From: Streptomyces barringtoniae
GTDB lineage: Bacteria; Actinomycetota; Actinomycetes; Streptomycetales; Streptomycetaceae
NCBI RefSeq assembly: GCF_020819595.1
Contig: NZ_JAJHNP010000004.1
Coordinates: 372,001 to 436,000, forward strand
Direction of reading: 5' to 3'
Length of the DNA stretch: 64,000 nucleotides
The notes beneath the pieces are model-generated. The model was not told the DNA's origin, searched no databases, and was given only the letters and a program-made list of their open reading frames with translations. A program made the position numbers and the translations under genes. This document shows, one piece after another, positions 1 to 64,000 of the stretch (its first letter is position 1; the number at the start of each line of letters is the position of its first letter).

Positions 1-51
1 TGGGTCGACACCCTGAACCACATGATCAACGACACGGAAGGCGCACGATGA
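1..51 (+). CDS. C-terminal end of a protein upstream of carA (partial)
   Basis: Only the last 16 codons are present (ending NDTEGAR, stop TGA at 49-51). The stop overlaps the carA start in an ATGA arrangement, so the two genes are translationally coupled. In Streptomyces a small membrane or PH-like protein gene usually sits here between pyrC and carA; that identity is inferred from gene order, not from these residues. Confidence 0.6.
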
Positions 52-1182
52 CGACCTCCACAAGGGGAGCCGCCAGGGTTCCCGCCGTACTCGTCCTGGA
101 GGACGGCCGCATCTTCCGCGGCCGTGCCTACGGGGCGGTGGGGGAGACCTTCGGCGAGGCCGTGTTCTCCACCGGTATGACCGGTTACCAGGAGACCCTC
201 ACCGACCCGTCGTACGACCGGCAGATCGTCGTCGCGACCGCCCCGCAGATCGGCAACACCGGCTGGAACGACGAGGACGACGAGTCCAGCCGCATCTGGG
301 TCTCGGGCTACGTCGTGCGCGACCCCGCGCGCGTGCCGTCCAACTGGCGGGCCAAGCGCTCCCTGGACGACGAGCTGGAGCGGCAGGGCGTGGTCGGCAT
401 CTCCGGCATCGACACCCGCGCCCTCACCCGCCACCTGCGCGAGCGCGGCTCGATGCGCGCCGGCATCTTCTCCGGCGAGGCGATCACGGCCGAGACCGAA
501 CTCCTCGCGCGCGTGCTGGCCCAGCCGCACATGAAGGGCGCGAGCCTCTACGAGGAGGTCGCGACCAAGGAGGCGTACGTCGTCCCGGCGATCGGCGAGA
601 AGAAGTTCACCGTCGCCGCGATCGACCTCGGCATCAAGGGCATGACCCCGCAGCGGATGGCCGAGCGCGGCATCGAGGTGCACGTGCTGCCCGCCACCGC
701 CACCGCCGACGAGGTCTACGCCGTCGGCCCCGACGGTGTGTTCTTCTCCAACGGTCCCGGCGACCCGGCGACCGCCGACGGCCCGGTGGCCCTGATGACC
801 GCCGTCCTGGAGCGGAGGACGCCGCTGTTCGGCATCTGCTTCGGCAACCAGATCCTCGGCCGCGCCCTCGGCTTCGGCACCTACAAGCTGAAGTACGGCC
901 ACCGGGGCATCAACCAGCCGGTCCAGGACCGTACGACCGGCAAGGTCGAGGTCACCGCGCACAACCACGGCTTCGCCGTGGACGCGCCGCTGGACAAGGT
1001 CAGCGAGACCAGGTTCGGCCGCGCCGAGGTCTCGCACGTCTGCCTGAACGACGACGTCGTGGAGGGGCTGCAGCTGCTCGACCAGCCGGCCTTCTCCGTC
1101 CAGTACCACCCCGAAGCGGCAGCGGGCCCGCACGACGCCGCCTACCTCTTCGACCGCTTCGTCTCCCTGATGGAGGGCCAGC

Positions 1183-1190
<8 letters not shown>
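48..1190 (+). CDS. carA: Carbamoyl-phosphate synthase small subunit (glutamine amidotransferase)
   Basis: This 380-residue subunit hydrolyses glutamine and passes ammonia to CarB for carbamoyl phosphate, the precursor of pyrimidines and arginine. The N-terminal CPSase_sm domain ([16 protein letters not shown]) is followed by a class I amidotransferase domain. The nucleophile is Cys264 in LFGICFGNQ, with His354 and Glu356 in YHPEA completing the triad. The ATG at 48 has GGAAGG six bases upstream and overlaps the previous stop. The 3' end overlaps carB by 8 bases. Length and motifs are normal for the family. Confidence 0.97.
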
Positions 1191-4491
<3,301 letters not shown>

Positions 4492-4498
4492 CAGCCCT

Positions 4499-4528
4499 GA
4501 GGGGGACACCGGAAACGGTGTCCCCCTC
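4499..4528 (+). terminator. Perfect 13-bp hairpin with GAAA loop between carB and pyrD
   Basis: GAGGGGGACACCG at 4499-4511 pairs perfectly with 4516-4528 across the tetraloop GAAA. Only three T residues lie close by, as is usual for high-GC terminators. It begins eight bases after the carB stop and ends 20 bases before pyrD, so it either terminates carAB transcripts or moderates read-through into pyrD. Confidence 0.75.
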
Positions 4529-4548
4529 TGTATGAGGACTCACCTGAG

Positions 4549-5655
4549 ATGTACAAGCTTTTCTTCCGTCTGGTTTTCAAACGGATGGACGCCGAGAAGG
4601 CCCACCACCTGGCCTTCCGCTGGATCCGCCTCGCCGTCCGCATCCCGGTGCTGCGCACCTTCGTCGCGGCCGCCCTCGCGCCCCGCTACAAGGAGCTGCG
4701 CACTGAGGCCTTCGGGCTGCGCATGCACGGTCCCTTCGGGCTCGCCGCCGGCTTCGACAAGAACGCCGTCGCGATCGACGGCATGTCGATGCTGGGCTTC
4801 GACCACGTCGAGATCGGCACGGTCACCGGCGAGCCGCAGCCCGGCAACCCCAAGAAGCGGCTGTTCCGCCTCGTCGCGGACCGCGCGCTGATCAACCGCA
4901 TGGGCTTCAACAACGACGGCTCGCTGGCCGTCGCGGCCCGCCTGGCGACCCGTGAGCCGGTCTTCAGGACCGTCGTGGGCGTCAACATCGGCAAGACCAA
5001 GGTCGTCCCGGAGGCGGAGGCCGTCGGCGACTACGTGAAGTCGGCCGAGCGCCTCGCGCCGTACGCGGACTACCTGGTCGTCAACGTCTCCTCGCCGAAC
5101 ACGCCCGGCCTGCGCAACCTCCAGGCGGTGGACCACCTGCGCCCGCTGCTGACCGCCGTCCGCGAGGCGGCCGACCGCATGGTGGCCGACCGGCGCGTCC
5201 CGCTGCTGGTGAAGATCGCCCCGGACCTCGCCGACGAGGACGTCGACGCGGTCGCCGACCTGGCCGTGGAGCTGGGCCTGGACGGCATCATCGCGACCAA
5301 CACCACGATCGCGCGCGAGGGACTCGGCCTGAGATCCGCACCCTCCGTGGTGAAGGAGACCGGCGGCCTGTCCGGCGCCCCGCTCAAGGCGCGCTCGCTG
5401 GAGGTGCTGCGCCGCCTGTACGCGCGCGTGGGCGACCGGATCACGCTCGTGGGCGTGGGCGGCATCGAGACCGCCGAGGACGCCTGGCAGCGCATCCTGG
5501 CCGGTGCCACGCTGGTGCAGGGCTACAGCGCCTTCATCTACGAGGGCCCCTTCTGGTCCCGCTCGATCCACAAGGGCCTCGCCGCGCGCCTGCGCACCAG
5601 CCCGTACGCCACCCTCGCCGACGCGGTCGGCGCCGACGTGAGGAAGCCCGCATGA
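4549..5655 (+). CDS. pyrD: Dihydroorotate dehydrogenase, class 2 (quinone)
   Basis: The 368-residue flavoprotein oxidises dihydroorotate to orotate in pyrimidine synthesis. The N-terminal extension of about 40 residues ([22 protein letters not shown]) is the membrane-associated quinone-binding helix pair that marks class 2 enzymes. Downstream are the FMN/substrate motifs [29 protein letters not shown] with the catalytic Ser, and GVGGI near the C-terminus. ATG 4549 has GAGGA ten bases upstream. The stop overlaps pyrF by ATGA. Confidence 0.97.
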
Positions 5656-6497
5656 CCTCGTACGAGCCCTTCGGTGCCCGGCTGCGTCGCGCCATGGACG
5701 AGCGCGGCCCGCTGTGCGTCGGCATCGACCCGCACGCCTCCCTGCTCGCCGAGTGGGGCCTGAACGACGACGTGGCCGGTCTGGAGCGGTTCAGCCGCAC
5801 GGTCGTCGAGGCGGTGGCCGACCGGGTCGCGGTGATGAAGCCGCAGAGCGCCTTCTTCGAGCGCTTCGGCTCCCGTGGTGTCGCCGTGCTGGAGAAGGTC
5901 GTCCAGGAGGCCCGCGCGGCCGGCACCCTCGTCGTGATGGACGCCAAGCGCGGCGACATCGGCTCCACCATGGCCGGGTACGCCGAGGCCTACCTGCACA
6001 AGGACGCCCCGCTGTTCTGCGACGCCCTGACCGTCTCGCCGTACCTCGGCTACGGCTCGCTCAGCCCGGCCGTCGCGCTGGCCCGGGAGAGCGGTGCCGG
6101 CCTGTTCGTGCTGGCGCTGACCTCCAACCCGGAGGGCCCCGAGGTCCAGCACGCGGTCCGCGCCGACGGCCGCAGCGTGGGCGCGACCATGCTGGCCCAC
6201 CTGGCCGCCGAGAACGCGGGGGAGGAGCCGCTGGGCTCCTTCGGCGCCGTCGTCGGTGCCACGGTCGGCGACCTGTCGTCGTACGACCTCGCGATCAACG
6301 GCCCGCTCCTCGCGCCCGGGGTCGGCGCGCAGGGTGCGACGCCGGCCGACCTTCCGAAGGTGTTCGGACGGGCACTGCGCAACGTCGTGCCGAACGTCAG
6401 CCGGGGTGTGCTGCGGCACGGTCCCGAGGTGGGGGCCCTGCGGGCGTCCGCGGAGCGCTTCGCGCAGGAGATCCAGGACGCCGTGGCGGGTGCCTGA
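5652..6497 (+). CDS. pyrF: Orotidine 5'-phosphate decarboxylase (PyrF, type 2)
   Basis: This 281-residue TIM-barrel enzyme converts OMP to UMP, the last step of de novo UMP synthesis. The catalytic signature [11 protein letters not shown] (near residue 97) is complete, and LCVGIDPH at the N-terminus fits the longer, actinobacterial and mycobacterial type 2 subfamily. The start overlaps the pyrD stop, with GTGAGGA seven bases upstream. It is the last gene of the pyrimidine run; a 267-bp gap with a likely promoter follows. Confidence 0.96.
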
Positions 6498-6625
6498 GAC
6501 CTCCGAAGGGGCTTCGGAGAGCGGCGTCGCGGCGACTTGAGTGTGAATACATCCTCAAATCGGGGGCATTATGTCTGAAATGTCCGACCTGGCGGAGGCT
6601 GACCAGGACTTTTCCGCTGTTCTCG

Positions 6626-6654
6626 CTGACTCTGGCGGACTTGACCGCTAGTCT
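6626..6654 (+). promoter_or_regulatory. Candidate vegetative promoter for sIHF
   Basis: CTGACT at 6626-6631 and TAGTCT at 6649-6654 are separated by 17 bp, resembling HrdB-type -35 and -10 boxes. They lie about 110 bp before the GTG of the sIHF gene, in the only sizeable gap between pyrF and that gene. This is a pattern match only. Confidence 0.35.
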
Positions 6655-6764
6655 CCGAGCAGAGTGAACGGGCAAAGCGTGTTGCTCGTAGCTCCCCAGG
6701 TGTGGGGCGACTAGGTTCCTCACCGGTCCGTATCCGACAGTTCGACATCCGAGGTGACGTAGGC

Positions 6765-7088
6765 GTGGCTCTTCCGCCCCTTACCCCCGAACAGCGCGCA
6801 GCCGCGCTCGAAAAGGCCGCCGCGGCTCGCCGGGAGCGGGCCGAGGTCAAGAATCGACTCAAGCACTCCGGCGCCTCCCTGCACGAGGTCATCAAGCAGG
6901 GCCAGGAGAACGACGTCATCGGCAAGATGAAGGTCTCCGCACTGCTCGAGTCGCTGCCGGGCGTGGGCAAGGTCCGCGCCAAGCAGATCATGGAGCGTCT
7001 GGGCATCTCCGAGAGCCGCCGAGTGCGCGGTCTCGGTTCCAACCAGATCGCTTCCCTGGAGCGTGAGTTCGGCAGTACCGGCTCCTGA
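6765..7088 (+). CDS. ihf: Actinobacterial integration host factor (nucleoid-associated protein)
   Basis: This 107-residue protein begins [19 protein letters not shown] and contains the helix-two-turn-helix region [19 protein letters not shown], both characteristic of Streptomyces sIHF and mycobacterial mIHF. The family binds DNA, affects nucleoid compaction and supercoiling, and influences sporulation and antibiotic production. The GTG at 6765 is preferred because GAGGTGA lies seven bases upstream and the family N-terminus starts there; the frame is open 21 codons further upstream without a comparable ribosome site. Its position just before gmk is conserved in actinobacteria. Confidence 0.95.
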
Positions 7089-7126
7089 GTCCGGGCCCCG
7101 CCGGACCGGAGTCCCGGGCACTCCGG
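7089..7126 (+). terminator. Two adjacent small hairpins between sIHF and gmk
   Basis: GTCCGG at 7089-7094 pairs with CCGGAC at 7101-7106, and CCGGAGT at 7106-7112 pairs with ACTCCGG at 7120-7126. The hairpins sit immediately after the sIHF stop and 22 bases before gmk. They could stabilise the sIHF mRNA or act as a partial terminator. Confidence 0.4.
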
Positions 7127-7147
7127 GATTGCTGGAATAATCGCTGC

Positions 7148-7705
7148 ATGAGTGAACGTCCGCGGCTGACCGTGCTCTCCGGCCCCTCGGGGGTCGGCAA
7201 GAGCACGGTCGTCGCCCATATGCGCAAGGAACACCCCGAGGTCTGGCTCTCGGTGTCGGCCACCACCCGCAGGCCGCGCCCCGGCGAGAAGCACGGAGTC
7301 CACTACTTCTTCGTCACCGACGAGGAGATGGACAAGCTGATCGCCAACGGCGAGCTGCTGGAGTGGGCCGAGTTCGCCGGCAACCGCTACGGCACGCCCC
7401 GCGCGGCCGTGCTGGAGCGGCTGGAGAAGGGCGAGCCGGTCCTGCTGGAGATCGATCTCCAGGGTGCCAGGCAGGTGCGGGAGTCGATGTCCGACGCCCG
7501 TCTGGTGTTCCTGGCTCCCCCCTCCTGGGAGGAGCTGGTGCGCAGGCTGACCGGCCGGGGCACCGAGCCGCCCGAGGTCATCGAGCGCCGCCTGGAGGCG
7601 GCCAGGACCGAGCTGGCGGCCGAGCCGGAGTTCGACACGACCTTGGTCAACACCTCCGTCGAGGACGTGGCGCGCGAGCTGCTAGCCTTGATGGATGTTG
7701 TGTGA
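7148..7705 (+). CDS. gmk: Guanylate kinase
   Basis: This 185-residue kinase phosphorylates GMP to GDP. The P-loop GPSGVGKST lies at residues 12-20, followed by the GMP-binding region ([18 protein letters not shown]) and lid ([16 protein letters not shown]). ATG 7148 places the P-loop at the normal distance from the N-terminus, although the upstream Shine-Dalgarno (GGAAT) is weak. It lies between sIHF and rpoZ, the standard actinobacterial order. Confidence 0.96.
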
Positions 7706-7757
7706 TCACGAGTGTGTGATCACAAATGATCTTTTCCCACCCATCGGAAGGTAGAGC

Positions 7758-8030
7758 GTGTCCTCTTCCATCACCGCGCCCGAGGGCATCATCAACCCGC
7801 CGATCGACGAGCTTCTCGAGGCCACCGACTCGAAGTACAGCCTCGTGATCTACGCGGCCAAGCGTGCCCGCCAGATCAACGCGTACTACTCGCAGCTCGG
7901 CGAGGGCCTCCTCGAGTACGTCGGTCCGCTCGTCGACACCCACGTCCACGAGAAGCCGCTCTCGATCGCCCTGCGTGAGATCAACGCGGGTCTGCTGACG
8001 TCGGAGGCCATCGAGGGTCCCGCGCAGTAA
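7758..8030 (+). CDS. rpoZ: DNA-directed RNA polymerase omega subunit
   Basis: This 90-residue protein helps assemble beta prime into RNA polymerase. It has the omega core ([24 protein letters not shown], with the conserved KY-L---AAKRAR pattern) and the actinobacterial C-terminal extension ending [19 protein letters not shown] 7758 follows GGAAGG by six bases. A terminator hairpin follows. Confidence 0.96.
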
Positions 8031-8047
8031 CCGTTCGTTTTCGCATG

Positions 8048-8078
8048 ACAGGCCCGGCGGCGCGACTGCCGGGCCTGT
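8048..8078 (+). terminator. Rho-independent-like terminator after rpoZ
   Basis: ACAGGCCCGGC at 8048-8058 pairs with GCCGGGCCTGT at 8068-8078, an 11-bp perfect stem with a nine-base loop, 17 bases after the rpoZ stop. Confidence 0.8.
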
Positions 8079-8119
8079 GGTGTGTCATGGAGGCGTAGGT
8101 TCAACGAATGGGAGTCCCG

Positions 8120-9322
8120 GTGGACAAGCCGAGGGTCGTTCTGGGCGTCAGCGGCGGCATCGCCGCCTACAAGGCCTGTGAGCTGCTGAGAAGGTTCACG
8201 GAGTCGGGCCACGACGTCCGCGTGGTGCCCACCGCCTCCACGCTGCACTTCGTCGGCGCCGCCACCTGGTCCGCCCTGTCCGGCAACCCCGTCTCGACGG
8301 AGGTCTGGGACGACGTCCACGAGGTCCCGCACGTTCGCATCGGCCAGCACGCCGACCTCGTCGTGGTGGCTCCCGCGACGGCCGACATGCTCGCCAAGGC
8401 CGCCCACGGCCTCGCCGACGACCTGCTGACCAACACCCTCCTCACCGCCCGCTGCCCGGTCGTCTTCGCGCCCGCCATGCACACCGAGATGTGGGAGCAC
8501 CCGGCCACCCAGGAGAACGTGGCCACGCTTCGCCGCCGCGGCGCCGTCGTCGTCGAGCCCGCGGTCGGCCGGCTCACCGGCGTCGACACCGGCAAGGGCC
8601 GGCTGCCCGACCCGGCGGAGATCTTCGAGGTCTGCCGCCGCGTGCTGGCCCGCGGCACCACCGAGCCCGACCTCGCGGGGCGGCACGTCGTCGTCTCCGC
8701 CGGCGGCACCCGCGAGCCCCTCGACCCGGTCCGCTTCCTCGGCAACCGCTCCTCCGGCAAGCAGGGCTACGCCCTCGCCCGCACCGCCGCCGCCCGCGGC
8801 GCCCGGGTCACGCTGATCGCGGCCAACACCGGCCTGCCCGACCCGGCGGGCGTGGACGTCGTGCCGGTCGGCACCGCCGTCCAGCTGCGCGAGGCCGTCC
8901 TGAAGGCGGCGGCGGACGCCGACGCCGTCGTCATGGCCGCCGCCGTCGCCGACTTCCGCCCCGCGGCCTACGCCACCGGCAAGATCAAGAAGAAGGACGG
9001 CCAGGACCCCGACCCGATCGTCCTGGTGCGCAATCCGGACGTCCTCGCGGAGATCTCGGCCGAGCGCGCCCGCCCCGGCCAGGTGATCGTCGGCTTCGCC
9101 GCCGAGACCGACGACGTCCTTGCCAACGGCCGCACCAAGCTCGCTCGCAAGGGCTGTGACCTGCTCGTGGTCAACGAGGTGGGGGAGCGCAAGACCTTCG
9201 GTTCCGAGGAGAACGAGGCCGTGGTGCTGGGTGCCGACGGCAGCGAGACCCCCGTGCCGTACGGCCCCAAGGAAGCCCTGGCCGACACCGTCTGGGACCT
9301 CGTCGCACAGCGCTTGAGCTGA
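8120..9322 (+). CDS. coaBC: Bifunctional phosphopantothenoylcysteine decarboxylase / synthetase
   Basis: This protein joins cysteine to 4'-phosphopantothenate (CoaB half) and decarboxylates the product (CoaC half) in coenzyme A synthesis. The N-terminal flavoprotein domain shows VLGVSGGIAAYKA and the PAMHTEMW substrate-recognition clamp; the C-terminal half has SAGGTREPLDPVR and NRSSGKQG. The GTG at 8120 (400 residues) is preferred because GGGAG lies five bases upstream and the product starts at the family N-terminus; an in-frame ATG at 8108 would add four residues and has a more distant site. Confidence 0.94.
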   Translation: MDKPRVVLGVSGGIAAYKACELLRRFTESGHDVRVVPTASTLHFVGAATWSALSGNPVSTEVWDDVHEVPHVRIGQHADLVVVAPATADMLAKAAHGLADDLLTNTLLTARCPVVFAPAMHTEMWEHPATQENVATLRRRGAVVVEPAVGRLTGVDTGKGRLPDPAEIFEVCRRVLARGTTEPDLAGRHVVVSAGGTREPLDPVRFLGNRSSGKQGYALARTAAARGARVTLIAANTGLPDPAGVDVVPVGTAVQLREAVLKAAADADAVVMAAAVADFRPAAYATGKIKKKDGQDPDPIVLVRNPDVLAEISAERARPGQVIVGFAAETDDVLANGRTKLARKGCDLLVVNEVGERKTFGSEENEAVVLGADGSETPVPYGPKEALADTVWDLVAQRLS

Positions 9323-9349
9323 CGTCCAGGCGGGCTCGACGGCGGGTTC

Positions 9350-9376
9350 ACGCCACACCGAAATCGGGTGTGGCGT
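9350..9376 (+). terminator. Terminator hairpin after coaBC
   Basis: ACGCCACACC at 9350-9359 pairs with GGTGTGGCGT at 9367-9376 around a seven-base loop. It begins 28 bases after the coaBC stop and separates coaBC from the metK leader. Confidence 0.75.
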
Positions 9377-9562
9377 CCCTGGCCAAGGCCGCCCGGCATT
9401 GTGCAGAATGCCCGTGCCGCAGGTCACAGCGCTCCCGAGAGGCGAGACACGTGCCCCATCGGAGGAGTGCGACCGATAAACTGTTCACGGTCGACGCCGG
9501 GCGCAGCCCCGCGCGTCGCCGCAAATGATCAGCCAGCAGCCGCTGCAACCACAGGGAGCGTT

Positions 9563-10771
9563 GTGTCCCGTCGCCTGTTCACCTCGGAGTCCGTGACCGA
9601 GGGTCACCCCGACAAGATCGCTGACCAGATCAGCGACACCATTCTCGACGCGCTTCTGCGCGAGGACCCGACCTCCCGGGTCGCCGTCGAGACGCTGATC
9701 ACCACCGGCCTGGTGCACGTGGCCGGCGAGGTGACGACCAAGGCCTACGCGGACATCGCGACCCTGGTCCGCAACAAGATCCTCGAGATCGGCTACGACT
9801 CCTCCAAGAAGGGCTTCGACGGCGCCTCCTGCGGCGTGTCGGTTTCGATCGGCGCGCAGTCCCCGGACATCGCGCAGGGCGTGGACGCGGCGTACGAGAC
9901 CCGGGTCGAGGGCGACGACGACGAGCTGGACAAGCAGGGCGCCGGTGACCAGGGCCTGATGTTCGGCTACGCGTCCGACGAGACGCCGACCCTCATGCCG
10001 CTGCCGATCTTCCTGGCGCACCGCCTGTCGAAGCGCCTGTCCGAGGTGCGCAAGAACGGCACCATCCCCTACCTGCGCCCGGACGGCAAGACGCAGGTCA
10101 CCATCGAGTACGACGGCGACAAGGCCGTCCGCCTCGACACGGTGGTCGTCTCCTCGCAGCACGCCTCCGACATCGACCTGGAGTCGCTGCTGGCGCCCGA
10201 CATCCGCGAGTTCGTCGTGGAGCCGGAGCTGAAGGCGCTGCTGGACGAGGGCATCAAGCTGGAGACCGACGGCTACCGCCTGCTGGTCAACCCGACCGGC
10301 CGCTTCGAGATCGGCGGCCCGATGGGCGACGCCGGCCTGACCGGCCGCAAGATCATCATCGACACCTACGGCGGCATGGCCCGCCACGGCGGCGGCGCGT
10401 TCTCCGGCAAGGACCCGTCCAAGGTGGACCGCTCGGCCGCGTACGCGATGCGCTGGGTCGCCAAGAACGTCGTGGCGGCGGGCCTGGCCTCCCGCTGCGA
10501 GGTCCAGGTCGCCTACGCGATCGGCAAGGCCGAGCCGGTCGGTCTGTTCGTGGAGACCTTCGGCACCAACAAGGTCGAGACCGAGAAGATCGAGAAGGCG
10601 ATCGACCAGGTCTTCGACCTCCGCCCGGCCGCGATCATCCGGGACCTCGACCTGCTCCGCCCGATCTACGCCCAGACGGCGGCCTACGGCCACTTCGGCC
10701 GCGAGCTGCCCGACTTCACCTGGGAGCGCACGGACCGCGTGGACGCCCTGCGCGCCGCCGTGGGCCTGTAA
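9563..10771 (+). CDS. metK: S-adenosylmethionine synthetase
   Basis: This 402-residue enzyme makes SAM from methionine and ATP. Visible signatures are [14 protein letters not shown] at the N-terminus, [11 protein letters not shown], and the P-loop-like [22 protein letters not shown] 9563 is preferred: AGGGAG lies four bases upstream and the family N-terminus [11 protein letters not shown] begins there, although the frame remains open a further 195 bases upstream. The roughly 190-nt leader between the coaBC terminator and the start shows no SAM riboswitch class that I recognise. Confidence 0.97.
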
Positions 10772-10790
10772 GCCCCGACCGCTGTTCTCA

Positions 10791-10829
10791 CCGAGGCCCG
10801 GTTCCCCTTCTTCGGGAGCCGGGCCTCGG
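10791..10829 (+). terminator. Terminator hairpin after metK
   Basis: CCGAGGCCCGG at 10791-10801 pairs perfectly with 10819-10829. The stem can extend inward (TCCC with GGGA), leaving a small T-rich loop. It begins 20 bases after the metK stop. Confidence 0.85.
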
Positions 10830-10967
10830 CGCGCACGAAGCGTCGAAGGGAAGGGGTGGGGAGGGCGAAGGGGAGGGCCCTGAGGGAGACGACCACTTCC
10901 CCCTGGCCCGTGCCGGGCGGGCTCCCCGTCGAGTCCGACCACCGTGCCGTACCTCCCGGCACCCGAA

Positions 10968-10998
10968 TTGACTGGCGGGCCCGGCCGGGCGGTATCTA
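10968..10998 (+). promoter_or_regulatory. Candidate promoter for priA
   Basis: A full -35 consensus TTGACT at 10968-10973 is followed after 19 bp by TATCTA at 10993-10998. The spacing is one or two bases long. It lies about 150 bp before the priA start. Confidence 0.4.
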
Positions 10999-11150
10999 CT
11001 CTGTCGCCGTCGACACCGCCCGGTGCGAAGGTCGCGGATACTTCGTGGAGCGCGCCTTCCGGGGCGTGCGGTGAAGCCGAATCCGTACCGCTGCCGATCC
11101 GGATCTCGGGCGGACGTCGGTTGTCAGTGCCGTTTGGTAAGAATGCAAGC

Positions 11151-13313
11151 GTGAGCAGCGAGAACGGGACGCCCCGGGCAGAAGGGGACGGCGGGGCCGA
11201 AGGGGCGCCGCCGGAGCAGCTCGCGCTCATCCGGGAGAGCGTGCGCAAGGCGAAGGTGCCGCGGGCCAAGCCGCGGACCTGGCGGGGAGCCGCACTCGCC
11301 CCGCAGCTGCCCGTCGCCCGCGTGCTGGTCGACAAGGGCGTGCTGCATCTCGACCGGTACTTCGACTACGCCGTGCCCGCGGACCTGGACGAGCAGGCGC
11401 AGCCCGGAGTGCGCGTCCGGGTGCGGTTCGGGGCCGGGCGGGGCCGCGTGCGGGAAGGCCGCCGGGAGGGCGGCGGACTCATCGACGGGTTCCTCGTCGA
11501 GCGGCGGGACGAGTCCGACTACGCCGGGCCGCTGGCCGCCCTCGCCCAGGTCGTGTCGCCGGAACCGGTGCTGAGCGAGGAGCTGCTGAGCCTCGCGCGG
11601 GCCGTGGCCGACCGGTACGCCGGAAGCCTCGCCGACGTGCTCCAGCTGGCCGTGCCGCCGCGCAGCGCCCGGGCGGAGCAGCGACCCTCCCCCGAGCCCC
11701 TGCCCCCGCCTACAGCGCCGGAGACGGCCTCCTGGGGCCGGTACGAGCACGGGGGCGCATTCCTCCAGGCCCTGGCCTCCGGCGGGTCCCCCAGAGCCGT
11801 CTGGAACGCGCTCCCGGGCCCGCTGTGGAGCGAGGAACTGGCCCGTGCCGTCGCCGCCACGCTCGCCTCCGGCCGCGGCGCCCTCGTCGTCGTACCGGAC
11901 GGGCGGGCCGCCGCGCGGGTCGACGCCGCGCTCACCGCGCTGCTCGGCACGGGCCGGCACGCGCTGCTCACGGCCGAGGCGGGGCCCGAGAAGCGGTACG
12001 CGCAGTGGCTCGCGGTGCGCCGGGGGTCCGTGCGGGCCGTGGTGGGGACCCGGGCCGCCATGTTCGCGCCCGTCCGGGACCTGGGGCTCGTCGCCGTCTG
12101 GGACGACGGCGACGACAGCCACAGCGAGCAGCACGCCCCGCAGCCGCACGCGCGGGATGTGCTGTTGTTGCGGGCCGCCCTGGACAAGTGCGCGTTCCTG
12201 CTGGGGAGTTGGAGCTGCACCGTGGAGGCCGCCCAGCTCGTGGAGAACGGCTGGGCCCGGCCGCTGGTCGCCGGGCGGGAGCAGGTGCGCCGAGCCGTCC
12301 CCCTGGTCCGGACGGTCGGGGACGGCGACCTCGCCCGCGACGAGGCCGCCCGCGCCGCCCGGCTGCCGACGCTCGCCTGGCAGGCGGCCCGCGACGGGCT
12401 GCGGCACGGGCCGGTGCTCGTGCAGGTGCCGCGGCGCGGCTACGCGCCCAGCATGGCCTGTGCGCAGTGCCGGGCGCCCGCCCGGTGCCGGCACTGCTCC
12501 GGGCCGCTCCAGGGACAGGACGCCGCGGTCCTGCGGTGCGGCTGGTGCGGGCGCGAGGAGAGCGCCTGGCACTGCCCGGAGTGCGGCGGTTTCCGGCTGC
12601 GCGCCCAGGTCGTGGGTGCCCGGCGGACGGCCGAGGAACTGGGGCGCGCCTTTCCCGCCGTCCCGGTGCGCACCTCGGGGCGGGAACACGTGCTGGACAC
12701 GGTGCCGGGCACGCCCGCGCTCGTAGTGAGCACACCGGGAGCCGAACCGGTCGCCGAGGGCGGCTACGCGGCGGCCCTCCTGCTGGACGGCTGGGCCATG
12801 CTCGTACGCCCCGACCTGCGGGCCGGCGAGGACGCGCTGCGCCGGTGGATCGCGGCGAGCGCGCTGGTACGGCCGCAGAGCGAAGGGGGCGCGGTGGTCG
12901 TGGTGGCCGAGCCGACCCTGCGGCCGGTGCAGGCCCTGGTGCGCTGGGATCCCGTCGGGCACGCGGTGCGGGAACTGGGCGAGCGGGCCGAGCTGGGCTT
13001 CCCGCCGGTGTCGCGGATGGCGGCCGTGTCCGGGACGCCCACGGCCGTCGCCGAGTTCCTGGCCTCGGTCGAACTGCCGCCGGACGCGGAGGTGCTGGGG
13101 CCGGTGCCGATGCCGCCGGCGCCGCCCGGCCGGCCCCGCAGGCCCGGAGCGCCGCCGCCGGGTGAGCACTGGGACCGGGCGCTGGTCCGGGTGCCGCCGG
13201 GGAGCGGGGCCGCGCTGGCTGCCGCGCTGAAGACCGCCCAGGCTGCTCGTATGGCACGGGGGAGCGGGGAGGCGGCGGTGCGGGTGCGGATCGATCCGCC
13301 GGACATCGGGTGA
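11151..13313 (+). CDS. priA: Primosomal protein N' (PriA), helicase motifs degenerate
   Basis: PriA loads the replicative helicase at stalled forks. The 720-residue protein has the N-terminal DNA-binding domain (LDRYFDYAVPADLDEQAQPGVRVRVRF split over about residues 60-90) and a zinc-binding cluster with Cys pairs (CAQC, CRHC, CGWC, CPEC) near residues 435-480. In the middle, the Walker A lysine motif and the DEEH box of active PriA helicases are not present; the DEEH position reads DDGDDSH. This loss is known for actinobacterial PriA, suggesting a structural loading role. GTG 11151 is chosen because the start sits between a candidate promoter and the conserved region. Confidence 0.9.
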   Translation: MSSENGTPRAEGDGGAEGAPPEQLALIRESVRKAKVPRAKPRTWRGAALAPQLPVARVLVDKGVLHLDRYFDYAVPADLDEQAQPGVRVRVRFGAGRGRVREGRREGGGLIDGFLVERRDESDYAGPLAALAQVVSPEPVLSEELLSLARAVADRYAGSLADVLQLAVPPRSARAEQRPSPEPLPPPTAPETASWGRYEHGGAFLQALASGGSPRAVWNALPGPLWSEELARAVAATLASGRGALVVVPDGRAAARVDAALTALLGTGRHALLTAEAGPEKRYAQWLAVRRGSVRAVVGTRAAMFAPVRDLGLVAVWDDGDDSHSEQHAPQPHARDVLLLRAALDKCAFLLGSWSCTVEAAQLVENGWARPLVAGREQVRRAVPLVRTVGDGDLARDEAARAARLPTLAWQAARDGLRHGPVLVQVPRRGYAPSMACAQCRAPARCRHCSGPLQGQDAAVLRCGWCGREESAWHCPECGGFRLRAQVVGARRTAEELGRAFPAVPVRTSGREHVLDTVPGTPALVVSTPGAEPVAEGGYAAALLLDGWAMLVRPDLRAGEDALRRWIAASALVRPQSEGGAVVVVAEPTLRPVQALVRWDPVGHAVRELGERAELGFPPVSRMAAVSGTPTAVAEFLASVELPPDAEVLGPVPMPPAPPGRPRRPGAPPPGEHWDRALVRVPPGSGAALAAALKTAQAARMARGSGEAAVRVRIDPPDIG

Positions 13314-13345
13314 CGGCGGCGGTGTCCGGTGTTCCGGGTGGCGGT

Positions 13346-13398
13346 CCGCCCGTCTCCGGTCGGTCGAGAGGCCGGACGACGTGTGGCGGTTGCTCGCC
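13346..13398 (+). repeat. Imperfect direct repeat, copy A (downstream of priA)
   Basis: This 53-bp segment matches 14267-14319 at 47 of 53 positions; the shared core contains GTCGGTCGAGAGGC and GGTTGCTCGCC. The two copies flank the minus-strand HTH gene. Confidence 0.8.
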
Positions 13399-13469
13399 GT
13401 CGGTGGCCGTCTGGTGGGGCCGGTGGGGTCGGTGGTGTCGAACTGTTCGGACGGGTGCGGGCCCGTGGA

Positions 13470-13497
13470 TGCCCTCCCGGATGGGGCCGGGAGGGCA
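13470..13497 (+). terminator. Terminator between priA and the convergent HTH gene
   Basis: TGCCCTCCCGG at 13470-13480 pairs with CCGGGAGGGCA at 13487-13497 around a six-base loop. It can serve both priA on the plus strand and the HTH gene on the minus strand. Confidence 0.7.
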
Positions 13498-13528
13498 GGG
13501 GGGTCGTCAGCCGCTGCTCAGGTGTTGT

Positions 13529-14409
<881 letters not shown>

Positions 14410-15342
14410 ATGAAGCTCGTCTTCGCCGGTACCCCCGAGGTCGCCGTTCCCGCTCTGGACGCTCTGATCGCCTCCGGGCGGCACGAGGTGGCCGCCGTCG
14501 TCACCCGGCCCGACGCGCCGGCCGGGCGTGGGCGCAGGCTGGTCGCGTCGCCCGTGGCCGAGCGGGCGGAGGAGGCCGGGATCGAGGTGCTGAAGCCGGT
14601 CAGGCCGCGGGACCCGGAGTTCCTGGAGCGGCTGACGGAGATCGCGCCGGACTGCTGTCCCGTCGTCGCCTACGGCGCCCTGCTGCCCCGCGTGGCCCTC
14701 GACATCCCCGCCCACGGCTGGGTCAACCTGCACTTCTCGCTGCTGCCCGCCTGGCGCGGAGCCGCTCCCGTGCAGCACTCCATCATGGCGGGCGACGAGA
14801 TCACCGGCGCGTCGACGTTCCTCATCGAGGAGGGACTCGACTCCGGGCCCGTCTACGGCACCGTGACCGAGGAGATCCGGCCCGCGGACACCAGCGGTGA
14901 CCTGCTCACCCGTCTCGCCTTCGCGGGCGCGGGGCTGCTCGCCGCGACCATGGACGGCATCGAGGACGGCAGCCTGAAGGCCGTACCGCAGCCGGCCGAG
15001 GGCGTCACCCTCGCGCCGAAGATCACCGTCGAGGACGCCAGGGTCGACTGGACGACGCCCGCGCTGCGCGTCGACCGGGTCGTGCGCGGCTGCACCCCGG
15101 CGCCCGGCGCCTGGACCGTCTTCCGCGGCGAGCGGCTCAAGCTCATCCAGGTCACCCCCGTGCCCCAGCGCACCGACCTCGCGCCGGGGCGGATGGCCGT
15201 CGGAAAGAACAGCGTGCACGTGGGCACCGGTTCGTACGCCGTCGAGCTGCTCTGGGTGCAGGCGCAGGGCAAGAAGCCGATGCGGGCGGCCGACTGGGCG
15301 CGCGGTGTGCGCATCGCCGAGGGCGAGACGCTGGGCGGCTGA
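14410..15342 (+). CDS. fmt: Methionyl-tRNA formyltransferase
   Basis: The 310-residue enzyme formylates initiator Met-tRNA using 10-formyl-tetrahydrofolate. The N-terminus [16 protein letters not shown] is typical, and the catalytic region contains [16 protein letters not shown] with the conserved Asn and His, followed by [10 protein letters not shown]. The C-terminal OB-like tRNA-binding domain starts near residue 205. ATG 14410 matches the family start exactly; 83 open codons upstream are not part of the protein. rsmB follows 80 bp downstream. Confidence 0.96.
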
Positions 15343-15422
15343 CGCCCCGGGCGGCGGGGGTGACGGTCCGTCGACGTACGCTGGACACGGCACCCCTTCT
15401 TCACATCCGGAGCACCTTTTTC

Positions 15423-16841
15423 GTGAGCGAGCAGTCCCGGCGGCCGCGCAGGCCCGCCAAGCCCTACCGCCGTCCGCAGAAGGACCCCGTCCGCATGCTG
15501 GCCTTCGAGGCCCTGCGCGCGGTCGACGAGCGGGACGCGTACGCCAACCTCGTGCTGCCTCCGCTGCTCCGCAAGGCGCGCGGGCAGGGCGACTTCGACG
15601 CGCGGGACGCCGCCCTCGCCACCGAGCTGGTCTACGGCACGCTGCGCCGGCAGGGGACGTACGACGCGGTGATCGCCGCCTGTGTCGACCGGCCGCTGCG
15701 CGAGGTCGACCCGCCGGTGCTCGACGTGCTCAGCCTCGGTGTGCACCAGCTGCTCGGGACGCGGATCCCGACGCACGCCGCCGTCTCCTCCTCCGTGGAG
15801 CTCGCGCGGGTCGTGCTCGGCGACGGGCGCGCCAAGTTCGTCAACGCCGTGCTGCGGAAGGTGGCCCAGGACGACCTCCACGGGTGGCTGGAGAAGGTCG
15901 CGCCGCCGTACGACGAGGACCCGGAGGATCACCTCGCCGTCGTGCACTCGCATCCCCGGTGGATCGTCTCCGCGCTCTGGGACTCCCTCGGCGGCGGGCG
16001 TGCCGGTATCGAGGACCTGCTGGAGGCCGACAACGACCGGCCCGAGGTGACCCTGGTCGCGCGCCCGGGGCGGGCCACCACCGAGGAGCTGCTGCGCGAG
16101 GACGCCGCCGTAGCGGGACGCTGGTCCCCGTACGCCGTGCGGCTCGCCGAGGGCGGGGAGCCGGGCGCCGTGCAGGCCGTGCACGAGGGGCGGGCCGGAG
16201 TGCAGGACGAGGGCAGCCAGCTGGTCGCCCTCGCGCTCGCCAACGCGCCCCTCGAAGGCTCCGACAGCAAGTGGCTGGACGGCTGCGCCGGGCCCGGCGG
16301 CAAGGCCGCACTGCTGGCCGCGCTCGCCGCCGGGCGCGGGGCCACGCTCCTCGCCTCCGAGAAGCAGCCGCACCGGGCGGGTCTCGTCGCCAAGGCGCTG
16401 GCCGGCAACCCGGGGCCGTACCAGGTGATCGCCGCCGACGGCACCCGGCCGCCGTGGCGTCCCGGCACCTTCGACCGCGTGCTGATGGACGTGCCGTGCA
16501 CCGGGCTCGGCGCGCTGCGCCGGCGTCCCGAGGCCCGCTGGCGGCGGCGTCCGGAGGACCTGGACAACTTCGCGCCCCTCCAGCGCGCCCTGCTGCGCAC
16601 CGCGCTCGACTCGGTGCGGGTCGGCGGTGTCGTCGGCTACGCGACCTGCTCGCCGCACCTTGCCGAGACCCGCGCGGTCGTCGCCGACGTCCTCAAGCAG
16701 CACCCGGAGGCGGAACTGTTCGACGCCCGTCCGCTGCTGCCCGGTGTACCCGCGCTGGGCGACGGCCCCGACGTACAGCTCTGGCCCCACCTGCACGGCA
16801 CGGACGCGATGTACCTGGCCTTGATCCGCAGAACCGCCTGA
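15423..16841 (+). CDS. rsmB: 16S rRNA m5C967 methyltransferase RsmB/Sun
   Basis: This 472-residue protein methylates C967 of 16S rRNA with SAM. An N-terminal NusB-like RNA-binding domain (about residues 20-150; [20 protein letters not shown]) precedes the methyltransferase domain, which has the SAM motif [17 protein letters not shown] and the two catalytic cysteines in [18 protein letters not shown] and [11 protein letters not shown] 15423 is used: CGGAG lies ten bases upstream. In-frame sequence upstream to 15360 does not resemble the family. Fmt and RsmB are commonly neighbours. Confidence 0.94.
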
Positions 16842-16884
16842 CCGCCGCCGGGGCGGGGGCCGTATCGAGGTGCGGCTCCGCCGC

Positions 16885-16914
16885 GGGGCGCGAGCAACCC
16901 CCGCCGACCCGCGG
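16885..16914 (-). repeat. Dispersed GC-rich Streptomyces repeat fragment
   Basis: Read on the minus strand this segment contains GGCGGGGGTTGCTCGCGCCC, the same core as repeat copies A and B. It lies in the 136-bp gap between rsmB and rpe. Confidence 0.55.
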
Positions 16915-16977
16915 ACAAACCACAACCGCAATGGACCGCCGTTACAGCCAAGCGCAGCGGCATGGGAGGCTTGGGGC

Positions 16978-17664
16978 ATGGCCGTGCAGATCAACCCCAG
17001 CATCCTGTCCGCCGACTTCGCCCGCCTCGCGGAGGAGGCCAAGGCGGTCCAGGGCGCCGACTGGCTCCACGTCGACGTCATGGACAACCACTTCGTCCCG
17101 AACCTCACGCTCGGCGTGCCGGTCGTGGAGTCCCTGGCGCGTGCCACGGACACCCCGCTGGACTGCCATCTGATGATCGAGGACCCCGACCGCTGGGCGC
17201 CCCAGTACGTCGAGGCGGGGGCCTCCTCCGTCACGTTCCACGTGGAGGCGGCCGCGGCCCCGGTGCGGCTCGCCCGGGAGATCCGTGCCAAGGGGGCCCG
17301 CGCCTCCATGGCCCTGAAGCCCGCGACGCCGATCGAGCCGTTCGAGGACCTTCTCCCCGAGCTCGACATGCTCCTGATCATGACGGTCGAGCCCGGCTTC
17401 GGCGGCCAGGCGTTCCTCGACATCATGCTGCCGAAGATCCGCCGCACCCGTGAGCTGATCGGCAAGCACGGCCTGCAGCTGTGGCTCCAGGTGGACGGCG
17501 GCGTCTCGGCCTCGACGATCGAGCGGTGCGCGGACGCGGGAGCGGACGTGTTCGTGGCAGGCTCGGCCGTGTACGGGGCGAAGGACCCCGAGGAGGCGGT
17601 CCGTGCCCTGCGCGCGCAGGCCGAGTCGGCCGCCGCCAAGGCGTCCTGGGCATGCGACCACTGA
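16978..17664 (+). CDS. rpe: Ribulose-phosphate 3-epimerase
   Basis: This 228-residue TIM-barrel enzyme interconverts ribulose 5-phosphate and xylulose 5-phosphate. [13 protein letters not shown] at the N-terminus, [15 protein letters not shown] with the metal-binding His and Asp, [11 protein letters not shown], and [10 protein letters not shown] are all in place. ATG 16978 follows GGGAGG by eight bases; 36 upstream codons in frame lie in repeat DNA and are excluded. Confidence 0.97.
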
Positions 17665-17675
17665 GCCACAGGAAC

Positions 17676-17743
17676 GTGAACGGTTAAGTGAACGGCGCCC
17701 TTCAGGGCGGATCCGCCGCGCCGAATCTGCAAGGATGAACGGC
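17676..17743 (+). promoter_or_regulatory. Repeated TGAACGG boxes upstream of the SorC-type regulator
   Basis: GTGAACGG occurs at 17676-17683 and 17688-17695 (12-bp spacing), and TGAACGG again at 17736-17742. The repetition in a short regulator leader suggests an operator, possibly autoregulatory. Confidence 0.35.
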
Positions 17744-17778
17744 GAATCCAGAGTGTGAACAGCAGTGAGGAGATCGCC

Positions 17779-18798
17779 GTGTCGGGTATGTCGGCGGGCC
17801 GGTCAGCCATGCGGATGGGACCCGCTGAGCTGGTGCAGGCGGCGGCCATGGCCCGCCGCTTCTACCTCGAGGGCAAATCCAAGATCCAGATCGCGGAGGA
17901 GTTCGGCGTCAGCCGCTTCAAGGTGGCCAGGGTCCTGGAGACGGCTCTCGAACGGGATCTCGTACGCATCGAGATCCGTGTCCCGGCCGAGCTGGACGCC
18001 GAGCGCTCCGACGCGCTCCGCGCCCGCTACGGCCTGCGGCACGCAGTCGTGGTCGAGTCCCCGGCCGAGGCCGAGGAGACCCCCGACCCCGAGAACCTCG
18101 GTGAGGTGGCCGCCGACCTGCTCGGCGAGCTCGTCAACGAGGGGGACGTGCTCGGGCTGGCCTGGGGCCGGTCCACGATCCACATGGCGGCCGCGCTCGA
18201 CCGGCTGCCGCCGTGCACGGTGGTGCAGCTGACGGGCGTGTACGACGCCGGTACCTCGGAGCGCGGCTCGGTCGAGGCCGTGCGGCGCGCCGCCCAGGTG
18301 TCGGGCGGCGACGCCCACCCCATCTACGCGCCGATGCTGCTGCCGGACGCGGCCACCGCGGCCGCGCTGCGCAACCAGACGGGGATCGCCCGGGCCTTCG
18401 AGTACTTCGACAAGGTCACGGTCGCGTGCGTCTCCATCGGCTCGTGGGAGCCGGGCATCTCGACCGTGCACGACATGCTCAGCGACGAGGAGCGCGCGCA
18501 CTACGCCTCGCTCGGCGTCGCCGCCGAGATGGCCGCGCACCTCTTCGACGCCGAGGGGCGCCGGATCGGGCGGGACCTGGGGGAGCGGTGCATCACGGTC
18601 AAGGCCGACCAGCTGCGCCGTATCCCGGAGGTCGTGGCGATCGCCGGCGGTCAGCGCAAGGCGGCCGCGATCGACGCGGTGCTGCGGTCGGGGCTGGTTA
18701 CGAGCCTGGTCACGGACACGTCCGCCGCGGACTACCTGATGACGGCCGGGCCCACGCCGAAGCCGACGCTCGGCCGCACGGACCCCGACGGGCACTGA
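17779..18798 (+). CDS. SorC/DeoR-type sugar-binding transcriptional regulator
   Basis: The 339-residue protein has an N-terminal HTH (ARRFYLEGKSKIQIAEEFGVSRFKVARVLE, split across about residues 25-55) and a SorC-type phosphosugar-binding domain with GLAWGRSTIHMA and QLTGVYDAG. Such proteins usually bind a phosphorylated sugar and control carbohydrate genes; the effector cannot be read here. GTG 17779 has GAGGAG six bases upstream and is preferred over the in-frame GTG at 17755. It follows rpe, hinting at pentose phosphate control, but this is inference. Confidence 0.85.
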   Translation: MSGMSAGRSAMRMGPAELVQAAAMARRFYLEGKSKIQIAEEFGVSRFKVARVLETALERDLVRIEIRVPAELDAERSDALRARYGLRHAVVVESPAEAEETPDPENLGEVAADLLGELVNEGDVLGLAWGRSTIHMAAALDRLPPCTVVQLTGVYDAGTSERGSVEAVRRAAQVSGGDAHPIYAPMLLPDAATAAALRNQTGIARAFEYFDKVTVACVSIGSWEPGISTVHDMLSDEERAHYASLGVAAEMAAHLFDAEGRRIGRDLGERCITVKADQLRRIPEVVAIAGGQRKAAAIDAVLRSGLVTSLVTDTSAADYLMTAGPTPKPTLGRTDPDGH

Positions 18799-18913
18799 AG
18801 GCTCCGCCGGGGGCGCGGGAGTTCGCGAGAGCCAGAGGGCGGTCACACGGGGAGCCGGGGAGACTGCGTGCGTCGGCTCTCATGGTGTTCCGTGGGCGGG
18901 GCGCGCGGGTCGT

Positions 18914-19346
18914 GGCCCGTGGAGGCCGGCCCGGCGGCCGGTGCCGGTCAGCGTATCCCCGGCCGCCGGCTGGCCCGCCCGTCGCGCGGGAGTGAGCGAG
19001 GACCGGCTGCTCATGGCGTGGCGTGGTGTGTCGCGTCCCTGGCGGGTCGCGTCAGCCTGGGAGCGGGACGGCCGTGGCAGCATCAACGGCATGTTGCCGC
19101 GGTTCGTCCCTCACATGCCCAGAGGCCCCGGGCCCGTGGAGGCCGACCCGGCGGCCGGTGCCGGTCAGCGTATCCCCGGCCGCCGGCCGGCCCGCCCGTC
19201 GCGCGGGAGTGAGCGAGGACCGGCTGCTCATGGCGTGGCGTGGTGTGTCGCGTCCCTGGCGGGTCGCGTCAGCCTGGGAGCGGGACGGCCGTGGCAGCAT
19301 CAACGGCATGTTGCCGCGGTTCGTCCCCCACATGCCCAGAGGCCCC
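18914..19346 (+). repeat. 217-bp tandem direct duplication
   Basis: Copy 1 (18914-19130) and copy 2 (19131-19346) share almost every base. I see three substitutions: GGCCGGCCC/GGCCGACCC, CGGCTGGC/CGGCCGGC, and GTCCCTCA/GTCCCCCA. The near-identity indicates a recent duplication. No coding function is evident. Confidence 0.9.
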
Positions 19347-19349
19347 CTG

Positions 19350-19853
19350 ACACAGCCCCGGTCGACGGGAGGGCCGTGGGCGCCACCCCACGTGCCCGGA
19401 CGGTCCCCGATGCCGCCCCGCACGGCTGGAGAGTCCGGGCGGCCGCGTCGCACGCGTGGCCGGTCATCGGCGCCGCCCCGCACGCTGGGAGGGCCCGTGG
19501 CGTTGTCCCGCAGGGCTGGAACCCCGCCACGCGCGTCTGCACGGTCGTCGACGGCGCCCCAGGCGGCCGGAGGGCCCGTGACGGCACTCGGCGGCACGCC
19601 CGGACGATCCACCGCGCCGGTCCACACGGCCGGGGCGCTCTTGACGCGGCGCGGCAGCTCCGGACGGCCCGCGGCGTCCCCCCGCACGGCCGGGGCGTTC
19701 CCGATGCCGCCCCGCACGCCTCGGCGGCCCGCGACGCCTCCCCACGCGGCGAGGGAATTCTCGACGCCGCCCCCCACGCCCGGGGTGTCCTCGACGCCGC
19801 CCCCCACGTTCGGTCGGGCCGCGGCGCCGTCCTCCACGCCGCGACGTTCCCCC
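19350..19853 (+). repeat. 30-bp minisatellite, 17 imperfect units
   Basis: Units start at 19350, 19380, 19410, 19440, 19470, 19500, 19530, 19554, 19584 and every 30 bp to 19824; the 19530 unit has lost 6 bp. A typical unit opens GCGCCGCCCCGCACG and ends GGGCCCGTG. In the downstream RNase frame each unit would encode a degenerate decapeptide (for example APPRTLGGPV, MPPRTPRRPA, TPPPTPGVSS). Confidence 0.85.
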
Positions 19854-19907
19854 ACGTGGGCCCGCGGGCGGTGCTGGACGTCGGCCGGCGGAAGGGCCCG
19901 CACGTCG

Positions 19908-20363
19908 GTGGGCGGACGGACCCGGGCACCGGCCCGCCTGCTGCTGGGGCTGCTGGCCTTCCTCGTGTCCGTTCTGCTGGCGGGATGCTCGTCCGGGGCG
20001 AGCTCGCATCCCGGTTCCGGTGCCGGGGTGGGTTCGGGTGTGCGGGCGTCCGGCGGGAGCGTGTCCGTGCCGGCGTGGGCGCACGGCATGGGCACGGTCG
20101 CGGCGGCCCAGCTGCCGGCCGAGGCGCGCAGGACGCTCGCGCTGATCGACAAGGGCGGGCCGTTCCCGTACGCCAGGGACGGCGTCGTGTTCGGGAACTT
20201 CGAGGGGCATCTGCCGAGGCAGCAGCGCGGCTACTACCACGAGTACACGGTCAGGACGCCCGGCTCGCAGGATCGCGGGGCCCGGCGCATCGTCACGGGT
20301 CGGGGCGGGGAGATCTACTACACCGATGATCACTACAACTCGTTCCGGGCGGTGCTGAGATGA
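19908..20363 (+). CDS. Lipoprotein guanyl-specific ribonuclease (RNase Sa/N1-T1 family)
   Basis: From GTG 19908 the 151-residue product starts with a clean lipoprotein signal: basic MGGRTRAPAR, hydrophobic LLLGLLAFLVSVL and lipobox LAGC (Cys27). The C-terminal 95 residues match RNase Sa: GPFPYARDGVVF, YYHEYTV with catalytic Glu112, RRIVTG with Arg127, and TDDHYNSF with His142. It should cleave RNA after guanine outside the membrane. GGAAGGG lies 11 bases before the start. The same frame stays open far upstream through a minisatellite, so a longer form cannot be excluded. It overlaps its inhibitor gene by ATGA. Confidence 0.88.
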   Translation: MGGRTRAPARLLLGLLAFLVSVLLAGCSSGASSHPGSGAGVGSGVRASGGSVSVPAWAHGMGTVAAAQLPAEARRTLALIDKGGPFPYARDGVVFGNFEGHLPRQQRGYYHEYTVRTPGSQDRGARRIVTGRGGEIYYTDDHYNSFRAVLR

Positions 20364-20674
20364 CGGAAGTCGTGGTGACGCTGGACCTCGGCGGTGTCGC
20401 CGACAAGGCCGGCCTCATGGACCGTGCCGCACGCGCCCTCGCGCTGCCCGGCTGGTTCGGCCGCAACTGGGACGCCCTGGCCGACTCCCTCGGTGACCAC
20501 ACCGTGTGGCCCGAGGAGGCGGTCGAGCGGGGACTGCTGATCGTCGTGCGGAACTGGCGGCCGTACGCCGAGGCCCGGCCGGACGAGTGGCGGATCGCGC
20601 AGGAGGTGTTCGCCGAGGCCGCGGACCACACGCCCGCCCTGTCCGTCGCCCTCGCCCTTGGAGGATCCTCCTAG
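20360..20674 (+). CDS. Barstar-family ribonuclease inhibitor
   Basis: This 104-residue protein has the barstar fold signature: ALPGWFGRNWDALADSL aligns with the barnase-binding helix (acidic Asp residues in NWDALAD), and VFAEAADH matches the acidic helix near the C-terminus. Its start overlaps the stop of the upstream RNase gene, so inhibitor and enzyme are co-translated. In the cell it would neutralise RNase before export. Confidence 0.92.
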   Translation: MTEVVVTLDLGGVADKAGLMDRAARALALPGWFGRNWDALADSLGDHTVWPEEAVERGLLIVVRNWRPYAEARPDEWRIAQEVFAEAADHTPALSVALALGGSS

Positions 20675-20713
20675 GTGATCGGCGCCCACCCTGGATGTTC
20701 CGTGGGGGCGTGA

Positions 20714-22249
<1,536 letters not shown>

Positions 22250-22616
22250 CCGGCGGAACACGCCGCGACGGCCCCCGTCCTTCCCGTGTCAGGGAGGGAC
22301 GGGGGCCGTCTGCGTATCCGGAGGCTTCGGCTCCACGGGGCCGGAAGGCCGGTACTCACTTGTGGGGGCGAAGGCGCACATGAGACTCGCTCCGCAACGG
22401 TCGGCAGCCCGCGCGCAACGATTTGTCATTCCGGTCCGATGAACGCAATGATCATCCGGGGACGCGCATGGTTGCTGCATTACGCCCGTGAAGGCCCGCC
22501 TCATAGGGTGCTCGTCTGTACGTGGCGTGGCGGGGACCCCGCTCGGCGGGTTCCTGCCCTCGCAGGGCTCCGCCGGTCCCCGAACGCAATGACCGGCAGC
22601 ATTAAGGAGCCAGCGC
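22250..22616 (+). other. Intergenic region before the amino-acid permease (367 bp)
   Basis: After the guaB1 terminator there are about 300 bp with somewhat lower GC content and no supported gene. An 11-bp direct repeat, GAACGCAATGA, occurs at 22441-22451 and 22582-22592; the second copy lies just before the permease ribosome site. Confidence 0.55.
22267..22310 (+). terminator. Terminator after guaB1
   Basis: GACGGCCCCCGTCC at 22267-22280 pairs perfectly with 22297-22310. TTCCC and GGGA within the loop can extend the 14-bp stem. It begins 17 bases after the guaB1 stop. Confidence 0.85.
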
Positions 22617-24104
22617 GTGCTCGACCAAGGCGCACCCCCGCACGACCGCACAGCGACCGCCCCCGCAGCCCAGGGCCTCGCCGCGCGCCTCATGCGGCGC
22701 AAGCCAGTGGAACGCCTGGTCGCGGAGGGCGGCCAGGGTGAGGGAGGCTCGCTTCGGCGCTCCCTCGGCCTGTGGCAGCTGACCATGATCAGCATCGGTG
22801 CCACCCTCGGCACCGGCATCTTCGTCGTCCTCGGCGAGGCCGTCCCCAAGGCGGGCCCGGCGGTCACCCTGTCCTTCGTGATCGCCGGTCTCACCGCGCT
22901 GTTCTCCGCCCTGTCCTACGCCGAGCTGGCGGGCACCATCCCGGTCTCCGGCTCCTCGTACTCGTACGCATACGCAACGATGGGCGAACTGATCGCCTGG
23001 GTCTGCGGCTGGTGCCTGCTGCTGGAGTACGGCGTCTCGGTCGCCGCCGTGGCCGTCGGCTGGGGCGAGTACCTGAACGAGCTGCTGGACGGCACCATCG
23101 GCGTGACCATCCCGACGGTCCTGTCGGCTCCGCCCGGCCAGGGCGGAATCTTCAACCTGCCCGCCCTGATCGTCGTCATGCTCGGCATGGTGTTCCTGCT
23201 CGGCGGCGCCAAGGAGTCGGCGCGGGCCAACACCATCATGGTGTCCGTGAAGATCGCCGCGCTGATCCTCTTCTGCGCCATCGGCTTCATGGGCTTCAAG
23301 TCCGGCAACTACTCCCACTTCATGCCGCTCGGCATGGCGGGCGTCAGCGCGGCCGGCGCCACGCTGTTCTTCTCGTACATCGGCTTCGACGCCGCCTCCA
23401 CCGCCGGTGAGGAGGCCAAGAACGCCCAGCGCGACCTGCCCCGCGCGATCATGCTGTCCCTGGTCATCGTGACGGCGCTGTACGTCCTCGTCGCGGCCGT
23501 GGCCGTGGGTGCCTGGCCGTGGCGGAAGTTCAAGGACTCCGAGGCCGCGCTCGCGCAGATCATGACGGACGTCACCGGGCAGAGCTTCTGGGGCACGCTG
23601 CTCGCGTTCTGCGCGGTCATCGCCATCGCGAGCGTCGTCCTGACCGTGCTCTACGGCCAGACCCGCATCCTGTTCGCCATGTCCCGCGACGGCCTGGTGC
23701 CCAAGATCTTCGCCAGGGTCCACCCGAAGACCGGCGCCCCGCGCGCCAACACGGTCATCGTCTCGGTGTTCTGCGGTGTCCTCGCCGCCGCGATCCCGCT
23801 GGGCCAGCTCGCGGACGCCACCAGCATCGGCACGCTGTTCGCCTTCGCTCTGGTCAACGTGGCCGTCGTGGTGCTGCGCCGGACCCGACCCGCCATGCAC
23901 CGCTCCTTCCGGGTCCCGCTGTCGCCGGTGCTGCCCGCGCTGGGCTTCGCGTTCTGCCTGTGGATGATGGGCAGCCTGTCCACCGTCACCTGGATCGTGT
24001 TCGGTGTCTGGATGGCCGTCGGGCTCGTGTTCTACTTCGTATACGGCTACCGCCGTTCCCGTCTCGCGACCGGTGACGACCTCGCGGTGACGGCAGAGAA
24101 GTGA
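22617..24104 (+). CDS. Cationic amino-acid transporter (CAT-type APC permease)
   Basis: This 495-residue protein has about 12 hydrophobic segments after a polar N-terminus of roughly 45 residues. It shows the APC signature SIGATLGTGIFVVLGEA in the first segment and CAT-type features such as FFSYIGFDAASTAGEEAKNAQRDLPRAI. The substrate is probably lysine, arginine or another amino acid; it cannot be fixed from sequence. GTG 22617 follows AGGAG by eight bases. An Lrp/AsnC regulator follows 27 bp downstream and may control it. Confidence 0.88.
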   Translation: MLDQGAPPHDRTATAPAAQGLAARLMRRKPVERLVAEGGQGEGGSLRRSLGLWQLTMISIGATLGTGIFVVLGEAVPKAGPAVTLSFVIAGLTALFSALSYAELAGTIPVSGSSYSYAYATMGELIAWVCGWCLLLEYGVSVAAVAVGWGEYLNELLDGTIGVTIPTVLSAPPGQGGIFNLPALIVVMLGMVFLLGGAKESARANTIMVSVKIAALILFCAIGFMGFKSGNYSHFMPLGMAGVSAAGATLFFSYIGFDAASTAGEEAKNAQRDLPRAIMLSLVIVTALYVLVAAVAVGAWPWRKFKDSEAALAQIMTDVTGQSFWGTLLAFCAVIAIASVVLTVLYGQTRILFAMSRDGLVPKIFARVHPKTGAPRANTVIVSVFCGVLAAAIPLGQLADATSIGTLFAFALVNVAVVVLRRTRPAMHRSFRVPLSPVLPALGFAFCLWMMGSLSTVTWIVFGVWMAVGLVFYFVYGYRRSRLATGDDLAVTAEK

Positions 24105-24131
24105 CCGAACCGAAGAAGTGAACCACCCCCT

Positions 24132-24584
24132 GTGCTGAACGATCTCGACGAACGCATCGTGCACGCCCTCGCCGAGGACGCCCGCCGCTCGTACGCGGAC
24201 ATCGGGCAGATGGTCGGCCTGTCCGCGCCCGCGGTGAAGCGGCGCGTGGACCGGCTGCGGGCCACCGGAGCGATCACCGGATTCACCGTGCGGGTGGATC
24301 CGGCGGCGCTCGGCTGGGAGACCGAGGGGTACATCGAGATCTACTGCCGGCGGAACACCTCGCCGGACACCATCCAGCGGGGTCTGGAGCGGTATCAGGA
24401 GGTCGTGGCCGCGTCGACCGTCACCGGCGACGCGGACGCGATCGCCCAGGTCTTCGCCTCCGACATGCGGCACTTCGAGCGAGTGCTGGAGCGCATCGCC
24501 GGGGAGCCGTTCGTGGAGCGGACCAAGTCGGTGCTGGTGCTGTCGCCGTTGCTGCGCCGCTTCTCCTCCGGGGCGCCGGGCTAG
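24132..24584 (+). CDS. Lrp/AsnC-family transcriptional regulator
   Basis: The 150-residue protein has the N-terminal AsnC-type HTH (LDERIVHALAEDARRSYADIG, then GLSAPAVKRRVDRL) and a RAM ligand-binding domain (VAASTVTGDADAIAQVFA). Proteins of this family sense amino acids. It starts at GTG 24132 only 27 bp after the permease, so the pair probably forms an operon and the permease substrate may be the effector; this is inferred from position. Confidence 0.88.
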   Translation: MLNDLDERIVHALAEDARRSYADIGQMVGLSAPAVKRRVDRLRATGAITGFTVRVDPAALGWETEGYIEIYCRRNTSPDTIQRGLERYQEVVAASTVTGDADAIAQVFASDMRHFERVLERIAGEPFVERTKSVLVLSPLLRRFSSGAPG

Positions 24585-24639
24585 GGGCGGATCACGGCTC
24601 GGGGCGCGCTGTGGTGAGCCGGCCGCGGGACCGTCGTTG

Positions 24640-24677
24640 TCTGCCGCGCAGTTCCCCGCGGCCCTTCCGGGGCGCCT
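24640..24677 (+). repeat. Dispersed GC-rich repeat between convergent genes
   Basis: The segment around CAGTTCCCCGCGGCCCTTCC and GGGGCGCC matches the common Streptomyces intergenic repeat built on AGTTCCCCGCGCCCCT. It lies between the convergent AsnC and GntR genes and may fold into a terminator-like hairpin. Confidence 0.5.
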
Positions 24678-25418
24678 CTACTCCGCCGTCTTGCGGGCCA
24701 GCGCGTTGTTGTCGATCGAGTTGCGCACGCTGAAACTCACCGCGTCCGACCGGTAGCGGTCGTCCGACCACTCCACGGGCCGCCCCTCGCGCGTCGTCGT
24801 CACGCGCCGCACCCGCAGCAGCGGACTCGTGCGGCGAACCCCCAGCAACTCGGCGTCCTGCGCCCCGGCGGAGACAGCGTCGATCACATGCTCCCCGTAC
24901 GCGAACACGAGCCCCGTGTCGTCGTACAGCCGCTGCGTGACCGAGGGACAGTCCGGCTCGATCGACTCGACCGCCGGGGAGATCCAGTCGGCGTACACCG
25001 TCCGCTCCAGCAGCACCGGCTCGCCGTCCAGGCCGCGCACCCGGAGCACGTGCAACACCCGTGTGCCGAGGGGAAGCTGGAGGCGTACGGCGTCCTCGTG
25101 GGTCGCCGTGCGGTACTCCTGGGACACCACCCGGCCCGTGGCCTCACGGCCCATCGCGCGGGCCCACTGGGCGAAGCTGCGCAGTTCCTCGAAGCTCTGG
25201 CTGCGGCGGCTGGCGAGCACGACGCGCCGGGCGCCCTGGCGGGAGCCGATCAGGCCCTCGGCGGTCAGGGCCGCGACGGCCTGGCGGACCGTGCCGCGTG
25301 AGACGCCGTATGTCCCGGCGAGCTCCGACTCCGAGGGCAGCCGGCTGCCGACCGTGTACTCCTCGCGGTCGATCGCGCGCCGCAGCTCGTCGGCGATCTC
25401 CTCGTGTCGCGCCGTCAT
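24678..25418 (-). CDS. GntR-family regulator with UTRA domain (HutC subfamily)
   Basis: The 246-residue protein starts MTARHEEIADELRRAI and has a winged helix with LPSESELAGTYGVSRGTVRQAVAAL split over about residues 25-50, then a UTRA ligand-binding domain (LGTRVLHVLRVRGLDGEPVLLE through VRRVTTTREGRPVEW). ATG 25418 has a GAGGGG ribosome site; the open frame upstream has no homology. It is divergent from the ABC operon and is its likely repressor. Phosphonate and sugar-phosphate operons often use this subfamily. Confidence 0.9.
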   Translation of the reverse strand: MTARHEEIADELRRAIDREEYTVGSRLPSESELAGTYGVSRGTVRQAVAALTAEGLIGSRQGARRVVLASRRSQSFEELRSFAQWARAMGREATGRVVSQEYRTATHEDAVRLQLPLGTRVLHVLRVRGLDGEPVLLERTVYADWISPAVESIEPDCPSVTQRLYDDTGLVFAYGEHVIDAVSAGAQDAELLGVRRTSPLLRVRRVTTTREGRPVEWSDDRYRSDAVSFSVRNSIDNNALARKTAE

Positions 25419-25571
25419 GCTTCCCCTCTGCTCAGGCCGCTGTGCACAGCGTGACCAGCCTAATCGAGACCTGAGCGTGATCTGCAACGGTCTGGATTGT
25501 GCAGCCAAGCAGGGTCCAAAGTTTCGTTCCCGTTTACAGACAGGACACCGTGACCGGGCGTACTGTGACGC

Positions 25572-25589
25572 AACTTGTTCAGACAAGTT
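25572..25589 (+). promoter_or_regulatory. Palindromic operator AACTTGT-N4-ACAAGTT
   Basis: AACTTGT at 25572-25578 and ACAAGTT at 25583-25589 form a perfect 7-bp inverted repeat with a TCAG spacer. It lies about 40 bp before the binding-protein start and 150 bp from the divergent gntR. Size and symmetry suit a GntR-type dimer. Confidence 0.6.
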
Positions 25590-25629
25590 CTCCGCAACCC
25601 TCATGCGTCCCCCTGGAGAGACCGTGACC

Positions 25630-26784
25630 GTGTCCCTGCCGAGAAACGCCGTCCTCGGCGGCTCCCTCGCCGTCGTCGCCGCGCTCGCGCTGAGCGCCTG
25701 CGGCGCCGCCCCCGACAAGGCGTCGACCACCACCAAGGACGGCAAGAGCGCCGCCACCGCCACCTCCGCGGCCGACTTCGGCGGCATGGACGCCCTGGTC
25801 AAGGCGGCCAAGAAGGAGGGCACGCTGCACATCATCGCGGTGCCCCGCGACTGGGCCAACTACGGCGCCCTCATCGACGGATTCCAGAAGAAGTACGGCA
25901 TCAAGATCCAGGACGAGAGCCCCGACGGCTCCAGCCAGGACGAGATCAACGCCGTCACCACCCGCAAGGGGCAGGACCGCGCGCCCGACGTCCTCGACCT
26001 CGGCAGCTCCTTCGCCCTCAGCGCCGCCCAGCAGGGCCTGCTCGCGCCCTACAAGGTCACCACCTACGCCGACATCCCCGAGGCCCAGAAGGACCCGCAG
26101 GCCCGCTGGTACAATGACTACGGCGGCTACATCTCCATCGGCTGCGACGCCAAGCGCGTGAAGAGCTGCCCGGCCAGCTTCAAGGACCTGCTCAAGCCCG
26201 AGTACAAGGGCCAGGTCGCCCTCAACGGCAACCCCACCAAGTCCGGCTCGGCCTTCGGCGGCGTCTACGCGGCGGCCCTGGCCAACGGCGGCTCCTTCGA
26301 CAACATCCAGCCCGGCCTGGACTTCTTCGCCAAGCTGAAGAAGAACGGCAACTACACGCCGGTGGAGTCCACCCCGGCCACCGTCGAGAAGGGCGAGACG
26401 CCGATCTCGATCGACTGGGACTACCTGAACGCCGGTTACGCCGACGAGTTCAAGTCCAAGGGCCTCGACTGGAAGGTCACCATCCCGAGCGACGGCCAGT
26501 ACGCCCAGTACTACTCCCAGGCCATCACCAAGGACGCCCCGCACCCGGCGGCCGCCCGCCTGTGGCAGGAGTACCTGTACAGCACCGAGGGCCAGAACCT
26601 GTGGCTCAAGGGCTACGCCCGCCCGGCCCAGATGACCGCCATGGAGAAGGCCGGCACCCTCGACAAGACGGCCGCCGCCAAGCTCCCGAAGGTCACCGGC
26701 ACGCCGTCCTTCCCGACCGAGACCCAGCAGAGCAAGGCCAAGACGGTCATCGCCCAGGGCTGGGGGAAGGCCGTCTCCGGATGA
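25630..26784 (+). CDS. ABC transporter substrate-binding lipoprotein (AEP/iron-type)
   Basis: The 384-residue protein begins with a lipoprotein signal peptide (lipobox ALSAC, Cys24), a Thr/Ala-rich linker, and a periplasmic binding protein type 2 fold starting DALVKAAKKEGTLHIIAVP. Proteins of this group bind iron, polyamines or 2-aminoethylphosphonate. GTG 25630 is used because GGAGAG lies nine bases upstream; the GTG two codons earlier is only three bases from it. The gene is first in a tightly overlapping operon with two permeases, an ATPase and a phosphohydrolase fusion, so an organophosphorus ligand is a reasonable guess. Confidence 0.85.
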   Translation: MSLPRNAVLGGSLAVVAALALSACGAAPDKASTTTKDGKSAATATSAADFGGMDALVKAAKKEGTLHIIAVPRDWANYGALIDGFQKKYGIKIQDESPDGSSQDEINAVTTRKGQDRAPDVLDLGSSFALSAAQQGLLAPYKVTTYADIPEAQKDPQARWYNDYGGYISIGCDAKRVKSCPASFKDLLKPEYKGQVALNGNPTKSGSAFGGVYAAALANGGSFDNIQPGLDFFAKLKKNGNYTPVESTPATVEKGETPISIDWDYLNAGYADEFKSKGLDWKVTIPSDGQYAQYYSQAITKDAPHPAAARLWQEYLYSTEGQNLWLKGYARPAQMTAMEKAGTLDKTAAAKLPKVTGTPSFPTETQQSKAKTVIAQGWGKAVSG

Positions 26785-27680
26785 CCGCCGCTCTCCCGCG
26801 CGCGGACGTGGCGCCCGTCGCTTCGGCGAAGCGGCGGCGCCGCGCCCCCGGCTGGCTGGCGGTCGTACCGCTGCTGGTCTTCGTCGCCATCGCCTTCGGC
26901 CTGCCCGCCGTCGCCATCGTCAACGGCGCCTTCTCGGCCGACGACGCCACCACGGGCGCCACCACCTACACCGGCGCCAACATGACGGCCTCGCTGCAGG
27001 GTCCGTACCTCACCGCCCTGCTCGGCAGCGTCAAGCTGTCCGCGATCTCCGCCGCGCTCGGCGCCCTGCTCGGGCTGCCGCTCGCCCAGGCCGTGGTCTC
27101 CTCCCGCTCCCGCTGGCTGCGCGAGGCCGTGCTGACCGCCTCCGGCGTGCTCGCCAACTTCGGCGGCGTCCCGCTGGCCTTCGCCTTCGTCGCCACCCTC
27201 GGCAACGCGGGCGTCCTCACCGTCCACCTGGGCCTGAAGGACACCGGCTGGGACCTCTACAGCTTCTGGGGCCTGGTCCTCGTCTACCTGTACTTCCTCA
27301 TCCCGCTCATGGTCCTCACCATCACCCCGGCGCTGGACGGCCTGCGCTCCCAGTGGCGCGAGGCCGCGCTGAACAACGGCGCCACCGGCGTGCAGTACTG
27401 GCGGCACGTGGCCCTGCCCGTGCTCGCGCCCTCGCTGCTCGGCGGCCTGGTCCTGCTGTTCGGCAGCGCCTTCGCCGCCTACGCCACCGCCGCCGCCATG
27501 GTCGGCAGCGCGGTCCCGCTGGTCACCCTGCAGATCGCCGACGCCCTGTCCGGCAACGTGCTGGTCGGCCAGGAGAACGTCGCCCTCGCCCTCAGCCTGG
27601 ACATGGTGCTGGTGGCGGGCCTGGTGATGGCCGTGTACCTGCCCCTTCAGCGACGGAGTGCCCGATGGCTCGACGCCTGA
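26781..27680 (+). CDS. ABC transporter permease subunit 1
   Basis: This 299-residue membrane protein has about six hydrophobic segments and the BPD-type EAA loop EAALNNGATGVQYWRHVALP that contacts the ATPase. A basic N-terminus (KRRRRAPGW) precedes the first transmembrane helix. ATG 26781 overlaps the stop of the binding-protein gene (ATGA), and the 3' end overlaps the next permease by 16 bases, showing translational coupling. Confidence 0.9.
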   Translation: MTAALPRADVAPVASAKRRRRAPGWLAVVPLLVFVAIAFGLPAVAIVNGAFSADDATTGATTYTGANMTASLQGPYLTALLGSVKLSAISAALGALLGLPLAQAVVSSRSRWLREAVLTASGVLANFGGVPLAFAFVATLGNAGVLTVHLGLKDTGWDLYSFWGLVLVYLYFLIPLMVLTITPALDGLRSQWREAALNNGATGVQYWRHVALPVLAPSLLGGLVLLFGSAFAAYATAAAMVGSAVPLVTLQIADALSGNVLVGQENVALALSLDMVLVAGLVMAVYLPLQRRSARWLDA

Positions 27681-28486
27681 CCCTGTGGCGGTGGGTCGTC
27701 CTCGGCCTCGCCGCCCTGTACTTCCTGGTGCCGCTCGCCGCCTCCGCGATCTTCACGGTCGACGTGCCCGGCCAGGGCCTCACCTTCGACGCCTACACCA
27801 GGATCCTGTCCGCCGACGGCTTCCTCTCCAGCCTGCTGCTCTCGCTGGAACTGGCCGTCGCCACCATCGCGGTGGTGCTGCTGCTGATGGTGCCCGCCGT
27901 GGTCGCGCTGCGGCTCGGCTCGCCCCGGCTGCGGCCGGTGGTGGAGGTGGTGTGCTCGCTGCCGCTGGTCGTGCCGCCCATCGCCTTCGTCGCCGGGATC
28001 GCCACCGTGCTCAAGTGGGGCCCGGAGCATCTCTCCCGCACCCCGCTGTTCGAGACGTTCGTGGTGATCCAGAACGACCGATTCCCCGTCGTGCTGGTCC
28101 TCGCCTACGTCGTGATGGCCCTGCCGTTCGTCTACCGGGCCCTGGACGCCGGCCTGCGCGCCATCGACGTACGGACCCTCGTCGAGGCGGCCCGCAGCTG
28201 CGGCGCCTCCTGGCCCAAGGCGCTCGTCCGGGCCGTCCTGCCCAACCTGCGCGGGGCCCTGCTGAACGCGTCCTTCCTCACCCTGGCCCTGGTCCTCGGC
28301 GAGTTCACGGTCTCCCATCTGCTCGGCTACACCCCCTTCGCCGTGTGGATCTACAACGTCGGCGGCGAGCAGGCCCAGATGTCCGTCGCCGTGTCCGTGC
28401 TCAGCCTGCTCGTCACCTGGGCCCTGCTCCTCGCGCTCGCCGGTGCCGGCGGCGGACGCAACCGAAACGCCAACACCCGGGGATGA
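27665..28486 (+). CDS. ABC transporter permease subunit 2
   Basis: The 273-residue protein starts MARRLTLWRWVVLGLAALYF and has six hydrophobic segments and the EAA loop EAARSCGASWPKALVRAVLP. It pairs with the upstream permease to form the heterodimeric channel. ATG 27665 lies within the end of the preceding gene; its own stop overlaps the ATPase start by ATGA. Confidence 0.9.
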   Translation: MARRLTLWRWVVLGLAALYFLVPLAASAIFTVDVPGQGLTFDAYTRILSADGFLSSLLLSLELAVATIAVVLLLMVPAVVALRLGSPRLRPVVEVVCSLPLVVPPIAFVAGIATVLKWGPEHLSRTPLFETFVVIQNDRFPVVLVLAYVVMALPFVYRALDAGLRAIDVRTLVEAARSCGASWPKALVRAVLPNLRGALLNASFLTLALVLGEFTVSHLLGYTPFAVWIYNVGGEQAQMSVAVSVLSLLVTWALLLALAGAGGGRNRNANTRG

Positions 28487-29571
28487 CAAACACCATGACC
28501 GCCACCACGCTCGAGAAGGCCGTTGCGGAAAAGGCCGCCACCGTCGAATTCCGTTCGCTGCGACGGGAGTTCGGGGCCACCGTTGCCCTCGACGGTCTCG
28601 ACCTGACCGTCCGCCCGGGGGAGTTCCTGGCCCTGCTCGGCCCCTCCGGCTGCGGCAAGACCACCGCGCTGCGCATGCTCGCCGGTTTCGAACACCCCGA
28701 CTCCGGTGCCGTCCTGGTGGACGGCGAGGACGTCACACACGTCCCGGCCCACCGCCGCGACGCCGGCATGGTCTTCCAGTCGTACAGCCTCTTCCCGCAT
28801 CTGAACGCCGTGGACAACGTCGCGTTCGGGCTGCGCATGCGCGGCGTCCGCACGGCCGAGCGCCGGGCCCGTGCCGCCGAGTTGCTGGAGCTGGTCGGTC
28901 TCGCCGACAAGGGCGAGCGCTACCCGCACCAGCTCTCCGGCGGCCAGCAGCAGCGCATCGCGCTGGCCCGCGCCCTGGCCCTGCGCCCGCGCGTGCTCCT
29001 GCTCGACGAGCCGCTGTCCGCGCTGGACGCCAAGGTGCGGCTCACCCTGCGCGAGGAGATCCGCCGCCTCCAGCAGGAGCTCGGCATCACCACCCTGTTC
29101 GTCACCCACGACCAGGAGGAGGCCCTCTCGGTCGCCGACCGGGTCGCCGTCATGCGCGCCGGCCGGCTCGAACAGTGCGCCGAACCCGCCGAGTTGTACG
29201 GCCGCCCCGCCACCGCCTTCGTCGCCGAGTTCGTCGGCACCATGAGCCGGATCCCGGGCGAGCTGAAGGACGGCACGGTCGAGGTGCTCGGGCAGCGGCT
29301 GCCCGCCGACGGCGAGGTGCCGGCCGGCCCGGTGGACGTGCTGGTGCGGCCCGAGGCCGTACAGGTGCGCCCCGACGAGCAGGGCACCGCCCGGATCGTC
29401 GCCACCGCCTTCCTGGGCGCGGTCGTCCGGGTCACCGTACGGCTCGCCGACGGCACCGAGGTCAAGGCCGACCTGCCCGCCCACGAGGCCACCGGGCTCG
29501 GCGCCGGAACCGCCGTCGGCGTGTCGCTGCCCGAGCGGCCGGTGCTCGTGGCCGAACGTATCCAGAAGTGA
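28483..29571 (+). CDS. ABC transporter ATP-binding subunit with TOBE-like domain
   Basis: This 362-residue ATPase has the Walker A GPSGCGKTT near residue 50, Q-loop FQSYSLFPH, signature LSGGQQQRIALARAL, Walker B VLLLDEPLSALDAK and H-loop VTHDQEEA. A C-terminal region from about residue 250 resembles a TOBE_2 domain seen in iron, polyamine and AEP importers. ATG 28483 overlaps the permease stop; ATG 28495 is an alternative start. It drives import by the upstream permeases. Confidence 0.93.
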   Translation: MTNTMTATTLEKAVAEKAATVEFRSLRREFGATVALDGLDLTVRPGEFLALLGPSGCGKTTALRMLAGFEHPDSGAVLVDGEDVTHVPAHRRDAGMVFQSYSLFPHLNAVDNVAFGLRMRGVRTAERRARAAELLELVGLADKGERYPHQLSGGQQQRIALARALALRPRVLLLDEPLSALDAKVRLTLREEIRRLQQELGITTLFVTHDQEEALSVADRVAVMRAGRLEQCAEPAELYGRPATAFVAEFVGTMSRIPGELKDGTVEVLGQRLPADGEVPAGPVDVLVRPEAVQVRPDEQGTARIVATAFLGAVVRVTVRLADGTEVKADLPAHEATGLGAGTAVGVSLPERPVLVAERIQK

Positions 29572-29585
29572 GGAATTTCCCGAAC

Positions 29586-31052
29586 GTGACCCCCCACATC
29601 CATCAACGCCCGCTGCAGGCCGTCCTGTTCGACATGGACGGCACGCTCGTCGACACCGAGCGGCTGTGGTGGGAGGCGGTCGAGCAGGTCGCCGGGCGCC
29701 CGCTGACCGAGGCCGACCAGCCCGACGTGCTCGGCCGCCCGGTCGAGCACACCGCCGCCTGGCTCGGTACGGAGTCGGGCCGGCCGGAGGTGGAGCTCGC
29801 GGCCGAGCTGCACCGCGAGTTCGCCGACCGCGTCCGCACCGGGATCGTGCCCCGGCCCGGCGCACTGGACCTGCTGGACGCGCTGGCCGCCGCCGGCGTC
29901 CCCGCCGCCCTGGTCACCGCGTCCCCGCGGGCGGTCGCCGACGTCGTCCTCGACGCCCTCGGCGCCGACCGGTTCGCGGCCTCCGTCACCGCCGACGACA
30001 CCGCCCGCACCAAGCCGGCCCCCGACCCCTACCGGGCCGCCTGCCGGGCCCTCGGGGTCGAGCCGGCCGCCTGCGTGGCCGTCGAGGACACCGAGACCGG
30101 CGTCGCATCCGCCGAGGCCGCCGGGTGCGCCGTCCTCGCCGTGCCGTCCCTCGCACCGATCGGCACCGCGCCCGGCCGGACCGTACGGGACAGCCTCAGC
30201 GGGGTCACGGTCGAGGACCTGCGGCACATGGTGACGCCCGAGCTGCGGGTGATGAGCTGGAACCTGTGGCTGGGCGGCAGCGAGGTCGACGACCACCGGG
30301 CCAAGCAGCTCAAGGTCGTCCTGGAGAGCGGCGCCGACGTCGTCGGACTCCAGGAGACGGGCGGGACCGCCGCCCAGGAACTGGCCGAGGCGCTCGGCTG
30401 GTACCACCACCGGGCCGGCGAGAACCTCGGCGTCATCAGCCGCCATCCCATCACCGCCCGCTTCGGCGACCCGGACGTCGGCTTCTACGGCGCCGCGGGC
30501 GTCCGGATCGCCGTGGCCCCCGGCCGCGAGGTGGACGTCTGGACCGCGCACCTGCACTACACGCCGTACGGCCCCTACGAGTCCGCCTTCGACGGGCTGC
30601 CGGCGCGAGTGCTGATCGCCCACGAGGAGCTGCGGCTGGCCCAGATGCGGGACGCGCTGGCGCGTATCGCCGAGTCCTCGCGCGACGGCGTCCCGGTCGT
30701 CCTGGTCGGCGACTTCAACTGCCCCTCCCACCTGGACTGGCCGGACGTGGCCTGGCCGGTGACGAGGGCCGCCGAGGACGCGGGCTTCGCCGACTCCTAC
30801 CGCGAGGCCCACCCGGACCCCGCCGCCGAGCCCGGCCACACCTGGTCGCCGATCCATCCGGTGCACGAGGACGGCAGCGGACGGCCCGAGCCACAGGACC
30901 GGATCGACTACGTCCTGCACCGGGGCCTGACCGTGCGGGACGCGAGGACCCTCGTCACCGGCAGCCCGCGACCCTGGCCGGACGTCGCGGACAACGACTG
31001 GCCCTCCGACCACGCGGCGGTCGTCACCACGTTCTCCTTGACCAGGATGTGA
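29586..31052 (+). CDS. HAD-family phosphatase fused to an EEP-family phosphohydrolase
   Basis: This 488-residue protein joins two hydrolases. Residues 1-215 form a HAD domain of beta-phosphoglucomutase type: nucleophile Asp16 and Asp18 in FDMDGTLVDTE, VTASPRA, KPAPDPY and VEDTETG. From about residue 218 an endonuclease/exonuclease/phosphatase domain follows: MSWNLWLGG, QETG, AHLHY, GDFNCPSHLDW and SDHAAVVTTF supply the metal and catalytic residues. GTG 29586 lies 15 bases after the ATPase stop with GTGAGGA upstream. There is no signal peptide, so it is cytoplasmic and probably processes the phosphorylated compound imported by the transporter. Confidence 0.88.
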   Translation: MTPHIHQRPLQAVLFDMDGTLVDTERLWWEAVEQVAGRPLTEADQPDVLGRPVEHTAAWLGTESGRPEVELAAELHREFADRVRTGIVPRPGALDLLDALAAAGVPAALVTASPRAVADVVLDALGADRFAASVTADDTARTKPAPDPYRAACRALGVEPAACVAVEDTETGVASAEAAGCAVLAVPSLAPIGTAPGRTVRDSLSGVTVEDLRHMVTPELRVMSWNLWLGGSEVDDHRAKQLKVVLESGADVVGLQETGGTAAQELAEALGWYHHRAGENLGVISRHPITARFGDPDVGFYGAAGVRIAVAPGREVDVWTAHLHYTPYGPYESAFDGLPARVLIAHEELRLAQMRDALARIAESSRDGVPVVLVGDFNCPSHLDWPDVAWPVTRAAEDAGFADSYREAHPDPAAEPGHTWSPIHPVHEDGSGRPEPQDRIDYVLHRGLTVRDARTLVTGSPRPWPDVADNDWPSDHAAVVTTFSLTRM

Positions 31053-31060
31053 CTCCGGGT

Positions 31061-31093
31061 TACCGCAGGTCACCATTGCGGTACAGGGTGACC
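31061..31093 (+). promoter_or_regulatory. Interlocked inverted repeats upstream of the conservon
   Basis: TACCGCA at 31061-31067 pairs with TGCGGTA at 31077-31083; GGTCACC at 31069-31075 pairs with GGTGACC at 31087-31093. The overlapping symmetries lie between the HAD-EEP gene and the sensor gene and could be an operator or a weak terminator. Confidence 0.35.
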
Positions 31094-31153
31094 ATCCCGT
31101 AGGTTGTGCCGCGCTCACGCCCGCTACTGACTGGTAACACCGGCAGGTACTCC

Positions 31154-34100
31154 ATGCGCTGGCCCCTCGGCCGTCCCACCACCGTCCGCACGCGGATCGT
31201 GGCGCTCGCGCTCGCCCCGGCCGTCGCGCTGATGGCGCTGTGGAGCTTCGCGATGGTGTCCGTCACCTCCGAACTGCGCGCGCTGATCCGGCTCCAGGGG
31301 GTGTACGAGGACTTCGGCACCCCCGTGGACACCGCGATCGGGCAGATCCAGATCGAGCGCCGGATGTCCGCCGCCTACCTGGGCGCCCGCCTCGACACGG
31401 CCACGGCCGGTCAGCTGCTCGAACAGCAGCGCCGTACCGACCGGGCCGTGGACGCCATGCGGCAGGCGATCCGGGACGGCGACCGCGGCCGGCTCACGGC
31501 CCGGCAGCGGCAGGCGCTGGACACCATGGACGCGGCGGCCGGGAAACTGGACGGGCTGCGCTCGCAGGTGCTGTCCCGGCACATCAGCTGGGACCGGGCC
31601 GTCGGCGAGTACAGCGCGCTCGTCGAGCCCGGCTTCGACGTGCAGTCCACGCTCACCGCCCTGCAGGCCGGACAGCTCGCCCGCGAGGCACAGGTCGTCA
31701 GCGAGCTGGTGCGGGTGCGGGAGTTCGTCTCGCGGGAGGACGCGCTGGTCGCCGGGGCGCGGGCGGCCGGCACGCTGACCGACGGGCAGTACGACACGCT
31801 GACCGCGACGATCGAGGACCGGCGGGTGTTCCAGCGCACGTACGTGCCGGACCTGCCCGCCGACTCGCGCGCGCTGTTCGAGGGCTTCCAGCGCGGGGCC
31901 CTGTACGGCTCACTGGTGCGCGGCGAGGACGCGCTGCTGCGGGCCGGGGCCACGGGCGCCGGGCGGGCCGTCGCGGCGGACACCTGGCGGTCCACCACCG
32001 ACCGGGCCGTGAAGCGGTACATGCAGCTGTGTACGCAGTCCGCCGAGAACTCCGCGGCACGCGGACGCGCCTTCGCCTACCGGGAGCTGACCAAGTCGGC
32101 CGTCGTCGGCGTGACGGGCCTCGCGGCCGTGGGGCTGTCGCTGTGGTTCGCGGTACGCGGTGCGCGGCGCATCTCGCGGCGCCTGGAGACCCTGCGGGAC
32201 GCGGCCGACGTCCTGACCCAGCACCAGCTGCCCGATGTCATGCGGAGGCTGAGCGCCGGCGAGGAGGTCGACGCGGTGGCGGAGGCGCCGCCGCTTGCCG
32301 CCGACGAGGTGCGCGACGACGAGATCGGGCAGGTTGGCCGGTCCTTCAACACCGCGCGGCTCGCCGCCGTCGAGGCCGCCGTCAAACAGGCGACCCTGCG
32401 CCGCGGCCTGTTCGCGGTGCTGCTCAACATCGCGCGCCGCAACCAGGCTCTGGTGCACCGCCAGTTGAAGCTCGTCGACACCCTGGAACGGCGCACCGAG
32501 GACCCCGACGTCCTGCGCGAGCTGTTCCGCATCGACCACCTGACCACACGCATGCGCCGGCACGCGGAGAGCCTGATCATCCTCTCCGGCTCCGCGCCCG
32601 GCCGCCGCTGGCGCCGGCCCGTGCCGGTCGCGAACGTCGTCGCCTCGGCCGTCGGCGAGATCGAGGACTACGCGCGCGTGGTCGTGCCGCCGATGCCGGA
32701 GATCGGTGTCGCGGCGGACGCGGTCGCCGACGTCGTCCATCTCGTCGCCGAACTCCTGGAGAACGCCACGGTGTTCTCGCCGCCGCACACCCAGGTCACC
32801 CTGCGCACCGGGCGGGTCGGCAGCGGGTTCGTGATCGAGATCGACGACCGGGGCCTCGGCCTCGACGCCGAGGCACGCACCCACGCCCGCGCCACCCTCA
32901 CCGACCCCGACGCCTTCGACCCCACCCGCCACGACCGCCTCGGCCTCTACGTCGTCGGCCGCCTCGCCGCCCACCACGGCATCGAGGTGAGCCTCGGGGA
33001 CTCGCCGTACGGCGGCACGACGGCGGTGATTCTGCTGCCGGAGAAGGTGCTGGCGGAGACAGGGCCCGCAGGACCCGCCGACCCTGTCGAGCCCGTTGCG
33101 GCGGGACGGAGCGGCGTACGGCAGACCGGAGAGCCGGAGGACGCGCGGCCTGGGACGGGTGCCCCGGAAGACCGGACGCTGCCCGGTCACGGTCACACCG
33201 ACGGCCTCGCAACCGTACGGGAGCTGCCGCCCAGGGGCCGTCCCGCGGTCGGTCCGGGTGCGGGGGACTTGCCGTCGGAGGGGCGGTCCGGGGTGTCGGC
33301 CGGGGTGGGGGAGTTGCCGTCGAGGCGTCGGCCCGCGGTCGGTCCGGGTGCGGGAGACGTGCCGTCGGGAGGCCCGTCCGGGGTGTCCGTGGGTGTGGGG
33401 GAGGCGCCGTCCATCGGGCGGTCCGAGGCGTCCTCGGACGTGGCCGAGCTGCCGTCGGGCAAGCGGGCCGGTTCCGCTCCCGGTGCTGGTGCGCCGCCCG
33501 CACGGAGGCGGCCCGGGGCCCGGCCTTCCGGCGACCCGGGGAGCGCCGTCGCCCCGGAGCCGTCTGCCGGTCAGGAACCGGCGCACACGTCGGCTCCCGC
33601 CCCGGAGGCCCCCGCCCTCCCCACCCGGGTCCGCCAGGCCTCCCTCGCCCGGGAACTGCGGGAAGACCCGCCCACGCCGGACACGGCACCCGGGCGGGAG
33701 GTCGACGCCGAGGAGATGCGGGCGATCTTCGGCGCCTTTCAGCGCGGCCTCGACCGCGGCCGCAAGGGCCTGCCCGCGACCGACGCGACCGCCCGCAGCT
33801 CCGGCACCGCGAAGCCGACGGAACGGCAGCTCCCAAGGGGCGCGGGGAACGGCGCGACCAGCCCCCACGCACCCGCACCCGAACATGCACCGGCACCCGC
33901 ACCCGCACCCGAACACGCACCCGCACCGGCACCCGCACCCGAACACGCACCCGCGCCCGCGCCCGCACCCGCACCCAAACACGCACCCGCACCGGCACCG
34001 GCACCCGAACACGCACCCGCGCCCGGGCCCGACCACGCGCCCGCGCCCGACCACGCACCACCCGTACCCGCACTCGCCCCTGACCAGGCACACGCACACG

Positions 34101-34201
34101 AACCCGCCCCCCACCACGCGGACAACGCCCCCACCGACGCCACCCCCGCCCCCCTGACCAGCCACGCCGACGAAGGGACCGACACCGATCATGAACGGTG
34201 A
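31154..34201 (+). CDS. cvnA: Nitrate/nitrite-sensor-type histidine kinase of a conservon (CvnA-like)
   Basis: The 1015-residue protein has a transmembrane helix near residues 14-34, an extracytoplasmic NIT-type sensing region to about 310, a second helix (VVGVTGLAAVGLSLWFAV), a HAMP-like segment, a DHp-like helix (RRGLFAVLLNIARRNQAL) and a HATPase domain (VAELLENATVFSPPH, IDDRGLGLD, GLYVVGRLA). The last 350 residues are low complexity: seven 15-residue repeats (681-785) and an Ala-Pro-His array near 905-975. ATG 31154 precedes the first helix; the ribosome site is weak. It heads a cvnABC set in which roadblock and DUF742 genes follow. Confidence 0.88.
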   Translation: MRWPLGRPTTVRTRIVALALAPAVALMALWSFAMVSVTSELRALIRLQGVYEDFGTPVDTAIGQIQIERRMSAAYLGARLDTATAGQLLEQQRRTDRAVDAMRQAIRDGDRGRLTARQRQALDTMDAAAGKLDGLRSQVLSRHISWDRAVGEYSALVEPGFDVQSTLTALQAGQLAREAQVVSELVRVREFVSREDALVAGARAAGTLTDGQYDTLTATIEDRRVFQRTYVPDLPADSRALFEGFQRGALYGSLVRGEDALLRAGATGAGRAVAADTWRSTTDRAVKRYMQLCTQSAENSAARGRAFAYRELTKSAVVGVTGLAAVGLSLWFAVRGARRISRRLETLRDAADVLTQHQLPDVMRRLSAGEEVDAVAEAPPLAADEVRDDEIGQVGRSFNTARLAAVEAAVKQATLRRGLFAVLLNIARRNQALVHRQLKLVDTLERRTEDPDVLRELFRIDHLTTRMRRHAESLIILSGSAPGRRWRRPVPVANVVASAVGEIEDYARVVVPPMPEIGVAADAVADVVHLVAELLENATVFSPPHTQVTLRTGRVGSGFVIEIDDRGLGLDAEARTHARATLTDPDAFDPTRHDRLGLYVVGRLAAHHGIEVSLGDSPYGGTTAVILLPEKVLAETGPAGPADPVEPVAAGRSGVRQTGEPEDARPGTGAPEDRTLPGHGHTDGLATVRELPPRGRPAVGPGAGDLPSEGRSGVSAGVGELPSRRRPAVGPGAGDVPSGGPSGVSVGVGEAPSIGRSEASSDVAELPSGKRAGSAPGAGAPPARRRPGARPSGDPGSAVAPEPSAGQEPAHTSAPAPEAPALPTRVRQASLARELREDPPTPDTAPGREVDAEEMRAIFGAFQRGLDRGRKGLPATDATARSSGTAKPTERQLPRGAGNGATSPHAPAPEHAPAPAPAPEHAPAPAPAPEHAPAPAPAPAPKHAPAPAPAPEHAPAPGPDHAPAPDHAPPVPALAPDQAHAHEPAPHHADNAPTDATPAPLTSHADEGTDTDHER
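33194..33508 (+). repeat. Coding 45-bp tandem repeat, seven units, in cvnA
   Basis: Codons 681-785 form seven 15-residue units; two of them share RPAVGPGAGD and alternate with units of type RSGVSAGVGELPSRR. Most units contain LPS, VPS or APS. The period is exact over the array, so it grew in frame by unequal exchange. Confidence 0.85.
33836..34080 (+). repeat. Dispersed repeat core plus Ala-Pro-(Glu)-His array inside cvnA
   Basis: AGGGGCGCGGGGAACGGCGC at 33836-33855, followed by GACCAGCCCCCACGCACCCG, is the common Streptomyces intergenic repeat, here inside a coding frame. It is followed by short tandem units such as GCACCCGCACCCGAACAC, encoding APAPEHAPAPAP stretches. Confidence 0.75.
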
Positions 34202-34628
34202 CGACCAGACCCCGGAGCCGCAGGACCCGCCCGCGGGAGCGCCCGGCACGGACCTGGGCTGGCTGCTGGACGATCTCGTGGCGCGCACCGAGCACGTCCG
34301 CCAGGCCGTGCTGCTGACCGCCGACGGCCTCCCGCTCAGCAGCTCGGACGGGATGCGCCGGCGCGACATCGAGCATCTGGCGGCCGTCTGCTCCGGCTTC
34401 CACGGCCTGGCCCGCTCGGCGGGGGAGCGGTTCGGCGCGGGCGAGGTGCGGCAGACCATGGTGATGCTCGACGACGCCTACCTCTTCATCACCCCGGCCG
34501 GGCACGGCAGCCGGCTCGCCGTCCTCAGCGAGGCCGGTACCGACGTCGGCCAGCTCGCCCACGAGATGGCCCTGCTCGTCCGCCGCCTCGGCCGCCATCT
34601 GGACGCGGCCGCCCGCAGCCCCAGATGA
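34191..34628 (+). CDS. cvnB: Roadblock/LC7-domain protein (CvnB-like)
   Basis: The 145-residue protein has a single roadblock/LC7 fold (LGWLLDDLVARTEHVRQAVLL, SDGMRRRDIEHLAAVCSGF, LFITPAGHGSRLAVLS). In conservons this protein regulates the partner GTPase CvnD and associates with CvnA. ATG 34191 overlaps the cvnA end by 11 bases. Confidence 0.92.
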   Translation: MNGDDQTPEPQDPPAGAPGTDLGWLLDDLVARTEHVRQAVLLTADGLPLSSSDGMRRRDIEHLAAVCSGFHGLARSAGERFGAGEVRQTMVMLDDAYLFITPAGHGSRLAVLSEAGTDVGQLAHEMALLVRRLGRHLDAAARSPR

Positions 34629-34635
34629 TCCCGCG

Positions 34636-35016
34636 GTGAGCGACGAGCACTGGTACGAGGACGAGACCGGGTCGATGGTGCGCCCCTACACGGTGACCCG
34701 GGGCCGCACCAGACCCTCGGGCGCGCACGCCATCGACCTGATGTCCCGGGTCACCGCGCTGGACGCCGACGCGCCCGGACGGGACGTCGATCACGCCCGT
34801 GCCGCCCTGCTCGACCTGATCCGGCGCGGCCCGCGTCCCGTGGTGGAGCTGGCCGCGGACGCCGACCTGCCCCTGACCGTGCTCCGGGTGCTGCTCGGTG
34901 ACCTGGCCGAGGCGGGCCTCATCCGCATCGACGCGCCCCGCCGCCACGCGGCCGGCGGCCCGACGGCCGATCCGATTCTGCTGCGGGAGATCGTGGAGCG
35001 GCTGCGCGAGATCTAG
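34636..35016 (+). CDS. cvnC: DUF742 winged-helix-like protein (CvnC-like)
   Basis: The 126-residue DUF742 protein opens with YEDETGSMVRPYTVTRGRTRP, the family hallmark, and continues with a winged-helix-like region (RGPRPVVELAADADLPLTVLRVLLGDLAEAGL, split). GTG 34636 lies seven bases after cvnB. In other conservons the next gene is cvnD, a small GTPase; here the next gene is a lipoprotein. Confidence 0.92.
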   Translation: MSDEHWYEDETGSMVRPYTVTRGRTRPSGAHAIDLMSRVTALDADAPGRDVDHARAALLDLIRRGPRPVVELAADADLPLTVLRVLLGDLAEAGLIRIDAPRRHAAGGPTADPILLREIVERLREI

Positions 35017-35118
35017 GGTTTGTCACAGCCGTGTGCGAGAGCAGTATTGATCGGAACGCATCAACGGCGGCCGGTGTCTCAGGGAGCAGCACGTCACCCA
35101 GACCGCTGAAGGGGAACC

Positions 35119-35781
35119 ATGCGCGTCCACAAGCTCTCGCTGCTCGCCGTCGTCGCCGTCGCAGGCCTGTCGCTCACCGCCTGCCAGGGCAGTGGCAAGA
35201 GTTCGTCCGGCTCCGGCGGCTCCTCCACTCCGAGCTCGCAGAGCTCCGCCTCCCAGGGTTCCGGCTCGCAGGCCTCCGACGGCAGTGCCGCCTCCGACGG
35301 CAGTGCCGCCTCCAGCGGCACCTCGGGCAAGGGCACCGCCGGCGGCCAGTCCGGCACGAGCGGCGGCGGCAGGGCCGCGGGCGGGGGTTCCGGCGCGTGC
35401 CCGACCTCCCAGCTCGCCTTCAGCACCTCCGGCGGCATGGCCGAGGGCACGCTCCTCGTCAACCTGAAGAACACCGGCTCCACCGCCTGCACCCTCAAGG
35501 GCTTCCCCGGCGCCGACCTCAAGAGCAAGGACGGCACGGTCAGTGCCAAGCGGAGCACGGTCGCCCCGGTCGCGGTCAGCGTCAAGCCGGGCGAGGAGAC
35601 CCGCTTCACCCTGCACTACCCGCCGAACAACTCCGGCGGCAGCGGCGAGACCTTCACGAGCCTCGTCGTCACCCCGCCGAACGAGACCCACTCCCGCACG
35701 CTGCCCGTCAGCATCAACGTGCCGGTCTCGGACGGCGGCGGCCCCGCCGTCACCGTCGACCCCGTCGGCACCGGCAAGTAG
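35119..35781 (+). CDS. DUF4232 lipoprotein
   Basis: The 220-residue protein has a lipoprotein signal (MRVHKLSLLAVVAVAGLSLT, lipobox LTAC with Cys22), a Ser/Gly-rich tether of about 70 residues, and a C-terminal DUF4232 beta-rich domain (ACPTSQLAFS, LVNLKNTGSTACTLKGFPG). Its function is unknown. A possible extracytoplasmic-function promoter, GGAAC at 35053-35057 and GTCTCA at 35076-35081, has an 18-bp spacer, one longer than the SigE optimum. It starts 102 bp after cvnC. Confidence 0.85.
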   Translation: MRVHKLSLLAVVAVAGLSLTACQGSGKSSSGSGGSSTPSSQSSASQGSGSQASDGSAASDGSAASSGTSGKGTAGGQSGTSGGGRAAGGGSGACPTSQLAFSTSGGMAEGTLLVNLKNTGSTACTLKGFPGADLKSKDGTVSAKRSTVAPVAVSVKPGEETRFTLHYPPNNSGGSGETFTSLVVTPPNETHSRTLPVSINVPVSDGGGPAVTVDPVGTGK

Positions 35782-35787
35782 CCGCAC

Positions 35788-36360
35788 CTAGAGCCTCGGC
35801 TGCCAGGGCACGACCTTGAAGTCACCCGTGCCCTGCTTCACCTTCTCGAAGGGCGCGGAGGACACGCACGGCGGCAGGTCCTTGGTGTCCGTGGGACTGC
35901 CGACCCCCGCCCAGCTGTAGCCGAGCCGGTCGTGCCGGCCGAGGTCGTGGACCGTGACACCGACCCGCCTGCCCTTCGCCCCGGGCAGGTCGGAGGCGGT
36001 GATCACGCCGGAGACGACGGCGACCTCGCCGCCGGTCACCAGACAGTCGACCCTGGCCCTGGCCCAGGCCCCCCGACCGTGCAGGTAGTGGCTGAACGCG
36101 AAGGTGCCCGTGGCCCTGCGCGGGTTCCGGGTGTCCTTCGCCGCGAGGTGCGCGTCGAAGGTGAAGGTGATGTCGTCCCCGGCCGACCGGTACAGCTTGG
36201 CCGTACCAGTCAGCGCGGCGGCCTCCCGCTGAGCGTGCTCCGCCGCCGGCCGGGGACTGTCCGCCCCGCCGCCCGAGGCCAGCGCCGCCCCGGCCGTACC
36301 GGCAGTGAGCAGCAGGGCGGCGGTGAGCGTGACGGCGGCGATCTTCGTACGACGCTTCAT
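35788..36360 (-). CDS. Secreted protein of unknown function
   Basis: This 190-residue protein starts MKRRTKIAAVTLTAALLLTA with a clear Sec signal peptide (cleavage probably near ALASGG). The mature part is mainly beta (TGTAKLYRSAGDDITFTFDAHLA, ATGTFAFSHYLHGRGAWARARVDCL), with two cysteines. I recognise no family. It is convergent with the DUF4232 lipoprotein, the stops being only six bases apart. Confidence 0.75.
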   Translation of the reverse strand: MKRRTKIAAVTLTAALLLTAGTAGAALASGGGADSPRPAAEHAQREAAALTGTAKLYRSAGDDITFTFDAHLAAKDTRNPRRATGTFAFSHYLHGRGAWARARVDCLVTGGEVAVVSGVITASDLPGAKGRRVGVTVHDLGRHDRLGYSWAGVGSPTDTKDLPPCVSSAPFEKVKQGTGDFKVVPWQPRL

Positions 36361-36666
36361 GGCGGTCCTTTCCGCAGGTCGAGCGCGTGAACTGAACGCT
36401 CACCACTCTCCCGGCGGCGGGCCGGGCGCACATCGCTCCGCAGGCGGGAACCCACCTCCGCCGTCCGGCGGGGAACCCCGGCCGTGACCTGCGTCTCGGG
36501 GAGGACGGGATGCGGCCCCGAGGGGGCGCAACGAATCGCCGTACGACCCGCACTCCACGCAACGAACCGCGCACGGGCGCGCAACGGCTCCTTCTTGTCC
36601 GGCCGAGCGCGCCGACCGTACCTTCTTAGTGACCTCCTAACCCCCCGCGTCCGGTGAGGAACACGC
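36361..36666 (+). other. Divergent intergenic region (306 bp)
   Basis: It separates the minus-strand secreted protein from the amidase/monooxygenase pair. An inverted element TTAG-N7-CTAA near 36626-36640 lies shortly before the amidase start and could be an operator or promoter part. No gene is supported. Confidence 0.45.
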
Positions 36667-37455
36667 ATGCGCACCGCCCTGCTCCAGAGCTCCGGCCGCC
36701 CCGGCTCGATCGCCGAGAACCTCAAGGTCCTCGACGAGGCCGCGGGCCGTGCCGCCGCCGCGGGCGCCGCGCTGCTCGCCGCACCGGAGATGTTCCTGAC
36801 CGGGTACGCGATCGGAGACGACATCGCCCGCCTCGCCGAGCCCGCCGACGGCGACAGCGCGGACGCGATCGCCGAGCTGGCCCACCGGCACGGCCTGGCG
36901 ATCGTCTACGGCTACCCGGAGCGCGACGGCGAGACCGTGTACAACTCCGCCCAGCTGATCTCCGCCGACGGCACCCGGCTCGCGAACTACCGCAAGACCC
37001 ACCTCTTCGGCTGCTTCGAGCGCGACCACTTCACGCCCGGCGAGCAGCCGGTCGTCCAGGCCGAGCTGAACGGCCTCACCGTCGGCCTGATGATCTGCTA
37101 CGACGTCGAGTTCCCGGAGAACGTGCGCGCCCACGCCTTGGCCGGCACCGACCTCCTCGTCGTCCCGACCGCGCAGATGCACCCCTTCCAGTTCGTCGCC
37201 GAGGCCCTGGTGCCGGTGCGGGCCTGGGAGAACCAGATGTACGTCGCGTACGTCAACCGGGTCGGCCAGGAAGGGGAGTTCGAGTTCGTCGGCCTCTCCG
37301 TCCTCGCCGGTCCCGACGGCATCGCCCGCGCCCGGGCCGGCCGCGCCGAGCAGCTGGTGTTCGCCGACGCCGACCCCGCCTCCCTGGCCGCCTCCCGCGA
37401 GGCCAACCCGTACCTGCAGGACCGCCGCCCCGGTCTGTACGGGTCCCTGATCTGA
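36667..37455 (+). CDS. davA: Nitrilase-superfamily amidase, 5-aminopentanamidase-like
   Basis: The 262-residue carbon-nitrogen hydrolase has the catalytic triad in AAPEMFLTG (Glu), YRKTHLFG (Lys) and LMICYDVEFPE (Cys). DavA of Pseudomonas, which hydrolyses 5-aminovaleramide, has the same length and also lies beside a lysine 2-monooxygenase. Here the monooxygenase gene starts 62 bp downstream. A homologous route through 4-guanidinobutyramide degrades arginine in some Streptomyces, so lysine or arginine are both possible. ATG 36667 follows GAGGA by seven bases. Confidence 0.85.
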   Translation: MRTALLQSSGRPGSIAENLKVLDEAAGRAAAAGAALLAAPEMFLTGYAIGDDIARLAEPADGDSADAIAELAHRHGLAIVYGYPERDGETVYNSAQLISADGTRLANYRKTHLFGCFERDHFTPGEQPVVQAELNGLTVGLMICYDVEFPENVRAHALAGTDLLVVPTAQMHPFQFVAEALVPVRAWENQMYVAYVNRVGQEGEFEFVGLSVLAGPDGIARARAGRAEQLVFADADPASLAASREANPYLQDRRPGLYGSLI

Positions 37456-37517
37456 AACCCCCTGAGCCTTCCCCTGAACTTCCCCCCGAGTTCTTTCGCG
37501 CAAGGAGTCCGTACCCC

Positions 37518-39215
37518 ATGACGTCCACGGTGCCCAACGCCGTCGAGCACACCGACGAGCAGCAGCCGCCGATCACCATGTTCGGCCCGGACTTCCCCTA
37601 CGCCTACGACGACTTCCTCGCCCACCCGGCGGGCCTCGGCCAGATACCCGCGACCGAGCACGGCACCGAGGTCGCGGTCATCGGCGGCGGCCTGTCCGGC
37701 ATCGTCGCCGCGTACGAGCTGATGAAGATGGGCCTCAAGCCCGTCGTCTACGAGGCGGACCAGATCGGCGGCCGGCTGCGCACGGTCGGCTTCGAGGGCT
37801 GCGACGAGACGCTGACCGCCGAGATGGGCGCGATGCGCTTCCCGCCGTCCTCCACCGCCCTGCAGCACTACATCGACATGGTCGGCCTGGAGACCAGGCG
37901 CTTCCCGAACCCGCTGGCCGAGGCCACCCCCTCGACCGTCGTGGACCTCAAGGGCGAGTCGCACTACGCCGAGACCGTCGACGACCTGCCCCAGGTGTAC
38001 CGGGACGTCGCCGACGCCTGGAACAAGTGCCTCGACGAGGGCGCCGACTTCTCCGACATGAACCGCGCCATGCGCGAGCGGGACGTCCCGCGCATCCGCG
38101 AGATCTGGGCAAAGCTGGTCGAGAAGCTCGACAACCAGACCTTCTACGGCTTCCTCTGCGACTCCGAGGCCTTCAAGTCCTTCCGGCACCGCGAGATCTT
38201 CGGTCAGGTCGGTTTCGGCACCGGCGGCTGGGACACCGACTTCCCGAACTCCATCCTGGAGATCCTGCGCGTCGTCTACACCGAGGCCGACGACCACCAC
38301 CGCGGCATCGTCGGCGGCTCCCAGCAGCTGCCGCTGCGCCTGTGGGAGCGCGAGCCGGAGAAGATCGTCCACTGGCCGTACGGGACCTCTCTGAAGTCCC
38401 TGCACGTGGACGGCGAGCCCAAGCCGGCCGTGACCCGGCTGCACCGCACGGCGGGCAACCAGATCACCGTGACGGACGCGAACGGCGACATCCGCACCTA
38501 CAAGGCGGCGATCTTCACCGCCCAGTCCTGGATGCTGCTGTCCAAGATCGCCTGTGACGACTCGCTGTTCCCGATCGACCACTGGACCGCGATCGAGCGC
38601 ACCCACTACATGGAGTCCTCGAAGCTCTTCGTGCCCGTGGACCGGCCGTTCTGGCTGGACAAGGACGAGGAGACCGGTCGGGACGTCATGTCGATGACGC
38701 TGACCGACCGCATGACCCGGGGCACCTATCTGCTGGACGACGGCCCGGACAAGCCCGCCGTGATCTGTCTGTCGTACACCTGGTGCGACGACAGCCTGAA
38801 GTGGCTGCCGCTGTCCGCGAACGAGCGGATGGAGGTCATGCTGAAGTCGCTGGGCGAGATCTACCCGAAGGTCGACATCAGGAAGCACATCATCGGCAAC
38901 CCGGTGACGGTCTCCTGGGAGAACGAGCCCTACTTCATGGGCGCGTTCAAGGCGAACCTGCCCGGCCACTACCGCTACCAGCGGCGCCTGTTCACCCACT
39001 TCATGCAGGACCGGCTGCCCGAGGACAAGCGGGGCATCTTCCTCGCCGGCGACGACATCTCCTGGACGGCAGGCTGGGCCGAGGGCGCGATCCAGACCGC
39101 GCTGAACGCGGTCTGGGGTGTCATGCACCACTTCGGCGGCGAGACCGACCCGGCCAACCCCGGCCCGGGTGACGTGTACGACGAGATCGCCCCTGTGGAG
39201 CTGCCCGAGGACTGA
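37518..39215 (+). CDS. davB: Flavin L-lysine (or arginine) 2-monooxygenase
   Basis: The 565-residue flavoprotein decarboxylates and oxidises a basic amino acid to an amide. It resembles DavB: ITMFGPDFPYAYDDFLAHPAGL at the N-terminus, FAD-binding VAVIGGGLSGIVAAYELMK, EADQIGGRLR, MGAMRFP, GQVGFGTGGWDTDFPN, and the C-terminal FAD contact GDDISWTAGWAEGAIQTAL. ATG 37518 has AAGGAG upstream. The partner amidase is directly upstream, and a strong terminator follows. Which amino acid is the substrate is not resolved. Confidence 0.88.
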   Translation: MTSTVPNAVEHTDEQQPPITMFGPDFPYAYDDFLAHPAGLGQIPATEHGTEVAVIGGGLSGIVAAYELMKMGLKPVVYEADQIGGRLRTVGFEGCDETLTAEMGAMRFPPSSTALQHYIDMVGLETRRFPNPLAEATPSTVVDLKGESHYAETVDDLPQVYRDVADAWNKCLDEGADFSDMNRAMRERDVPRIREIWAKLVEKLDNQTFYGFLCDSEAFKSFRHREIFGQVGFGTGGWDTDFPNSILEILRVVYTEADDHHRGIVGGSQQLPLRLWEREPEKIVHWPYGTSLKSLHVDGEPKPAVTRLHRTAGNQITVTDANGDIRTYKAAIFTAQSWMLLSKIACDDSLFPIDHWTAIERTHYMESSKLFVPVDRPFWLDKDEETGRDVMSMTLTDRMTRGTYLLDDGPDKPAVICLSYTWCDDSLKWLPLSANERMEVMLKSLGEIYPKVDIRKHIIGNPVTVSWENEPYFMGAFKANLPGHYRYQRRLFTHFMQDRLPEDKRGIFLAGDDISWTAGWAEGAIQTALNAVWGVMHHFGGETDPANPGPGDVYDEIAPVELPED

Positions 39216-39234
39216 CCAGAAACGAGCAAGGACC

Positions 39235-39277
39235 AAGGCGCGGGCGGCCGGACTCAGACTCCGGCCGCCCGCGCCTT
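39235..39277. terminator. Bidirectional 17-bp terminator
   Basis: AAGGCGCGGGCGGCCGG at 39235-39251 pairs perfectly with 39261-39277 around a nine-base loop; TTTTC follows on the plus strand. It ends the davAB unit and overlaps the last codons of the convergent oxidoreductase gene. Confidence 0.9.
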
Positions 39278-40183
39278 TTCAAAGACCTCCGCGGCGACGT
39301 CCGTCAGCTCCCGTGCGTCCCGCGCGGTGCCCTGGAGGTCGATGAGGATCTCGTCCAGGCCGATACCGGTGTACTCGACGAGGTCCGCCACGATCTGGTC
39401 GACGTCGCCCTGGAAGGGCCGGCGGTCCGTGCCGTCGTACGGCTTCGCCCGGCGGCTGGTGTTCACCCGCAGCACGGTCCGGACGGGCTTCGTACGGCCC
39501 CGCTCCTCGGCCAGCTCCCGCAACTGCCGCCACTGGGCGGCGACCGCCTCCGCACCGATCGCCACCGGCAGCCAGCCGTCGGCGTGGTCGACTAGCCTCC
39601 GCAAGGCCCGCTTGCCGCCCGCGGCCAGCAGCACCGGGATCGGCCGGGCGGGCTTGGGCCCCACCACGGCGGAGGCGATCCTGGTAGACCTGCCTTCGTA
39701 GACGACCGGATCCGGACCCCACACCGCCCGGCACACCTCGATGATCTCGTCCAGGGCCGCGCCCCGCTCCTCGAACGGCCGGACGGCCGACGCCGCGTAC
39801 TCGTCCAGGGACCAGCCGGTGCCGAAGCCCGCGATCACCCGGCCCCCGCTCGCCGCGTCCAGCGAGGCCAGGGCCTTCGCGAGCTGGAACGGCACGTGGA
39901 GCGGCGCCACCAGGACGCTGGAGCCGAGTTCCGCCCGCTCGGTGGCCGCCGCGGCCAGGGTGAGCGTGACCAGCGGGTCCGCCACGCTCCGGTACTGGTC
40001 GGGCCAGGGCAGGCCCTCGACGCCGTACAGACCCTGGGTGGCGGGCTCCGGGAACAGAGCGCGCTCGAAGACCCACAGGCTGTCGTAGCCGATCCGTTCG
40101 GCGGCGCGTGCCACCGCGGGTACGTCCGTGCCGATCGAGTACTGCCGCATCTGGGGAAGACTCAGGCCGAGCCGGGTCGCCAT
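39254..40183 (-). CDS. LLM-family F420-dependent oxidoreductase
   Basis: The 309-residue protein has the luciferase-like monooxygenase barrel: RLGLSLPQMRQ, AAERIGYDSLWVFERA, LGSSVLVAPLHVPFQLAKALASLD and GFGTGWSLDEY. In actinobacteria such proteins usually use F420. The substrate is unknown. ATG 40183 gives the normal family N-terminus; 68 codons of open frame upstream are not similar. Its 3' end lies inside a bidirectional terminator. DUF5995 lies 98 bp upstream on the same strand. Confidence 0.88.
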   Translation of the reverse strand: MATRLGLSLPQMRQYSIGTDVPAVARAAERIGYDSLWVFERALFPEPATQGLYGVEGLPWPDQYRSVADPLVTLTLAAAATERAELGSSVLVAPLHVPFQLAKALASLDAASGGRVIAGFGTGWSLDEYAASAVRPFEERGAALDEIIEVCRAVWGPDPVVYEGRSTRIASAVVGPKPARPIPVLLAAGGKRALRRLVDHADGWLPVAIGAEAVAAQWRQLRELAEERGRTKPVRTVLRVNTSRRAKPYDGTDRRPFQGDVDQIVADLVEYTGIGLDEILIDLQGTARDARELTDVAAEVFEKARAAGV

Positions 40184-40281
40184 ACCGCTGCTCCTCTGTG
40201 ATCGGATACTCGACGGGCAATGTACGGCGACGGCCGGGATGTTCCGAAGGAGGCTCGCGCAGGGGCGGAAACCGGCCGGGT

Positions 40282-40968
40282 TCAGTCGGTGAGCGGCGTC
40301 AGCAGCATCCGCCCCGCGAAACCCACCGCCGTGTCCAGCCGTTCGGCGAACTCCTCGGCCATGCCGGCGCAGTGGCGCAGCGCCCACAGGGCCCGCGCCG
40401 CCACCCAGGCCGCGTCGCGGGCCCGCTCCAGGCTCCAGGAGCCGAGCAGGTGGGTCAGGGGGTCGGCGATCTGCAGCAGATCGGGACCCGGCATCAGATC
40501 CTCGCGGATCCGCTCCTCCAGCGCGACGAGGAACTCGCCCACGCGGTCGAACTCGTCCTCCAGGTCGGGCGGTTCGCAGCCGAGCGTACGGCAGGCGTCC
40601 ACCACGGCGAGCGCCAGGTCGTGCCCGATGTGCGCGTTGATGCCCGCCAGCGCGAACTGCAGCGGCCGTACCCCGGGGTGGCGGCGGAGCTGGAACAGCG
40701 GACGCCAGCAGGCGGGCGGGCGGCGGTCGGCGGCAGCGGCGTCGACCGCCGCGAGATAGCGCTCGGCGAACCGCACGTCCAGCGCGATCGCCGCCCGTGG
40801 ATCCGGGAACTCACCGATCTCCAGGTGCCGGTCGACCTCCTCGGTGACGGTGAGGTAGACGCGGTTGAACACGGCGACGCCGTCCCGCTCGGGCAGCGTC
40901 GCACCGATCGCGCGCATCCGGGAGACGACCGCGTCGACGGGAGTGCTGAGTTGTTCCAACTGCGCCAT
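40282..40968 (-). CDS. DUF5995-family protein
   Basis: This 228-residue, mostly helical protein resembles the DUF5995 family: VAVFNRVYLTVTEEVDRHL, FADPRAAIALDV-like FPDPRAAIALDVRFA, HPGVRPLQFALAGINAHIGHDLALAVV. The His-rich GINAHIGHDL segment could bind a metal. No function is established. ATG 40968 has no clear ribosome site; an upstream GTG in frame would add about 27 residues, so the start is uncertain. Confidence 0.75.
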   Translation of the reverse strand: MAQLEQLSTPVDAVVSRMRAIGATLPERDGVAVFNRVYLTVTEEVDRHLEIGEFPDPRAAIALDVRFAERYLAAVDAAAADRRPPACWRPLFQLRRHPGVRPLQFALAGINAHIGHDLALAVVDACRTLGCEPPDLEDEFDRVGEFLVALEERIREDLMPGPDLLQIADPLTHLLGSWSLERARDAAWVAARALWALRHCAGMAEEFAERLDTAVGFAGRMLLTPLTD

Positions 40969-41180
40969 GGAGGAAGGGTCCCAGCCCTGCCCCGAGGGAC
41001 GCACCGACCGGCCGGAGACATCGCCGGAACGGGGGAACACAGGACGGGAACGGCGGCAGCAGCGGGAAAAAGAGGGCGCGCGGACCGGCCGCGTCAGCCT
41101 GGCGAAGGCAATGAGGTGAAGCCGCCGGGGAAGTCCGACGGCTGCCGGGGCGCGGCCGGGACGTTCACGCCGTCGTAGAT

Positions 41181-42587
41181 CTACGACTTGGCGCGCGGAG
41201 CCCCCTCCTCGCCGGCGTCCGCGTCGTAGGCGGAGGTGCCCTCGTCCAGCAGTGGCTCCTGCTGCTTCAGATGGGCCGGGGCGAAGGCGCGCAGTGCGTG
41301 GTAGCCCGTGATGACGACCAGGGTGCCGAGGGCGATGCCGCTGAGCGAGAAGTTGCTGGTGAACTTCAGGCTGACGTTGCCGACGCCGATGATGATGCCC
41401 GCGGCGGCCGGCACCAGGTTCAGCGGGTTGCGCAGGTCCACCTTGGCGTGCAGCCAGATCTGGGCGCCCAGCAGGCCGATCATGCCGTAGAGGATCACGG
41501 TGATGCCGCCGAGGACCCCGCCCGGCACCGCGGCCACGATCGCGCCGAACTTCGGGCAGATTCCGAAGAGCAGCGCGAAGCCGGCCGCGGCCCAGTAGGC
41601 GGCGGTGGAGTAGACGCGGGTCGCCGCCATCACGCCGATGTTCTCGGAGTAGGTGGTGTTCGGGGGGCCGCCCACCGCGGTGGACAGCATGGACCCGACG
41701 CCGTCCGCCGAGATCGCCGTACCGAGCTTGTCGTCCAGCGGGTCGCCGGTCATCTCGCCGACCGCCTTGACGTGACCTGCGTTCTCCGCGACCAGAGCGA
41801 TCACGACCGGCAGCGCGACCAGGATCGCCGACCACTGGAAGGACGGCCCGTGGAAGTGCGGCAGTCCGATCCAGTCGGCCTTGGAGACGCCGGAGAGGTC
41901 GAGGCGCCAGTGGTCGGTGACCCTGCCGCTCGGACCCGCGGAGTGGATCTTGCCGAAGATCCGGTCGAAGGCCCAGGAGATGCCGTAGCCGAAGACCAGC
42001 CCGAGGAAGATCGCGATTCGGGACCAGAAGCCCCGCAGGCAGACCACGGCCAGCCCCGTGAACAGCATGACCAGCAGGGCCGTCCACTGGTCCTGCGGCC
42101 AGTAGGTGGAGGCGGTGACCGGGGCGAGGTTGAAGCCGATCAGCATGACGACCGCGCCGGTGACGATCGGCGGCATGGCGGCGTGGATGATCCGCGCCCC
42201 GAAGCGCTGCACCGCGAGCCCCACCAGGAACAGCGCCACACCGACGACGAACACAGCGCCGGTGACCGTGGCACTCGTGCCGCCCTGGGCGCGGATGACG
42301 GCGGCCACGCCCACGAACGACAGGGAACAGCCCAGATAGCTCGGCACCCGGCCGCGGGTGGCGAGCAGGAAGATCGCGGTCGCCACGCCCGACATCATGA
42401 TGGCCAGGTTCGGGTCCAGGCCCATCAGGACGGGCGCGACGAAGGACGCGCCGAACATCGCGACCACGTGCTGGGCGCCCAGACCCACCGTGCGGGGCCA
42501 GGAGAGCCGTTCGTCGGGGCGTACCACCGCTCCGGGCGCGGGCGTGCGCCCGTCACCGTGCAGCTTCCAGCGCACGCCGAGGTCCAT
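41181..42587 (-). CDS. NCS2-family nucleobase permease (uracil/xanthine)
   Basis: The 468-residue transporter has about 14 hydrophobic segments and the NCS2 signatures VVALVAENAGHVKAVGEMTG-like AENAGHVKAVG and GGPPNTTYSENIGVMAATRV. The glutamate in AEN and the NTTYSEN loop contact the nucleobase in UraA. Whether it carries uracil, xanthine or uric acid cannot be told from these motifs. It starts at ATG 42587, divergent from the alginate lyase-like gene. Confidence 0.9.
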   Translation of the reverse strand: MDLGVRWKLHGDGRTPAPGAVVRPDERLSWPRTVGLGAQHVVAMFGASFVAPVLMGLDPNLAIMMSGVATAIFLLATRGRVPSYLGCSLSFVGVAAVIRAQGGTSATVTGAVFVVGVALFLVGLAVQRFGARIIHAAMPPIVTGAVVMLIGFNLAPVTASTYWPQDQWTALLVMLFTGLAVVCLRGFWSRIAIFLGLVFGYGISWAFDRIFGKIHSAGPSGRVTDHWRLDLSGVSKADWIGLPHFHGPSFQWSAILVALPVVIALVAENAGHVKAVGEMTGDPLDDKLGTAISADGVGSMLSTAVGGPPNTTYSENIGVMAATRVYSTAAYWAAAGFALLFGICPKFGAIVAAVPGGVLGGITVILYGMIGLLGAQIWLHAKVDLRNPLNLVPAAAGIIIGVGNVSLKFTSNFSLSGIALGTLVVITGYHALRAFAPAHLKQQEPLLDEGTSAYDADAGEEGAPRAKS

Positions 42588-42675
42588 GTGCGGTTTCGCT
42601 TTCTTACGTACGTGAAGACGGTCCGAACCATTGTCACGGGTATCGAGCGGTTCTACGCTCGCACGGTCCTACTCG

Positions 42676-42688
42676 TGAACCTAGTTCA
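42676..42688 (+). promoter_or_regulatory. Inverted repeat TGAAC-CTA-GTTCA before the lyase gene
   Basis: TGAAC at 42676-42680 mirrors GTTCA at 42684-42688. It lies 42 bp upstream of the alginate lyase-like start, in an AT-richer stretch (TTCATATATCTGACTC), and could be an operator overlapping a promoter. Confidence 0.4.
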
Positions 42689-42730
42689 TATATCTGACTC
42701 ACACTGATCGATGACAGATCGGAGAGCTCG

Positions 42731-44011
42731 ATGAGTGGAAGATCCCGTGCGGCCGTGCTGCTGGCCGCGGTGGTGACGTTCGGGGCCGCGCTCGTGCCGT
42801 CCGCGCACGCCGCCCACGCCCCCTCCGTGCACGCCGCGCCGAAGGCCCCGAGGACCGCCGTCCTCGACGGCGGCCGGCTGCAGCAGACCCGCGCCCGTCT
42901 CGGCCACGACCCCCGACTCCAGCGCGCCCTGCGGGACCTGACCACCCGCGCCGACACCTGGCTGGACCAGGGCCCCTGGACGGTCGTCGACAAGCCGAGG
43001 CCCGCACCCGGCGGCGACGTCCACGAGTACCTGAGCCAGGCCCCCTACTGGTGGCCCACGACCACCCCCACCGCCGACAACCCCTGGGGTTGCCCGTACG
43101 TCCAGCGCGACGGGCAGCGCAACCCGGAGGTCGACAGCGGAACGGACCGGCAGGACGCCGAGAAGGTCTTCGACTCGACGTACGACCTCGCGCTCGCCTG
43201 GTACTACACCGGCAGGCGGGCCTACGCCGAGAAGGCCGGGCAGATCCTGCGCACCTGGTTCCTGGACCCGGCCACCCGGATGAACCCGGACCTGGACCAC
43301 GCCCAGTTCATCCCGTGCAAGTACGACGGCCGGGCCATCGGCATCATCGACTTCTCCCAGTCGTACACCAGCGTCCTCGACGCCCAGGCGATCCTGGCCG
43401 CCGGCGCCCCCGGCTGGAGCGCCGGGGACCGCACCGCGATGGGCAAGTGGAACGCCGACTTCCTCGACTGGCTGAAGAACAGCGACTTCGGCAAGCAGGA
43501 GGGGGCGGCCGCCAACAACCACGGCACCTTCTACGACATGCAGCTCGCCGCCCTCGCCTACGCCACCGGCGACACCGCCCTGGCCCGGCGGACCGTCCTC
43601 GACGCGCGCGCCAAGCGGATCGACCCGCAGATCGCGGCGGACGGCGGCCAGCCGCAGGAGCTCGCCCGGACCCGCAGCTGGCACTACTCCACCTTCGACC
43701 TGGTCGCCTACACCCGGCTCGCGGCCATCGGCCGGCACGTGGGCGTGAACCTGTGGTCGTACCAAGGCCCGGACGGACAGAGCCTGTTCAAGGCGGTCGA
43801 CTATCTGCTGCCGGCCGCGACCGGCGCCGCCGCGTGGTCGCATCCGGAGCTGGAGTTCCACCGGTACGCGGCCACCGACGTCGTGCACGCGGCGGCCGAT
43901 GCGGGGGACGCGGCGGCCGAGGGGGCCGTGGCGAAGCTGGAGACGCCGCCCGGCGGGGACCTGTGGGCGCTGCGGCCCGCCGCCGAGCAGCTGGACTCCA
44001 TAGCGGGCTGA
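42731..44011 (+). CDS. Secreted alginate lyase-family protein (PF05426 type)
   Basis: The 426-residue protein has a Sec signal peptide (MSGRSRAAVLLAAVVTFGAA) and an alpha/alpha-barrel alginate lyase fold: YLSQAPYWWPTTTP, PYVQRDGQRNPEVD, DSTYDLALAWYYTG, and the active-site segment NNHGTFYDMQLAAL. It should cleave a uronic-acid polysaccharide outside the cell; the actual substrate is not known. ATG 42731 lies four bases after GGAGAG. Confidence 0.85.
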   Translation: MSGRSRAAVLLAAVVTFGAALVPSAHAAHAPSVHAAPKAPRTAVLDGGRLQQTRARLGHDPRLQRALRDLTTRADTWLDQGPWTVVDKPRPAPGGDVHEYLSQAPYWWPTTTPTADNPWGCPYVQRDGQRNPEVDSGTDRQDAEKVFDSTYDLALAWYYTGRRAYAEKAGQILRTWFLDPATRMNPDLDHAQFIPCKYDGRAIGIIDFSQSYTSVLDAQAILAAGAPGWSAGDRTAMGKWNADFLDWLKNSDFGKQEGAAANNHGTFYDMQLAALAYATGDTALARRTVLDARAKRIDPQIAADGGQPQELARTRSWHYSTFDLVAYTRLAAIGRHVGVNLWSYQGPDGQSLFKAVDYLLPAATGAAAWSHPELEFHRYAATDVVHAAADAGDAAAEGAVAKLETPPGGDLWALRPAAEQLDSIAG

Positions 44012-44056
44012 CCGGCCCAGGCCAGGGCTCCTGAGCGGTCGCTTAGTATGGAACCG

Positions 44057-44077
44057 CCCCAGGGAAACGTCCTGGGG
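44057..44077 (+). promoter_or_regulatory. Small hairpin in the leader of the thioesterase gene
   Basis: CCCCAGG at 44057-44063 pairs with CCTGGGG at 44071-44077. A possible -10 box TAGTAT at 44044-44049 lies just before it. The element precedes the GTG at 44114 and suggests that the upstream ATG at 44048 is not the start. Confidence 0.4.
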
Positions 44078-44113
44078 AACCGTCCCAGCAGCGATGTTCA
44101 GGAGCCCGCCCCC

Positions 44114-44572
44114 GTGACCGCCGAAGCCCCGATCGCGCCCGTCGTCTCTTACGGCAGGCTGGTCCCCGTCACCGTGCACTTCGACGACCTCGACGCGCTC
44201 GGCCTCCTGCACAACGCCCGCTACCCGCTGCTGGTAGAGCGCGCCTGGACCGAGCTGTGGAACGCGCACGGCGTCCGCTTCGACGGCGACTGGCACGCGG
44301 CCGGCGACGCCTGCAACGCGGTCCGCGAACTGCGCATCGGCTACGAGGCACCCGTGACCAGCCCTGGCACCTACGCCGTCCACCTCTGGCTGGACCGGCT
44401 CGGCACCACCGGTCTCACCTACGGCTTCCGCTTCTGCTCGGCCGACGGGACGCGGACCTACGCCCAGGGCACCCGGGTGCTGGTCCGGCTCGACGTCACG
44501 ACCCTGCGCCCGGCGCCCTGGACCGACGCCTTCAGGGCCGTGGGTCGGGAACTGCTGCGGCCGGCCGGCTGA
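44114..44572 (+). CDS. Hotdog-fold acyl-CoA thioesterase
   Basis: The 152-residue protein has the 4-hydroxybenzoyl-CoA thioesterase-type hotdog fold: VTVHFDDLDALGLLHNARYPLLVERAW, with the conserved Asp in DLDALG, and LRIGYEAPVTSPGTY. Substrate is unknown. GTG 44114 is chosen because CAGGAG lies nine bases upstream. Its 3' end overlaps the convergent MFS gene by 41 bases. Confidence 0.82.
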   Translation: MTAEAPIAPVVSYGRLVPVTVHFDDLDALGLLHNARYPLLVERAWTELWNAHGVRFDGDWHAAGDACNAVRELRIGYEAPVTSPGTYAVHLWLDRLGTTGLTYGFRFCSADGTRTYAQGTRVLVRLDVTTLRPAPWTDAFRAVGRELLRPAG

Positions 44573-45746
44573 CCTCGGCCCGGCCGCCGCGCTCGGCGCT
44601 GCGCAGCACGCCCGCGAACCCCGCGAGCCCGCAGGCCAGCGCCGTCACCACGCAGAACGACACCACCAGGCTGGTCGCCTGGGCCACCCCGCCGATCAGG
44701 CTCGGCGCGATCAGGCCCGAGGTGTAGGTGATCGTCGCCACGCCCGCGATGGCCTGGCTCGGGTTGGGCCCGGCATGCCCGGCCGCCGCGAAGCACAGCG
44801 GTACGACCACCGCGATACCCAGCCCCATCAGCGCGAACCCGCCCATCGCCACCGCCGGGTGCCCGGCGACGACGATCAGCAGACCGCCCAGCACGGCCAG
44901 GACGCCGCCGGCCCGGACGGTACGGACCGCGCCGAACCGGTCCACCACCGCGTCCCCGGCGATCCGCGCCACCGCCATCGTCAGCATGAACCCGGTCGTG
45001 CAGGCCGCGGCCACTCCCGCCGAGCTGTCCAGCCGGTCCCGCAGGAACACCGCCGACCAGTCCAGGCTCGCGCCCTCCGCGAACACCGCGCAGAAGCCGA
45101 CCGTGCCGATCAGCAGTGCCGAGCGGGGCGGCAGCGCGAACCGCGGCGGCGGTTCCTCGTCCTCGGCCGGCTGCAGGTCCAGCACCCAGGTGCAGGCCAC
45201 CAGGCCGAGCACCGTCAGCACGGCCGAGGCGAGCGAGAAGTGCAGCCGGGCGTCGGAGCCGAGGTGGGCCGCGAGCGTGCCGGCCGCCGAGCCGACCAGG
45301 GCGCCCGCGCTCCACATGCCGTGCAGCCCGGACATGATCGACTTGTCCAGCAGCCGCTCGATCTCGACGCCGAGGGCATTCATCGCCACGTCGGCCATGC
45401 CCGCGCTCGCGCCGTAGGTGAACATCGCCAGGCACAGGGTGTACAGGTTCGGCGCAAGGGAGGGCAGGGCCAGGGAGAGCGTCCACAGCGCGAGCAGTCC
45501 GCGCAGGGCCGTACGGCTGCCGTACCGGTGGCTGATCCGGCCCGCCAGCGGCATCGCGCACGAGGCCCCGAGCGCCGTGAAGGCCAGCGCGAACCCCAAC
45601 TGGCCCGCGCCGAGCGAGGCGTGCTCCTGGATCCACGGCACCCGGGTGGCGAAGGAGCCGGTCACCGCGCCGTGCACGGCGAACACGGCCGCCACGGCGT
45701 ACCGGGCACGCCTCACTTCGTCGCGCGCGTATCCCACGTCACTCAT
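44532..45746 (-). CDS. MFS transporter
   Basis: The 404-residue protein has 12 predicted transmembrane segments, FVHGAVTGSFATR-like AVHGAVTGSFATRVPW in helix 1 and GRISHRYGSRTALRG as the MFS A-motif between helices 2 and 3. It resembles the FucP/inner membrane YbjJ-type group; substrate unknown, possibly a sugar because the divergent gene encodes an ROK protein. ATG 45746 has GGAGGG upstream. Confidence 0.85.
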   Translation of the reverse strand: MSDVGYARDEVRRARYAVAAVFAVHGAVTGSFATRVPWIQEHASLGAGQLGFALAFTALGASCAMPLAGRISHRYGSRTALRGLLALWTLSLALPSLAPNLYTLCLAMFTYGASAGMADVAMNALGVEIERLLDKSIMSGLHGMWSAGALVGSAAGTLAAHLGSDARLHFSLASAVLTVLGLVACTWVLDLQPAEDEEPPPRFALPPRSALLIGTVGFCAVFAEGASLDWSAVFLRDRLDSSAGVAAACTTGFMLTMAVARIAGDAVVDRFGAVRTVRAGGVLAVLGGLLIVVAGHPAVAMGGFALMGLGIAVVVPLCFAAAGHAGPNPSQAIAGVATITYTSGLIAPSLIGGVAQATSLVVSFCVVTALACGLAGFAGVLRSAERGGRAEVSRPAAAVPDPRP

Positions 45747-45783
45747 GTCCCAGTCCCTCCCCAGGGTCGCCGCTGCGGCATGC

Positions 45784-45831
45784 GCCGTAAACTATCAGGG
45801 ACCCTGCCTGATAGATAGACGGTTTTACGGC
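45784..45831. promoter_or_regulatory. Nested inverted repeats between the MFS and ROK genes
   Basis: The outer pair is GCCGTAAA (45784-45791) with TTTACGGC (45824-45831); the inner pair is CTATCAGG (45792-45799) with CCTGATAG (45807-45814). This is the divergent promoter region of mfs and rok, and a likely operator for the ROK regulator. Confidence 0.6.
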
Positions 45832-45876
45832 CGCCGTCGGCGCCTCTCGGTGCGCCGATCTGGAAGGATTCCCGTC

Positions 45877-47115
45877 ATGCCTGCATCACCCAGCACCGCC
45901 CGGGCCATCAACGACCGGCTGGCCCTGCGCCTGCTGCAGCAGGAAGGCCCGCTCACCGCCGGGCAGTTGAAACAGCTGACGGGCCTGTCCCGGCCGACGG
46001 TCGCCGACCTCGTGGAACGGCTCACCGCCGCCGGGCTGATCACGGTGGTCGGCGAGTCCGGCGAGCAGCGCCGGGGCCCCAACGCCCGGCTGTACGGCAT
46101 CGTCGCCGACCGGGCCCACCTCGCCGCGCTCGACGTCCGCACCGGCGGTGTCTTCGTCCTCGTCTCCGACCTGGTCGGACGGGTACTGGCCGAGGCGTCC
46201 GTGCCGATCGGCGGCGACGCCGGGACCGGTCCGGCCGTCGAACAGGCGGTGGCCGCGGTGGAGCGGACTGCGAAGGAGGCCGGGGCGGACCGGCTGCACA
46301 CCGTCGGCATCGGCGCGCCGGGCCTCATCGACCCGGCCACCGGCGACCTGCGCGACTCCGGCGGCCTGCCCGCCTGGCACCGCAGCCTTGCCGCCGCGCT
46401 GCAGGAACGGCTGCCCGGGGCACGCGTCACCGTGGAGAACGAGACCAACCTCGCCGCCCTGGCCGAGCAGCGCGAGGGCGCCGCCCGGGACCGGGACACC
46501 TTCGTCCTGCTCTGGCTGGGGCATGGCGTGGGGGCGGCGGTCGTCCTCGACGGCACCCTCCGCCGCGGTGCCTCGGGCGGCACGGGCGAGATCGGCTTCC
46601 TGCCGGTACCGGGCACCGGCTCGCTGCCCTCGGCCAGGGACTGCGACGGCGGCTTCCACTCCCTGACGGGCGCGGCGGCGATCGGCGCCCTGGCGGCGGA
46701 GCACGGCCTGCCGGTACCGGCCGCGATGGACGGACCGGGCACGGCGGTGGTGATCCGGGACGCTGTGGCGGAGGTGACGGGGGAGGGGAGCGACTCCCCT
46801 CCGGCTTCGGACGCCTCGGGGGCCGGACGGTCCGCCGAGCGCTTCCTCCATGTCCTCGCCGACCGGATCGCCGTCGGTGCCGCGTCCGTGGTGGCCGTGC
46901 TCGACCCCGGCTGTGTGGTGCTCGGCGGAGAGGCGGGACAGGCCGGCGGTGCCGTGCTCGCCGGGCTGGTGGAGGAGCGGTTGCGCCGTATGTCGCCCCT
47001 GACCACGGAGGTACGGGCGAGCATCCTCGGCGGCGCGGCGGTCCTGCGCGGCGCCCTGCTGACCGCACGTGACCGCGCGCAGGACGACCTGTTCGCACCC
47101 CAGGACCGGAACTGA
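45877..47115 (+). CDS. ROK-family transcriptional regulator
   Basis: The 412-residue protein has an N-terminal winged HTH (ALRLLQQEGPLTAGQLKQLTGLSRPTVADLVERL, split over about residues 15-50) and a C-terminal ROK sugar-kinase-like domain (ALDVRTGGVFVLVSDL, VGIGAPGLIDPATG, ENETNLAALAE, GHGVGAAVVLDG, GEIGFLPV). The usual CxCGxxGC zinc motif is not seen: DCDGGF stands at that point. ATG 45877 follows GGAAGGA by eight bases. It probably controls the divergent MFS gene. Confidence 0.88.
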   Translation: MPASPSTARAINDRLALRLLQQEGPLTAGQLKQLTGLSRPTVADLVERLTAAGLITVVGESGEQRRGPNARLYGIVADRAHLAALDVRTGGVFVLVSDLVGRVLAEASVPIGGDAGTGPAVEQAVAAVERTAKEAGADRLHTVGIGAPGLIDPATGDLRDSGGLPAWHRSLAAALQERLPGARVTVENETNLAALAEQREGAARDRDTFVLLWLGHGVGAAVVLDGTLRRGASGGTGEIGFLPVPGTGSLPSARDCDGGFHSLTGAAAIGALAAEHGLPVPAAMDGPGTAVVIRDAVAEVTGEGSDSPPASDASGAGRSAERFLHVLADRIAVGAASVVAVLDPGCVVLGGEAGQAGGAVLAGLVEERLRRMSPLTTEVRASILGGAAVLRGALLTARDRAQDDLFAPQDRN

Positions 47116-47229
47116 CGGCACGCCGGACGCTCCTCCGCCAGCCGCGCGGCACACGGCCGCCAGGGCGCCGGCGCGGGTGGCACGGGCGACGCAGAAGTGC
47201 GGCTCCCCCTCTCCCTCACGGCTGCTGTG

Positions 47230-47973
47230 TCAGCCGCCGAAGCGGCGTCCCAGATACTCCTCGAACGTCGTCTTCCCCACCGCCTGTTCCGGCGCCAGCA
47301 GCCCGCCCTCGCGGCAGGCGCGGTAGGTCCGGCCGAACAGCGGCACCTGGGCCACCGCCCGCCGCCGCCCGGTCGCGCGGAGGTAGGCGCGGGCCAGCGA
47401 GTCCAGGGTCCGCACTTCGGGGCCGCCCATGTCCGCCACCCGCCCGGCCGGCGCGGCGAGCGCCAGCTCGGCCAGGCGGTCCGCGACCTCGGCCACCTCC
47501 ACCGGCTGGTCCGGGACCCCGGCCGGGACGAGCATGACGGGCGACTTGGCCAGTCCGCCGAGGGTCGTGACCAGGAGGTCGTGGAACTGGGTCGCGCGCA
47601 GGACGGTCCAGCCGGTCCCCGACTCCTCGATCCGGCGCTCCACGGCCAGCTTCGTCTTGTAGTAGCCGAGCGGGACCCGGTCGATGCCGACGATGGAGAT
47701 GTAGACCAGATGGCCCACACCGGCCCGCCGCGCCGCCGCGATCAGATGATCGGCGGAGACCTCGTCCCCGCCCCGCTGGGTGGTCGCGCAGTGCACCACG
47801 GTCTCCACCCCGGCGAGCGCGGCGTCCAGACCGCTGCCGCCCACGCGCAGATCGACGGCGTACGGCTGCGTGTGCCGGCTGAGCACCCGCACCTCGTGCC
47901 CCTCCGCCCGCAGCCGCTCCGTCACACGCCGGCCGAGCGTGCCGGTCCCGCCAGTCACCAGGATCGTGGTCAT
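47230..47973 (-). CDS. NmrA-like NAD(P)-binding oxidoreductase
   Basis: This 247-residue protein has the Rossmann nucleotide-binding motif ILVTGGTGTLGRRVTERL and features of atypical SDR/NmrA proteins (HCATTQRGGDEVSADHLIAAARRAGVGHLVYIS, then YYKTKLAVERRIEESG with the Tyr and Lys pair). The ECF41 sigma gene lies just upstream on the same strand, and the intergenic region holds an ECF41-type box. Genes for carboxymuconolactone decarboxylases, oxidoreductases or epimerases are the usual ECF41 targets. Confidence 0.86.
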   Translation of the reverse strand: MTTILVTGGTGTLGRRVTERLRAEGHEVRVLSRHTQPYAVDLRVGGSGLDAALAGVETVVHCATTQRGGDEVSADHLIAAARRAGVGHLVYISIVGIDRVPLGYYKTKLAVERRIEESGTGWTVLRATQFHDLLVTTLGGLAKSPVMLVPAGVPDQPVEVAEVADRLAELALAAPAGRVADMGGPEVRTLDSLARAYLRATGRRRAVAQVPLFGRTYRACREGGLLAPEQAVGKTTFEEYLGRRFGG

Positions 47974-48031
47974 GCTGTTGCCGTCCCTCCGGACTCCGCG
48001 TGCCCCTGGTCGGAGCACCTTCGACAGCTGA

Positions 48032-48059
48032 GACCACGCAGCCCCCGGCGAATGTGACA
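48032..48059 (-). promoter_or_regulatory. Candidate ECF41 promoter for the NmrA-like gene
   Basis: On the minus strand TGTCACA (48059-48053), the known ECF41 -35 box, is followed after 17 bp by GGTC (48035-48032), close to the -10 consensus CGTC. It lies 59 bp before the oxidoreductase start. Confidence 0.6.
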
Positions 48060-48077
48060 AGCCCGGGGTCCGCTCCG

Positions 48078-48968
48078 CTACGACCGCGTCAGCTGCCGTT
48101 GCATGTAGGCCAGCTTGTCCGGGTTCATCACGGTCCGCATGTGGGTGATCAGCCCGTCCCGGAGCTCGAAGGACGCCACCCCGGCGAGGACGTCGCCCGC
48201 CCACGCGACCAGCGCGCTCGCGCCGTTGACCTCCACCACCGCGAAGTCCAGGCCGCCCGTGAACCGCTCGGCCCCGCCCACCAGGAAGCGCACGACCTTC
48301 TCGCGTCCCTGGACCGGCCGCCTGACCGCGGACACCTTCCCGCCGCCGTCGCCCCAGTAGGTGACGTCCGCCGCGAGCATCTTCTCCAGGCCGGCCAGGT
48401 CACCCTCGCGGGCCGCCGTGAGGAAGGACATGAGCAGTGCCTCCCGCCGCTCGGGCGCCGGCTCGAAGCGGCCCTCCGGCACGGCGACCCGGGCCACCGC
48501 CCGCCGGTAGAGCTGACGGCAGTTGGCCTCGCTCAGGTCGAGGACGTCCGCGATCTCCCGGTGGGCGTAGCCGAACGCCTCCCGCAGCACGTACACGGCC
48601 CGCTCGGTCGGCGTCAGCCGCTCCAGCAGGACCAGCAGGGCCATGGAGACCTGCTCGCGCCGCTCCGCCGACTCCAGCGGGCCGAGCGAGCCGTCGGAGG
48701 TGACCACCGGCTCGGGCAGCCAGGTCCCGGGGTACTCCTCGCGCCGCGCCCGGGCCGAGGTCAGCCGGGTCAGGCAGAGGTTGGTGACGGCCTTGGCGAG
48801 CCAGGCCCCCGGATGCCCGATCGCCGCCCGGTCGGCGCCGCGGAACCGCAGATACGCGTCCTGCACCGCGTCCTCCGCCTCGTGGGCGGAACCCAGCAGG
48901 CGGTAGGCCAGGCCGAACAGCCGGGGCCGGTGCGACTCGAACTCGTCGGAGGGCGGCGAAGGCGTCAT
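48078..48968 (-). CDS. ECF41-family RNA polymerase sigma factor (SigJ-like)
   Basis: The 296-residue protein has sigma region 2 (LFGLAYRLLGSAHEAEDAVQDAYLRF, split), region 4 (LTPTERAVYVLREAFGYAHREIADVL) and a SnoaL-like C-terminal extension. It carries all ECF41 hallmarks: WLPEP in the linker, DGGGKV, and NPDKL near the end. In this group the C-terminal domain regulates activity in place of an anti-sigma factor. ATG 48968 fits the family; no anti-sigma gene is adjacent. Confidence 0.92.
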   Translation of the reverse strand: MTPSPPSDEFESHRPRLFGLAYRLLGSAHEAEDAVQDAYLRFRGADRAAIGHPGAWLAKAVTNLCLTRLTSARARREEYPGTWLPEPVVTSDGSLGPLESAERREQVSMALLVLLERLTPTERAVYVLREAFGYAHREIADVLDLSEANCRQLYRRAVARVAVPEGRFEPAPERREALLMSFLTAAREGDLAGLEKMLAADVTYWGDGGGKVSAVRRPVQGREKVVRFLVGGAERFTGGLDFAVVEVNGASALVAWAGDVLAGVASFELRDGLITHMRTVMNPDKLAYMQRQLTRS

Positions 48969-49081
48969 GCGCCTCAGAGTGCCAGACACCCGTCGCCGCC
49001 CGGATCGTGGAGTCCGGCGTCCTGGCGGCCCGGCGGCGGGCAAGGGCCGTCGTCACCGCCACCGGACCCGCCCGCACGATA

Positions 49082-49117
49082 AGAGGACTAGACCAGTACG
49101 GTCAATAGGTCCGGACC
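49082..49117. promoter_or_regulatory. DasR-box-like site and GGTC palindrome
   Basis: 49082-49097 matches the DasR consensus ACTGGTCTAGACCAGT at 13 of 16 positions, with a perfect right half TAGACCAGT. Next to it, GGTCCGGACC at 49108-49117 is a perfect palindrome. They lie between the ECF41 gene and the FMN riboswitch. Confidence 0.35.
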
Positions 49118-49264
49118 AAAGGTCAAAGCGCGCTGGACGTACAGCAGTTGCGCGGACCCGCCGGGCCGCGCAAGCCCGGCGACACGTGCTGTGAGGGAGC
49201 CCACACCCTCCGTCTGTCTGGAGCGCCGCCCGGCGTGGCACACTGGCCGTGTACCAGAAGCAGC

Positions 49265-49387
49265 GCACTCCGGGGTCGGTGAAAGTCCGAACCGGCGGTT
49301 ACAGTCCGCGACCCGGTCGCTTCCAGCGGCCGGTTGACCAGGTGAAATTCCTGGACCGACGGTTAAAGTCCGGATGGGAGGCAGTGC
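49265..49387 (+). ncRNA. FMN riboswitch (RFN element)
   Basis: All conserved RFN blocks are in order: GCACTCCGGGGTCGGTGAAA at the 5' end, then GTCCGAACCGGCGGT, ACAGTCCGCGACCC, CCGGTTGACCAGGTGAAATTCC, and the closing GACGGTTAAAGTCCGGATGG with GGAGGCAGTGC. It binds FMN and should repress ribE-ribM-ribBA-ribH when FMN is plentiful. A 160-nt spacer separates it from ribE. Confidence 0.95.
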
Positions 49388-49547
49388 GCGGCGGGCGGGC
49401 ACACTCACCTGTGCGCGTCGCCGTATCTGGGCTTGTCCGTACGCGGACGAGCCTCTTTCGGCGTCGCCCTGGCGTGCTCACCCGTACATTCTGTCGTCAT
49501 CGACAGGCCCCGGAGTCCGTGCCCCAAGAGGCAGGAGGACCCGGGAA

Positions 49548-50156
49548 GTGTTCACCGGAATCGTCGAAGAGCTGGGTGAGGTCACCGCCGTCGAGAACCT
49601 CGGCGACGCCTCCCGCTTCCGGCTCCGTGGCCCCGTCGTAACCGAGGGCGCGCAGCACGGCGACTCCATCGCCGTGAACGGGGTCTGTCTCACCGTCGTG
49701 GAGCACGAGGGCGACGAGTTCACCGCCGACGTGATGGCGGAGACCCTGAAGCGATCCAGCCTCGGCGCACTCGCCGTCGGCTCCCGCGTCAACCTCGAGC
49801 GTCCCATGGCCGTGGGCGCACGGCTCGGCGGGCACATCGTGCAGGGCCATGTCGACGGCACCGGCGAGGTGCTGGAGCGCCGGCCCTCCGAGAACTGGGA
49901 GCTCGTGAAGATCTCCCTCCCGGCGGACCTCTCCCGCTACGTCGTGGAGAAGGGCTCCATCACCGTCGACGGCATCAGCCTCACGGTCGTCGACGCCGGC
50001 CCCGACCACTTCACGGTCAGTCTCATCCCGACCACCCTCGCCCTGACCACGCTCGGCGTGAAGCAGCCCGGCGACCCGGTCAACCTCGAGGTCGACGTCG
50101 TCGCCAAGTACGTCGAGAGGCTCCTCGGCGACCGTGCCCAGGGAGCCGTCAAGTGA
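49548..50156 (+). CDS. ribE: Riboflavin synthase alpha subunit
   Basis: This 202-residue enzyme dismutates lumazine to riboflavin. It is made of two homologous lumazine-binding halves, with [12 protein letters not shown] at the N-terminus, NGVCLTVVE and [11 protein letters not shown] in half one, and [11 protein letters not shown] in half two. GTG 49548 gives the conserved N-terminus MFTGIVE; GGAGG lies nine bases upstream. It is the first gene behind the FMN riboswitch. Confidence 0.96.
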
Positions 50157-50794
50157 ACTGGCTGAACTCCGAGGCCTTCACCCTCTTCGGGCAGCGCATC
50201 ATCTGGTCGGACATGACCGGCAACATCCTCGGCCTGATCACCCTCGCCCTCGGCTGGCGCCGCTCCCTGTGGACCTGGCCCGTGCAGTTCCTCTCCGGTC
50301 TCGTCCTCTTCGCCGCCTTCTACGGCCATCTGACCGGCAGCGCCGGCAAGCAGGCCGTCGTCATGGCCGTCGCGCTGTACGGCTGGTGGCAGTGGCAGCG
50401 GAACAAGGGCCGGTCCGCCGACGGCCACATCACCCCCCGGTTCGCCGGCTGGCGCGAGCGCGCGGCGATGCTCGGCGCGGCCGCCGTCGGCACGGTCGCG
50501 GTGGCCCTGCTCTTCACGGCCTACCCGTCGCTGTCCTGGGACCCCTGGCCCGACGCCTACATCTTCGTCGGCACCATCGTCGCCATGTACGCCCAGGCCA
50601 AGGGCATGGTCGAGTTCTGGATCGCCTGGCTGCTGGTCGACCTCGTCGGCGTACCCCTCAACTTCGCCAACGGCTACGCCTTCTCCGGTTTCGTCTACGT
50701 CATCTACGGCGCACTCGTCCTGTGGGGCATGCGCGACTGGTGGCTGCGCTCCCGCAGGAGCCCGCAGCCCGTCCTGGAAGGAGCCCCGGCATGA
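50153..50794 (+). CDS. ribM: PnuC-family riboflavin transporter (RibM-like)
   Basis: The 213-residue membrane protein has about six hydrophobic segments and PnuC-family motifs: [36 protein letters not shown], and [18 protein letters not shown]. Most PnuC proteins carry nicotinamide riboside, but RibM of Streptomyces davawensis, in the same operon position, is a flavin transporter. Its start overlaps the ribE stop and the 3' end overlaps ribBA. Confidence 0.9.
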
Positions 50795-52113
50795 CCTCGG
50801 CACCGCTGCTGTACGACACGGACGCCTTCGAGAGCTTCGGTCTCGACCCCGTCGAGCAGGCCATCGCCGACATAGCGGCCGGCCGCCCGGTCGTGGTCGT
50901 GGACGACGAGGACCGGGAGAACGAGGGCGACCTCGTCATCGCCGCCGAGAAGGCCACCCCCGAGATCGTCGCGTTCATGATGAGCGAGTGCCGGGGACTC
51001 ATCTGCGCCCCCATGGAGGGCGAGGAACTGGACCGGCTGCGGCTGCCGCAGATGGTCGAGGACAACACCGAGTCGATGAAAACCGCGTTCACCATCTCCG
51101 TGGACGCCTCGGCCGCTCACGGTGTGAGCACCGGTATCTCGGCCGCCGACCGCGCGACGACGCTTCAGCTCCTCGCGACCGGCACGGCGGAGCCGACGGA
51201 CTTCGTCCGCCCCGGCCATGTCTTCCCGCTGCGCGCCAAGCCCGGCGGCGTCCTCGTCCGCAACGGCCACACCGAGGCCGCCGTCGACCTCGCCCGGCTC
51301 GCGGGCCTGCGCCCGGCCGGCGCCATCGTGGAGATCGCCGGCGAGGACGGCCGCATGCTCCGCCTGCCCGAGCTGATCCCGTTCGCCCGCAAGCACGGCC
51401 TGACGATCATCTCCATCGAGGACCTGATCGCCTACCGCCGCGGCAGCGAGCCCACCGTCCGCCGCGAGGCCGAGACCCGCCTGCCCACCAAGCACGGCAC
51501 CTTCACCGCCTACGGCTACCGCTCCACCGACGGCGTCGAACACGTCGCCCTCGTCCACGGCGAACTCGGCGACGGAGAGGACGTCGTCGTCCGTGTCCAC
51601 TCCGAATGCCTCACCGGTGACGTCTTCGGCTCCCTGCGCTGCGACTGCGGCCCCCAGCTGGACACCGCCCTGCAGCGCATCCAGGAGGAGGGCCGGGGCG
51701 TCGTGGTCTACCTGCGCGGCCACGAGGGGCGCGGCATCGGCCTGCTGTCCAAGCTCCGGGCGTACGAGCTGCAGGAACGCGGCCGTGACACCCTGGACGC
51801 CAACCTCGAACTCGGCCTGCCCGCCGACGCCCGCGACTACGGCGCCGGCGCCCGGATCCTCGCCGACCTGGGCGTGCGCAGCGTCCGGCTGATGACCAAC
51901 AACCCGGACAAGACGGACGCTCTGGAGCGTCACGGCCTGAAGGTCACCGGCCGCGAGCCGATGCCCGTTCAGGCGGGCGAGCACAACCTGCACTACCTGC
52001 GCACCAAGCGCGACCGCATGGGGCACGACCTGCCCTGGCTGGACACGCCGGCCGTGCCGGCTTCCGCGGCAGCTTCTGTGGCCGCGGCCGCGGCCACCTG
52101 TGGCAACCAGTAA
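50791..52113 (+). CDS. ribBA: Bifunctional DHBP synthase / GTP cyclohydrolase II
   Basis: The 440-residue enzyme supplies both riboflavin precursors. The N-terminal RibB half has [27 protein letters not shown] and [10 protein letters not shown]. The RibA half has the zinc ligands in [17 protein letters not shown] and [12 protein letters not shown] with the catalytic Arg. A 30-residue Ala-rich tail ends the protein. ATG 50791 overlaps the ribM stop. Confidence 0.96.
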
Positions 52114-52136
52114 GCAAGAAAGCACTTAGGAGAGAC

Positions 52137-52622
52137 GTGAGCGGCAAGGGTGCACCGGAACTGTCCGTACGCAACGCGAGCGACCTCAGGGTCGCCGTCA
52201 TCGCGGCGCAGTGGCACGAGAAGGTGATGGACGGTCTGGTGAACGGCGCCCTGCGCGCCCTGCACGAACTGGGGATCGACGAGCCGACCCTGATCCGGGT
52301 CCCCGGCAGCTTCGAACTCCCGGTCGCCGCCAAGGTGCTGGCCGGACGCGGCTACGACGCCGTGGTCGCCCTCGGTGTCGTCATCCGCGGCGGCACCCCC
52401 CACTTCGACTACGTGTGCCAGGGCGTCACCCAGGGCCTCACCCAGGTCAGCATCGAGACCGGCGTGCCCGTCGGCTTCGGCGTGCTCACCTGCGACACCG
52501 AGGAGCAGGCCCTGGACCGGGCCGGCCTGGAGGGCTCCAACGAGGACAAGGGCCACGAGGCGGTGACCGCGGCGGTCGCAACCGCGGCGACGCTCCGCTC
52601 AGTATCCGAACCCTGGCACTGA
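52137..52622 (+). CDS. ribH: 6,7-dimethyl-8-ribityllumazine synthase
   Basis: This 161-residue enzyme makes lumazine from the RibA and RibB products and forms large icosahedral or pentameric assemblies. [31 protein letters not shown], and [22 protein letters not shown] with the catalytic His are present. GTG 52137 follows AGGAGAG. It closes the riboflavin gene set; hisE starts 34 bp downstream. Confidence 0.96.
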
Positions 52623-52656
52623 GGCACCGGCCGGAGCGCGTAGGGTAAGGACCACC

Positions 52657-52929
52657 ATGTCCAAGAAGACGTTCGAGGAGCTCTTCACCGAGCTCCAGCA
52701 GAAGGCCGCCCACGGCGATCCCGCCACTTCCCGCACCGCAGAGCTGGTCGGCAAGGGCGTCCATGCCATCGGCAAGAAGGTCGTCGAAGAGGCCGCCGAG
52801 GTCTGGATGGCCGCCGAGTACGAGGGCAAGGAGGCGGCCGCGGAGGAGATCTCCCAGCTGCTGTACCACGTCCAGGTGATGATGGTCGCCCGCGGGATCT
52901 CCCTGGACGACGTCTACGCCCACCTGTAG
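52657..52929 (+). CDS. hisE: Phosphoribosyl-ATP pyrophosphatase
   Basis: The 90-residue all-helical enzyme hydrolyses PR-ATP to PR-AMP in histidine synthesis. [18 protein letters not shown], the metal-binding [20 protein letters not shown] and [14 protein letters not shown] are family motifs with the acidic residues in place. AAGGA lies just before the ATG at 52657. It may share transcription with the rib genes. Confidence 0.95.
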
Positions 52930-52989
52930 TCCGCCCGCGCACGAGCCGTAAAGCCGTAGAAACCCCTTCACGCAAAGGAAGCCGACCTC

Positions 52990-53847
52990 ATGCTGCGCAT
53001 CGCCGTCCCCAACAAGGGTTCACTGTCCGGCCCTGCGGCGGAGATGCTGCATGAGGCCGGCTACCAGCAGCGCCGCGAGTCCAAGGAGCTGCGGATCGTC
53101 GACCCGGGGAACGAGGTCGAGTTCTTCTACCTCCGCCCGCGCGACATCGCGATCTACGTCGCCTCCGGCCGCCTCGACCTGGGCATCACCGGCCGCGACC
53201 TGCTGATCGACTCCGGTGCCGACGCCGAGGAGATCCTGCCGCTCGGCTTCGCCCGCTCCACCTTCCGCTTCGCCGCCAAGCCGGGCACCGCGAGCGGCAT
53301 CGAGGACCTGAAGGGCAAGACGGTCGCCACCTCCTACGAGGGCATCGTCGCCGGCCACCTCACGGACGCCGGCGTCGACGCCTCCGTCGTCCACCTCGAC
53401 GGCGCCGTGGAGACCGCGATCGAGCTGGGCGTCGCCGAGGTCATCGCCGACGTCGTCGAGACCGGCACCAGCCTGCGCAACGCCGGGCTGGAGGTCTTCG
53501 GCGAGCCGATCATGAAGTCCGAGGCGGTCGTCATCCGCCGCACCGACGCCGACGGCGAGGAGGACGCCGAGCCGAAGGTCCAGCAGTTCCTGCGCCGCCT
53601 CCAGGGCGTCCTGGTCGCGCGGACGTACGTGATGATGGACTACGACTGCCGCGTCGAGCAGCTGGAGAAGGCCGTCGCGCTCACCCCCGGCCTGGAGTCC
53701 CCGACCGTCTCCCCGCTGCACAACGAGGGCTGGGTCGCGGTCCGCGCCATGGTCCCCGCCAAGGAGGCGCAGCGGATCATGGACGACCTCTACGCCATCG
53801 GCGCCCGCGCCATCCTCACCACGGCCATCCACGCCTGCCGCCTGTAA
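52990..53847 (+). CDS. hisG: ATP phosphoribosyltransferase, long form
   Basis: This 285-residue enzyme catalyses the first step of histidine synthesis. It has LRIAVPNKGSLSGPAAEMLHEAGY, YVASGRLDLGITGRDLL, the PRPP-binding EVIADVVETGTSL, and a C-terminal ACT-like domain for histidine feedback. The length indicates the hexameric HisZ-independent form. AAAGGAAG lies about nine bases before the ATG. hisE and hisG adjacent are standard in actinobacteria. Confidence 0.96.
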   Translation: MLRIAVPNKGSLSGPAAEMLHEAGYQQRRESKELRIVDPGNEVEFFYLRPRDIAIYVASGRLDLGITGRDLLIDSGADAEEILPLGFARSTFRFAAKPGTASGIEDLKGKTVATSYEGIVAGHLTDAGVDASVVHLDGAVETAIELGVAEVIADVVETGTSLRNAGLEVFGEPIMKSEAVVIRRTDADGEEDAEPKVQQFLRRLQGVLVARTYVMMDYDCRVEQLEKAVALTPGLESPTVSPLHNEGWVAVRAMVPAKEAQRIMDDLYAIGARAILTTAIHACRL

Positions 53848-53862
53848 GGGGTGCGTACCGAG

Positions 53863-54327
53863 ATGTCCGACACCCCTTCCCTTCCCGCGCTTCCCGTCAC
53901 CTTCCGGCCGGGCCACACCCGTGTGATCCTGCTCACCGCCGGTGTCGCGATCTTCCTGACCATCTCCGGGGTCGCGATGCTGCTGGAGCAGCTCGGCCCG
54001 GGGGAGCGGGCGAGCTTCGTCGTCACCGGCGCGCTGATCTTCTGGGCGCTGGCCCAGCTGGCCCGGGTGAAGGTCGTCGCCGACGAGTCCGGTGTCACCG
54101 TGGTCAACATCGCCGGCAAGCGGCACCTGGAGTGGGCGGAGATCGTCCAGGTGAACCTCCGTCCGGGGGATCCCTGGGTGTTCCTCAACCTCAGCGACGG
54201 CACCAGCCTGCCCGCGCTCGGCATCCAGCCGGGCCTCGCCAAGCAGCGCGCCATCGCCGACGCGCAGGCCCTGCGCGCCCTCGTCGAAGCCCGTTCCCCG
54301 GCCCACCCGGTCGAGGATCAGGGCTGA
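53863..54327 (+). CDS. PH-domain-like membrane protein
   Basis: This 154-residue protein has two hydrophobic segments (VILLTAGVAIFLTISGVAMLL and FVVTGALIFWALAQLA) followed by a bacterial PH-like domain (VVADESGVTVVNIAGKRHLEWAEI, split). Its function is not known. ATG 53863 is preferred over GTG 53851 because AGGGG lies ten bases upstream. It follows hisG by 15 bases, as in other Streptomyces. Confidence 0.8.
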   Translation: MSDTPSLPALPVTFRPGHTRVILLTAGVAIFLTISGVAMLLEQLGPGERASFVVTGALIFWALAQLARVKVVADESGVTVVNIAGKRHLEWAEIVQVNLRPGDPWVFLNLSDGTSLPALGIQPGLAKQRAIADAQALRALVEARSPAHPVEDQG

Positions 54328-54401
54328 CCCGGGGCACATCGGGACCGGCTCGGGCCGGATCAGGGCCGGCTCGGGGGCAGATCCGGGCTGACTCGGGGCC
54401 G
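54317..54401 (+). repeat. 21-22 bp tandem repeat across the stop codon of the PH-like gene
   Basis: Four imperfect units start at 54317, 54338, 54359 and 54381, each of the form ATC(A/G/C)GGGC-GGCTCGGGG. The first unit encodes the last codons and the stop. Confidence 0.7.
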
Positions 54402-54444
54402 CCGACTCTGCCCGACCGGCCCGTGTCTTGATTAATCTGGTGAC

Positions 54445-54550
54445 GGAGGCCGTTTTGCTGCGCCTCCACCCCTGGGGCACCACCCGGTGCACAGGGGTTC
54501 CTGCTACCCGAGGAGTGACTCCCTCCAGCGATGGACGGATCGTCCTGTAG
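54445..54550 (+). ncRNA. Structured leader RNA, candidate metal-ion riboswitch (M-box-like)
   Basis: Three compact elements precede the CNNM genes: GGAGGC (54445-54450) pairs with GCCTCC (54462-54467); ACCCCTG (54468-54474) with CAGGGGT (54492-54498), enclosing GCACC/GGTGC; and CTAC (54504-54507) with GTAG (54547-54550), enclosing hairpins GGAG-TGA-CTCC and GGAC/GTCC. GGTGACGGAGG and CTGCTACCC recall the M-box (ykoK) magnesium riboswitch, and the downstream genes encode divalent-metal proteins. The class is not certain. Confidence 0.5.
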
Positions 54551-54595
54551 TACCTGCGCCGCCCCGACCCGACATACCGGGAAGGCGGTGGCAGC

Positions 54596-55930
54596 GTGAC
54601 CATCTCCCTGCTGCTCCTGGGAGCGGCTTTCCTGCTGATCCTCGCCAACGGATTCTTCGTGGCGGCCGAGTTCGGCCTGGTGACCGTCGAGGCCACGGAC
54701 GCCGAGAAGGCGGCCGCCGAGGGCGACCGCCGGGCCGGCAGAGTGGCCGAGTCGCTCAAGGAGCTGTCCTTCCAGCTCTCCGGCACCCAGCTCGGCATCA
54801 CCATCACCTCCCTGGTCGTCGGCATGCTCGCCGAACCGGCCCTGGCCCGCCTGCTGCACGGCCCCTTCGCCGCCATCGGCGTCCCCGACGGCGCCGTCTC
54901 CGGCGTCGCCGTGGTCGTCGGCATGCTGCTGGCCTCCGCGATCCAGATGGTGATCGGCGAGCTCGTGCCCAAGAACTGGGCCGTGTCCAAGCCGCTGCCG
55001 GTCGCCCGGTTCGTGGCCGGCCCCCAGTACCACTTCGCCCGCCTGTTCCGCCCGGTGATCGCCGCGCTCAACACGGTCGCCAACCGGCTGGTGCGGGCCC
55101 TCGGCGTCGAACCCGCCGAGGAACTGGCCTCCGCCCGCACCCCGGGCGAACTCGTCTCCCTGGCCCGGCACTCCGCGCAGGCAGGCGCCCTGGAACAGGA
55201 CACGGCCGACCTGTTCGTCCGCACCCTGTCCCTGGGCGAGCTGACCGCGCAGCACGTCATGACCCCGCGGGTGAAGGTCAGCGCCCTCCAGGACTCGGCT
55301 ACCGCCGAGGACGTCGTCAACCTCACCCGGGCCACCGGCCTGTCCCGCTTCCCCGTCTACCGGGAGAAGATCGACGAGATCGTGGGCATGGCCCACCTGA
55401 AGGACGCCCTCGCCGTCCCCGTGCACGACCGCCTGCGCACCCCGGTGACCCGTATCGCCCGCAAGGCGCTGCTGGTGCCGGAGACCCTGCCGGTCCAGCC
55501 CCTGCTCGCCCGGCTCCGCTCCGAGCAGCCCATCGCGGTCGTCGTGGACGAGTACGGCGGCACGGCGGGCGTGGTCACCCTGGAGGACATCGTCGAGGAA
55601 CTCGTCGGCGAGGTCCGCGACGAGCACGACGCCACGGACATGCCCGAGCTGGCCCCGGCCCCGCCGGAGGACGGCCGGCCCGCCTGGGACGCCGACGGCA
55701 GCTGCCGCGTCGACATCCTCCAGCGCATAGGCCTCGACGTGCCCGAGGGACCGTACGAGACGGTCGCCGGACTCGTCGCCGACCTGCTCGGCCGCATCCC
55801 CGCCCCCGGCGACAAGGCGGAACTGCCCGGCTGGCGGCTCTCGGTCCGCCAGGTCGGCCACTACCGCGCCGAACGGGTCCGCCTGGTCAGGACGGCCCCG
55901 GCGGCGAACGTGATGGAGGCCGCCCGATGA
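54596..55930 (+). CDS. CNNM/CorC-type (hemolysin-like) membrane protein with CBS pair, copy 1
   Basis: The 444-residue protein has an N-terminal DUF21/CNNM membrane domain (LLILANGFFVAAEFGLV, GTQLGITITSLVVGMLAEP, VIGELVPKNWA), then two CBS domains (VMTPRVKVSAL through VDEYGGTAGVVTLEDIVEELVGEV) and a C-terminal CorC_HlyC domain. Such proteins export magnesium or cobalt. GTG 54596 has GGGAAGG ten bases upstream. It shares an ATGA overlap with the paralogue that follows. Confidence 0.9.
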   Translation: MTISLLLLGAAFLLILANGFFVAAEFGLVTVEATDAEKAAAEGDRRAGRVAESLKELSFQLSGTQLGITITSLVVGMLAEPALARLLHGPFAAIGVPDGAVSGVAVVVGMLLASAIQMVIGELVPKNWAVSKPLPVARFVAGPQYHFARLFRPVIAALNTVANRLVRALGVEPAEELASARTPGELVSLARHSAQAGALEQDTADLFVRTLSLGELTAQHVMTPRVKVSALQDSATAEDVVNLTRATGLSRFPVYREKIDEIVGMAHLKDALAVPVHDRLRTPVTRIARKALLVPETLPVQPLLARLRSEQPIAVVVDEYGGTAGVVTLEDIVEELVGEVRDEHDATDMPELAPAPPEDGRPAWDADGSCRVDILQRIGLDVPEGPYETVAGLVADLLGRIPAPGDKAELPGWRLSVRQVGHYRAERVRLVRTAPAANVMEAAR

Positions 55931-57000
55931 GCGTCCTCCAACTGGTCTTCGCCGCGCTGCTCGTGCTCGCCAACGGCTTCTTCGTCGGCGCCGAGTTCGC
56001 GCTCGTCTCCGTGCGCCGCAGCCAGATCGAACCACTGGGCACGGCGCGGGCCCGCCAGGTCCTCTACGGTCTTCAGCGCCTGCCCCAGATGATGGCCGCG
56101 GCCCAGTTCGGGATCACGGTCTGCTCGCTGACGCTGGGCGCGGTGGCCGAGCCGACGGTGGCGCATCTGCTGGAGCCGGTGTTCGCGGCCGCCCACCTGC
56201 CCGACGGCATGGTCCACCCGCTCGGCTATGTGATCGCGCTGGCCGCCGTGGTCTTCTTCCACCTGGTCATCGGCGAGATGGTGCCGAAGAACCTCGCGAT
56301 GGCGGCCCCCGAGAAGGCGGCGCTGTGGCTGAGCCCCGGCCTGGTCTGGTTCGCCCGCCTGTGCAAGCCGATCACGGTGAGCCTCGGCGCCTGCGCCCAG
56401 GCCATCCTGCGGCTCTTCCGCGTCGAGCCCAAGGACGAGGTCGAGGCCGTCGTCACCAGCGAGCAGCTCAACCGCCTGCTGGAGGACTCCGGCCAGGCGG
56501 GCCTGCTCGACCCCGAGGAGCGCGAACGCCTGGAGGACGCCCTGGAGCTTGGCTCCCGCCCGGTGACCGACGTCCTGCTGCGCCGGGAGTCCCTGGTCAC
56601 GGTGGCCCCGTCGGTCACCCCGGGCCAGATCGTCGAGCTGACGGCCCGCACGGGGTACTCCCGCTTCCCGGTCGCCGCGTCGGACAAGGGCCCCTTCATG
56701 GGGTACGTCCACGTCAAGGACGTCCTCGACCTGGAGCACTCCGGCCGTGCCGTCCCGCAAAAGGTCTGGCGGCCCATGACCACCCTGCGGGCCGAGCTGC
56801 CGCTCGACGACGCCCTCACGGTCATGCGGCGGGCGGCCACGCACTTGGCCCAGGTCGCGGACGCCTCCGGCAAGGTGCTGGGCCTGGTGGCCCTGGAGGA
56901 CGTCCTGGAGCTGCTGGTGGGCGAGGTACGGGACCCGGCGCACCGGGAGATGCCGGAGCCGCGGGCCAGCGGGGAGCCGGAGCAGGTGCTCGCCTCCTAG
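55927..57000 (+). CDS. CNNM/CorC-type membrane protein with CBS pair, copy 2
   Basis: This 357-residue paralogue has the same DUF21 membrane domain (LLVLANGFFVGAEFALVSVRRSQ, VIGEMVPKNLAMAAPEKA) and CBS pair, but lacks the C-terminal CorC_HlyC domain of copy 1. In place of VDEYGG it has ASGKVLGLVALEDVLELLVGEV. The start overlaps the stop of copy 1. The two may form a heterodimeric metal transporter; that is inference. Confidence 0.9.
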   Translation: MSVLQLVFAALLVLANGFFVGAEFALVSVRRSQIEPLGTARARQVLYGLQRLPQMMAAAQFGITVCSLTLGAVAEPTVAHLLEPVFAAAHLPDGMVHPLGYVIALAAVVFFHLVIGEMVPKNLAMAAPEKAALWLSPGLVWFARLCKPITVSLGACAQAILRLFRVEPKDEVEAVVTSEQLNRLLEDSGQAGLLDPEERERLEDALELGSRPVTDVLLRRESLVTVAPSVTPGQIVELTARTGYSRFPVAASDKGPFMGYVHVKDVLDLEHSGRAVPQKVWRPMTTLRAELPLDDALTVMRRAATHLAQVADASGKVLGLVALEDVLELLVGEVRDPAHREMPEPRASGEPEQVLAS

Positions 57001-57014
57001 CCCGGGTGGTGCGG

Positions 57015-57072
57015 GGAGCGGCGCGGCTGCCAGTCGTTGTGGCCGGTCGCTCCCCGCGCCCCTTCGGGGCTG
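57015..57072 (+). repeat. Dispersed GC-rich repeat after the CNNM genes
   Basis: GGGGAGCGGCGCGGCTGCCA, then GTCGTTGTGGCCGGTCGCTC and CCCGCGCCCCTTCGGGGC, match the common Streptomyces intergenic repeat. It is bounded by the stops of two convergent genes and can fold into a hairpin that would terminate both. Confidence 0.6.
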
Positions 57073-57074
57073 TC

Positions 57075-58937
57075 CTACATACCCGACGGATCGTGCGGCC
57101 CCCGCCCCGACAGCACCTCCCCGTACGCCTGCATCAAGTCGGGCAAGCGAAGCGTGGCCAAGTCCTCCCGGGACAGGGAACCCGCATACGTCGACAGCCG
57201 GAGATCCCGGTACGCGCAGCTCTTCTCGTACAGGGTGCGCAGGAACCGGCCGTTGCCCAGCTCGTCGATCCACCCCTGCTCGACCACGTGCCCGGCGATC
57301 GAGCGCAGCTCCTCCTGGGCCTCCCCGTCCCACGCGTCCCCGTTCTCGGCCGCCAGCACCTTGCCGATCTCGGTGAGTTCGTGCGGCCGGTAGGAGGGGA
57401 AGTCGACGCGGGTCGTGAACCGGGAGGACAGTCCGGGATTCGCGGCCAGCAGCCGGTCCATGCCCTCCGGATAGCCGGCGAGGATCACCACCAGGTGGTC
57501 CCGGTTGTCCTCGGCCCGTTTCAGCAGCACCTGCAGGGCCTCGTCACCGTACGCGTCCCCCTTGCCGTATCCCGAGTTGGACAGCGAGTAGGCCTCGTCC
57601 ACGAACAGCACCCCGCCGATCGCGGAGTCGATCAGTTCGTTGGCCTTCACGGCCGTCTGCCCGAGGTACTCGCCGACGAGGTCCGCCCGCTGCGCCTCGA
57701 CCAGATGGTCACCGCCGAGCAGCCCGAGCGCGTAGAACACCCGCCCCAGAATCCGGGCCACCGTGGTCTTGCCGGTGCCCGACGGCCCGGAGAAGACGAA
57801 GTGCCGTTTCGGAGGCTGCACCGGCAGCCCCTGCCCGGCCCGCAGCCGGGCCATGTTCAACTGCGCGGACAACGCCTTGACCTGGCGTTTCACCGGCTCC
57901 AGCCCCACCATGCGCTCCAGCTCGGCGAGCGCCTCCTCGAGCAGGGCGGGATCGGTCGGACCGGCCGGAATGGGGGAGGAGGAGACACCGGTCTTGCTCC
58001 GCACCCCCGGATCGGTCACCGACGGCAGGGGCCCCGTCGGCAGGTCCGGCTCCGGCAGCCGCAGATCACGCCCCTCGGCGCCGAAGAGCGGATCGAAGCC
58101 GTCGGGTCCGTCCACGCTGTCCTGCCCGGCGCCCGTCAGTGTGATCGCCGCCAGGTCGGCGGTGTCGTCGTACCCGTCGCCCTCGGCGATCGCGGCCAGC
58201 CGCGCCGAGGTGTCCATGAAGGCCGGGTCGACGCGGTGCACGGCCCGGTACAGGGGGAGCGCCGCCGCCGAGCGTCCCGTGCCCTCGTGCGCCCGCGCCA
58301 GCCAGTAGCGCAGCTCCTTGCGCTGCGGCTGCTCGCTGCGGCACCGCATCAGCGCCGCCGACAGCAGGGGCTCGGCCTGGCCGTACATCTCCAGCCGGAC
58401 CCTGGCCATGCCGCCGAACAGGCCCGCCTCGATGCCGAGCATGGGATCGTCCAGCAGCGGGTCGGTGTGCCGTACCAGCTGCTCCCAGTCCTTGACCAGA
58501 TAGGAGCGGCAGGCGTGCAGGAAGCGGACCTGCGGGTCGGTGTCGACCGGGGGCAGCCCGGCGAGGGCCCGGTCCAGCTCGGGCACGTGCCGGCCGTCCA
58601 GCCAGTGCGAGGCGTGCGCGAGCAGCAGGTCGCGCGGGCTCTCCAGCACCGGCTGCACCCACCAGCCCAGCCAGTACCAGGAGTTGAGCGTGCGGCGGTG
58701 CCGGGCGCGCTGTTCGCCGAAGCGGTCGCGGTGCCGGAACATCCTCAGCAGTGCGGTCGTCGTGTCGACCCGGAGCGCGTGCAGCCCGAGCCAGCCGTCG
58801 GCCATCCCCGGGTCCATCCGCACCGCGGCGCGGAACTCCTCCTCCGCCTGCGGGTAGGCGCCCATCGTGTAGGCGTCCACTCCCCGCAGCCAGGCCAGGT
58901 CGGCCGGGGCCTCGGGGCCCTGCGTGCCGAAGTCCAT
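57075..58937 (-). CDS. CbxX/CfqX-family AAA ATPase (EccA-like) with TPR-like N-terminus
   Basis: The 620-residue protein has an N-terminal helical TPR-like region of about 290 residues (WLRGVDAYTMGAYPQAEEEF), a Pro-rich linker, and a C-terminal AAA domain with Walker A FSGPSGTGKTTVARILG near residue 385, Walker B GGVLFVDEAYSL near 444, and LAGYPEGMDRLL. EccA proteins of type VII secretion have this layout, but no esx, eccC or eccD gene is visible nearby. ATG 58937 follows a GGGGGGACGGG site. Confidence 0.88.
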   Translation of the reverse strand: MDFGTQGPEAPADLAWLRGVDAYTMGAYPQAEEEFRAAVRMDPGMADGWLGLHALRVDTTTALLRMFRHRDRFGEQRARHRRTLNSWYWLGWWVQPVLESPRDLLLAHASHWLDGRHVPELDRALAGLPPVDTDPQVRFLHACRSYLVKDWEQLVRHTDPLLDDPMLGIEAGLFGGMARVRLEMYGQAEPLLSAALMRCRSEQPQRKELRYWLARAHEGTGRSAAALPLYRAVHRVDPAFMDTSARLAAIAEGDGYDDTADLAAITLTGAGQDSVDGPDGFDPLFGAEGRDLRLPEPDLPTGPLPSVTDPGVRSKTGVSSSPIPAGPTDPALLEEALAELERMVGLEPVKRQVKALSAQLNMARLRAGQGLPVQPPKRHFVFSGPSGTGKTTVARILGRVFYALGLLGGDHLVEAQRADLVGEYLGQTAVKANELIDSAIGGVLFVDEAYSLSNSGYGKGDAYGDEALQVLLKRAEDNRDHLVVILAGYPEGMDRLLAANPGLSSRFTTRVDFPSYRPHELTEIGKVLAAENGDAWDGEAQEELRSIAGHVVEQGWIDELGNGRFLRTLYEKSCAYRDLRLSTYAGSLSREDLATLRLPDLMQAYGEVLSGRGPHDPSGM

Positions 58938-59365
58938 CCCGTCCCCCCACAGACCGTGCCCCCGTGGTTCACCACCGGGCAGTCGCCCGGCGTCGCCGCG
59001 GTTCGAACCGCCGTGCCGCGGACCGGAGTTACAGGTGCGCGAGGCAGCCTCGAAGGTCGCACCGAGGGCATCGTACCCGTGCGGCGACCGCGTGCCGAAG
59101 GGTGCCGCACGGGCCGTTTGGCGAGGTGGGAGCAGACGGGGCGCACGCGGATCGGTGACCGAGGGTGAGCGGATCGGCGCGCGGGGCACCCGGAAAAAGG
59201 CGGGCAGACAGAACGAAGCCCCCGGTCACGGGGGAACAACCGGGGGCTTCGCGTCTGGGGGCGGTCCCGAATGACCGCTCATTGAGAACGTAAGACCTGT
59301 ACGGCCCCCCGGTCAAGCGGAGTTGAGGCACTCCCAGAAGTTCCCCCGCAAGGGTCTTCACAGCT
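58938..59365. other. Intergenic region upstream of the AAA ATPase gene (428 bp)
   Basis: It separates two minus-strand genes. A terminator hairpin lies at 59214-59251; the rest shows no supported gene. The region just right of 58937 should hold the AAA gene promoter. Confidence 0.5.
59214..59251 (-). terminator. Terminator downstream of the uridine kinase-like gene
   Basis: CGAAGCCCCCGG at 59214-59225 pairs perfectly with CCGGGGGCTTCG at 59240-59251, a 12-bp stem with a 14-base loop. It lies 115 bp beyond the end of the minus-strand gene. Confidence 0.7.
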
Positions 59366-60091
59366 TCACCACAACGCGGAGGGGCCGTCACTCTGGGTCA
59401 CACCTTGGTCCGGTCCACAGGTTGACCCGGGACCCGGCAGCATCTCGTACCCCTTCGGCGTCTGCAGCACCAGAAGATCGGCATGGGGGCGCGAAGGGTC
59501 CGCGGCGAAGTGCGCGTGCTCCGCCTCGACCCAGCCCTTCCAGAACTCCCGCTGCTCTGCCCCGTCCCGCAGTCGCCCACGGGTCCAGGACTCCTCCCGG
59601 GGCAACTCCATCCACAGCAGCAGGGCCAGATGCGGCCGCAGGGCCCGGCGGCCGGCGCCGACGCCCTCGACGAGGACCACGGGTGCGGCCGGCAGCGGGC
59701 GCGGCGCGCCGAAGCCGCGGGCGCGCCAGTCGTAGGGCGCGTAGGTGGCGCTCTCGCCCCGGGCGAACGGCCGGATCACCTGGTCCATGAGCCGGTCGGT
59801 CCACTCGAAGAGCTGTTCGTGGCTGGCGATGTCGTCGAGGTGCAGCACCGGAGCCCCGCCGAGCGCGGCGGCCAAGCGCCCGGCGAAGGTGGACTTCCCC
59901 GAGCCGGCGTGCCCGTCGACGCCGATCAGCCGGACCGGCCCGAGGGAGGTGGGAAGCCCGCGCAGCCGGGCGGCGAGGTCACGAATGGTGGTTCCCGGGG
60001 TGGGTGGGTGTGGGCGGTTTTCCGGGACAGTGTAGTTGTGGTCGCGTTTTGAATCATCGGCTGCCGGCCAGTCAAGGCCCTGGATAAACAT
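59366..60091 (-). CDS. Uridine kinase-like P-loop nucleotide kinase
   Basis: The 241-residue protein has the P-loop GVDGHAGSGKSTFAGRL near residue 57, and downstream LHLDDIASHEQLFEW and VVLVEGVGAGRRAL, as in uridine kinase and phosphoribulokinase-type proteins. Substrate is not established. ATG 60091 has AGGGG eight bases upstream. Its N-terminal 30 residues are polar and Pro-rich. Confidence 0.8.
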   Translation of the reverse strand: MFIQGLDWPAADDSKRDHNYTVPENRPHPPTPGTTIRDLAARLRGLPTSLGPVRLIGVDGHAGSGKSTFAGRLAAALGGAPVLHLDDIASHEQLFEWTDRLMDQVIRPFARGESATYAPYDWRARGFGAPRPLPAAPVVLVEGVGAGRRALRPHLALLLWMELPREESWTRGRLRDGAEQREFWKGWVEAEHAHFAADPSRPHADLLVLQTPKGYEMLPGPGSTCGPDQGVTQSDGPSALW

Positions 60092-60202
60092 TCGCGAATC
60101 CCCTGACCGATATGTCGAATTAGGCGTTCCGGGTGTGCCCGCCGCTGAGTAGGGTGCCTCCAGCGCAACACCTGTGCGCCGTACGGGGACTGGCAGGGGG
60201 AC

Positions 60203-61159
60203 ATGGCCGCGGAGTTATTCGAAGGGCACTATGTGTGGCATCCGGCGGCCGACGACCGTGTCCTGGCGAGCGTATGCGTCGATGTGCGCGCCGGACGTTA
60301 TCGATACGCGTACGAGGCCCTCGCCGAGACGCGCACCGACTTCGCCCTGCGCGCGCATCGCTCGCTGGTCCTCGCCTCCGAGGCGGCCGGCACCGATCTG
60401 GTCGAGCGCTGGCTCGCCGAGGAGCCGACGCCCGAGTCCGCGCTGATGTGGGCCCGGGTCGCGGTACAGCGCGCGCTGCGGGCCGCCGACGCCCGCGACG
60501 AGCGCGCCGAGGCGCTGGAGCGGATAGCGCTGACCGCCTGTGACCGGGCCGCCGCCATGGCTCCCGGGGACCCCACGCCCTGGGTGGCCAAGCTCGCCAT
60601 GGCCCGGCTGCACCGGCTGCGCGACCCGGCCCCGCACGGCCTGCTCACCGCCCCGCCCGGCCCCTGGCGGCTGTTCTCGCACGTCCTGTCGCTGGATCCC
60701 TGGCACCGCGAGGGCCACCACCGCTTCCTGTCGTCCTTCTTCACGCGCCACGGCGGTTCGGTCAACGCGGCCTGGGACGTGGCCGCCTTCCTCAGCCAGC
60801 GGGCGCCCGCCGACTCCGCCCTCCGGCTGCTGCCGCTGGTGGCCCTGGTGGAGAGCTACAACCCCACCCAGTTGCTCGCCGAGCGCGTCTGGGAACAGCC
60901 GCAGTGGCGCTCCACGGCGCTGGCGATCTACCAGAACTGGCTGCCCACGGTGGGCGGTTACCGCTTCACCCCGGTGCTCGACCTCGCCTACCTCGCGCAC
61001 GCCCTGGTCATGGCCCAGCGTGAGTTCGAGGCCCGGGCGGTGTTCACGGCCATGGGCCCGTACGCCTCGCGCATGCCCTGGAGTGCCTTCGGCGACCCCG
61101 CCGAGCAGCTCTCCCGGGCCCGGCGTGCCTGCGGACTGCCCGTGCCCCGGCCCGACTGA
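60203..61159 (+). CDS. Uncharacterised Streptomyces protein, helical repeat-like
   Basis: I do not recognise a family with a known role. The 318-residue protein is largely helical, with TPR-like character (CDRAAAMAPGDPTPWVAKLAMARL, WHREGHHRFLSSFFTRHGGS, AYLAHALVMAQREFEARAVF). It has no signal peptide or membrane segment. ATG 60203 follows a GGGGG site. It is divergent from the uridine kinase-like gene. Confidence 0.75.
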   Translation: MAAELFEGHYVWHPAADDRVLASVCVDVRAGRYRYAYEALAETRTDFALRAHRSLVLASEAAGTDLVERWLAEEPTPESALMWARVAVQRALRAADARDERAEALERIALTACDRAAAMAPGDPTPWVAKLAMARLHRLRDPAPHGLLTAPPGPWRLFSHVLSLDPWHREGHHRFLSSFFTRHGGSVNAAWDVAAFLSQRAPADSALRLLPLVALVESYNPTQLLAERVWEQPQWRSTALAIYQNWLPTVGGYRFTPVLDLAYLAHALVMAQREFEARAVFTAMGPYASRMPWSAFGDPAEQLSRARRACGLPVPRPD

Positions 61160-61224
61160 CCTGCACACGCTCTGCACCTGCACTCGGATTCACTCGGAGA
61201 TTTCCCTCAGAGAAAGGCCGAACC

Positions 61225-62766
61225 GTGTCGGAACGGACATCGTCACCCGGGGCGAAGGCCCGCGCGGGCGAGGACCCGGTCGCGCTCGACGACGACGCGA
61301 CCCTGCATGCGATGGGTTATCCGCGGAAACTCACCCGGCGCTTCCAGGCGTTCGACAATTTCGCGATCTCCTTCACCATCATCAATATCCTCTCGGGTAT
61401 TTTCTCGTCTTTCGGATTCGGTATGAACGCGGGCGGCCCCCGCATTCTCGTATTCGGCTGGATCGGGGTCTGCGTCATGGTGCTGCTCATCGGCGCCGCC
61501 ATGGCGGAAGTCGCCTCGGCGTATCCGACGAGCGGAGCCCTGTATTTCTCCGCCGGTAAACTTGCAAAGCGGCACAAGGGCGCCTGGTCCTGGTACACGG
61601 GCTGGCTGAACTTCGTGGGCCAGATCGGCGGCACCGCCGCAACCGGCTATGCGGCGGCCACCTTCATCCAGGCGTTCATCCAGCTGCAGTGGCCGTCCTA
61701 CCAGCCGACCACGCACCAGACGGTGCTGATCACGGGCCTGCTCATCGTCGTACAGGGCCTCGCCAACACCTACACCGTGCAGCTCGTCGCCGTACTGAAC
61801 CGCATTTCCGTGTGGTGGCTGCTGATCGGACTCGTCGTGATCGTCGGCGCACTCATAGTGATGCCCGATCACCATCAGCCGGTGTCCTTCGTGACGCATT
61901 TCGAGAACAACACCGGCTTCTCGAGCGGCCTTTACGGCGGCATGCTCGGGCTGCTGGTCACGAGCTGGACGTTCACCGGGTTCGACGGCAGCTTCCACAT
62001 GTCCGAGGAAACGGTCCACGCGACGGTCAACGCGCCCAGGGGGATCACCCGCGCCATCGGCTATTCGGCGATCACCGGTCTGATCCTGATGCTTGCACTG
62101 GTCTACAGCATTGGCGACTACGCCAAGGTGGCCGGTTCTGCGGCGCCGCCCGTGCAGATTCTCATCGACGGCCTCGGCCTCGGCGTCGCCAAGGTCATGC
62201 TCCTCGTCGTCATCGGCGCGATGCTCTTCTGCGGTCTCGCCAACCTCACCAGCAACACCCGGCAGATCTTCGCCTTCTCCCGTGACGGCGCCATGCCCGG
62301 CTCCCGCTGGTGGCACTCGGTCTCGTCGCGCACCCGTACGCCCGTGAACGCGGTGTGGCTCGCGGTGGTCTGCTCAGTGGCCCTGGTGGTGCCCGGCTGG
62401 TGGTCGCGCACCGCCTTCACCGCGATCGTCAGCGTCAACGTGGTCGGCCTGTTCCTCGCCTACGCCGTGCCGATCTTCCTGCGGCTGCGGCTCGGCGGCG
62501 AGTTCCAGCCCGGGCCCTGGCACCTGGGCCGCTGGGGCCGGCCGGTCGGCTGGCTCGCGGTGATCTGGATCGTGCTCAGCAGTGTCCTGTTCATGCTGCC
62601 CCAGGCCTCGCCGATCACGGCCGACTCCTTCAACTACGCGCCGATCGCGCTCGGCGTCGTCCTGGTCGTGGCGACCGTGTGGTGGTTCGCCACCGCCCGC
62701 CGCCGCTTCCAGGGGCCGGTCAGCTATGGCCGGCCCGACGAGGTCGCCGCGATGGACCTCGTCTGA
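61225..62766 (+). CDS. APC-superfamily amino-acid (GABA-type) permease
   Basis: The 513-residue permease has 12 hydrophobic segments, a polar N-terminus of about 40 residues, FAISFTIINILSGIFSSFGF in helix 1 and TGFDGSFHMSEETVHATVNAPRGI before a cytoplasmic loop, as in the ACT/GabP group. Likely substrates are GABA or other amino acids. GTG 61225 has GAGAAAGG about eight bases upstream. Several codons in its first third end in A or T, a little unlike its neighbours. Confidence 0.88.
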   Translation: MSERTSSPGAKARAGEDPVALDDDATLHAMGYPRKLTRRFQAFDNFAISFTIINILSGIFSSFGFGMNAGGPRILVFGWIGVCVMVLLIGAAMAEVASAYPTSGALYFSAGKLAKRHKGAWSWYTGWLNFVGQIGGTAATGYAAATFIQAFIQLQWPSYQPTTHQTVLITGLLIVVQGLANTYTVQLVAVLNRISVWWLLIGLVVIVGALIVMPDHHQPVSFVTHFENNTGFSSGLYGGMLGLLVTSWTFTGFDGSFHMSEETVHATVNAPRGITRAIGYSAITGLILMLALVYSIGDYAKVAGSAAPPVQILIDGLGLGVAKVMLLVVIGAMLFCGLANLTSNTRQIFAFSRDGAMPGSRWWHSVSSRTRTPVNAVWLAVVCSVALVVPGWWSRTAFTAIVSVNVVGLFLAYAVPIFLRLRLGGEFQPGPWHLGRWGRPVGWLAVIWIVLSSVLFMLPQASPITADSFNYAPIALGVVLVVATVWWFATARRRFQGPVSYGRPDEVAAMDLV

Positions 62767-62799
62767 CGGCGAGCAGTACGAGGCGTACGGCTCGGGTGG

Positions 62800-62843
62800 C
62801 GCGGGGTGTCGTGCGGCGGCCCCGCGCCCCCTCGGGGCGCCTT
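62800..62843 (+). repeat. Dispersed GC-rich repeat after the permease
   Basis: CCCCGCGCCCCCTCGGGGCG, preceded by GGCGCGGGGTGTCGTGCGGC, is another member of the repeat family seen at 24640, 33836 and 57015. It follows the permease stop and may act as its terminator. Confidence 0.5.
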
Positions 62844-62968
62844 CCAGTGGCCCAGACCAATATTGGTGGCGTGGCATGCGCGGAAGTGCTGGCAGCGCCA
62901 TGCCGGCTGCTCCATAGTTGGCGCACACACCGCACCGGATCATCGGACACCTGGGGGTAATCGCGCCC

Positions 62969-64000
62969 ATGAGCAGAGCCCAACAGCCGTCCCGCAGAAC
63001 CGTCCTCACCGCAGCCGTCGCCGTCGCGGTGGCCAGCGGAGTGGCCCCCGCTGCCGCCGCCGCGCAGCGACCCGACACCGAGGCCGACGACACCGGCCAG
63101 GCGCAGGCCCGCCCGATCGACTACCACGGCTGGACCACCTACCGCGAGTGGCGCCTCGGCGCCGCCCAGGGCGTCCGGGCCGTCGCCGGCGCCCGCCCCG
63201 GCGTCGTGATCGGCGCCCCCGCCGGCCGCACCGACTACACCGACCCGCACACCGGTACGACCGCCACCTGGGAGTACGCCACCTGGACCGCCCCGGTCCA
63301 CCGGCTCACCGTCCCCGCCACCGAGGTCGTCTCCTCCTGGAACGCCCACACCCCCGAGGGCACCTGGATCCAGGTGGAGCTCCAGGGCACGTACTCCGAC
63401 GGCACCGGCACCCCGTGGTACGTGATGGGCCGCTGGGCGGCCGGTGACCAGGACATCAAGCGGACTTCGGTGGACGGCCAGACCGACGGCAAGAGCACGA
63501 TCTGGACCGACACCTTCGCCATCGACGACGCGAGCACCGGCCTGCGCCTGACCTCGTACCGGCTGCGCCTGACCCTCTACCGCAGGCCGGGGACGCACCT
63601 GACGCCGACCGTGTGGCGGCTGGGCGCCATGGGGTCCGACATCCCCGACCGCTTCACCGTCCCCGCCTCCACCCCCGGCCTCGCCCAGGAACTGGCCGTA
63701 CCGCGCTACTCCCAGGAGATTCACAAGGGCCAGTACCCGCAGTACGACAACGGCGGCGAGGCCTGGTGCAGCCCCACGTCCTCGCAGATGATCGTCGAGT
63801 ACTGGGGCGGCCGGCTCACCCCCGAACAGCTCTCCTGGGTCGACCCGTCCTACGCCGATCCCGAGGTGGACCACGCCGCCCGCTTCACCTACGACTACCA
63901 GTACGAGGGCTGCGGCAACTGGCCGTTCAACGCCGCCTACGCGGCCACCTTCCAGGGCATCCAGGGCGTGGTCACCCGCCTCGCCTCGCTCACCGACCTG
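62969..64000 (+). CDS. Secreted C39-type cysteine peptidase-like protein (truncated by the window)
   Basis: At least 344 residues are encoded; the end lies outside the window. The N-terminus has a twin-arginine signal (PSRRTVLTAAVAVAVASG) followed by an Ala-rich stretch. After a beta-rich middle region, a C39-like domain begins near residue 245, with the probable nucleophile in NGGEAWCSPTSSQMIVEYWGG. The catalytic His is expected further downstream or off the edge. Related proteins are annotated as peptidase C39 in Streptomyces; substrate is unknown. Confidence 0.82.
   Translation, partial: MSRAQQPSRRTVLTAAVAVAVASGVAPAAAAAQRPDTEADDTGQAQARPIDYHGWTTYREWRLGAAQGVRAVAGARPGVVIGAPAGRTDYTDPHTGTTATWEYATWTAPVHRLTVPATEVVSSWNAHTPEGTWIQVELQGTYSDGTGTPWYVMGRWAAGDQDIKRTSVDGQTDGKSTIWTDTFAIDDASTGLRLTSYRLRLTLYRRPGTHLTPTVWRLGAMGSDIPDRFTVPASTPGLAQELAVPRYSQEIHKGQYPQYDNGGEAWCSPTSSQMIVEYWGGRLTPEQLSWVDPSYADPEVDHAARFTYDYQYEGCGNWPFNAAYAATFQGIQGVVTRLASLTDL

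Follow-up and report, generated by a model that had tools for sequence, protein, structure and literature searches.

The leader considered here lies on the forward strand of a 64,000-nucleotide stretch of Streptomyces barringtoniae DNA (the window), in front of two CNNM-domain genes identified with Pfam (PF01595, E values of 3e-39 and 4.2e-43). The first gene (54596..55930, + strand) encodes PF01595, CBS, and CorC_HlyC domains, and the second (55927..57000, + strand), which overlaps the first, encodes PF01595 and two CBS stretches. Among solved structures, the top match was 7m1t/7m1u for the first protein and 7m1t for the second, and we take SCO1436/SCO1435 and Rv1842c/Rv1841c to be the likely orthologues of the pair. 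The first protein retains the GE..PK stretch (GE and PK of TM3). Its residues Asn18 and Val22 (codons within 54647-54661) align with Ser21 and Ser25 of MtCorB, both of which PMC8242095 includes among the Mg2+ ligands; according to the same source, ligand-site mutants of a related CorB showed raised rather than lowered transport. Because these two ligand positions differ, Mg2+ export by the window CNNM protein would be a family-based guess only.

On the 5' side, the leader is preceded by a small PH-domain gene that ends at 54327. Between this gene and the leader, positions 54340-54400 contain near-repeats of the GGCTCGGGCCGGATCAGGGCCGGCTCGGGG type, and a sub-threshold pRNA match (E value of 0.043) falls in this same stretch. 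Read by eye, TAATCT at 54433..54438 (+ strand) is a possible -10 element, which would place the transcription start near 54445, and TTAATCT or TTACTCT recurs at the -10 place in many rows of the leader alignment. A scan of 54300-54640 for a sigma-70 consensus promoter and for a terminator found neither.

The original prediction had read this leader as a metal-sensing riboswitch made of three consecutive stems, one of them a branched element closed by CTAC/GTAG, with short motifs recalling the M-box. The leader is strongly folded: positions 54440-54598 have a minimum free energy (MFE) of -80.5 kcal/mol (z score of -3.45), and none of 200 shuffled sequences was as stable. The three stems are present in the MFE fold, at about 54445-54467, 54468-54498, and 54502-54552, together with a fourth (about 54555-54596) that had gone unmentioned and that reaches the CNNM start. 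The first two are consecutive G+C-rich hairpins of the 5' leader (54445..54498, + strand); 5' hairpins of varying sequence were seen by eye in the single folds of 18 leaders and are missing from the RNAalifold consensus. The third (54502..54552, + strand), proposed to be branched, folds as an irregular hairpin without a clear branched junction, which covers the conserved core and encloses both a Shine-Dalgarno (SD)-like GAGGAG and the start of a short leader ORF (uORF). Moreover, the CTAC half of the supposed closing helix is not conserved, as the window T at position -26 from the uORF start codon (uATG) is a G in 26 of 66 Streptomyces leaders aligned column by column and free of gaps. Regarding covariation of the stems, 0 of the 12 RNAalifold consensus pairs changed on both sides (covariation term of -0.08) in a set of 42 of the 67 Streptomyces leaders. 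Sequence in the core, between about -21 and +32 of the uORF, hardly differs among these leaders, so that missing covariation is weak evidence there; its absence lends the riboswitch reading no support.

At the Rfam gathering score, the whole window yielded only an FMN riboswitch (49261-49391, + strand) and a Streptomyces-metK RNA (9442-9558, + strand), neither of them in the leader, and 20 related loci yielded nothing. A permissive Infernal cmscan of 54200-54800 up to an E value of 10 returned only pRNA and three miRNA models, all below the gathering score, with neither RF00380 nor any other metal riboswitch. As the scans of the window leader and of the 20 related loci are empty of metal families, the resemblance to the M-box is unsupported. 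Direct control of CNNM expression by a metal riboswitch, whether from a described class (M-box, NiCo, yybP-ykoY) or diverged, could accommodate the strong fold, the location before CNNM genes, and the very high conservation of the core nucleotides, synonymous sites included (0.919 at four-fold codons versus 0.695 in the CNNM gene), but we consider it very unlikely, given that no Rfam metal family appears in the leader even at an E value of ≤10 or in the related loci at the gathering score, that no pair covaries in 42 leaders (though the core varies little), and that, by eye, the uORFs of other families come without the RNA core of Streptomyces. Thus, what stands of the original prediction is a likely conserved cis-regulatory leader of the CNNM pair, whereas metal sensing by a riboswitch is not supported. 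Instead, a reading frame and a stem sequestering the RBS give the strongest signals, in line with control by a leader peptide.

The uORF itself (54531..54599, + strand) comprises 22 codons (MDGSSCSTCAAPTRHTGKAVAA), and its TGA stop (54597-54599) overlaps the GTG start of the first CNNM gene (54596-54598) in the sequence GTGA. In each of the 67 Streptomyces leaders compared, the frame opened by the homologous uATG terminates precisely at the CNNM start, in an NTGA; these leaders are the window and L002-L067, the Streptomyces among the best 80 of 578 loci (some counts refer to 66 leaders because a filter demanding two adjacent alanines loses L063). All 67 leaders therefore have the in-frame short ORF with its stop on the main-gene start that characterizes a translationally coupled leader ORF. 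The linker is variable, with 11 different uORF lengths (18, 19, 20, 21, 22, 23, 25, 27, 29, 30, and 32 codons); by a hand estimate, the chance that all of these length changes, ten or more, stay in frame without any constraint on the frame is 3^-10 (~2e-5). Comparison between species thus establishes the uORF frame and its exact stop/start overlap. The 171-nt leader has a single match in the window's own genome, and the 67-nt core was matched, once per genome, in 185 of the 199 genomes from the genus (E value of ≤0.001).

The SD-like element nearest to the uORF, GAGGAG (54510..54515, + strand), lies 15 to 16 nt before the uATG, and the sequence at this site, GAGGAGTGA, has a pairwise identity of 0.888 in the 67 leaders. 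This element is too distant from the uATG for a normal start, which counts against the coupled-uORF reading set out below. An 11-codon frame over the core (GTG ACT..CTG TAG, 54515-54550) was rejected on account of L053-type leaders, which by eye carry one extra base. No slippery sequence for frameshifting between the uORF and CNNM was found by eye.

Within the uORF, a 5' arm GCCGCC (54558..54563, + strand; codons 10-11) pairs with a purine-rich 3' arm GGUGGC (54587..54592, + strand) that lies within the CNNM ribosome-binding region. Single-sequence folds join uORF codons 10-12 to the 20 nt before the CNNM start by at least 5 pairs in 67 of 67 leaders, these pairs being taken from each sequence's own fold, a procedure that favors pairing. 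Second pair types with both sides changed occur at +30 to +35: G-C in 63 leaders, A-T in 2, and G-T in 2 (the window among the latter) at +30; C-G in 65, T-A in 1, and unpaired in 1 at +31; C-G in 65 and G-C in 2 at +32; and C-G in 45 and T-A in 10 at +35. Compensated variants of the arms are carried by L042 (GCCGCG/CGCGGC), L063 (GCCGTG/CACGGC), and L003/L006 (GCCACC/GGTGGC). All 59 distinct arm pairs formed a weaker duplex once the 3' arm was shuffled (mean of -23.2 versus -13.8 kcal/mol). Swapping the 3' arm between species gave a mean of -22.3 against -23.2 for a leader's own arm, which was better in 40 of 59 cases, a small effect because the arms are alike between species. A sequestering stem with compensated variants is thus found by comparison in all 67 folds, the arm-swap test of it being weak.

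Altogether, we propose as the best explanation that the leader carries a uORF whose stop overlaps the CNNM start and which is translationally coupled to CNNM, a reading to which we assign a probability of roughly 75%. The CNNM ribosome-binding region would be locked into the stem with uORF codons 10-12. Translation of the uORF would melt this stem, and ribosomes terminating at the GTGA/ATGA would pass on to the CNNM start, resulting in translational coupling. We find it quite probable that the uORF is translated and coupled; CNNM expression would then need this coupling, and the first CNNM gene is probably controlled through translation of the tiny leader peptide. Candidate controls of uORF translation would be Mg2+, the stability or stalling of ribosomes on the Asp/Ser-rich early part of the peptide, or an RNA fold around the start. 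That the coupling serves regulation, and not constant boosting, is about an even call, and Mg2+ or another divalent metal as the signal is a tentative suggestion.

The same coupling minus regulation would be a constitutive booster, in which the uORF aids initiation on the structured, weak CNNM RBS by reinitiation, without any sensing. Such a booster is consistent with the RBS stem and the stop/start overlap, and leader genes near starts, frequent in Actinobacteria, have been proposed to be reinitiation boosters (PMC4833913). Nevertheless, it would need neither a nearly invariant core nor a recurrent acidic-Ser peptide start, nor would it need the rare Ser codon that is fixed at codon 7 (AGT, 66 of 66 leaders), and we hold it to be plausible at clearly less than even odds.

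Conservation within the uORF points to constraint at the RNA level. In the 67 Streptomyces leaders, pairwise identity is 0.928 at the third positions of uORF codons 2-11 and 0.919 at their four-fold codons, versus 0.695 at comparable CNNM-gene sites. Synonymous and other sites of the uORF core are conserved to about the same degree, codons 6 and 9 vary non-synonymously, and amino acid selection on the uORF peptide is not clear from these comparisons. Since its synonymous sites exceed those of CNNM (0.92 versus 0.70), the core is constrained beyond its peptide, and we infer that the RNA, the start-site fold, or the codons of the uORF must matter as well. As for the codons, Ser7 is encoded by AGT in all of the 66 leaders, AGT making up 3.1% of the Ser codons in 218 genes of the window's genome. 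A general rare-codon idea was rejected, the overall enrichment of AGT plus TCT being weak (27% of Ser codons in CNNM uORFs versus 20% in control uORFs); the fixed AGT position alone stands out.

This RNA-level constraint keeps alive a composite reading, compatible with the coupled uORF, in which a conserved RNA fold (-21 to +32) would control initiation of the uORF, perhaps via a ligand or a protein, while the uORF couples to CNNM. The constraint at synonymous sites of the core fits such a fold, and GAGGAG and the uATG do lie inside the predicted irregular hairpin; however, no covariation backs the start-site fold and there is no candidate ligand. Moreover, uORFs elsewhere depart from it, those of f17 type 1 and f18 having an ordinary purine-rich SD and other-family uORFs starting, by eye, close to a -10-like hexamer. 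We therefore regard the composite as possible but doubtful.

Judged from their sequences, CNNM genes of other actinobacterial families are patchily preceded by look-alike uORFs, most of which have an acidic residue early on and Ser-Ser/Thr. Loci of other genera were oriented and then read by eye and by script, and a locus was counted when it had a uORF that fitted its group pattern and stopped between -14 and +11 nt from a possible CNNM start. The grouping and the patterns were defined after inspection, and the fractions given here express coherence, not prevalence. All 24 Streptosporangiaceae-type loci, which are close orthologues (24 of the 61 genomes of that family matched at an E value of ≤1e-120), have a GTG uORF with a purine-rich GAAAGGA-like SD. 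These uORFs encode VSxPDPWSTxPCxxTG-like peptides, count 22 to 35 codons, and end on the CNNM start, with NTGA in 22 loci and TGATG in 2. In the weaker f17 matches outside these 24 (L135-L139), an overlapping uORF is present and the PDPWST-type peptide absent; f17 is called Streptosporangiaceae by inference, L081 (Microbispora) matching G016 at 86%. A fitting uORF was likewise found in 9 of 9 loci of the MKSSDDAGCSSGRP type, in 11 of 11 of the TDASSR type (10 NTGA and 1 TGATG), in 5 of 5 of the MDPSRST type (with DEPPS or similar further along), and in 10 of 10 of a hand-picked set with MDDPPS and relatives. The motif and stop-position test was passed in 18 of 56 loci of family f4 (EGSSTEPG type), presumably Mycobacteriaceae. 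Among the 29 loci of family f26, 6 had no overlapping uORF and in 13 no overlapping uORF had [DE]P or P[DE]. The f18 genomes also have further CNNM loci that lack the uORF type of their group, three of which (L110, L199, and L208) are without any overlapping uORF. Paralogues of the CNNM gene within Streptomyces (L251-L256, from the window's genome and five genus mates) carry an MGEPP-type uORF in 6 of 6 cases, all ending with NTGA. A predicted stem covers the RBS and start in the paralogue leaders L253 and L255. By eye, the uORF ATG lies within ~10 nt of a -10-like hexamer in L077, L078, L097, L102, L076, L209, L217, and L221, the transcripts of which may be leaderless or nearly so.

Hairpins accompany several of these uORFs. 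In 23 of the 24 Streptosporangiaceae-type rows (L114-L134, L081, L234, and L236), a CCCGTGC-N4-GCACGGG hairpin begins two bases after AGTACC (or after a variant of it, in L128, L133, and L134), and L119, which escaped this pattern, has the hairpin by eye. In f4, TCTACC/AGTACC or a variant precedes GCCGGG...CCCGGC or a near form in 31 of 53 rows (L140-L167 and others, with L100 and L140 being the same locus and L271 uncertain), two of these hairpin rows carrying GCCGGC...GCCGGC. By eye, 17 nt separate an acidic codon from the base of the hairpin downstream in the Streptosporangiaceae-type loci, in f4, in L078, and in the paralogue L255. Given the ribosome footprint, a ribosome would meet the hairpin at about that point when the acidic codon is in its P site, and pausing at the hairpin after the Ser-Thr codons would be speculation.

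A class-wide search gave a CNNM match in at least 143 of 148 genomes. Outside the 67 Streptomyces leaders, a uORF of 8 to 70 codons overlaps a possible CNNM start in 152 of 199 loci, a few of which are the same locus counted twice, compared with 130 of 389 for control genes taken from the window's genome, to which a similar lenient rule was applied (uORFs up to 60 codons; start candidates sought over 150 nt for CNNM and 90 nt for controls). As chance overlapping uORFs are common in a GC-rich genome, single cases outside the dense groups prove little. Peptide motifs set the CNNM loci further apart when the longest overlapping uORF of up to 50 codons was compared, with [DE].{0,4}S[ST] in 71 of 144 CNNM loci versus 8 of 99 control uORFs, [DE]P in 74 versus 15, S[ST] in 86 versus 28, and two acidic residues adjacent or one apart in 54 versus 21, for loci that are related and not independent, patterns devised after looking, and a control of one genome. 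Within the first 14 residues, [DE]PP?[ST] occurred in 3 of 389 controls and [DE]P or P[DE] in 24 of 389.

One of the closest known systems is MgtL, likewise a short leader ORF before a Mg2+ transport gene (mgtA), with a stop that, we assume, does not overlap mgtA; many actinobacterial uORFs resemble it in having acidic or proline residues directly after the start. At low Mg2+, ribosomes drop off the EPDP motif of MgtL, which acts on Rho-dependent transcription termination before the importer gene mgtA (PMC11282234), a mode of action different from the one proposed here. The window peptide also differs, since MDGSSCST contains only Asp2 and lacks the MgtL-type acidic pair plus proline near the N terminus; that combination is met in some other families (MDDPPSS and DEPPS). 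For mgpA (yoaE), which encodes a CorC-domain protein of Salmonella and E. coli, PMC12421838 describes that MgpA is translated less when the start codon of YoaL is replaced, and that high Mg2+ induces mgpA if the pH is neutral or alkaline; it further describes a destabilizing N terminus for CorC and a rise of both corC and mgpA at high Mg2+. Going by its published description, YoaL is akin to the window uORF in being a leader peptide ORF that overlaps sequence upstream of a transport gene with a CorC domain, but it belongs to another phylum and the membrane domain of MgpA is TerC instead of CNNM; its Mg2+ response is left open in what PMC12421838 says of it. In MgtQ, early acidic codons of a short ORF (8 codons within a 219-nt intergenic region) govern the Mg2+ transport gene mgtB through a stem holding its RBS (PMC8092293); poor mgtQ translation favors mgtB, whereas the geometry in the window predicts that uORF translation favors CNNM. 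The M-box (RF00380), including the Mycobacterium pe20 M-box controlling a uORF, is also a metal-gene leader of Actinobacteria in which a uORF is involved (PMC12810186), but the window leader has no M-box covariance match and the Mycobacterium work, as presented in that source, concerns other genes.

Compatible with the coupled uORF, a sensor of Mg2+ or ribosome state could act by nascent-chain ribosome destabilization, with the logic of MgtL and the opposite output. At low Mg2+, ribosomes would drop off at the acidic or proline-rich uORF start, coupling would fail, and CNNM would be off; at high Mg2+, CNNM would be made. Acidic-Pro-Ser starts in many families (MDDPPSS, MGEPPST, MEPPST, PDPWST, and DEPPS), the enrichment of acidic/Ser motifs over control uORFs, and the published parallels of MgtL (PMC11282234), CorC/YoaL (PMC12421838), and MgtQ (PMC8092293) argue for such a sensor. 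It is rather unlikely all the same, because the window peptide has one acidic residue, Asp2, whereas the motif given in PMC11282234 has two, adjacent or one apart; because L053, L055, and L058 (3 of 67 Streptomyces leaders) have no acidic residue; and because Mg2+ export by these CNNM proteins is putative, with two MtCorB ligands replaced (Asn18 and Val22). In its widest form, which we judge unlikely, fast-evolving leader peptides across Actinobacteria would report Mg2+ or ribosome stability via the nascent chain and switch CNNM on by stop/start coupling. Their layout would combine an acidic residue, Ser-Ser/Thr, and a stem at the mRNA entry of the ribosome, and together they would amount to a sensor of the MgtL kind that drives an exporter with the output inverted.

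A leader ORF coupled to a transport gene is a known principle, of which the CNNM uORFs would be a further form. No description of actinobacterial CNNM leader ORFs was found among the literature matches listed, and the tables of the survey of leader genes in Actinobacteria (PMC4833913) may list some CNNM uORFs. The case also warns against reading a riboswitch into a well-folded GC-rich leader whose conserved signal is largely a short ORF.

The CNNM/CorB family counts close to 90,000 sequences (PMC8242095), and the regulation of these proteins in bacteria is poorly known, the mechanisms regulating corC and mgpA being called unclear in PMC12421838. A leader ORF conserved in the large genus Streptomyces, with look-alikes elsewhere and before paralogues, offers a simple handle on CNNM control. 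If it is true that the acidic-Ser peptides sense Mg2+ or ribosome state, nascent-chain sensing would extend to Actinobacteria and to efflux.
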